From the NCBI RefSeq assembly GCF_025751575.1, contig NZ_JAOWLA010000022.1, positions 1-36,690 of the forward strand: 36,690 bases of DNA, in the 5' to 3' direction. Source of the DNA: Albidovulum sediminicola (GTDB taxonomy: Bacteria > Pseudomonadota > Alphaproteobacteria > Rhodobacterales > Rhodobacteraceae). Both the position numbers and the translations under genes were made by a program. Positions 1 through 36,690 of this stretch are shown in pieces. Within the stretch, counting starts at the first letter, position 1. Every line of letters begins with the position of its first letter. Below the pieces are notes generated by a model. It worked only from the letters and a program-made list of their open reading frames with translations. It did not search any database and was not told the DNA's origin.

Positions 1-1
1 C

Positions 2-118
2 ATGCCCCAGGGCGACATCCTCGGCTTCGCCCCGCCCTTCTGCCTCTCCGAGGCCGAAGCCGACCACATCGCCGCCGCAACCAGACGCGCCGTCGAAACC
101 ACCCTCGGAAAAGCCTGA
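2..118 (+). CDS. Class III (PLP-dependent) aminotransferase, C-terminal end only
   Basis: The reading frame is open from the window edge to a TGA at 116-118 and encodes 38 residues. It carries the motif GDILGFAPPFCLSEAEAD, which matches the C-terminal domain of class III (omega-amino acid:pyruvate or aspartate-type) aminotransferases. The PLP lysine and the rest of the enzyme lie to the left of the window, so the substrate cannot be assigned. The visible ATG at 2 is probably internal. The downstream neighbour is a decayed insertion sequence, so nothing can be inferred from an operon. Confidence 0.7.
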   Translation: MPQGDILGFAPPFCLSEAEADHIAAATRRAVETTLGKA

Positions 119-212
119 GACGGAAAACGAAAAAGGGGGACGGCTGGGCCAGAACCAGACCGCCCCCCACACCCGGACGCGGCCCATCTTCGCGGTGGAC
201 CGCCGCCCGACC

Positions 213-1655
213 CTACGGGCGTCTAGCGTCTTTCCTGAAGCTATTCCGATGCGGGCGGCTGCGTGACAACGGCGGCCTTGCGGGTCTCGGCCCGCGTTGA
301 AACTCGGCAGGAGGACGCCGCGGGATGCAGGGCGCTGACTGCGGGGAAAGTCTGTCGCGCGTCTTGAAGATGTCCAGGTCAAGACCTCGGTTGGCGAGGA
401 ACGGGAAGCCGCGTCGGCTCGCCGGGTCGGTCGGGATCTCGGGTTTCGGGTGCAACCGACGCGGATTGCCACAGATTTGCGTACAGATTACGGCACGACG
501 CAAGCCGGGGGTGATCCGGATCGCGGCCGCGCCCCGGTGGATTCTGATCACCAGGGACGGGCGTTTCGTCGTGCGGCCTGCTCCCCGGGGCAGTGCGCGG
601 GATGATGGTCTCTCGCACCGCCGGAAGATGCCGACGATGCGCATCGTGCCGTCGCAGCACGGACAGGGCCCGCGCAGGGGGAGCGGGACGATCTCGGTTT
701 CCTCCTGCGGTTCCTGCACGCTCGGTCGCTGCCCGAGTAATTTGCGGATGTGGACGATGTTGCCTTTGGGGCGGCGCTGGCGATGTGGCCGGGGTGGCGG
801 ATGCGGTGGAACCCGTCGGGCAGGACATACATCAGGACGCGGCGGATAAACTCGGGCGTGGTCAGGCGCATGACCTTTTACCTCTCGCCAAGCCTGATGC
901 GATAATCCTTCCGGAGGAAGGCCACGCTCTCAGCATCAGCGCTGACGAGACGGCTGTTGAAGATGGCGACGCGATGGGTGTACCGGCGGAGATAGGCCAG
1001 CACCCCCCCTCGGGGCCGCCGAAAGGCGGCTTGGCGTAGACCACCTATTCGGTCTTGCGCAATGGGGTACGGAAGGCGGCGAATGCGCGTTCGTCCACCA
1101 ACCGGGTCAGACCGCCGTGGACGGATGGTTTACCCTCGCGGCGCAGGTCCATCAGCCCGTCCAGACACAGGCGCCGGAACAGGCGCAGGTGAAGAAAGAC
1201 ACCAGGCTTGCAGGCGGCCCATCTGGTGCCATCGGGCGAAGACACACCCCAGCACGATCATGTGCCGGCACGATCATGTGGATGCGCCGCCGCCAGGTGT
1301 GCAGCACCGCCGCCATGCCCGAACGCGCGCCCAGCCGCTTTGGATCGTTGGCGATGGTCAACACCTTTTCCGAAGGCGCGTTGAACCGCAGCCCGTCGAG
1401 CGCCCGCATGTCGCGGAAGGCGATCGGCACGATCCCCGCCGGAAGGGGAAAGACGGCGCGGAAAGACTCGACGGGCAGCAGATCCTCGGCGCGCATCGCC
1501 ATCCAGCCACGCGCTGCCGGTCCCTGACACTTTGGGCAATGCCGGTTTTCGCTCCTGTCATAGGCGAAGTGATGACGGCCGTATTTGCCGCACGCGGCCA
1601 GATGCCAGCCAAGTGCCTCGGTCCGTCAAGCCTCGATCGCCGAGATCACCTTCAG
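213..1655 (-). pseudogene. Degenerate IS91-family (Y2/HUH) transposase
   Basis: Minus-strand fragments in several frames reconstruct an IS91-family rolling-circle transposase. From the N-terminus these are the LKVISAIEA segment, a zinc-finger region with NRHCPKCQG (about 1520-1545), LLPVESFRAVFPLPAG, TIANDPKRLGARSGMAAVLHTW, VYAKPPFGGPEG (about 1005-1040), MRLTTPEFIRRVLMYVLPDG (about 810-870) and CPCCDGTMRIVGIF (about 635-680). It is dead. A TGA at 1626-1628 replaces the usual Cys codon after SAIEA. Several frameshifts separate the blocks. After AVLHTW the sequence jumps to RRRIHMIVP, removing the normal HHPH half of the HUH metal-binding motif. The 213 end is the end of the longest C-terminal frame, not a mapped IS terminus. 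Family assignment is firm; the exact ends are not. Confidence 0.85.
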
Positions 1656-1890
1656 CGGCGTCGGGCCGACGGTGGAGCGGATCGTCTTCGTGGCGACATG
1701 CGCGCAGCGGGCGGTGGTCTTCAGCTTGGCATGGCCGTGCAGCGCCTGGATGACCCGCACGTCCGTTCCCGCCTCCAGCCGTTGGGTGGCACAGCTTTGG
1801 CGCGGCGTGTGCCGCGCCGCGGGCCTGCTGATCCCCGCCCTGTGCTTGGCCCGGGCGACGGCCCGTTCAGCTGGCGCGGCGAGATCGGAT
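1656..1890 (-). pseudogene. Tyrosine recombinase (phage-integrase type) C-terminal remnant, IS91-associated
   Basis: Minus-strand translation gives [28 protein letters not shown] and VATKTIRSTV. These correspond to the C-terminal catalytic region of the XerC/D-like integrases that often precede IS91 transposases (family pattern [22 protein letters not shown]). The box-II HxxR is kept, but later positions normally occupied by His are Gln. The N-terminal part is missing. The fragment runs in frame straight into the N-terminal segment of the IS91 transposase at about 1655, so the end of the integrase and the start of the transposase have been joined by a deletion. It cannot be functional. Confidence 0.7.
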
Positions 1891-1942
1891 TGATCTTCGG
1901 AGTGCTGTTCGGGGGCAAGCCCGACTCGATGCTGGCCGAGGG

Positions 1943-2644
1943 TCAGCGCCCCCCGGTCGCGAAGCGCACGATCCCCGCGACGAGCACGTCAAGCGTGTCG
2001 ATGGCGGTGACGCCGCTGGCGAGCGCATCGGCGATGATGGAAAACTCCGTGCACGCGATCAGTTGCACGCGCACCCCGGCAGCGGCGAGCCCGGCGGAGG
2101 CCGCGGCCAGGGCGGCGCGCGCCTCTGGCGTCGCGCCCTCGCGCTTGATCGCGCGGATCGCCGTCAAAAGGCCGTCCTGATCGTCCGGGTAGACCGCCCG
2201 CAGGCCGCGCGCCGCCAGCGCCCGGTCGAAGATGCCGATCTTTCGCACCGCAGGGGAGGCCAGGATGCCGACCGGCGCGCCGGGTCCCGCCGCCGCCAGC
2301 GCCGCATCCGCCGAAAGCTCGATCATGTCGAGAAACGGAATGGCTGCGGCAGCCCGGATCGCGGGGGCGTAATGATGCGCGGTGTTGCAGGGCATCGCGA
2401 GCGCCTCGGCCCCGGCGGCGGCAAGCCCGCGCGCCATGGCGGCCAGCACCGGGCCAGGGTCCTCGCCCCGCCCCTCGATCAGCGCGGCGATGCGCGAGGG
2501 GACCTGGGTGTTGCAGTCGACGATCAGCGGGATGTGGTCGCAGTCGTCCTGCGCCGGAACGGCCGAGATGAGGCGCTGCATCAGAAGCACCGTCGCCTCT
2601 GGCCCCATGCCACCCAAGATTCCGATCCGGCGCGGCCCGGTCAC
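1943..2644 (-). CDS. Aspartate/glutamate racemase family protein
   Basis: A 233-residue protein starting at GTG, of the usual size for the Asp/Glu/hydantoin racemase superfamily. It opens with [13 protein letters not shown], the N-terminal glycine-rich motif of the family. It has both catalytic cysteine segments, [10 protein letters not shown] near residue 80 and IACTEFS near residue 200, so a cofactor-independent two-base racemase is expected. The substrate is inferred only as an acidic or similar amino acid. Its GTG overlaps the stop of the upstream PLP lyase gene by four bases (GTGA), which implies translational coupling. The pairing suggests that the racemase supplies or removes an enantiomer used by the lyase. 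Confidence 0.9.
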
Positions 2645-3663
2645 TTCGCGGCCTGCGCGCCGCCGTCGACCTCAAACGCAGCGAGGTATCCGAAAAGCGC
2701 CGCCGCGCCCCCGGTGTGGATGAAGACGATGCGCTCGTCCTTCCTGAAATGCCCCTTGCGGATCAGGTCGATCATGCCCGCCGCGCCCTTGGCGGAATAG
2801 ACCGGGTCCAAGAGGATCCCTTCGAGTTCCGCAAACATGGCGATGGCCTCCAGCCCGCCGGGGGTGGGAATGCCGTAGCCCTCGCCGACGTAATCGGTAT
2901 TGGCCACCACGTCGCCGCGCTGAACAACGCCGAGGCAGCCCAGCTTTTCCGCCGTCGCCAGGGCGAGGTTGAAGACGTTTTCCTCCTGCCGGGGCCGTGG
3001 CGCGCGGACCCCGATGCCCAGGAGCGGGATATGGGCGTTGATGGCCTTCAGCCCCGTGATCAGCCCGGCCTGGGTGCCCGCGCTTCCGGTCGCATGAATG
3101 ATATGGTCGAAAACCACGCGCCGGTCGTTGGCCTGCCCGACAAGCTCGAAGGCGCAATTGGCGTAACCCAGCGCCCCGGTCGGGTTCGAGCCACCCCCGG
3201 GGATGGTATAGACCTTGCGGCCCTCGGCGCGGAACCTGTCGGCCACCGCCTCCATCTCCACGTTCATGTCGAGCCCAGGCCCGCGCCGCTCGCTCGTCGC
3301 GCCGTGCAGCCGGTCGAGAAGCACGTTGCCGTTGTGATTGTAGTTCGGATCGGTGCTGCCGGTTCGATCCTCCAGCAGGATGTGGCAGCCGAAACCGAGC
3401 TTCGCCGCCGCTGCCGCGGTCTGACGCGCGTGATTGGACTGGATCGCGCCTTGGGTCATCACCATGTCGGCGCCCGCGGCCTCGGCCTCCGCCATCAGGA
3501 ATTCGAGCTTCCGGGTCTTGTTCCCGCCCGTCGCGAGGCCGGTACAGTCGTCGCGCTTGATCCAGATCTCGGGCCCGCCGAGTTCGGCCGTCAGGCGCGG
3601 CATCGGTTCCAGCGGCGTCGGGAGATGCGCGAGGCTTATGCGCGGGAAACGGGCAAGGTGCAT
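2641..3663 (-). CDS. PLP-dependent D-cysteine desulfhydrase / L-cysteate sulfo-lyase family enzyme
   Basis: A 340-residue fold-type II PLP enzyme of the ACC deaminase/D-cysteine desulfhydrase family. The segment [23 protein letters not shown] near residues 32-55 holds the PLP lysine in [22 protein letters not shown] and the phosphate-binding [14 protein letters not shown] follow. Overall wording is closest to the roseobacter CuyA/DcyD group, which releases sulfite from cysteate or sulfide from D-cysteine plus pyruvate and ammonia. The ATG at 3663 gives the usual family N-terminus ([20 protein letters not shown]) and has a GGGGAC-type ribosome site. A longer frame reaches a TTG at 3726. No sulfite exporter or CuyR lies beside it, and a racemase overlaps its end, which favours D-cysteine or another D-amino acid. 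The substrate remains undecided. Confidence 0.88.
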
Positions 3664-3781
3664 TTGGGTCCCCAGGTTCGATCGTGGTGCGACCGCCATG
3701 ATCCTCGCAGAAGCGCGATTGTGCAAATGCCGTCTTGGCGTGACCTCAATGGCCCACCGACCTTTGCTGGGATCGCCGCGA

Positions 3782-4546
3782 CTAAGCCTCCGCCACCACG
3801 ACCCGGGTGTTCCAGCCCTCGCAGGATTTCATCAGGGCGGCGGGCAGAGCCTGGTCGGTGAAAACGACATCTAGTTCCGACAGGCTCGCGATGCGGGCCG
3901 GAGCAGAGCGGCCGATCTTCGAATGGTCGCAGACCAGGAAGCTGCACCGTGCCTGGCGCAGGATGGCGCGGCTGACCCGAACCTCCGCCAGGTCGAAGTC
4001 GAGCATGTCGCCGTCCCGGTCCAGCGCCGAGGTGCCGATCACGGCGAAGTCGACCTTGAACTGTTCGAAGAACTGCGTCGTGAGTTCCCCCACCAGCCCG
4101 CCGTCCGACCGCCGCAGAGCGCCGCCCGCCACCATGATGTCGCAGCCCGGATTGGCGACGAGGATGTTCGCGACGTTCATGTTGTTGGTCACGACCGTGA
4201 TGTTGCGGTGATGGATCAGTTCGCGCGCCACCGCCTCGGTCGTGGTGCCGAGGTTGAGGATCATCGAGGAGTTGTCCGGGATCATCGCCGCGCAGGCCTT
4301 GGCGATCGCGGTCTTGGCGGCCTCGTTCATCCGGCGGCGCGCCTCGTAGGCGATGTTGGACACGCCCGTGCGCGGCAGGGCCCCGCCATGGACCCGGTCC
4401 AGAAGCCCCGCCTCCGAGAGTTCCGTCAGGTCCCGGCGGATCGTCTGCAAGGTGACCTCGAACCGCTGCGCCAGGTCCTCGACGCTGACGCGGCCCTCCG
4501 AACGGGCGATTTCCAGGATTTCGGTCTGTCGGATGTTGACGGCCAA
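3782..4546 (-). CDS. glpR: DeoR-family glycerol-3-phosphate regulon repressor GlpR
   Basis: A 254-residue DeoR/GlpR regulator. The N-terminal helix-turn-helix is [20 protein letters not shown] (about residues 19-38), the DeoR-family signature. It is followed by the sugar-phosphate-sensing domain with [20 protein letters not shown] and the C-terminal [15 protein letters not shown]. The start is TTG at 4546, preceded by AAAGGA at suitable spacing. It is divergent from glpD, and the gap contains GlpR-type half-sites, so repression relieved by glycerol-3-phosphate is the expected mechanism. The next minus-strand gene (PLP lyase) begins 118 bases downstream and may share the transcript. Confidence 0.93.
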
Positions 4547-4698
4547 GTTCGGTCCTTTCCGGGCGCGGCGCGCCTTTTTCGCATAGGCCCGGCTGGCCTG
4601 TCACGCCAGGAATCGCCGCGCCGCGCGCACGTTCGATTTTGCGCGCCGTGCAATCGGCGCGGATCAAATTCACGATACGGCGCGGTTCAGAAGATTTC

Positions 4699-4739
4699 AA
4701 ATGTTCGTTTAAAGGTAAAACGCACAATCACGAACATTT
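4699..4739. promoter_or_regulatory. Putative GlpR operator: inverted half-sites in the glpR-glpD divergent region
   Basis: AAATGTTCGT (4699-4708) and its exact reverse complement ACGAACATTT (4730-4739) lie 31 bases apart centre to centre, close to three helical turns. The core ATGTTCG matches the half-site known for Escherichia coli GlpR (WATGTTCGWT). A weaker half-site, ACGTTCGATT, lies at 4629-4638. The sites sit between the glpR and glpD start codons, where a repressor could control both promoters. Binding is inferred. Confidence 0.7.
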
Positions 4740-4817
4740 CTCGTTGACGCGCGAAAGCGAGTCAGTGCAGGGTGCGCCCCGAGGGAGGCTTGGTGCCTCC
4801 GGGGGGAGGAACGCGAC

Positions 4818-6404
4818 GTGTCGGATGCTCAGCGGCCGGAAATGGCCGATCTGTTCATCATGGGTGGCGGCATCAACGGATGCGGGATCGCTCGGGACGC
4901 GGCGGGACGCGGGCTTTCCGTCATCCTGGCCGAACAGGGCGACCTGGCGCAGGCGACCTCTTCGGCCTCGACCAAGCTCTTTCACGGCGGGCTTCGGTAT
5001 CTTGAGTATTTCGAGTTCCGCCTGGTGCGCGAGGCGCTGGAGGAGCGTGAAACCCTTCTGGTTGCCATGCCGCATATCAGCTGGCCGATGCGCTTCGTGC
5101 TGCCCTACCACCGCGACATGCGCTTTGAGAGCGACACGCCGACAAGCCGGTTGCTGGGTCTTGCCATGCCCTGGATGAAGGGGCGCCGCCCCGCCTGGCT
5201 GATCCGCCTTGGGCTTTTCCTTTACGACACGCTGGGCGGGCGCAAGATCCTGCCCTCGACCCGCACGCTGGACCTTGGCTCCGACCCGGCCGGCAAGCCG
5301 CTGAACGCGAAGTTCCGCAAGGCCTACGAATACTCGGATTGCTGGGTCGAGGATTCGCGGCTCGTGGTGCTGAACGCCCGCGATGCCGCCGCCCGGGGCG
5401 CGAAGATCCTGGTGGGAACGAAGGCGGTCCGCGCCACCCGCGCAGGCGATCATTGGCAGGTGGAGGTCGAGGGCCCCACGGGACCCGCGACCTACCGCAC
5501 GAAGGTTCTGGTCAATGCCGGCGGCCCTTGGGTCGAGGACGTGATCCGCAACGTCGCGCATATCGCCACGACGGAAGGCGTGCGCCTGGTGCGCGGCAGT
5601 CATATCGTGACGCGGCGGCTTTTCGACCACGACCGCTGCTATTTCTTCCAGGGCGAGGACGGGCGGATCATCTTCGCCATCCCCTACGAGCAGGATTTCA
5701 CCCTGATCGGCACCACCGACAAGGATCACAAGGGCTCCCCCGCCGAGGCGCGCTGCACCGAGGAGGAACGCGACTACCTGCTGGCCTTCGCGTCGCGATA
5801 CTTCGCCAAGCCCATCACGAAGGACGATGTGGTCTGGACCTTCTCGGGGGTGCGGCCGCTTTACAATGACGGCGCCAAGTCGGCCACGGCCGCCACGCGG
5901 GATTATGTCCTCTCGGTGGATGCCAAGGGGCCGCCGCTTCTCAACGTCTTCGGCGGCAAGATCACCACCTACCGGCGGCTGGCCGAAAGCGCGATGGAGA
6001 AGATCGCGCCCTTCTTCCCGGACCTGAAGGGCAAGTGGACCGCGCGGGTGCCGCTGCCCGGGGGCGACTTTGCCCATGACGGGGTGGGCGCGCTGACGGC
6101 GCGGCTCAAGGCCGACTATCCGTTCCTGTCGGACTACCATGCGGGCCGCCTGATCCGCGGCTACGGCACGGACGCCTTCGCAATCCTGGGCGCGGCGCGT
6201 AGGGTTGAGGATCTGGGCCGCGATTTCGGCGCGACGCTGACCGAGGCCGAGTTGCACTGGCTGATCGACAAGGAATGGGCGCGCCGCGCCGCCGACGTGG
6301 TCTGGCGGCGCACGAAACTGGGGTTGAGAATGACGGCGGAAGAGATCGCCGCGCTCGACGCCTACATGACCGGAAACCGGGCCGCGAGCCCGGCCGCAGA
6401 ATAG
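4818..6404 (+). CDS. glpD: Glycerol-3-phosphate dehydrogenase (FAD, respiratory type)
   Basis: A 528-residue homologue of GlpD, which oxidises sn-glycerol-3-phosphate to dihydroxyacetone phosphate and passes electrons to quinone at the membrane. The N-terminal FAD dinucleotide-binding motif is GGGINGCGIARDAAGRG near residues 16-32. Other family blocks are SSASTKLFHGGLRYLE, VNAGGPWV, VRGSHIV, FAIPYEQDFTLIGTTD, FSGVRPL and FGGKITTYR, then the C-terminal helical domain. The GTG start at 4818 follows a GGGGGGAGGA ribosome site with seven-base spacing. It is the first gene of the plus-strand glycerol operon, divergent from glpR and behind the GlpR-like sites. Confidence 0.96.
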   Translation: MSDAQRPEMADLFIMGGGINGCGIARDAAGRGLSVILAEQGDLAQATSSASTKLFHGGLRYLEYFEFRLVREALEERETLLVAMPHISWPMRFVLPYHRDMRFESDTPTSRLLGLAMPWMKGRRPAWLIRLGLFLYDTLGGRKILPSTRTLDLGSDPAGKPLNAKFRKAYEYSDCWVEDSRLVVLNARDAAARGAKILVGTKAVRATRAGDHWQVEVEGPTGPATYRTKVLVNAGGPWVEDVIRNVAHIATTEGVRLVRGSHIVTRRLFDHDRCYFFQGEDGRIIFAIPYEQDFTLIGTTDKDHKGSPAEARCTEEERDYLLAFASRYFAKPITKDDVVWTFSGVRPLYNDGAKSATAATRDYVLSVDAKGPPLLNVFGGKITTYRRLAESAMEKIAPFFPDLKGKWTARVPLPGGDFAHDGVGALTARLKADYPFLSDYHAGRLIRGYGTDAFAILGAARRVEDLGRDFGATLTEAELHWLIDKEWARRAADVVWRRTKLGLRMTAEEIAALDAYMTGNRAASPAAE

Positions 6405-6414
6405 GAAACCAAGG

Positions 6415-7518
<1,104 letters not shown>

Positions 7519-7519
7519 C

Positions 7520-8595
<1,076 letters not shown>

Positions 8596-8596
<1 letters not shown>

Positions 8597-9468
8597 TGGA
8601 AAAGACCGTCAACCAGAAAGCCTGGTTCCTCGTCCTGCCGGTGCTGGTCATCGTCGCCTTCTCGGCCATCATTCCGCTGATGACCGTGGTCAATTATTCG
8701 GTCAACGACACCTTCGGGAACAATGAGTTCTTCTGGGCGGGCCTCGAATGGTTCGAGGAGATGGTGACCTCGTCGCGGCTTCATGACGCGCTCGGGCGGC
8801 AGATCCTGTTTTCCGGGATCATCCTTGCCATCGAGGTGCCGCTGGGCATCTTCATTGCCCTCAACATGCCGAAGTCGGGCTTCTGGGCCAGCGCGTGCCT
8901 TGTCGCCATGGCGCTGCCGCTGCTGATCCCGTTCAACGTGGTCGGCACGATCTGGCAGATCTTCGGCCGGGTCGATATCGGCCTTCTGGGCCACGCGCTT
9001 GCCGCGCTGGGGATCGATTATAACTACACGAACGACTCTCTGGACGCCTGGATCACCGTCGTCGTGATGGATGTCTGGCATTGGACCTCGCTCGTCGCGC
9101 TTCTGGCCTATGCGGGGCTTCAGTCGATCCCGCAGGCCTATTACCAGGCCGCGAAGATCGACCAGGCAAGCCGCTGGGCGGTGTTCCGCTTCATCGAACT
9201 GCCGAAGATGAAAGGCGTGCTGCTGATCGCGATCCTCCTGCGTTTCATGGACAGCTTCATGATCTATACCGAGCCCTTCGTCGTCACCGGCGGCGGCCCG
9301 GGCAACTCCACCACCTTCCTGTCGATCGACCTTGTGAAGATGGCCGTGGGCCAGTTCGACCTCGGCCCCGCCGCCGCCTTCTCGATCATGTACTTCCTCG
9401 TCATCCTGCTCGTGTCCTGGGTCTTCTACACGGTGATGACGAACCTTGACCGCGAGGAGCAGAAGTGA
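8596..9468 (+). CDS. glpP: Glycerol ABC importer permease GlpP
   Basis: A 290-residue inner-membrane permease of the MalF/UgpA type with about six hydrophobic segments. The EAA-like cytoplasmic loop is AYYQAAKIDQASRWAVFRFI near residues 180-200, which docks on the ATPases. The C-terminal VVTGGGPGNSTTFLSIDLVK is a typical MalF-family block. The ATG overlaps the glpT TGA by one base, and the stop overlaps the next start, showing a tightly coupled operon. The glycerol role is inferred from the cluster. Confidence 0.92.
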
Positions 9469-10271
9469 TGCGCGTGAAACCCTCCGCCTTCGTGATGACG
9501 CTTTACCTGCTGTTCCTGATGGTGCCGATCTACTGGCTCGTGAACATGAGCCTGAAGACCAATACCGAGATCACCTCGACCTTCACGCTCTTCCCGCGCG
9601 ACCTGACGCTGCGGAACTACCTGGTGATCCTGACCGACCCCAGCTGGTACATGGGCTATGTCAACTCGATCATCTATGTGACGATGAACGTGGTGATCTC
9701 GCTGACGGTGGCGCTGCCGGCGGCCTATGCGTTCTCGCGCTACAGCTTCATGGGCGACAAGCACCTGTTCTTCTGGCTACTGACCAACCGCATGGCGCCG
9801 CCCGCCGTCTTCGCCCTGCCCTTCTTCCAGCTTTACTCCTCGGTCGGGCTTTTCGACACGCATATCGCGGTGGCGCTCGCGCACTGCCTCTTCAACGTGC
9901 CGCTGGCAGTCTGGATCCTGGAAGGCTTCATGCGCGGCGTCCCGAAAGAGATCGACGAGACCGCCTATATCGACGGCTACTCCTTCCCAAAGTTCTTCGT
10001 GAAGATCTTCATGCCGCTGATCGCGAGCGGGATCGGCGTCGCGGCCTTCTTCTGCTTCATGTTCTCCTGGGTGGAACTGCTGCTCAGCCGCACGCTGACC
10101 TCGGTCAACGCCAAGCCCATCGCCGCAACGATGACGCGCACGGTCTCGGCCTCGGGCATGGACTGGGGGGTGCTGGCGGCCGCCGGGGTGCTGACGATCG
10201 TGCCCGGCGCGCTCGTGATCTACTTCGTGCGCAACTACATCGCCAAGGGCTTTGCCCTGGGCCGCGTGTAA
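9468..10271 (+). CDS. glpQ: Glycerol ABC importer permease GlpQ
   Basis: A 267-residue MalG/UgpE-type permease, partner of GlpP (not the phosphodiesterase also called GlpQ). It has the typical MKPSAFVMTLYLLFLMVPIY-like first membrane helix, NSIIYV, LPAAYAFSRYSF and an EAA-loop region PKEIDETAYIDGYSFPKFF. The ATG at 9468 overlaps the glpP stop by one base. A GTG three bases earlier is an alternative. GAGGAG upstream lies inside glpP. Confidence 0.92.
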   Translation: MRVKPSAFVMTLYLLFLMVPIYWLVNMSLKTNTEITSTFTLFPRDLTLRNYLVILTDPSWYMGYVNSIIYVTMNVVISLTVALPAAYAFSRYSFMGDKHLFFWLLTNRMAPPAVFALPFFQLYSSVGLFDTHIAVALAHCLFNVPLAVWILEGFMRGVPKEIDETAYIDGYSFPKFFVKIFMPLIASGIGVAAFFCFMFSWVELLLSRTLTSVNAKPIAATMTRTVSASGMDWGVLAAAGVLTIVPGALVIYFVRNYIAKGFALGRV

Positions 10272-10283
10272 GGGAGGGGACCG

Positions 10284-10706
10284 ATGACCGCCACCGCAAC
10301 CACCGCCCGCCGGGTCAACTGGACCGCCATCACCCTGACCGCCGCGGGCGTCATGGGGGCGATCCTGGCGGGCCTGCTTCTGGCCGCGCCGCGCAAGGAC
10401 GGCGCGATCAACTGGTTCGCGCCGCTGATCCCGAACGGATGGATGGCCTGGACGCTTCCGGTCGCGCTCTTTTTCTGGGTGATCGCGAGCCTGCTGGTCA
10501 CCATGACGCTGCTTGCCATCCGCTTTCCGGAGACGCCCCGCGTCGGGATCCTCAGGATCGAGACGACGCGCGGCGACCGGCTTTTCATCAGCCTGCTCGG
10601 GTCGGCCTTCATCCACCTGATCTGGCTCTACTTCGCGGGCACGCCGCTTTGGGGCGCGACCGCACTCTGCCTTGTCTATGCCGCGGCGGTGTTTCGCTGG
10701 GTCTAG
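10284..10706 (+). CDS. Small integral membrane protein of the glycerol importer locus (DUF2160-like)
   Basis: A 140-residue protein with about four predicted membrane helices: VMGAILAGLLLA, WMAWTLPVALFFWVIASLL, LFISLLGSAFIHLIWLYFAG and LCLVYAAAVFRWV. It resembles the DUF2160 family that sits between glpQ and glpV in rhizobial and rhodobacterial glycerol importer operons, where it has been called GlpU. The precise function is unknown; an accessory membrane component of the transporter is the natural inference. The ATG follows a strong GGGAGGGGACCG ribosome site. Confidence 0.8.
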   Translation: MTATATTARRVNWTAITLTAAGVMGAILAGLLLAAPRKDGAINWFAPLIPNGWMAWTLPVALFFWVIASLLVTMTLLAIRFPETPRVGILRIETTRGDRLFISLLGSAFIHLIWLYFAGTPLWGATALCLVYAAAVFRWV

Positions 10707-10719
10707 ACGGGAACGAAGC

Positions 10720-10752
10720 GCCGGGGGGCCGGATGCGACCCATCCCCCCGGC
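10720..10752 (+). promoter_or_regulatory. Intercistronic hairpin upstream of glpV
   Basis: GCCGGGGGG (10720-10728) pairs perfectly with CCCCCCGGC (10744-10752) across a 15-base loop. It lies in the 88-base gap before glpV. There is no T-run after it, so it is more likely an mRNA processing or stabilising hairpin than a full terminator. It may help give the binding protein a different expression level from the membrane components. Confidence 0.55.
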
Positions 10753-10794
10753 TGAACTGCAAGACGGACGTCTCACAATCTGGGAGGACACATA

Positions 10795-12522
10795 ATGAGA
10801 TTGCGTCAAACCACAACCGCCATGGCGCTTGCGCTGATGGCCATGGGCTCGGCCCCGGCCTGGGCTGACATGGAGGCTGCCAAGGCCTTCCTCGACGCCG
10901 AGGTCGGCGACCTGTCGACGCTGAGCCGCGCCGATCAGGAAGCGGAAATGCAGTGGTTCATCGACGCCGCGGCACCGCTCGCGGGGATGGAGATCAAGGT
11001 GGTGTCGGAAACCATCACCACGCATGAATACGAAGCGAAGGTCCTGGCGCCCGCCTTCACCGCGATCACCGGCATCAAGGTCACCCACGACCTGATCGGC
11101 GAGGGCGACGTCGTCGAAAAGCTCCAGACCCAGATGCAGACCGGCGAGAACATCTACGACGGCTACATCAACGACTCTGACCTGATCGGCACCCACTGGC
11201 GCTACCAGCAGGCCCGCATCCTGTCGGACTGGATGGAGGGCGAGGGCAAGGCCTTCACCAATCCGAACCTCGACGTGGCCGACTTCATCGGCGCGAAGTT
11301 CACGACCGCCCCGGACGGCAAGCTTTACCAGCTTCCCGACCAGCAGTTCGCGAACCTCTACTGGTTCCGCTACGACTGGTTCAACGACCAGAAGACCAAG
11401 GACGACTTCAAGGCCAAGTACGGCTATGACCTCGGCGTGCCGCTGAACTGGTCCGCCTATGAGGACATCGCGGAGTTCTTCACTGGGCGCGACATGTCCT
11501 ACGCGGGCGGCCCGTCCTCCGGCGTCTATGGCAACATGGACTACGGCAAGAAGGACCCGAGCCTTGGCTGGCGCTACACCGACGCCTGGATGTCGATGGC
11601 CGGCATGGGCGATGTGGGCGAACCGAACGGCCTGCCGGTCGACGAATGGGGCATCCGCGTGGACGAAAACTCCCGCCCCGTCGGCTCCTGCGTGGCACGC
11701 GGCGGCGCGACCAACGACGCGGCGGCCGTCTATGCCGTGACCAAGGCGATCGAGTGGCTTCAGAAGTACACGCCGCCGGAAGCCCAGGGCATGACCTTCG
11801 GCGAGGCCGGTCCGGTGCCCGCGCAGGGCTCCATCGCCCAGCAGATGTTCTGGTACACCGCCTTCACCGCCGACATGGTCAAGGAAGGCCTGCCGGTCAT
11901 GAACGAGGACGGCACGCCCAAGTGGCGCATGGCCCCCTCGCCCCATGGCGCCTATTGGCAGGATGGCATGAAGGTCGGCTACCAGGACGCGGGTTCCTGG
12001 ACGCTGATGCAATCGACGCCGGTGGACCGCGCCCAGGCCGCATGGCTTTACGCGCAGTTCGTCACCTCGAAGACGGTTGACGTGAAGAAAAGCCACGTCG
12101 GCCTGACCTTCATCCGCGAGTCGACCATCCAGCATCAGTCGTTCACCGATCGCGCGCCGAAGCTTGGCGGTCTGGTCGAGTTCTACCGCTCTCCGGCCCG
12201 CGTGCAGTGGTCGCCCACGGGGACCAACGTGCCGGACTACCCGAAGCTCGCGCAGCTCTGGTGGCAGAACATCGGCGACGCCATGTCGGGCGCCAAGTCC
12301 CCGCAGGAAGCCCTCGACGCGCTCTGCGAAGAGCAAGAGAAGGTGCTGGCGCGGCTTGAGCGCGCGGGCGTCCAGGGCGACATCGGCCCGAAGCTGAACG
12401 AGCCGCAAGACCCGCAGGTCTGGCTCGACGAGCCGGGCTCGCCGGTGGCGATGCTGGACAACGAAAAGCCCGCAGGCGAGACGATCTCGTATGACGAGCT
12501 GATCAAGTCCTGGCAGAACTGA
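10795..12522 (+). CDS. glpV: Glycerol ABC importer periplasmic binding protein GlpV
   Basis: A 575-residue extracytoplasmic solute-binding protein of the large CUT1 type. Residues 1-25 form a Sec signal peptide ending in AWA-DM. The mature part has typical block sequences such as VVSETITTHEYEAKVLAPAF, ITGIKVTHDLIGEGDVVEKL and WFRYDWF. The unusual length (most sugar-binding proteins are 400-450 residues) is characteristic of the GlpV group. The start ATG follows GGGAGGA. Its place after the permeases and before glpK supports glycerol as ligand. Confidence 0.93.
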   Translation: MRLRQTTTAMALALMAMGSAPAWADMEAAKAFLDAEVGDLSTLSRADQEAEMQWFIDAAAPLAGMEIKVVSETITTHEYEAKVLAPAFTAITGIKVTHDLIGEGDVVEKLQTQMQTGENIYDGYINDSDLIGTHWRYQQARILSDWMEGEGKAFTNPNLDVADFIGAKFTTAPDGKLYQLPDQQFANLYWFRYDWFNDQKTKDDFKAKYGYDLGVPLNWSAYEDIAEFFTGRDMSYAGGPSSGVYGNMDYGKKDPSLGWRYTDAWMSMAGMGDVGEPNGLPVDEWGIRVDENSRPVGSCVARGGATNDAAAVYAVTKAIEWLQKYTPPEAQGMTFGEAGPVPAQGSIAQQMFWYTAFTADMVKEGLPVMNEDGTPKWRMAPSPHGAYWQDGMKVGYQDAGSWTLMQSTPVDRAQAAWLYAQFVTSKTVDVKKSHVGLTFIRESTIQHQSFTDRAPKLGGLVEFYRSPARVQWSPTGTNVPDYPKLAQLWWQNIGDAMSGAKSPQEALDALCEEQEKVLARLERAGVQGDIGPKLNEPQDPQVWLDEPGSPVAMLDNEKPAGETISYDELIKSWQN

Positions 12523-12540
12523 TCCGTTCGCGGATCAAAG

Positions 12541-12562
12541 GGGGGCGCCTTCGGGCGCCCCC
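12541..12562 (+). terminator. GC-rich UUCG hairpin between glpV and glpK
   Basis: GGGGGCGCC (12541-12549), loop TTCG and GGCGCCCCC (12554-12562) form a perfect nine-base-pair stem with a stable tetraloop 19 bases after the glpV stop. No T-tract follows, so partial termination or 3' end protection of glpV mRNA is more likely than complete termination before glpK. Confidence 0.65.
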
Positions 12563-12670
12563 TCACGACCTCTCCCCCTCCGCGCCGTCCCGTGACGTTC
12601 AGGGCTTTTCTAAAGCCGTGGGGCGGGCCATCCTTCGCCCCCGAACAGACTGCACCGAAGGCCAGATGCC

Positions 12671-14151
<1,481 letters not shown>

Positions 14152-14155
<4 letters not shown>

Positions 14156-15297
14156 GCTTCTCGATCCTTCAGCCGCCGCGCATCCTTTTCGGCCGGGGAA
14201 CGGCCGCGCAGGCCCCGGCGCTGGTCCGCCAGATGGGGGAGCGTGTTCTGGTCGTCCATGGCGCATCGGGGCGTCATGTGCCCTGGTTCTCCGACCGTCT
14301 GGCCGAACTGGGCGCCAAGACGCTGGGCCTGGCCTGCGGCGCGGAGCCCACGCTTGCGATGCTGGAAGAGGCGATCCGGGATGCCAAGGGGTTTGCCCCC
14401 CAGGTCGTGGTCGGGCTGGGCGGTGGGGCGGTTCTTGATCTGGCAAAGGCGCTTGCGGCCATGATCCCGGCCCCCGGCGGCGCGCTGGATCACCTGGAGG
14501 TGGTGGGCAAGGCCCTGCCGCTCAAGGCCGCGCCGCTGCCCTTCATCGCCATGCCCACCACCGCCGGAACCGGGGCCGAGGCGACCAAGAACGCGGTGAT
14601 CGGCCTGCCCGAACACGGCCGCAAGGTCAGCCTGCGCGACGACCGAATGATCGCCCGCCTGGCCATCGTCGATCCCGCGCTGACCGACGGCTGCCCGCGC
14701 GCAGTGACGCTGGCCTCTGGCCTTGATGCGCTGGCGCAGGTGATCGAACCTTGGGTGAGTTGCCGCGCGACCCCCTACACCGACGCGTTGACGCGGGGCG
14801 CGATCCGGCCCGGCCTGGCAGCGCTTGTCCGGCTGATGGAGGTCGAGGACCCAGAGGCGCGCGATGCCATGGCCTGGTGTTCGCTTTCCGGCGGGCTGGC
14901 GCTGGCCAACGGCGGGCTTGGCGCCGTCCATGGCCTTGCGGGCGTGATCGGCGGACGGACCGGGATCGCGCATGGCGCGATCTGCGGTGTGCTCCTTGGC
15001 CCGGCGCTGGCGGTCAACCGCGACATCACCTCCGGCGCGCCGCGCGCTCGGATCGAGGAGGCCTGCGCCCGCATCGCGGAGGTTCTGGACGCAAACGCGG
15101 ATCGTGCCCCCGCCGCGCTTTCAAGATGGGCGCGCGAGGCGGGCCTGCCGCGTCTCTCCGAAATGGGGCTTGCGAGGGAGGATCACCAAGCGGTTGCGAC
15201 AGCGGCGCTTTCGGCCTCATCGACCGCGGGCAACCCGGTTCCGGTCACCACCGAGGCCTTGCAGCGGATGCTTGCGCTCGCCGAAGCGGACACCTGA
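14152..15297 (+). CDS. Iron-containing alcohol dehydrogenase family protein with an altered metal site
   Basis: A 381-residue group III (iron-type) alcohol dehydrogenase, coupled to glpK by an ATGA overlap. The nucleotide motif [14 protein letters not shown] is at 88-101 and [11 protein letters not shown] at 135-145. By alignment with FucO-type enzymes the four metal ligands would be Asp192, Gln196, His260 and His274. The second ligand, normally His in DALTHAIE, is Gln in DALAQVIE. The extra His of the VHAMAHPLG block is Gly. Metal choice or activity may therefore differ. A glycerol- or dihydroxyacetone-related dehydrogenase is suggested by the operon but not shown. A maleylacetate-reductase-like role is another option. 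Confidence 0.85.
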
Positions 15298-15340
15298 CGG
15301 GCGGGGCCGATACCCCGCCCGCTGGCCCGGGCGCCCGGGC
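15298..15340. terminator. Bidirectional hairpins between convergent operons
   Basis: CGGGCGGGG (15298-15306) pairs with CCCCGCCCG (15313-15321) across a six-base loop. It is followed at once by the self-complementary GCCCGGGCGCCCGGGC (15325-15340). The pair lies exactly between the convergent ends of the iron-ADH gene and the permease gene and probably serves both transcripts. No T-tract is seen. Confidence 0.6.
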
Positions 15341-17307
15341 TAGACGCCAAGCTTGCGGCGCTGATTGGCGGACCAGCGCATGATGATGTGATCGAAGCTG
15401 AGCGCCATCAACGCCACGCAGATCCCCAGCACGAAGTTCTTGCCGAGCTGGTTGCCCGCGAGCGTCTTTTGCAGTTCCTGGCCCAAGTCCTGCGTCCCGA
15501 TGAAGGCCGCGATGATCACCATGAAGAAGGCAAACATGATCGCCTGGTTGAAGCCCACCGCCATGGTCGGCAGCGCCAGCGGCAGTTGCACGTTCACAAG
15601 CTTCTGACGCCGTGTCGCGCCGGACATGTCGGCCGCCTCCAGCAGTTCCTCGGGGACGGCGCGGATGCCCTCGATCGTGTAGCGCATCAGCGGAACCGTC
15701 GCGAAGATGAAGATCGCGAAGACCACCGAGACGTCGTTCACGCCGAACAGCATGATCGCGGGGATCAGGTAGATGAAGCTTGGGAAGGTCTGGGCGGTAT
15801 CGCAGACCAGGAGGATCGGCTCCGCCCATTTCTTCCGCCGCGCGGCGAGGATACCCAGCGGCAGACCGATCATCGCCGCCAGGATCACCGCCGAGATCAC
15901 GGCGTAGAGCGTGATGATCGACCGGTCCCACCAGCCCGTCAGGGCGACGATGGCGAAGAAGGCCCCCGCCGTCAGCGACGACCGCCACCCGCCCACGGCA
16001 TGGCCCGCGGCCGCGATGGCCAGGATCACCGCCGGCGTGGGCAGCCACAGAAGGGCGTTGCGGAAGGGGATCAGCACCCAGGTGATCAGGAACCAGCGCA
16101 GCCACTCCGTGATGGATGTGACCACCCCGTTGGACAGGATCGCGCGGATCACGTCGTCGATCTCGGCCCCCATCGACAGATCCTGGGCGCGGGTGATGTG
16201 ATCGGCCACCTGCACGATCTGCGCGAGGATCACGAAGGCCACGAAGGCGCCGATCCCGGTCAGCAGCAGGCCATTGCGCTTCCACCAGGGGGTTCCGCGC
16301 TCAAAATGCTGCGGCTGCTTGATGACCCAGGCTTTCGAGCAACGGTCAAGCGTCACGGCGATCAGGACGATCGTCACCCCGATCTCGAAGCTGCGGCCAA
16401 GCTTGAGCGAGTTCATCAGCGACAGAAGCTTGGCGCCAAGCCCCGGCATCCCGATGAAGGCGGTGAGGACGACCATGGCGAGGGACAGCATGATCACCTG
16501 GTTGACGCCCACCAGAAGCTCGGTCCGGGCCGAGGGGATGTAGACGTGGCGCAGCATCTGCCAGCGCGTCGAGCCGCTCATCTTGCCGGCCTCCACGACT
16601 TCGTCCGACACGGCCTTGAGGCCCAGCGTGGTCATCAGGACCATCGGCGGGATGGCGTAGGCGACGGTGGCGATGCAGCCCGCGGTCGGGCCGACCTTGA
16701 AGAAGATGACGGCGGGCAGCAGGTAGGTGAAGAAGGGAAGCGTCTGAAGCACGGCCAGGAACGGCATCAGCGCCCGCTCGAAGCGCGGGAATTTCCACGC
16801 GGCCAGCCCCAACAGCAACCCCGTCAGAACGGCCACCGGCGCGGCGACGGCGATCACCGACATCGTCTGCATGGCCAGGTCCCACTGCCCGATCAGCGCG
16901 ACCCAGACGAAGGTGCCGCCCGCGAGGACCGCCATCCGTGCCCCCCCCAGCGCATAGCCGGTGACAGCCGCGACGGCGGCCACGGCGCTCCAGGGGATCG
17001 GGCCCACATGGGGCCAGCGGTTCTTGCCGTAAAGCAGGTTCGCGGTGATATCCAGCAGCCACTCCAGCGCCGCGGAGATCGCCCGCGTGACATGGATCAG
17101 GCCGAGGTCATCCTTGATGAAGTCGAAAAGCGACTGCATCCAGAGATCGTAGGGCAGCACGGCCCCGTCGGGGACGCGCGTCAGGAAGGCGGGCAGCAGC
17201 GGCTTGGCCAGCGTCAGAAGCAGCGCCAGGCTGAGCAGGATGACCGCTGCGCGCGGCGCCGCAAGCCGCCTGTCGCGGCGGTCGGAGGAGACATCGGTCA
17301 TCGCCAT
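15340..17307 (-). CDS. Fused two-domain permease of a quaternary-amine (TMAO/betaine-type) ABC importer
   Basis: A 655-residue membrane protein holding two ProW/OpuAB-like permease domains. Each has the betaine-type core: LQTLPFFTYLLPAVIFF...SDEVVEAGKMSGSTRWQML in the first half, and AQTFPSFIYLIPAIMLF...PEELLEAADMSGATRRQKL in the second. It is a tandem fusion rather than a homodimer subunit. The ATG at 17307 overlaps the stop of the ATPase gene by one base. A second ATG two codons on is possible. The binding protein and ATPase upstream complete the importer. TmoV of the roseobacter TMAO transporter is the closest role that fits the neighbourhood; a betaine, choline or proline ligand cannot be excluded. 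Confidence 0.88.
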   Translation of the reverse strand: MAMTDVSSDRRDRRLAAPRAAVILLSLALLLTLAKPLLPAFLTRVPDGAVLPYDLWMQSLFDFIKDDLGLIHVTRAISAALEWLLDITANLLYGKNRWPHVGPIPWSAVAAVAAVTGYALGGARMAVLAGGTFVWVALIGQWDLAMQTMSVIAVAAPVAVLTGLLLGLAAWKFPRFERALMPFLAVLQTLPFFTYLLPAVIFFKVGPTAGCIATVAYAIPPMVLMTTLGLKAVSDEVVEAGKMSGSTRWQMLRHVYIPSARTELLVGVNQVIMLSLAMVVLTAFIGMPGLGAKLLSLMNSLKLGRSFEIGVTIVLIAVTLDRCSKAWVIKQPQHFERGTPWWKRNGLLLTGIGAFVAFVILAQIVQVADHITRAQDLSMGAEIDDVIRAILSNGVVTSITEWLRWFLITWVLIPFRNALLWLPTPAVILAIAAAGHAVGGWRSSLTAGAFFAIVALTGWWDRSIITLYAVISAVILAAMIGLPLGILAARRKKWAEPILLVCDTAQTFPSFIYLIPAIMLFGVNDVSVVFAIFIFATVPLMRYTIEGIRAVPEELLEAADMSGATRRQKLVNVQLPLALPTMAVGFNQAIMFAFFMVIIAAFIGTQDLGQELQKTLAGNQLGKNFVLGICVALMALSFDHIIMRWSANQRRKLGV

Positions 17308-18332
17308 CAGACCGGCCCCAGCAGAATGTCGAGCGCGTCCTGGCGCTTCATGGCGCCCACGACCCGGCCCGCGCCATCGGCCACGGGCAGGATCTCTCGC
17401 CCGTCGTTGACGAGTTGGCGCGCGAGTTGCAGCACGGTCGCGTCCGCCGCGATGGCCGGGCCTTCCAGCTGGTAACCGTTCACCGGCTGGGCCAGGACGC
17501 GAGCATGCACGACGCGGGCTTTTTCCACGTCCTCGGTGAATTTCGCCACATATTCGGTCGCGGGCTTCAGCACGATCTTGTCGGGCGTGTCGCATTGCTC
17601 GACCGCGCCGTCCTTCATGATCGCGATGCGGTCGGCAAGCCTCAGCGCCTCGTCGAAGTCGTGGGTGATGAAGACGATGGTCTTGCCCAGCATTCCGCGC
17701 AGGCGCAGGAATTCGTTCTGCATCTCGCGCCGGATCAGCGGATCGAGCGCCGAGAAGGGTTCGTCAAGGAACCAGATGTCGGGTTCGATGGCGAGGCTGC
17801 GGGCGATGCCGACGCGCTGCTGCTGACCGCCCGACAGCTCGCGCGGGAAATAGTCCTCTCGGCCTTCCAGGCCGACCAGGCGGATGACCTCCAGCGCGCG
17901 GTCGCGCCGTTCGTGCCGGTCCTGTCCCCGCATCTCAAGCGGGAAGGCCACGTTTTCAAGCACCGTGCGGTGCGGCAGCAGGCCGAAGCTCTGGAACACC
18001 ATCCCCATTTTGCGGCGGCGCAGTTCGATCAATTGCCGCTCGTCCAGCGACATGATGTCCTGACCGTCGACCACGACCTCGCCCCCGGTGATGTCGATCA
18101 GCCGCGACATGCAGCGCACAAGCGTGGACTTGCCGGAGCCAGACAGCCCCATGATCACAAGCATCTCGCCGCGGCCGACATCGATCGAGACGTCGCGCAC
18201 GGCGGCGATGTATCCAGCCTGCCGGATCTCCTCGAAGCTGCGGCCGGCGCGGGCCTCAGCCAGATAGGCCTCGGGCTCCTTTCCGAACAGCTTCCAGACG
18301 TTGCGGCAAGAAATGACGGGGGCGTCGGTCAT
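17307..18332 (-). CDS. ATPase of the quaternary-amine ABC importer (ProV/TmoW-like)
   Basis: A 341-residue ProV-type ATPase. It begins with the ProV-specific leader VWKLFGKEPEAYLAEARAG before the nucleotide-binding domain. Walker A is GLSGSGKS (62-69), the signature LSGGQQQR, Walker B WFLDEP and the switch His FITHDFDEA. The C-terminal about 60 residues (ADATVLQLARQLVNDGREILPVADGAGRVVGAMKR) form a CBS-like regulatory segment, shorter than the tandem CBS of E. coli ProV. An AGGAG lies upstream of the ATG at 18332. The stop overlaps the permease start. Confidence 0.9.
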   Translation of the reverse strand: MTDAPVISCRNVWKLFGKEPEAYLAEARAGRSFEEIRQAGYIAAVRDVSIDVGRGEMLVIMGLSGSGKSTLVRCMSRLIDITGGEVVVDGQDIMSLDERQLIELRRRKMGMVFQSFGLLPHRTVLENVAFPLEMRGQDRHERRDRALEVIRLVGLEGREDYFPRELSGGQQQRVGIARSLAIEPDIWFLDEPFSALDPLIRREMQNEFLRLRGMLGKTIVFITHDFDEALRLADRIAIMKDGAVEQCDTPDKIVLKPATEYVAKFTEDVEKARVVHARVLAQPVNGYQLEGPAIAADATVLQLARQLVNDGREILPVADGAGRVVGAMKRQDALDILLGPV

Positions 18333-18357
18333 GGGGCGCCTGCTCCTGAATTGAAAA

Positions 18358-18383
18358 CTCCGGGGGGCGCATCCCCCCCGGAG
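18358..18383 (-). terminator. Intercistronic attenuator after the binding-protein gene
   Basis: CTCCGGGGGG (18358-18367) pairs with CCCCCCGGAG (18374-18383) in a perfect ten-base stem. Read on the minus strand it is followed by TTTTC. It lies between the binding-protein stop and the ATPase start, an arrangement that commonly lets a periplasmic binding protein be made in excess of its transporter. Confidence 0.7.
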
Positions 18384-18400
18384 GCATTGCGGGTCAGGTC

Positions 18401-19357
<957 letters not shown>

Positions 19358-19422
19358 TCATGGGCTGGCGTGCGCGGGGTACCGAACCGCCCGCTGCCGG
19401 CAGGGGCGAGGTTAGGAGCGCA

Positions 19423-19454
19423 ATGTGAACAGGTAAGCCCAAGAACATGAACGG
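19423..19454 (-). promoter_or_regulatory. Two tor-box-like direct repeats in the divergent importer/torR promoter
   Basis: Read on the minus strand, 19423-19432 is CTGTTCACAT and 19445-19454 is CCGTTCATGT. They match the E. coli TorR decamer CTGTTCATAT at nine and eight of ten positions. The repeats face the importer gene and are 22 bases apart, about two helical turns. A TAACCT hexamer at 19414-19409 could be the importer -10. The boxes would then cover the -35 region, as for a directly activated promoter. A separate palindrome TTGTTAACAA at 19476-19485 is closer to torR. Confidence 0.65.
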
Positions 19455-19517
19455 GCTGGTCCATTATGTTAAAATTTGTTAACAAGCGGGCAAATCAAGG
19501 GATGCTCAAGGGATGCC

Positions 19518-20225
19518 ATGCGCGGAATCGCCCCCCCTCATATCGTCATCATCGAGGATGAGCCGGTCACGCGGGCGACCCTGACGAGCTATCTCGACTC
19601 GAACGGCTACCGCGTGACCGGGGCCGCCAGCGCGCCCCGCGCCGAGGAGATCCTGGCGCGCGATCCGGCGGACCTGCTGCTGATCGACGTGAACCTTGAG
19701 GGCAAGGACGGGCTTCAGATCACGCGCGAACAGCGCGCCCTTTCAGAGATCGGCATTATCCTGATCAGCGGGCGCACCGACGATGTCGACCGGATCGTCG
19801 GGCTGGAAATGGGCGCCGACGATTACGTCTGCAAACCCTTCAACCGCCGGGAGTTGCTGGCGCGCATCAAGAATATCCTGCGCCGCACGACCGCGCTGCG
19901 CCACCTTCGGCGAACCGTTTTCCGGTTCGAGGGCTTCACCTTCGACGTGAACAAGCGGCAACTGACCCGATCCGATGGCGAACCCGTCCGCCTGACCCGG
20001 GCGGAATACGAGGTTCTGGCCCAGCTCCTGCGCCATCCGGCGGAGGTGCAGAGCCGCGAAAAGCTGGTCGCCTGCGTCACCCATCGTCAGGACAGCCCCG
20101 AGCCGCGCACGGTGGACGTATTGGTGCGGCGCCTGCGCAAGAAGCTGGAGGACGATCCCGGCGCGCCGCAGATCATCACCACCTCGCACGGCGAAGGCTA
20201 CATCTTTACCGGACGGCTCCAGTAG
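19518..20225 (+). CDS. torR: OmpR-family response regulator TorR
   Basis: A 235-residue response regulator. The receiver domain starts HIVIIEDEPVTRATL, as in TorR. It has the acidic pair at residues 13-14, the phosphoacceptor Asp57 in LLIDVNL and Lys106 in VCKPF. The C-terminal winged helix (RQLTRSDGEPVRLTRAEYEV ... RTVDVLVRRLRKKLEDD ... GEGYIF) binds DNA. The ATG at 19518, with AAGGGA upstream, gives the normal N-terminus; the frame extends to 19476. It is convergent with torS, overlapping it by 20 bases, and divergent from the amine importer. Identification as TorR rests on sequence wording plus TorS and TorT next door. Confidence 0.9.
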   Translation: MRGIAPPHIVIIEDEPVTRATLTSYLDSNGYRVTGAASAPRAEEILARDPADLLLIDVNLEGKDGLQITREQRALSEIGIILISGRTDDVDRIVGLEMGADDYVCKPFNRRELLARIKNILRRTTALRHLRRTVFRFEGFTFDVNKRQLTRSDGEPVRLTRAEYEVLAQLLRHPAEVQSREKLVACVTHRQDSPEPRTVDVLVRRLRKKLEDDPGAPQIITTSHGEGYIFTGRLQ

Positions 20226-23136
20226 CCCCCTGCGGCCCGAGGCCGGCGGAGGCCGCCGCCAGGGCCGCCGCTGCCCCGGCGGCGAGCGGTTCCAGCCGCT
20301 CGAGTTCATCGCCGAGCGTGGCGCCCTCGCCGTCCCGCGCCTGCGTCTCGATCTGCTGAAGGCATGCGACGAGGTCCGGCAGCTCGAAATTGCCCGCCGC
20401 GCCCTTCATCCGGTGGGCAAGTGCTACCACGCGGTCAAGGTCCCGCGCCCCCACCGCCACCCGCAGACGTTCAAGATCGACTTCCAGCGTATCGAGAAAC
20501 AACTCGGCCACCGCAAGTGCCCGCGCGCCGCCCAGGTCCGACACCGCGCTTGCCAGCGGCCCGGCACCTTCATCGGACGGTTGCCAGTCACCGTCGCGCG
20601 GCGAGAGGAACACGCTCGGCCCCTGCCCCTCGGCGACGGAGGCGATGGCCGCAGCCAGCCGTTCGGGCGAAACGGGCTTTGCCACGAAACAGGTCATCCC
20701 CGCCGCGAGATGCGCGTCGATCTGGTCGCGCTGCACATGGGCCGAGATCCCGATCACCGGGATGTCGCGCAAGCCGGGCTCGTCAGAGGAGCGGATCCGC
20801 CGTGTCGCCTCAACCCCGCTGATGCCGGGCAGGTTCACATCCATCAGCACCAGATCGAACCGGCCTTCGCGAAGGCGCTCCAGCGCCTCTTCGCCGCTTG
20901 CGACGCATTCGGCGGTATGGCCCATCCGCTCAAGATAGCTTTGCGCCACCATCTGGTTGATCTGATGATCCTCCACCACCAGCGCGCGAAGCGCGTGTTC
21001 GGCGGCGGCGGGCCGCCAATCCTGGGCGGCGACTTCCAGGTCCTGTGCGTCCCCGATGGGAAACGCCACGCGAAGGGTAAAGATCGACCCCACATTCGGC
21101 GTGCTTTCGACGCTGAGCTGGCCCCCGATCACATCGGCGAACTTCCGGCTGATGGCGAGCCCCAGACCCGTGCCGCCATACTGGCGCGCGGTCTGGCTGT
21201 CTTCCTGCTCAAACGCATCGAAGATACGCTGGCGGGCGTCGGGTGCGATACCCTTGCCGGTATCGGACACCTCAAAGGCAAGGCGAACGCGCGCACCCTG
21301 CGTGCCAACCTGGCGCAGGCGAAGCACGATCTCCCCCTCCTGCGTGAATTTCAGGGCGTTGGAGGCCAGGTTGAAGAGGATCTGCCGCAGCTTTCCGGCA
21401 TCGCCCCTCAGGATATCCGGCACGTCCCCGGCGACATCGAGCCAAAGGGCAATGCCCTTTTCCTGCGCGCTGGGGCGAAGCACGCCGACGATGCCGCGCA
21501 GCATCTCTCCGACCGAGAAGGTCGAGATATCCTCGACGATCTCGCCGGACTGGAACTTCGAATAGTCGAGGATGTCATTCAGGATCGTCAGCAAGCTTTC
21601 GCCAGAGGATCGCGCGGCGCCCAGTTGGGAACGCTGCGTCTTGTCCAGCCCATCAAGCCGCAGATTGCGCAGCATCCCCAGCAGGCCGTTCATAGGGGTG
21701 CGGATCTCGTGGCTCATCATCGCCAGGAACTCGGATTTCGAGCGATCGGCCGTTTCGGCCTTGGCGCGCGCCTCTGCATGGGCGGCGACCTCTCCGCGCA
21801 GCTTGTCGGTCTGTTCGGCCACCAGCGCTTGCAATTCGCTCCGGTGGCGGCGCAGCTCCTCCTCGTTTCGGCGGCGGGCCGCTTCGAGTTCCCGGTTCGC
21901 GATGGCCTGCTTGCGGAAAATCTCGACCGCGCGTTCCATTCCCGCGATCTCGTCGCGCCCCGTCGGCACCACGGCCCGGTCGAGCCGCCCCGCCGCCAGT
22001 TTCGCCATTTGCGCCGACAGAAGGTCGATCCGGCGAGAGATGTTGCCCCGGATATAGAACCACAGGATTGCCACCGACATGATCAGCGCCAGACCGCTGG
22101 CCCAGGTGTTGCGCTGCTGCATGTTGCGCATGGCGGTCATGACCTCGAACATGGCGCTGACCGCGCCTTGCTGGGACCGGCGCGCCAGGACCTCGGCTGC
22201 CAGCCCCAGCGTCGCGGTCGACAGGCGGATGTCGGCCTGCCCCGCGGCGATGCGCTTTCGCAGATCGAGGATGGCGTCGGACGCGGCAATGATGCTGTCC
22301 TGCGGATGCCCGGTGACGGTCAGCTTCCGGATGGTGGCAAGAAGCGTCTGCGCCTGTTCCGCGCGACCGGGGTCCCGGATGGCCGCGATCCGGCGCTGCA
22401 TGATGTCGGTTTGCACCTGCACCCGGTCGCGCATCTCCGCCAGTCCTTCGTGGTCGGCAATGCCGGGGATCTGGTTCAGGCTGAGCCCCACCTCCGCCGT
22501 CAGCGACCGAAGCTCGAACATCAGCCCCAGTTGGAACAGGTCCACCTCGATCAGCTTGTCCAGCGTATCCAGCCGCTCGTCGCGCACCGTGCCGGCCCCA
22601 TCAAGCTCATAAAGGTTGGAAATGACGGCCGAGGTCCCCATCTGCGCGTTGGCGACCAGCGTGTCGGCCATGTCCAGAAGCTGCGTCGTCGCCGCCAACG
22701 CCTCTTGCAACCCAAGATCGCGATGCGCCGACAGCGCGATCCGGTTGCGCACCAGTTCGTCGAGAACGGCGATGTTGCCCTGAACCCCATCGATCGCGCG
22801 GGCCAGGTCGCCGGTGCCCGCGCCATTCGCCTCGACATAGCGTTCCAGCCGCTGCTTCAGCGCCTCGACCTGGCCGTGCAGATAGGCGGCACGGTCCCGG
22901 CGGTCGTCCTCCACGGTCACGGCGGCCAGTTCCGGCGCGACGGCGACGATCCGCGCGCTTTCCACCGCAAAGCGCTGCATTTCGGCCAGGGCGGGGATGG
23001 TGCTTTCGAAAACCTCCGACTGGCCCTCGGCGACATCGCGCAACTCGAACCAGCCAAGGGCGCCGGTCAGCGCCGGCAGCCCGGCGATCGCCAGGAAGGC
23101 GAGCAAAAGACGCCTGCCCAGGCTCGTGACCCTCAC
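20206..23136 (-). CDS. torS: Hybrid sensor kinase TorS
   Basis: A 976-residue tripartite sensor. Membrane helix 1 is at about 9-30 and a large periplasmic, mostly helical sensor at about 31-343. Membrane helix 2 is at about 345-363, HAMP at about 364-416, and a coiled linker follows. HisKA has His476 in AMMSHEIRTPMNG. The HATPase has the N-box NLASNALKF and GGTGLGLAIS. The receiver domain has Asp766 in LMDVNLPG. A C-terminal Hpt domain has His908 in LAHRMKGAAGNFEL. This is the His-Asp-His order of E. coli TorS, feeding TorR. The start is GTG at 23136 with GGGGAAGGGC upstream. TorT, encoded divergently, would dock on the periplasmic domain. Confidence 0.92.
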   Translation of the reverse strand: MRVTSLGRRLLLAFLAIAGLPALTGALGWFELRDVAEGQSEVFESTIPALAEMQRFAVESARIVAVAPELAAVTVEDDRRDRAAYLHGQVEALKQRLERYVEANGAGTGDLARAIDGVQGNIAVLDELVRNRIALSAHRDLGLQEALAATTQLLDMADTLVANAQMGTSAVISNLYELDGAGTVRDERLDTLDKLIEVDLFQLGLMFELRSLTAEVGLSLNQIPGIADHEGLAEMRDRVQVQTDIMQRRIAAIRDPGRAEQAQTLLATIRKLTVTGHPQDSIIAASDAILDLRKRIAAGQADIRLSTATLGLAAEVLARRSQQGAVSAMFEVMTAMRNMQQRNTWASGLALIMSVAILWFYIRGNISRRIDLLSAQMAKLAAGRLDRAVVPTGRDEIAGMERAVEIFRKQAIANRELEAARRRNEEELRRHRSELQALVAEQTDKLRGEVAAHAEARAKAETADRSKSEFLAMMSHEIRTPMNGLLGMLRNLRLDGLDKTQRSQLGAARSSGESLLTILNDILDYSKFQSGEIVEDISTFSVGEMLRGIVGVLRPSAQEKGIALWLDVAGDVPDILRGDAGKLRQILFNLASNALKFTQEGEIVLRLRQVGTQGARVRLAFEVSDTGKGIAPDARQRIFDAFEQEDSQTARQYGGTGLGLAISRKFADVIGGQLSVESTPNVGSIFTLRVAFPIGDAQDLEVAAQDWRPAAAEHALRALVVEDHQINQMVAQSYLERMGHTAECVASGEEALERLREGRFDLVLMDVNLPGISGVEATRRIRSSDEPGLRDIPVIGISAHVQRDQIDAHLAAGMTCFVAKPVSPERLAAAIASVAEGQGPSVFLSPRDGDWQPSDEGAGPLASAVSDLGGARALAVAELFLDTLEVDLERLRVAVGARDLDRVVALAHRMKGAAGNFELPDLVACLQQIETQARDGEGATLGDELERLEPLAAGAAAALAAASAGLGPQGATGAVR

Positions 23137-23226
23137 GCCCTTCCCCCTTCGCCGCGATCCAACGGTGCGCTTGGTGCTTGCATGGCCGTGATGCTATACA
23201 GCTTTGCGCCCAATGGTGGAAAAAAC

Positions 23227-24270
23227 ATGCTCAGGTTCCTTCTCGCCCTTCTGCTGCCTTGGCCCCTGCTGGCCGGTGCCGAAAATTGGCAGATCGAATA
23301 TCGGGACCCGCCCTTCGACTTTTCCCGGCCGGCGCATATCGCGGATTACACGCCGCTGGAACATGCCGCGCAGGCCTGGCGCTTTTGCGTGGCCTATCCC
23401 CATCTGAAGGACGCTTACTGGCTGTCCGTGAACTACGGCATGGTGGAGGAGGCCCGCCGCCTTGGCGTGACGTTCCATCTGGTCGAGGCGGGCGGCTACC
23501 CCAACCTCGACCGTCAGAAGGAACAGATCGAAGACTGCGTGGCCCAGGGTGCCGACGGGCTGATCGTCGGCACGGTGTCCTTCGAAGGCCTGAGCGACGT
23601 TCTGGAGCGTATCGCCCAGACGATCCCGGTGATCGCCAGCGTCAACGACATCGCCGACCGCGGCATCACCGCGAAAATCGGCGTATCCTGGTTTGACATG
23701 GGCGCGGCGGCGGGCCGCGTCGTGGCCGAGGCACATCCCGCGGGAAGCGATCCGGTCCGCGTCGCCTGGTTTCCGGGACCCGACGGGGCGGGCTGGGTGC
23801 GTTTCGTCGATGCGGGCTTCCGCGCGGCGCTGCGCGGCAGTTCCGCCGAAATCGTCGATACCGCCTACGGCGACACCGGCCTCGAAATCCAGGTCCGGCT
23901 TGTCGAGACCGCTCTCGAGGCGCATCCGGACATCGATTACATCGTCGGCAGCGCGCCGACCGCCGAAGCCGCGGTGTCGATCCTGCGGGCCCGCGGGCTT
24001 GAGGGGCGCATTCGCATCGTCTCGGACTACATGACACATGCGGTGATGCGGGGGCTGCAGCGCGGCAAGATCATCGCCGCGCCGACGGACTTTCCAGTGT
24101 TCCAAGGGCGGCTCTCGATCGAGATGGCGGTGCGGGCCGTGGAAGGGCAGCTCGCGTTTGCGCACGCCGGCCCCGGCATCGCGCTTGTCCGGGCAGGTTC
24201 CGCGAGCGCGGCGCGGGCGACGGAATCCTTCGCGCCTGCAAGCTTCGTTCCGGTCTTCGACCTCGAATGA
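23227..24270 (+). CDS. torT: Periplasmic TMAO-sensing binding protein TorT
   Basis: A 347-residue periplasmic binding protein, close in size to E. coli TorT (342). The ATG at 23227 gives a short Sec signal peptide (LLALLLPWPLLAGA-ENW). An upstream ATG at 23182 would add 15 residues. TorT-like blocks are AHIADYTPLEHA, YPHLKDAYWLSVNYGMVEEA, GGYPNLDRQKEQIEDCVAQG, NDIADRGITAKIGVSWFDMG and the C-terminal PTDFPVFQGRLSIEMAVRA. In enterobacteria TorT binds TMAO and presents it to TorS. It is divergent from torS with a 90-base gap. No torCAD reductase genes are in the window. Confidence 0.9.
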   Translation: MLRFLLALLLPWPLLAGAENWQIEYRDPPFDFSRPAHIADYTPLEHAAQAWRFCVAYPHLKDAYWLSVNYGMVEEARRLGVTFHLVEAGGYPNLDRQKEQIEDCVAQGADGLIVGTVSFEGLSDVLERIAQTIPVIASVNDIADRGITAKIGVSWFDMGAAAGRVVAEAHPAGSDPVRVAWFPGPDGAGWVRFVDAGFRAALRGSSAEIVDTAYGDTGLEIQVRLVETALEAHPDIDYIVGSAPTAEAAVSILRARGLEGRIRIVSDYMTHAVMRGLQRGKIIAAPTDFPVFQGRLSIEMAVRAVEGQLAFAHAGPGIALVRAGSASAARATESFAPASFVPVFDLE

Positions 24271-24355
24271 AAGGCGGCGTTGCCCCGGTCGTCTTTGCAG
24301 ATATAACTGGTGCCCAGGCCGGACCTGACACGCGCCCAGCCTGCCAAGAACCCTG

Positions 24356-24877
24356 ATGCAAGCCCATAATAACATGTACGAAACCAACCCGTCGGCCCCA
24401 ACGCCACCCGCCCCGATCGCGATCCGGCGCGAAAGCCCGCTTTCGCCCGACCTGTCTCTCCTGATGGCGCGGCACACGGCGGCCATGCACGCCGACACGC
24501 CCCCCGAAAGCATCCATATGCTGGACGCCACCGCCCTTGCCGTGCCGGGGATCGACTTCTTCGTGATGCGAGAGCCGGATGGCCGCCCGCTGGGAATGGG
24601 CGCCCTCAAGCGGCTTTCGGACGACCACGCGGAAATCAAGTCGATGCATATCCTCGCAGAGACGCGCGGGCGCGGACTGGCCCAGGCGATGCTGGCCCAT
24701 CTGCTTGAGGCGGCCCGCAGGGCAGGTTTCACCCGGCTCAGCCTGGAAACCGGATCGCAACCCGCCTTCGCCCCGGCGCGCGCGCTTTACGCCCGCGCGG
24801 GGTTCCAGCAATGTCCACCGTTCGAAGGCTATTGCGAAGACCCGAGCAGCGTCTTCATGACGCTTCGGCTTGCGTGA
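24356..24877 (+). CDS. GNAT-family N-acetyltransferase
   Basis: A 173-residue GNAT protein. The acetyl-CoA-binding motif is seen as IKSMHILAETRGRGLAQAML near residues 93-112 (R-G-R-G-x-A pyrophosphate loop). The C-terminal LYARAGFQQCPPFEGYCEDPSSVFM is the usual YxxxGF block. The wording resembles YsnE/PhiT-like small-molecule acetyltransferases. The substrate is unknown. ATG at 24356 and 24374 are both possible starts; neither has a strong ribosome site. It lies just upstream of tRNA-Arg and is not obviously part of an operon. Confidence 0.85.
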   Translation: MQAHNNMYETNPSAPTPPAPIAIRRESPLSPDLSLLMARHTAAMHADTPPESIHMLDATALAVPGIDFFVMREPDGRPLGMGALKRLSDDHAEIKSMHILAETRGRGLAQAMLAHLLEAARRAGFTRLSLETGSQPAFAPARALYARAGFQQCPPFEGYCEDPSSVFMTLRLA

Positions 24878-24906
24878 CGGCGCGGTCTGGCGCAAAAGGA
24901 AAACAC

Positions 24907-24983
24907 GGTCCCGTAGCTCAGCTGGATAGAGCAGCTGCCTTCTAAGCAGCGGGTCGGGGGTTCGAGTCCTCCCGGGATCGCCA
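24907..24983 (+). tRNA. tRNA-Arg (anticodon TCT)
   Basis: A 77-base cloverleaf. The acceptor GGTCCCG pairs with CGGGATC, the D-arm is GCTC/GAGC, and the anticodon arm GCTGC-CTTCTAA-GCAGC has anticodon TCT. The T-arm loop is TTCGAGT, the discriminator is G and the CCA end is encoded. It reads AGA/AGG arginine codons, which are rare in this GC-rich DNA. Confidence 0.96.
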
Positions 24984-25402
24984 AAAAATCCCTCTCTCCC
25001 GCGCCGATCAATCGAACAACCTGCTCCGTCAGGCGAGGGCACGAATCATAACGCGTCGCCGCTTGCACGAACGGCCCCGGCAAGGGCGCCGAGATCGCAG
25101 GCCACCCGCCCTGATTGCATACCAACCCCGAACGCTCCGCCAAAGTAGCGCCTCGCGGCACCTGCTGCTCCGCGGCTTCGGCAAGCTTTTGCCTAACTTT
25201 ATCGGCCCTCCCACAACAATCACGCAACCTCGGCAACAATATGATCAGACCCAGGTAATTGTCGCGCAACTTATCGCCTGTCGCCTTTTTTAGGCCCAGA
25301 TATTGCCCCGGAAATGCTCGCGATGGGGGTATCTTGTATCTAGAATCGTTGAACACCATCCAAGCGCGGCTGGATCGCGCCTAACGAGCAAGGAACCGAA
25401 CG
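24984..25402. other. Intergenic region after tRNA-Arg, no convincing gene
   Basis: About 420 bases, less GC-rich than the neighbours. On the minus strand a frame is open from 25359 through to and across the tRNA. Its first part (GLKKATGDKLRDNYLGLIIL...) reads like an amphipathic peptide but uses codons rare in this genome (TTG, AGG, GTT). Its tail is the well-known false translation of tRNA antisense. It may be a remnant of mobile DNA next to the tRNA. An AAGGA at 25390-25394 serves the next gene. Confidence 0.4.
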
Positions 25403-26275
25403 ATGGATAGATCTGAACGCAAGCAAGGCTCCAGGCTGACGGCCCTTCTTTCGTGCTGCGCGCTGGCCCTGGTTTTGACGGCAGCCCCAGGCTTTGGCCC
25501 CTTCACGGGCGACGGCTGGGACGGCGCGGCCCTCGCCAAGTCGGAAAACGGCGGCGGCAATGGGAATGGCGGCGGCAACGGCAACGGCGGAAACAACGGC
25601 AAGGGCGGCGAGAAGAGCAGTAAAGGCAAATCCTCGTCGGCGAAGGGCAAGTCGGCCAAGGCCGCAGCGACCGAAGACGGCACGCTGACGCCCAGCCAGA
25701 AGGGCAAGTGGAATGCCATGAATGCCAGCCCGCAGGCGCTCGCGGCCCATATCGCCAACGGGAACTTCAACGGCACGATCGGCGCGCTGGCACAGCTCAA
25801 TCTCGCCGCGAAGGCGGCCAGCGGCGTTGAACTCTCGCCGGAGGAGATGGCGGCGCTGGAAGGCATGGTCAGCACCGACGGCATCGAGGTCAGCGATGAC
25901 GAGGTCGTCGATGCCCTGAACGACGCGGCTGCGAAGGCCGGTGTAGACGCCTCTTGGTCGGTGACCGAAGAGGGAATTGGTTGTGAAGGTGACGGCTGCC
26001 CGAACGACGAAGAAACCGAGGGTGCGACCCAAGCTGCGATTGACGGCACGCGCAGCGACCTTGAGCTTCAGGAAGCCTACGACCAGTTCCTCGATGAGTC
26101 CAAGGCGCGCATCGTAGAAGAGTCGAACAAGCCTCTGGGCACTGACGAGTTAGAACAGCTGTTCGACGAGATGGGCGCAAAGTGGGACGTGGATATCACC
26201 CCCGAAGAGCCCGCACCGGACGCGTCGGCCGCCGAGGGCGAAGCGGAGACCCCGCCCGCCGAAGAAGGGGCCTGA
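25403..26275 (+). CDS. Exported Gly/Asn-rich, low-complexity protein of unknown function
   Basis: A 290-residue protein with a signal peptide (residues 1-46 at most; hydrophobic core LLSCCALALVLTAAP). A repetitive Gly/Asn stretch (49-68) is followed by a Ser/Lys-rich linker (69-85). A more ordered region contains WNAMNASPQALAAHIANGNF and NGTIGALAQL near 104-131. The C-terminal half is strongly acidic, with a Cys pair (GCEGDGC) near 193-198, and the tail is Pro/Glu/Ala-rich. The NASPQALAAHI-type block recurs in exported proteins of Rhodobacteraceae (recollection), but no function is known to me. The start ATG has AAGGA upstream. It appears monocistronic, ending at a terminator. Confidence 0.8.
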   Translation: MDRSERKQGSRLTALLSCCALALVLTAAPGFGPFTGDGWDGAALAKSENGGGNGNGGGNGNGGNNGKGGEKSSKGKSSSAKGKSAKAAATEDGTLTPSQKGKWNAMNASPQALAAHIANGNFNGTIGALAQLNLAAKAASGVELSPEEMAALEGMVSTDGIEVSDDEVVDALNDAAAKAGVDASWSVTEEGIGCEGDGCPNDEETEGATQAAIDGTRSDLELQEAYDQFLDESKARIVEESNKPLGTDELEQLFDEMGAKWDVDITPEEPAPDASAAEGEAETPPAEEGA

Positions 26276-26310
26276 TCGAAAGCACCCGAGGCTTACGGCA
26301 AGATATCAGA

Positions 26311-26340
26311 ACGGGCGGCCAAGGCCGCCCGTTTCCTTTT
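26311..26340 (+). terminator. Rho-independent terminator after the Gly/Asn-rich protein
   Basis: ACGGGCGGCC (26311-26320), two-base centre, GGCCGCCCGT (26323-26332), then TTCCTTTT. The stem is strong and the trailing T-run marks the plus strand. It lies 35 bases after the stop codon. Confidence 0.85.
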
Positions 26341-26393
26341 CCCGCGCCCCTGACAATCCACCAGCCTCGCCCCGGTCCAGCAGGCGCAACGCC

Positions 26394-27683
26394 CTACCCT
26401 CCGCTCGGCCTCGGCCCGGAGGCAAGTGCCAGAATGCGGTCGGCGGCCAGATCGGCACCCGAACGCGCCTGCATCACTGTGGCATTCGACGCCAGGCGTT
26501 CGCGCATTGCCCGGTCGCCGAACATCTCCCGGATGGTCGTGATCAACATCTCCTCGGTCCAGTCCGCCCGGTGGAGCTTTCGCCCGGTGCCGGTTTCGAC
26601 CGCCCGCGTCGCGTTGTCGTGCCCGTCCCAGCCATGAGGCAGGATCAGCGACGGCACCCCGTGGTAGAGCGCCTCGCATAGACCGCTGTTTCCCCCGTGA
26701 TGGATGAAGAGGTCCGCCATCGCCAGGACCGAGGGCTGGGGATACCAGCCATCCAGATGCACGTTGTCAGGCACGCCTCGATAAGCGTCGCGCCACGCGC
26801 CCACATGAACGATAAAACGCGCGCGCATCTTGCCGAAAACCGCGATCATTCGCTGCATTAGCGCGACATCCAGGGCGCCGAGGCTCCCGAAGGAGACATA
26901 GATCAATGGTCCCTGCCGGTTGCCGAAGCTAGGCAGGTCGAAGGGCCCCTCGTGCCGCACCGCCCCCTCAAGATGGGTGAAACGCCCGGGATCGAGCGGC
27001 CGGGCGCGGTCGTGGCGCAGGACCGAGGGCGTCAGAAGCAAGTTCAGATCCGGCGACGTCTCCAGGAACTGCCCTGGCGGCAGCGGGGCAAGGCCCGCGG
27101 CGGCGCGGAAACGGCTATACCGGCCATGCGCGGGCGCTATGGCCTTGAGATATCTCGAAATAAAGGCCGCGCGCCCTTCCCGGTCGCCGGTCGCAAGGCC
27201 CGAGCAATGGGGCGGGATCGCGTCGTCCGGGATCTCGGTTTCGGCACCCGAGACGATCCGCACCCAAGGGCAGCCCGCCCGCGCAATCGCGGGGAACATC
27301 ACTACGTTGTCGAGCACCACCGTATCGGGTCGCAGCCGCGTCAGAAGGGCCGCCAAAGGAGCCTCCGCCCCGATCGCCGTCTCCACGATCGCCTCCCAGG
27401 TGGGGGCGACATAGGTTTCGATCTGGTCGATGGGCGACAGATTGAGATGCGGCAAATGGCGGCGGCCGAACGCGCGCCAGTCCTCATCCGCGGGCAGCGG
27501 CGCGCCAAGGGGCAGGCAGTACTCCTGAAAGCCGTAATCGGCGAAGATGCCGTTGAACCCCGGAGGGCAGATGAAGACCGGCCGGGCGCCGCGCGTCCTC
27601 AGGGCGTTTGCGATGCCGACACAGGTCAGCGCCGCGCCAAATCCGGCCTCCGGGAAGAAGGCGATGACGGGCGCATCAGCCAT
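26394..27683 (-). CDS. GT1-family (UGT/MGT-like) glycosyltransferase
   Basis: A 429-residue GT-B enzyme of the macrolide/UDP-glucuronosyl transferase type. The N-terminal acceptor domain begins PVIAFFPEAGFGAALTCVGIANALRTRG. The C-terminal donor domain has IYVSFGSLGALD, HLDGWYPQPSVLAMADLFI and the donor signature HHGGNSGLCEALYHGVPSLILPHGWDGHDNA (about residues 325-355). The acceptor may be a lipid, carotenoid or other small molecule; the sequence does not say. Its ATG at 27683 overlaps the end of gntR by eight bases, so it is co-transcribed with and probably controlled by that regulator. Confidence 0.88.
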   Translation of the reverse strand: MADAPVIAFFPEAGFGAALTCVGIANALRTRGARPVFICPPGFNGIFADYGFQEYCLPLGAPLPADEDWRAFGRRHLPHLNLSPIDQIETYVAPTWEAIVETAIGAEAPLAALLTRLRPDTVVLDNVVMFPAIARAGCPWVRIVSGAETEIPDDAIPPHCSGLATGDREGRAAFISRYLKAIAPAHGRYSRFRAAAGLAPLPPGQFLETSPDLNLLLTPSVLRHDRARPLDPGRFTHLEGAVRHEGPFDLPSFGNRQGPLIYVSFGSLGALDVALMQRMIAVFGKMRARFIVHVGAWRDAYRGVPDNVHLDGWYPQPSVLAMADLFIHHGGNSGLCEALYHGVPSLILPHGWDGHDNATRAVETGTGRKLHRADWTEEMLITTIREMFGDRAMRERLASNATVMQARSGADLAADRILALASGPRPSGG

Positions 27684-28638
27684 CGCTCCCCCCAGCCATG
27701 CCCGGCTTGGGGAGCGGTGGGGCGCCCCGGCTGGCCGCCCGCGGTCGGCTATCTTGCGACAGCCGCAGATGAACGCGCAGCAGATCGGCCGCCACGTCGA
27801 AGCGGCCTGCCTCCATTTGATCAAGAATTCCAATATGTTCGAGCATTGCCTGGCGCTGCCGCACAGGGTTTACCCACCGCGTGGCGCCGGGAAGTTCGTG
27901 CATCCTCAAGTGTTGCGCCAGGGTCTCTGCGACAAAACGGTTGGCCGCGCCGCGCGCTATCAGCCCATGGAACTCGGTATCCAGCGCCTGAAAATCCTTC
28001 GGGTCCAGCCCTTCATCAGGGCGGTTCAGGAAGGCTGTCATCGCCGCGCGCGATCCGGCGGCCCGGTCCGGGTCCAGCCGGAACCCCGGGGCGGAAAGCG
28101 CCTGCGGCTCCAGCAGCAGGCGGAACTCATGACTATCGGCCTGCGACGCGGGGGCATGCGGGAGAGACGTGAAAACCCAAGCCTGCCCCGGCGCACGGAC
28201 CAGCAGACCATCTTCGGCCAGCCGGGCCACCGCCTTGGTCACGGCGGATCGCGCGCAGCCGTAGCGCCGCATCAGCGCACCCACCGATACGGAGTCATCA
28301 AGGCGCCGCGCCGCCCGGTCGCGCAGGATGCGCCCCGCGAGATCCGCGTCGCTCGCCCCCGGGGGAGGCCCGGCGAGCGGCGACGTGGGCAGGAAATCAG
28401 GCGAAAGGCGGTAGCCCGAAGCGGCCTCGTGCTGGGCAAACCCCTGATCGACCAGAAGATCGAGCGCGGCGCGCACAGGCGTGCGGGATACCTTGCAGGC
28501 CCGTGCCAGCGCCTGTTCCGGCAACCGCGCGCCCGGCCCCAGCCCACGTTCGCGGACATGGTCCAGGATCCTTTGCGCAAGCTCTCGATGGCTTGCGCGG
28601 GGGCGACCGTTACGACTCGGCGTCGCGTTCAACTCCAT
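27676..28638 (-). CDS. GntR-family regulator with two winged-helix segments and an FCD domain
   Basis: A 320-residue protein from the ATG at 28638; an upstream start at 28671 is possible. The first winged-helix segment (LAQRILDHVRERGLGPGARLPEQALARACKVSRTPVRAALDLLVDQGF) is a standard GntR reader head. A second wHTH-like segment follows (LAGRILRDRAARRLDDSVSVGALMRRYGCARSAVTKAVARLAEDGLL). The C-terminal FCD domain keeps likely metal ligands: Asp in LDTEFH, and His in EFHG, MLEHIGIL and LLRVHL. Typical FadR/FCD proteins are about 230 residues with one head, so this one is enlarged. The GT1 gene overlaps its stop. A perfect palindrome lies 54 bases upstream. The likely targets are itself and perhaps the divergent BMP operon. 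Confidence 0.87.
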   Translation of the reverse strand: MELNATPSRNGRPRASHRELAQRILDHVRERGLGPGARLPEQALARACKVSRTPVRAALDLLVDQGFAQHEAASGYRLSPDFLPTSPLAGPPPGASDADLAGRILRDRAARRLDDSVSVGALMRRYGCARSAVTKAVARLAEDGLLVRAPGQAWVFTSLPHAPASQADSHEFRLLLEPQALSAPGFRLDPDRAAGSRAAMTAFLNRPDEGLDPKDFQALDTEFHGLIARGAANRFVAETLAQHLRMHELPGATRWVNPVRQRQAMLEHIGILDQMEAGRFDVAADLLRVHLRLSQDSRPRAASRGAPPLPKPGMAGGSDG

Positions 28639-29022
28639 TCGACCTGGGCCTCGCCTCCGACGGCCGCGCAAGCATTACCGCGCCGCCACTAGGTATTTTT
28701 TCTCGAAAAAATACCATTCATTCAAGGATATTCGTAAATATGAGGCAAGTTTCAGTCCATTAATGAGAGAACGTACCAACATGAAGCATGGGCGTCGCAG
28801 CAGAACCGCAGCCGCCTCGCGCGTGATCCTGCCGCCATTTCCGGGCCGAGGCTGCGCGCCGAGCAATCTCGTAGCATCGCCATAGACCTTATGAAACGGC
28901 CTTCTTTCGTCCCCCTTGGCGCGCGCTGAGCCCCGCCTATTCTGGTCGCGTCGCCAAAGGACTTGCCCGAATCGGCAAATCTTGACCAGATAGTAAAAAA
29001 TATCAACCAACAGGGAAAAGCC
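28639..29022. other. AT-rich divergent promoter region between gntR and the BMP importer operon
   Basis: About 384 bases with no convincing gene. The part at 28690-28780 is much richer in A/T than its surroundings and holds the long palindrome (separate entry) and the inverted repeat ATATTCGTAAATAT at 28728-28741. The section 28790-28960 is GC-rich and featureless. An A-rich leader with AGGGAAAAG precedes the importer start at 29023. Confidence 0.6.
28692..28715. promoter_or_regulatory. Perfect 10-bp palindrome, candidate GntR operator
   Basis: GGTATTTTTT (28692-28701) and AAAAAATACC (28706-28715) are exact reverse complements around CTCG. The site lies 54 bases upstream of the gntR start and about 310 bases upstream of the importer gene. 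Autoregulation by the dimeric GntR protein is a natural reading. As RNA it would be a weak A/U hairpin without a following T-tract, so a terminator is unlikely. Confidence 0.6.
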
Positions 29023-30051
29023 ATGTTTCACCACAAGGGCACAAGCGCGGCCTTGTCGCGCCGCAAGGTATTGAAGGCCGGGGGCGCGCTGACCGCGACG
29101 GGTCTGATCGGGTTGCCCGCGCGGCTTCTGGCCGCCGATCCGGTCAGCGTCGCCGGTATCTACACCGTTCCGGTTGAACAGCAGTGGGTCAGCCGTATCC
29201 ACAAGGCCGCGACCGCCCAGCAAGACGCGGGCGCGGTCACCTACACCTATTCGGAGAACACCGCGAACACGGATTACGCGCGCGTCATGCGGGAATATGC
29301 CGAGGGCGGCGCCAAGCTGATCGTGGGCGAGATCTTCGGCGTCGAGGACGAGGCGCGTGAGGTCGTGGGCGACTACCCGGAGGTGGCCTTCCTCATGGGA
29401 TCGAGCTTCATGCCCGATCCGGCCTACCCGAACCTTGCCGTCTTCGACAACTACATTCAGGACGCCTCCTACCTGTCGGGGATCATCGCGGGCGCGATGT
29501 CGCAAAGCGGCAATATCGGCATGGTCGGCGGCTTCCCGATCCCCGAGGTCAACCGGCTCATGAACGCCTTCATGGCCGGCGTGCGCGAGACCCGCGCCGA
29601 CGCGAAGTTCCAGATCAGCTTCATCGGGTCGTGGTTCGATCCCCCGAAGGCCAAGGAAACCGCCTTTGCCATGATCGATGCGGGCGCCGACGTGATGTAT
29701 GCCGAACGCTTCGGCGTTTCGGACGCGGCCCAGGAACGTGGCGTGCTGGCGGTGGGCAACGTAATCGACACGCAGGCCGATTATCCCGGCACGGTCGTCG
29801 CCTCCGCGCTTTGGCATTTCGAGCCGACCTTTGACGCGGCGCTGGCGCGGGTGATCGACGGCAGCTTCGCCGCCGACAACTACGGCGTCTATTCGCAGAT
29901 GAAGGAAGGCGGCTGCTCGCTTGCCCCACTTGGCACCTTCGAGGGCAAGGTACCCGAGGCCGCGATGGCCCTGGTGGCCGAGCGTGAGGCGGCGATCAAG
30001 GATGGCAGCTTCACCGTCGCGATCGACGACAACGAACCGACCGCCGGCTGA
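29023..30051 (+). CDS. BMP-family (PnrA-like) periplasmic binding protein, Tat-exported
   Basis: A 342-residue basic-membrane-protein/PnrA-type binding protein of a nucleoside or base ABC importer. The N-terminus has a twin-arginine signal (SRRKVLKAGGALTATGLIG, about residues 12-30). The mature domain has YTYSENTANTDYARVMREYAEGG, LIVGEIFG and SYLSGIIAGAMSQSGNIGMVGGFPIPEVNRLMNAFMAG, typical of the family. An AGGGAAAAG site precedes the ATG at 29023. It starts an operon of two permeases, an ATPase and a deaminase, so a pyrimidine base or nucleoside is the likely ligand. Confidence 0.9.
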   Translation: MFHHKGTSAALSRRKVLKAGGALTATGLIGLPARLLAADPVSVAGIYTVPVEQQWVSRIHKAATAQQDAGAVTYTYSENTANTDYARVMREYAEGGAKLIVGEIFGVEDEAREVVGDYPEVAFLMGSSFMPDPAYPNLAVFDNYIQDASYLSGIIAGAMSQSGNIGMVGGFPIPEVNRLMNAFMAGVRETRADAKFQISFIGSWFDPPKAKETAFAMIDAGADVMYAERFGVSDAAQERGVLAVGNVIDTQADYPGTVVASALWHFEPTFDAALARVIDGSFAADNYGVYSQMKEGGCSLAPLGTFEGKVPEAAMALVAEREAAIKDGSFTVAIDDNEPTAG

Positions 30052-31610
30052 TGGGCCCGCAGGCGCAGGCGCGGGTTGTCCTGCGCCTGGACGGCATCAC
30101 CAAGCGCTTCGGGCCGCTGGTTGCCAACGACGCGATCACCTTCGACCTGCACGAGGGCGAGGTGATCGCGCTTCTGGGCGAAAACGGCGCCGGCAAAACG
30201 ACGCTGATGAACATCCTTTTCGGCCATTATTCGGCCGATGAAGGCCGGGTGGAGCTGTTCGGCAGCCCCCTGCCCCCGGGAAATCCGCGCGCGGCGCTGG
30301 CGGCGGGCGTCGGCATGGTGCATCAGCACTTCACGCTGGCCGACAACCTCAGCGTGATGGAGAATATCGTTCTGGGGACCGAACCGCTCTGGCGTCTTGG
30401 CCGGGGCCGCGCGGCGGCGCGTTCACGGGTCGAGGCGCTGTCGCGCGACTACGGGCTCTCGGTCCATCCAGACGCCCGCGTTGGCAGCCTGACCGTTGGC
30501 GAACGCCAGAGGGTCGAGATCCTCAAGGCGCTTTACCGGGACGCGCGCATCCTTATCCTGGACGAACCGACGGCGGTGCTGACCCCACAGGAGGCGGAGG
30601 ATCTTTTCGCAACGCTTCGCAAGGCGGTCGCGCGCGGCATGTCGGTGATCTTCATCAGCCACAAGCTGCATGAGGTGATGGCGATTTCCTCGCGCGTGCT
30701 GGTCCTGCGCCACGGCAAGCTCGTGGGCGAGGTGGCCACCGAGGCGACCGACCGCCACCAGTTGGCGACGATGATGGTGGGCACGGAGGTGGCACCGCTT
30801 GAGGTCCGCGCCCACGCGCCGGGCCCGGTGCTCATGGCCCTGAAGGGCGTTTCGACCCCGGCGCTCGGCAACGCGATCGGCCTGAGGGATATTACGCTTG
30901 AGTTGCGCGCGGGGCAGATCACCGGGCTTGCCGGCGTATCGGGCAACGGTCAGGCCGCCCTTGCCGCGCTGATCGGCGGGCTGGAGGTGCCAGAGGCCGG
31001 CGAGATGGAGATGGCGGGCGCCCCGGTCGAGGGCTGGTCGCCGCGTCGTGCCATCGACGGCGGCGTGGCGCGGATCCCGGAGGACCGCCACAAGACAGGC
31101 ACCATCGCGGACTTCTCCCTGACTGAAAACGCGATCCTCGAAAGCTACGGGGACGCGAAGTTCAGCCGCAAGGGTTGGATGAACTGGCGCGCGGCGGAAG
31201 GGTTCGCGCGCGACATCATCGCCACCTATGACGTGCGCTGCCCGGGCCCCGCCACGCGCATCCGGCTCTTGTCGGGGGGCAACATGCAGAAGCTGATCCT
31301 GGGCCGGGTGCTGGAACGGGGGCCAAGGATCATCCTCGCGAACCAGCCGGTCAGGGGCCTCGACATCGGGGCGGTTACCTATGTTCACCAGCGCCTGCTG
31401 GGCGCGCGCGACGAGGGCGCGGCGGTCCTGTTGATCTCGGAAGATCTCGACGAGGTCATGGCGCTTTCGGACGTGATCCATGTGATTTCCGAGGGCCGGC
31501 TTTCGCCTGCCTTCCCCCGGGGCGCGATGACGCCTGCGGGGCTAGGCGTCTGGATGGCCGGCCACGGGTTCGAGGGGGCCGAAGGCGGGGGGGCGGATCA
31601 TGCGGCTTGA
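30051..31610 (+). CDS. Two-domain ATPase of a nucleoside/base ABC importer
   Basis: A 519-residue fused ATPase of the YufO/NupA type. The first domain has Walker A GENGAGKT (43-50), signature LTVGERQR and Walker B ILILDEP. The second domain lacks a true Walker A lysine (VSGNGQAAL), has signature LSGGNMQK and a Walker B-like IILANQP. The asymmetry is usual in this family. The start overlaps the binding-protein stop by one base (TGATG). Confidence 0.93.
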   Translation: MGPQAQARVVLRLDGITKRFGPLVANDAITFDLHEGEVIALLGENGAGKTTLMNILFGHYSADEGRVELFGSPLPPGNPRAALAAGVGMVHQHFTLADNLSVMENIVLGTEPLWRLGRGRAAARSRVEALSRDYGLSVHPDARVGSLTVGERQRVEILKALYRDARILILDEPTAVLTPQEAEDLFATLRKAVARGMSVIFISHKLHEVMAISSRVLVLRHGKLVGEVATEATDRHQLATMMVGTEVAPLEVRAHAPGPVLMALKGVSTPALGNAIGLRDITLELRAGQITGLAGVSGNGQAALAALIGGLEVPEAGEMEMAGAPVEGWSPRRAIDGGVARIPEDRHKTGTIADFSLTENAILESYGDAKFSRKGWMNWRAAEGFARDIIATYDVRCPGPATRIRLLSGGNMQKLILGRVLERGPRIILANQPVRGLDIGAVTYVHQRLLGARDEGAAVLLISEDLDEVMALSDVIHVISEGRLSPAFPRGAMTPAGLGVWMAGHGFEGAEGGGADHAA

Positions 31611-32649
31611 ACCGATCGCCGATCCGGGTCTTGGCCGCACCTTCGGCTATCCTGCGGCGGCGCTCGCCGCCACGGTGATCTTCGCGATGACGCTGGCGCT
31701 GGTGGCGGGCGCCGAGCCGCTGGCGGTCCTCGGCCTGATGATCAAGGGCGCCGCGGGTTCGAAATTCGCGCTGCTGGAGACGCTGAACCGCGCGACACCG
31801 CTGATCTTTACCGGCCTCGCGGTCGCCGTCGCCTTTCGCGCGAAGCTTTGGAACATCGGGGCCGAGGCGCAGCTTTACGCCGGTGCCGTCGTGACCGTGT
31901 TGCTGGGCACGGGAACGCTGGCGCTGCCTGGGCCGCTCCTTCTTCCGGTGGTGGCGCTCGCCGCGGCGGCGTTCGGGGCGCTGGTTCTGCTTGGGCCCGC
32001 CACGCTGAAGCTGCGCTTCGGCGTGGATGAGGTCGTGACGACGCTGCTATTCAACTTCATCATGCTGCTTTTCGTGTCCTACCTGCTGGAAGGGCCGATG
32101 AAGGACCCCGCCGGCATGGGCTGGCCGAAGTCCGCCAAGCTGATCCCCGAGGCGCGCCTGCCCCGGATTCTGGAGGGGCTAAGGCTCCACTGGGGCTTCC
32201 TTCTGGCGCTGATCGCGGCGGTGGGTGTCTGGGTCGTCCAGACGCGCACCACGCTCGGCTATGAGATGCGCGCCGTCGGCCTGAACCCGGTCGCCGCGCG
32301 CTTCGCGGGGCTGCCGGTCGGGCGCATCATGATCAAGACGGCGCTTCTGTCGGGCGGGCTCGCCGCCCTTGCCGGCTGGTCGGAGGTCGCGGGGCTGAAA
32401 GGCAGCCTGACGCTCGATCTGAGCCCCGGCTTCGGCTACACGGGCATCATCGTCGCCATGCTGGCGCTTCTCAACCCGCTCGGGGTCGTCGTTTCCGCCC
32501 TCTTCGTCGCGGGCGTCTTCGTGGGGGCGGACTCGATGAGCCGGGCCATCGGCGTGCCCAGCTACATCGCCGACGCACTGATGGCGGCCGCGCTTCTGTT
32601 CATGGTGTTGGCGCTTCTCCTAGCGCGCGTCAGGGTCCGGAGGGGATGA
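31600..32649 (+). CDS. Nucleoside/base ABC importer permease 1
   Basis: A 349-residue permease of the YufP/BmpC type (branched-chain/ribose permease superfamily) with about ten hydrophobic segments. The diagnostic region is LNRATPLIFTGLAVAVAFRAKLWNIGAEAQLYAG, near residues 62-95. FGVDEVVTTLLFNFIM and VGLNPVAARFAGLPVGR follow. Its start overlaps the ATPase end by 11 bases and its stop overlaps the next gene by four. Confidence 0.92.
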   Translation: MRLEPIADPGLGRTFGYPAAALAATVIFAMTLALVAGAEPLAVLGLMIKGAAGSKFALLETLNRATPLIFTGLAVAVAFRAKLWNIGAEAQLYAGAVVTVLLGTGTLALPGPLLLPVVALAAAAFGALVLLGPATLKLRFGVDEVVTTLLFNFIMLLFVSYLLEGPMKDPAGMGWPKSAKLIPEARLPRILEGLRLHWGFLLALIAAVGVWVVQTRTTLGYEMRAVGLNPVAARFAGLPVGRIMIKTALLSGGLAALAGWSEVAGLKGSLTLDLSPGFGYTGIIVAMLALLNPLGVVVSALFVAGVFVGADSMSRAIGVPSYIADALMAAALLFMVLALLLARVRVRRG

Positions 32650-33593
32650 TGGAGATCTTCGACATCCTCCTGTCGGCAACCTTTTGGGCGGCGGCAATCC
32701 GTATCGCGAGCCCGCTGATCTTTGCCACGATGGGAGAGCTGATCTGCGAACGCGCGGGGGTCCTGAACCTCGGGATCGAGGGGATCATGATCGCGGGCGC
32801 CTTCACCGGCTGGTTCGCGGTCTATGCCGGAATGCCCCTGCCCGCCGGTGTCCTCATGGCGCTGCTGGTCGGAATGGCCTTCGGGCTGCTGCACGGGACG
32901 CTGACGGTGCCCTTCGGCCTGTCGCAGCATGTGGTGGGGCTTGGGGTGACGCTGCTTGCGACCTCGATGACCTATTTCACCTATCGCCTCGCCCTGCCCG
33001 AGGTCACCTCCCCACCCCGGATCGAGGCCTTTGCGGAATGGCCGGTGCCGGTCCTGTCCGAAATCCCGCTGCTCGGCCCTGCCCTTTTCGTCCAGACACC
33101 GTTGACCTACCTCGCTTTTGCGACGGTGGCAGCGGTGGCCTTCGTCCTTTACCGCACGCCCCTTGGCCTTGCCCTGCGCGCGGTGGGCGAAAACCCCGCC
33201 TCGGTCGAGGCGCAGGGGCTTTCGGTCACGGGCCTCCGGCTGGGGGCGGTGATGGCGGGGTCGGGGCTGATGGCGGTGGGCGGCGCCTTCCTGACCATGT
33301 CCGCCTTCAATTCCTTCTTCTTCGAGATGGTGAACGGACGCGGCTGGATCTGCATCGCGCTGGTCGTCTTCGGCGCCTGGAAGCCCTGGAAGTCGCTTCT
33401 GGGCGCAATCCTTTTCGCCGCCTTCGACGCGCTCCAGATCCGCCTGCAACAGACGCCGATCGGGGCGCATGTGCCCTACCAGGTCTTTCTGATGATGCCC
33501 TTCGTGCTCTCGATCTTGGCGCTGATCCTGATGTCGCGGCGCGCCGAGGTCCCGGCGGCCCTGATGGTGCCCTACAACAAGGGAGAACGCTGA
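32646..33593 (+). CDS. Nucleoside/base ABC importer permease 2
   Basis: A 315-residue permease of the YufQ type, partner of permease 1. ASPLIFATMGELICERAGVLNLGIEGIMIAGAF near the N-terminus is the family hallmark. LRAVGENPASVEAQGLSVTGLRLGAVMAGSGLMAVGGAF is the later conserved block. It is coupled to the preceding gene by an ATGA overlap; an ATG three bases on is possible. Its stop overlaps the deaminase start by one base. Confidence 0.92.
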   Translation: MMEIFDILLSATFWAAAIRIASPLIFATMGELICERAGVLNLGIEGIMIAGAFTGWFAVYAGMPLPAGVLMALLVGMAFGLLHGTLTVPFGLSQHVVGLGVTLLATSMTYFTYRLALPEVTSPPRIEAFAEWPVPVLSEIPLLGPALFVQTPLTYLAFATVAAVAFVLYRTPLGLALRAVGENPASVEAQGLSVTGLRLGAVMAGSGLMAVGGAFLTMSAFNSFFFEMVNGRGWICIALVVFGAWKPWKSLLGAILFAAFDALQIRLQQTPIGAHVPYQVFLMMPFVLSILALILMSRRAEVPAALMVPYNKGER

Positions 33594-34873
33594 TGTTCGA
33601 TCTGATCGTGAAGGGCGGCACCCTGCCCGACGGCCGCCAGGCCGATATCGGCATCCAGGGCGACCGCATCGCGGCGGTCGAGCGGTTGGAGAGCGCCGCG
33701 GCCCGCGAGGTGATCGACGCCACGGGCGACCTCGTCTCCCCTCCCTTCGTGGACCCGCATTTCCACATGGACGCGACGCTTTCCTACGGGCTGCCGCGCG
33801 TCAACGCGTCGGGCACACTGCTGGAAGGCATCGCGCTTTGGGGCGAGTTGCGCGAGACCGCCACGGTCGAGGAGATGGTCGCGCGCGCGCTGGCCTATTG
33901 CGACTGGGCCGCGGGCATGGGCCTTCTGGCGATCCGCACTCATGTGGACACAACCCCCGACCACCTGCGCGGCGTCACCGCGATGCTGGAGGTCAAGGCC
34001 CGCGTCCGCGACTACATCGACCTGCAACTGGTGGCCTTCCCGCAGGACGGGCTCTACCGGACCGCAACAGGGCGCGAGAACCTGATCCGCGCGCTCGACA
34101 TGGGCGTCGATGTCGTGGGCGGCATCCCGCATTTCGAACGCACCATGGAGGACGGGCGCGAAAGCGTGCGCGACACTGCCCGCATCGCCGCCGAACGCGG
34201 ACTGATGTTGGATCTGCACTGCGACGAAACCGACGACCCGATGAGCCGCCATGTCGAAACGCTGGCCGCAGAGGTGACGCGCCACGGCCTTGGCGCCCGC
34301 GCCGCGGGCAGCCACCTGACTTCGATGCATTCGATGGACAACTACTATGTCTCGAAATTGCTGCCGCTGATTGCGGAAAGCGGGATGTGTGCGATCCCCA
34401 ACCCCCTGATAAACATCACCCTTCAGGGCCGCCACGATACTTTCCCCAAGCGCCGCGGCCTGACACGGGTGAAGGAGATGCTGGCACAGGGCATCACCGT
34501 TGGCTGGGGACAGGACTGCGTGCTGGACCCGTGGTACTCGCTCGGAACGGCGGACATGCTGGACGTGGCCTTCATGGGCCTGCATGTCGCCCAGATGACC
34601 CACCCGGCCGAGATGGCGCGATGCTTCGAGATGGTGACGGAGGGCAACGCAAAGGTCATGAACCTGGAGGGGTATGGCCTCCGGCCGGGCGCGGCGGCCT
34701 CGTTGGTCGTCCTCGACGCCGGAAACCCGACCGAGGCGCTGCGCCTGCGTCCCGCCCGGCTGGCCGTGATCGCGAAGGGCAAGGTCATCGCCCGCACACC
34801 ACGCGGCGACCATGCCCTTTCCCTGCCCGGACGCCCCACGATCGCCAACCGACGCGCACCCGCTCGGCCCTAG
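33593..34873 (+). CDS. CodA-like amidohydrolase, predicted 5-methylcytosine/cytosine deaminase
   Basis: A 426-residue member of the cytosine deaminase branch of the amidohydrolase superfamily. Counting against E. coli CodA with a constant five-residue offset, the metal ligands are H56 and H58 (DPHFHMD), H209 (LHCDE) and D308 (GWGQD). E212 is the catalytic acid, H241 (GSHLTSMHS) is also kept, and Q151 (VAFPQDG) is the pyrimidine-contacting glutamine. C309 occupies the position of CodA Asp314, reading GQDCVLDPW instead of GHDDVFDPW. Loss of that Asp is the known mark of bacterial 5-methylcytosine deaminases, including a Rhodobacter sphaeroides enzyme. It is the last gene of the BMP importer operon and overlaps permease 2 by one base. 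Cytosine or isoguanine activity cannot be excluded. Confidence 0.88.
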   Translation: MFDLIVKGGTLPDGRQADIGIQGDRIAAVERLESAAAREVIDATGDLVSPPFVDPHFHMDATLSYGLPRVNASGTLLEGIALWGELRETATVEEMVARALAYCDWAAGMGLLAIRTHVDTTPDHLRGVTAMLEVKARVRDYIDLQLVAFPQDGLYRTATGRENLIRALDMGVDVVGGIPHFERTMEDGRESVRDTARIAAERGLMLDLHCDETDDPMSRHVETLAAEVTRHGLGARAAGSHLTSMHSMDNYYVSKLLPLIAESGMCAIPNPLINITLQGRHDTFPKRRGLTRVKEMLAQGITVGWGQDCVLDPWYSLGTADMLDVAFMGLHVAQMTHPAEMARCFEMVTEGNAKVMNLEGYGLRPGAAASLVVLDAGNPTEALRLRPARLAVIAKGKVIARTPRGDHALSLPGRPTIANRRAPARP

Positions 34874-35011
34874 CCCACCCGACCGTTATAGAGCCCAGGG
34901 GGCCTCGCACAGTCCGCTGGCGCCTCGTGCATTCCCCGCCGCGCCGGCGCGGATTGCAGCAGCGCGACTTTGCCCTTGTCCCCTCCATCGCCCCCTGATA
35001 GAGCGACAGGC

Positions 35012-35101
35012 GGAGTGGTGGCCGAGTGGTCGAAGGCACACCCCTGCTAAGGGTGCAGACGGGAAACCGTCTCGAGGGTTCGAATCCCTTCCACTCCGCC
35101 A
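35012..35101 (+). tRNA. tRNA-Ser (anticodon GCT)
   Basis: A 90-base class II tRNA. The acceptor GGAGTGG pairs with CCACTCC and the anticodon stem CACCC/GGGTG has loop CTGCTAA (anticodon GCT). The long variable arm is GACGG-GAAA-CCGTC, the T-loop is TTCGAAT, the discriminator is G and the CCA end is encoded. It marks the boundary between core operons and the accessory DNA on the right. Confidence 0.96.
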
Positions 35102-35450
35102 CTTGCACATTGCAAACCCGAGATGAGGTCCCTGACGGGGCCTTTTTCTTTATGTGCCAAAGGGGTTTGCAGGAACCATCCGCCCTTCGGAGACTGGCCG
35201 CCTTCGCGAGATCGGTCTCTGAACGCCCACCGTCTCTTTCCACCCGCCCCGCGCTCTGGGCGAGACGGTTTCAAAATTCCCATATGTTTCAGTGAACTCA
35301 CGGGATCGCACTGCGCCCGTGTTTTGCTGGTTCCGGCTTGTTTCGATGCAGACGGAGACGCGACACGGGCGGCGTGGTCGTTGGTATGTCTTGGGAGTCT
35401 TGCGCGAAGTCTCTGATGACAAACGCAGTTTCCGCCCTTAGCCTGGCGTG
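35102..35450. other. Intergenic region after tRNA-Ser
   Basis: About 350 bases. It holds the tRNA terminator (separate entry) and then no convincing gene. Frames on both strands are open for about 90 residues, but they lack a ribosome site and read as low-complexity. No copy of the tRNA 3' end was seen further right in the window, so an attachment site cannot be shown. Confidence 0.5.
35127..35152 (+). terminator. Terminator after tRNA-Ser
   Basis: GGTCCC (35127-35132), loop TGAC, GGGGCC (35137-35142; one G-T pair), then TTTTTCTTT. It lies 25 bases beyond the tRNA CCA end. Confidence 0.8.
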
Positions 35451-36287
35451 ATGTCAAACGGGGCCTGGACCGATAAAGAGAACGACCTGATCGTCGCGGA
35501 TTACTTCGCGATGCTGGCCGACGACGTCTGTGGTCGCCCCTACAACAAGGCCGAGCACCGGCGCGGGCTTCTGCCGCTGTTGAATGATCGGTCCGAGGGA
35601 TCAGTCGAGTTCAAGCACCAGAACATCAGCGCCGTGCTGAAGGGGCTGGGTGAGGACTGGATCCCGGGCTACAAGCCTGCCTTCAATTTCCAGATGACAC
35701 TGGTGGACGCCGTGGCGCGATGGCTGGCGCTGAACCCGGCATGGCTCGGTCGCCATTCGGGTACCGGAGCGCCGACTGGCCTCGCGGAGGCACGCCCGAT
35801 CTGGATCGGGCCGCCGCCCACGTTGTCGAACCAACCGCCGCCGCAGGAGCTGGAGCAGATGCTGCACATCGCCCGCAAATTCGATGTCGCAGCGCGAGAC
35901 GAGCGAAACCGCGCCCTCGGCCGGGCCGGTGAGGAACGCGTGCTGGCGCACGAACGTGCAGCCCTGAAATCAGCGGGCCGCGACGATCTTGCGCGCAAGG
36001 TCAGGTGGGTGTCGGAGGAGGATGGCGATGGCGCCGGCTACGATATCGCCAGCTTCGCGCCGGACGGCCGTCCGCGCCTGATCGAGGTGAAGACGACGAA
36101 TGGCTGGGAGCGTACCCCTTTCCACATCAGCCGCAACGAGCTGGCCGTGGCCGAGGAGCGGCGCTCGGAATGGTCCCTGTTCCGGCTCTGGAACTTCGCG
36201 CGCGAGCCGAAGGCGTTCGAATTGCATCCGCCGCTGGACGCGCATGTCTCTCTGACCGCGACGTCCTATCAGGCGAGTTTTCACTAG
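35451..36287 (+). CDS. DUF3883 (PD-(D/E)xK nuclease-like) domain protein
   Basis: A 278-residue protein from the ATG at 35451; a GTG lies three bases earlier. The N-terminal half (WTDKENDLIVADYFAMLADD...KHQNISAVLKGLGEDWIPGYKP) is a conserved but unassigned module. The C-terminal third holds GYDIASFAPDGRPRLIEVKTT, the D...ExK arrangement of the DUF3883 domain, related to restriction-endonuclease folds. NGWERTPFHISRNELAVAEE follows, the usual DUF3883 extension. Such proteins are common in defence or mobile regions. It lies just past a tRNA gene and just before a broken DNA methyltransferase. Whether it cleaves DNA is inferred. Confidence 0.8.
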   Translation: MSNGAWTDKENDLIVADYFAMLADDVCGRPYNKAEHRRGLLPLLNDRSEGSVEFKHQNISAVLKGLGEDWIPGYKPAFNFQMTLVDAVARWLALNPAWLGRHSGTGAPTGLAEARPIWIGPPPTLSNQPPPQELEQMLHIARKFDVAARDERNRALGRAGEERVLAHERAALKSAGRDDLARKVRWVSEEDGDGAGYDIASFAPDGRPRLIEVKTTNGWERTPFHISRNELAVAEERRSEWSLFRLWNFAREPKAFELHPPLDAHVSLTATSYQASFH

Positions 36288-36317
36288 TTGCGCTAACGTG
36301 CTTTTCGTCGGGTAACG

Positions 36318-36563
36318 ATGGGTCAGCAAGAGCCTTCGGCCTTCCTGAAGGTGATGGAGAAAGTGGATTCACATCTCGCACTCGACTGGCTAATAGGAGT
36401 AATGCAGAACATATCCCACGCCGTCATGGCGCAACGCCATGAACCAAAAGACAGCCCCGATGACTTCCCAACGCCACCGTGGGCAACCCGCGCGCTGTTG
36501 CAGCACGTGATCCGCGACCCTAATCTTTCCCGTCTGACCTGCCTTGAGCCGGCATGTGGCAGA
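36318..36563 (+). pseudogene. DNA methyltransferase, N-terminal fragment cut by an IS
   Basis: From the ATG at 36318 the frame reads MGQQEPSAFLKVMEKVDSHL and continues through DSPDDFPTPPWATRALLQHV to CLEPACG. That last block is the start of the SAM-binding motif I of phage-type N6 methyltransferases (usual form CLEPACGAGHMA). Directly after the Gly the family resemblance stops and IS-end sequence begins (TGTCC at 36564). The remaining open frame to the window edge is accidental read-through into the IS. The rest of the gene, if present, lies beyond the IS outside this window. An ATG at 36402 is an alternative start. Confidence 0.7.
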
Positions 36564-36690
36564 TGTCCGTCGTCAGAAGATTTGGGACACGAGTGGCTGA
36601 TCTGGAACGGAGGGCCTGGCTCGTTTGGGTTTCAGTTTATGCTGCGGTCTGGCGATGCAGCAAGCGGCGCTTCTCGATGGTTTTGGCCTT
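36564..36690 (-). mobile_element. IS3-family insertion sequence, one end (rest beyond window)
   Basis: The sequence from TGTCCGTCGTCAGAAG (36564) onward has the TG terminus expected of IS3-type elements. It carries the 3' end of a minus-strand transposase and interrupts the methyltransferase. The exact boundary could be off by the few bases of target duplication, which cannot be checked without the other end. Confidence 0.6.
36637..36690 (-). CDS. IS3-type (DDE integrase-core) transposase, C-terminal end
   Basis: The minus strand read from the window edge gives KAKTIEKRRLLHRQTAA and then a TAA at 36639-36637. This is the usual C-terminal tail of rve-domain IS3-family transposases in Rhodobacteraceae (recollection of the tail wording, not a search). 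The catalytic DDE domain lies outside the window. Confidence 0.6.
   Translation of the reverse strand, partial: KAKTIEKRRLLHRQTAA

Follow-up and report, generated by a model that had tools for sequence, protein, structure and literature searches.

Cytosine uptake by the CodA-CodB system of Escherichia coli, in which the deaminase adjoins the uptake gene, runs via an NCS1 permease. Bacterial 5-methylcytosine deaminases, Kpn00632, Rsp0341 and NCgl0075, were reportedly described by Hitchcock et al. in 2014, and the tested CodA homologues without Asp314 are said to accept 5-methylcytosine. PnrA-type nucleoside importers have an ABC transporter architecture matching that of the importer described below. 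In one source, CodA in which Asp314 is replaced by Ala gains 5-methylcytosine activity, the tested Klebsiella enzyme Kpn00632 has Ser at this position, the roles of CodA residues are restated in part, and the rule that enzymes without the Asp take 5-methylcytosine is given at second hand (PMC6186785).

The window analysed here, a stretch of 36,690 nucleotides from Albidovulum sediminicola, contains five genes on the forward strand (29023-34873) in the order BMP, ATPase, permease, permease, deaminase, with overlaps of 1, 11, 4 and 1 bases. The first encodes a BMP/PnrA-type periplasmic binding protein (29023..30051; PF02608, Bmp, 115 bits) and the second the double ABC ATPase of the importer, 519 amino acids long, with two ABC_tran stretches (30051..31610; 155 bits). 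The two ABC permeases, of 349 residues (31600..32649; BPD_transp_2, 134 bits) and 315 residues (32646..33593; BPD_transp_2, 115 bits), are followed by a cytosine-type deaminase of the amidohydrolase superfamily, 426 amino acids long (33593..34873). Gene coordinates and Pfam and NCBIfam matches confirm an earlier note on this DNA, which had described four BMP-type importer genes and a CodA-like deaminase with overlapping starts and stops; the Bmp domain, double ATPase and two BPD_transp_2 permeases in one operon make up a BMP/PnrA-type ABC importer. A further 107 loci carry all five genes (27 + 17 + 58 + 5). The arrangement is thus not due to chance, and the importer-deaminase operon is not rare.

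The deaminase belongs to the NCBIfam subfamily PRK07572 "cytosine deaminase" (NF005748; 733 bits, cut-off 438). Against the CodA family PRK09230 it scores 411 bits, under the cut-off of 483, and with Cys309 in place of Asp314 it is not CodA proper. Its Pfam match is Amidohydro_3; its PDB matches are CodA (1k6w, E 1.8e-103) and the Klebsiella enzyme (4r7w, E 2.7e-97), followed by AtzC-type enzymes at E about 1e-41. The alignment with 1k6w is gap-free from about residue 38 to 385, and in it H56, H58, Q151, H209, E212, H241, D308, C309 and W314 correspond to CodA H61, H63, Q156, H214, E217, H246, D313, D314 and W319; Cys309 is encoded by TGC at 34517..34519 on the forward strand. The CodA catalytic residues are therefore kept at a constant offset, with Cys309 for Asp314, as the note had claimed. 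The kept residues include those for metal and substrate in CodA. CodA chains in the PDB with A, S or G in the Asp314 column (1r9y, 1r9z, 1r9x) align with Cys309.

The equivalents of H61, H63, Q156, H214, E217, H246, D313 and W319 are identical in 103 of 103 aligned deaminase rows, among which the Asp314 column holds Cys in 67, Ser in 19 and Asp in 17. Nearly the whole PRK07572-type subfamily has Cys there, with a few Ser rows (e.g., L051, L066, L074, L075), and the seven other genomes of the organism's own family with a deaminase match are all Cys-type. As a CodA homologue with a residue other than Asp at the 314 place, the window enzyme has the sequence features of the class reportedly defined by Hitchcock et al., and it lacks the Asp that keeps CodA off 5-methylcytosine. 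It shares the CodA fold, the catalytic residues and the non-conservation of Asp314 with Kpn00632 (PDB 4r7w/4r85/4r88), Rsp0341 and NCgl0075. Kpn00632, which had been put forward as an Asp-less homologue, does lack the Asp, but it has Ser where the window clade has Cys, and its score of 330 bits to the window enzyme suggests that it belongs to a branch other than the Cys type.

The binding protein carries the motif SRRKVL, presumably a twin-arginine-like signal; its R13-R14 pair is the same in all 31 aligned rows. Its AlphaFold2 model (mean pLDDT 89.7) has AtzT (6pi5) as best Foldseek match (E 2.2e-24, TM 0.76), and in both sequence and fold it is closest to 3s99 and AtzT, free-base binders, ahead of the nucleoside binders. 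The PnrA-type nucleoside importers share the protein family but differ in having nucleoside ligands and a lower structural rank. The pocket residues are W55, F105, E175, W204, Y226 and E228. The aromatic sandwich characteristic of the free-base BMP fold is present throughout, with W55 in 108 of 108 proteins and W or F at the W204 place in 108 of 108, and the equivalents of AtzT Phe98 and Glu165 are kept. Across the 107 BMP proteins encoded in operons (locus L263 excluded), neither E175 nor E228 varies.

The differences from AtzT and 3s99 are equally consistent. The window protein is about 30% identical to them, and 100 of 107 operon proteins (L263 again excluded) have V, A or I at the place of AtzT Ser97. 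AtzT Asn218 and Asn220 are replaced by Tyr or Phe and Glu, in an alignment that is ambiguous by two residues, since it shifts by that much near E228 between two comparisons, one of which puts the Glu on the Asn218 column. The purine hydrogen-bond set (Ser97; Asn218 or His; Asn220 or Asp) is absent, the window protein having Ile104, Tyr226 and Glu228. These results support the view that the binding protein is nearest the free-base branch of BMP proteins and has an altered pocket. Adenine is modelled in 3s99, and AtzT binds guanine with a KD of 0.11 µM, ammeline with 0.36 µM and cytosine weakly, with 800 µM; our suggestion for the ligand therefore rests on the altered pocket.

The note had proposed a survey of importer co-occurrence against the residue at position 309. 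Of the 74 Cys-type loci, 49 have importer genes beside the deaminase and 25 have none within the stretch read; a single one of the 26 Ser-type loci has them, and none of the 21 of the Asp type. The operon is complete at 44 of the 74 Cys-type loci, which come from two genome surveys, and in 58 of 80 named close relatives. On a quick LG+G4 tree with long-branch warnings, however, this co-occurrence amounts to about two independent contrasts, and a Fisher p of 1e-13 (Cys vs. Ser + Asp) was set aside because the tree permits only these two. Among importer-less loci, 15 of 25 of the Ser type and 10 of 21 of the Asp type have an upstream gene of one cluster; only one member of that cluster is annotated, as an NCS1 cytosine/purine permease. 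A seemingly independent importer link in Ser-type enzymes, at L263, was rejected: this locus comes with a cytosine permease of its own (PRK11017, 584.5 bits) plus a PucR-type regulator upstream, and its BMP genes face the opposite way. NCS1 proteins occur in 13 of 45 importer-bearing and 16 of 24 importer-less Cys-type genomes (Fisher p 0.004, ignoring kinship); the 13 genomes with both sit less easily with a cytosine-class ligand. Among the survey rows read, Cys-type enzymes and CodA-like Asp-type enzymes never occur in one genome. Such a pattern would follow if routine cytosine deamination fell to the Cys enzyme in these lineages, whose cytosine deaminase it may simply be. The split between Cys and Asp also tracks taxonomy, and therefore proves little.

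In the A. sediminicola genome there is no NCS1 permease (PF02133) at E 0.001 and no second PRK07572-family protein at E 1e-60. The reductive pyrimidine pathway, by which both thymine and uracil are broken down, is represented by genes for PreA (731.6 bits) and dihydropyrimidinase (604.8 bits). Beside xdhA, xdhB and xdhC, the genes for xanthine dehydrogenase, lies another BMP gene, of the purine type. At nine compared sites its product has the same letters as 3s99, so that purine uptake probably has an importer of its own in this genome.

On balance we favor the reading, somewhat better than an even bet, that the operon scavenges free cytosine-class bases, combining uptake with a deamination that tolerates the 5-methyl group. 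In the periplasm the BMP protein would catch the base between two aromatic residues that stack on it, and the double ATPase and two permeases would move it into the cell. There the metal-dependent deaminase, product of the last gene, would strip the exocyclic amino group, releasing ammonia. With Cys in place of the Asp that shuts 5-methylcytosine out of CodA, the enzyme should accept both bases, yielding uracil from cytosine and thymine from 5-methylcytosine, and these products would feed the reductive pathway encoded elsewhere in the genome. What the importer binds, which reaction follows and whether the base serves as a nitrogen source are here predicted from sequence; the everyday substrate is no less likely to be plain cytosine than 5-methylcytosine.

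The importer for 5-methylcytosine that the note had proposed is not supported as stated, since loss of Asp314 permits 5-methylcytosine and leaves cytosine possible. In its strict form, a dedicated, high-affinity ABC route for 5-methylcytosine or other C5-modified cytosines, with a Cys-type deaminase yielding thymine, would be spread over Alphaproteobacteria and some Betaproteobacteria and let them use modified bases set free from the degraded methylated DNA of others. The activity of the Asp to Ala CodA and the Ser of the tested Klebsiella enzyme (PMC6186785) fit such a route, as do the presence of the importer at Cys-type and its absence from Asp-type loci, and the reductive pathway genes. 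We nevertheless consider it unlikely: loss of the Asp broadens specificity rather than switching it, the genomes read do not pair Cys-type with Asp-type enzymes, the residue-importer link comes down to some two contrasts, and Ser-type enzymes, competent by the Klebsiella precedent, have no such importer at 25 of their 26 loci, 15 of those 25 having the upstream NCS1-type gene. An ordinary cytosine operon, in which Cys309 is neutral and 5-methylcytosine irrelevant in nature, would sit naturally in lineages where CodA-like Asp-type enzymes were not met and in a genome without an NCS1 permease or a second PRK07572-family match. It is quite unlikely, given that tested enzymes without the Asp reportedly accept 5-methylcytosine, and that Cys occupies the Asp314 column across nearly the whole subfamily.

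There is a small chance that the substrate is another amino-heterocycle, such as isoguanine, isocytosine, an s-triazine (e.g., ammeline) or an N-alkylated base, with a rhizobial amidase acting on a later product. AtzC-type enzymes are the next PDB relatives, the near BMP relative AtzT binds ammeline at 0.36 µM, an amidase gene lies within the operon at nine loci, and nitrifier genomes have BMP-type transporter genes together with biuret/triuret genes and one for a GatA-like amidohydrolase (PMC12625717). Set against this, the CodA metal and substrate residues are kept, the AtzC types match at E about 1e-41 only, compared with 1e-103 for CodA, and the amidase, read at those nine loci, is absent from the window. 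That the importer serves nucleosides or purines, with the deaminase a passenger, is highly improbable. The titles of many solved BMP structures name nucleosides or purines as ligands, but the gene overlaps and conserved order, the distinct purine-type BMP gene beside xanthine dehydrogenase and a pocket consistently unlike the purine set all argue otherwise, as does the correlation of BMP with deaminase identities over 107 loci (Spearman 0.71), which kinship alone could yield.

The genes around and within the operon give few leads. A divergent GntR/FCD-type regulator of 331 amino acids from a TTG start (27676..28671, reverse strand; Pfam GntR 66 bits, FCD 47 bits) possibly regulates the operon, but the link is weak because no 70-bit match to it was found beside the operon across 56 loci. 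Scans upstream of the operon for a sigma-70 promoter, terminator or repeats found nothing. The amidase gene lies inside the operon at L095, L097, L099, L177, L198-L200, L231 and L232, and would be unneeded in a plain cytosine route. Two rhizobial amidases that were scanned match general amidase-signature families only, below cut-offs, and the nearest PDB chain to a third copy is 6-aminohexanoate-cyclic-dimer hydrolase. Between permease and deaminase, three of four scanned genes inserted in L212 and L218 are GNAT acetyltransferase-like; the remaining inserted genes (L204, L210, L212, L213) had no match, and the insertions provide no substrate lead. The recurrent neighbors of importer-less loci, represented by dihydroxy-acid dehydratase, EamA, an ABC exporter, an FAD oxidoreductase with GCV_T and release factor 3, seem to reflect no more than the gene order commonly shared within Mesorhizobium.

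A dedicated uptake route for 5-methylcytosine had been put forward as new. A yeast fcy2 mutant reportedly cannot take up cytosine or 5-methylcytosine (PMC12299217), so that there is precedent for the uptake of this base; no description of a bacterial 5-methylcytosine importer or of this operon was found in the open-access literature searched. If the ligand is of the cytosine class, the operon would encode a BMP-type ABC importer that takes free pyrimidine bases, the counterpart of the known purine importers, and it would stand in for the NCS1 permease in many bacteria. If 5-methylcytosine is preferred, the operon would recycle a modified base that is common in DNA and about whose fate after DNA breakdown little is known. 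The pocket signature would improve the annotation of many genes now labeled "BMP family" and "amidohydrolase".

The five genes at 29023-34873 (+ strand) form a single run in which successive genes overlap by 1, 11, 4 and 1 bases, bearing out the overlapping starts and stops reported in the earlier note. They encode a BMP binding protein (gene 1), a double ABC ATPase (gene 2), two permeases (genes 3 and 4, BPD_transp_2) and an amidohydrolase, the deaminase (gene 5). With 733 bits against a cut-off of 438, the amidohydrolase falls within NCBIfam PRK07572 'cytosine deaminase', and it scores under the cut-off of the CodA family. As had been claimed, alignment with CodA (1k6w) shows the metal and substrate residues retained at an offset of +5, with Cys309 in the column of Asp314; PDB chains 1r9y, 1r9z and 1r9x have A, S and G there. 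Beyond the operon, 35012-36690 holds tRNA-Ser(GCT), then a gene with a NO VEIN C-terminal domain (35448-36287) and, where the contig stops, an open frame; this region could mark the boundary of an island that integrated at the tRNA. Further upstream, at 6415-9468, lies another set of ABC transporter genes, for one permease and a pair of ATPases, of which one carries a MalK-type OB domain.

Rsp0341 and NCgl0075 are among the bacterial 5-methylcytosine deaminases reportedly described by Hitchcock in 2014. Among the homologues without the Asp that the earlier note names, the Klebsiella enzyme is confirmed to lack it: Ser stands there (PMC6186785), where the window deaminase has Cys. According to the same paper, in which Asp314 is numbered 315, CodA is all but incapable of using 5-methylcytosine, and changing the Asp to Ala brings activity (PMC6186785).

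Window-type deaminases were sought in a class survey of 385 genomes (Alphaproteobacteria, as judged from named relatives) and a phylum survey of 398, which partly share genomes. Matches at E 1e-60 were present in 51/385 (40 exceed the cut-off) and 100/398 (80 exceed it), respectively. Stretches were taken from 56 of 58 class-survey rows, after removal of the window's own row and of another that fell within stretch L078, and from 80 of 102 phylum-survey rows, omitting 8 already included or the window and 14 at ≤310 bits. The best deaminase of each stretch was used at ≥39% identity (15 class-survey stretches fell below), and importer genes were counted by tblastn over about 8-9 kb on each side where the contig permitted. 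The distant relatives (28-39% identity) at L080, L082, L083, L085, L088 and L090-L094 have Asn at the Asp314 position, in motifs GQDN, GADN or TNN, and importer genes were not found near them.

At Cys loci of the class survey the importer was complete in 27, partial in 1 and absent in 7, and it was absent from all 6 Ser loci. The phylum survey gave 17, 4 and 18 for Cys, 1/20 for Ser and 0/21 for Asp; contig ends explain some partial or empty cases. The co-occurrence with residue 309 proposed as a check is seen in the pooled counts, 49/74 Cys versus 1/47 Ser or Asp loci, but Cys versus the rest provides only two independent contrasts, and the table is no statistical proof of a link. Named relatives numbered at least 590, and the best 80 of them all have Cys (importer complete in 58, partial in 1, none in 21); since ranking was by similarity to the window, this set over-represents its kin. 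Plasmid loci, chosen from deaminase or BMP matches, had the complete operon in 5/5. In a quick tree of 103 deaminases (the window and 102 survey rows after thinning of 121) the residue requires 4 changes and the importer, within Cys rows, 16, a count inflated by missing neighbour sequence on contigs. Importer genes also lie downstream of the deaminase (L220, L231, L232). Such frequent gain and loss, yet placement beside the deaminase even downstream, argues for a functional unit. Many Mesorhizobium loci (including L137, L139, L141 and L144) have a Cys-type deaminase with no importer genes within the stretch; they lie near a cluster of genes in which the member annotated is an EamA-type transporter.

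By sequence and by fold (model mean pLDDT 89.7), the window BMP protein is closest to 3s99 and AtzT, solved BMP proteins with a free base. According to PMC6834077, AtzT binds guanine, ammeline and adenine with KD values of 0.11, 0.36 and 2.5 µM, and thymine and cytosine at just 620 and 800 µM; its ligand is sandwiched by Tyr45 and Trp194 and bonded by Ser97, Phe98 N, Glu165, Asn218 and Asn220, and adenine was modelled in 3s99. An alignment of 108 BMP proteins, with L263 set apart, left 107 from operons. These keep the sandwich (W55 in 107/107; at the W204 place 96 W and 11 F), and Glu175 is unchanged in all. In contrast, Ser97 is replaced by V, A or I in 100 (S in 7), and both Asn are replaced in a region with Tyr/Phe226 and an invariant Glu228 (n=107), where two alignments differ by two residues and leave the Asn-to-residue pairing ambiguous. 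The altered set speaks against purine ligands as in AtzT and 3s99, and the pocket would suit a cytosine-class base. An internal control is another BMP gene of the same genome (L193, contig C7, 8963-10063, - strand). It lies near xdhA, xdhB and xdhC and its product matches the 3s99 letters at all nine compared sites, so that this system is probably a purine-base importer.

A bolder alternative is a route dedicated to 5-methylcytosine, favored by the missing Asp and by Cys in its place at 74 survey loci (a few subfamily members, L051, L066, L074 and L075, have Ser instead). However, loss of Asp broadens the pocket and still admits cytosine, and Cys-type and CodA-like Asp-type deaminases never occurred together in the genomes read, a count that covers the few candidates scored per genome, apart from weak second rows in G646 and G738. 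The 21 Asp genomes of the phylum survey have a single match each. CodA-like Asp rows were seen only outside the window's class, so that non-coexistence tracks taxonomy; two distant in-class rows (L084, L089; <39% identity) also have Asp. Room is left for another heterocycle by an amidase-signature gene that nine loci, mostly rhizobial among those with names, carry within the operon. It stands between the BMP and ATPase genes at L095:6930-8390, L097:10912-12327 and L099:7054-8466, and occurs also at L177, L198-L200, L231 and L232; the two copies scanned reached no curated family above its cut-off. A study of nitrifiers likewise reports BMP-type transporter genes in the company of a GatA-like amidohydrolase and of genes for biuret or triuret (PMC12625717). 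Given the widened pocket and the non-coexistence, the operon is filed as an importer-deaminase unit, probably for cytosine-class bases, with the dedicated route kept as an alternative. What stands of the proposed 5-methylcytosine salvage is that the enzyme, lacking the Asp, probably accepts the methylated base; the dedicated role does not follow, cytosine not being barred by the pocket change.

No PF02133 (NCS1) protein was found in the A. sediminicola genome at E 0.001. Among Cys-type genomes, NCS1 proteins occur in 13/45 with the importer versus 16/24 without (Fisher p 0.004, kinship uncorrected), a rough test since these proteins transport other compounds too. The comparison took 45 of 49 importer-bearing genomes, one of which (G725) has ATPase and permeases with no BMP match, and 24 of 25 importer-less ones. 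Of the importer-less Ser or Asp loci, 25/46 (Ser 15/25, Asp 10/21) are preceded on the same strand by a gene from a single cluster, the one annotated member of which is NCS1-type. The A. sediminicola genome also encodes a dihydropyrimidine dehydrogenase subunit of PreA type (731.6 bits against a cut-off of 335) and, adjoining a hydantoinase/carbamoylase-family amidase, a dihydropyrimidinase (604.8 bits against a cut-off of 393). The reductive-pathway enzymes act on uracil and thymine, and from these genes either base could be degraded.

Deaminases lacking Asp314 and BMP base importers are both known already. A stable operon of BMP importer and Cys-type deaminase with this pocket signature was not found described in the open-access literature; the new element would be the stable joining of the two known halves in one operon, together with that signature.
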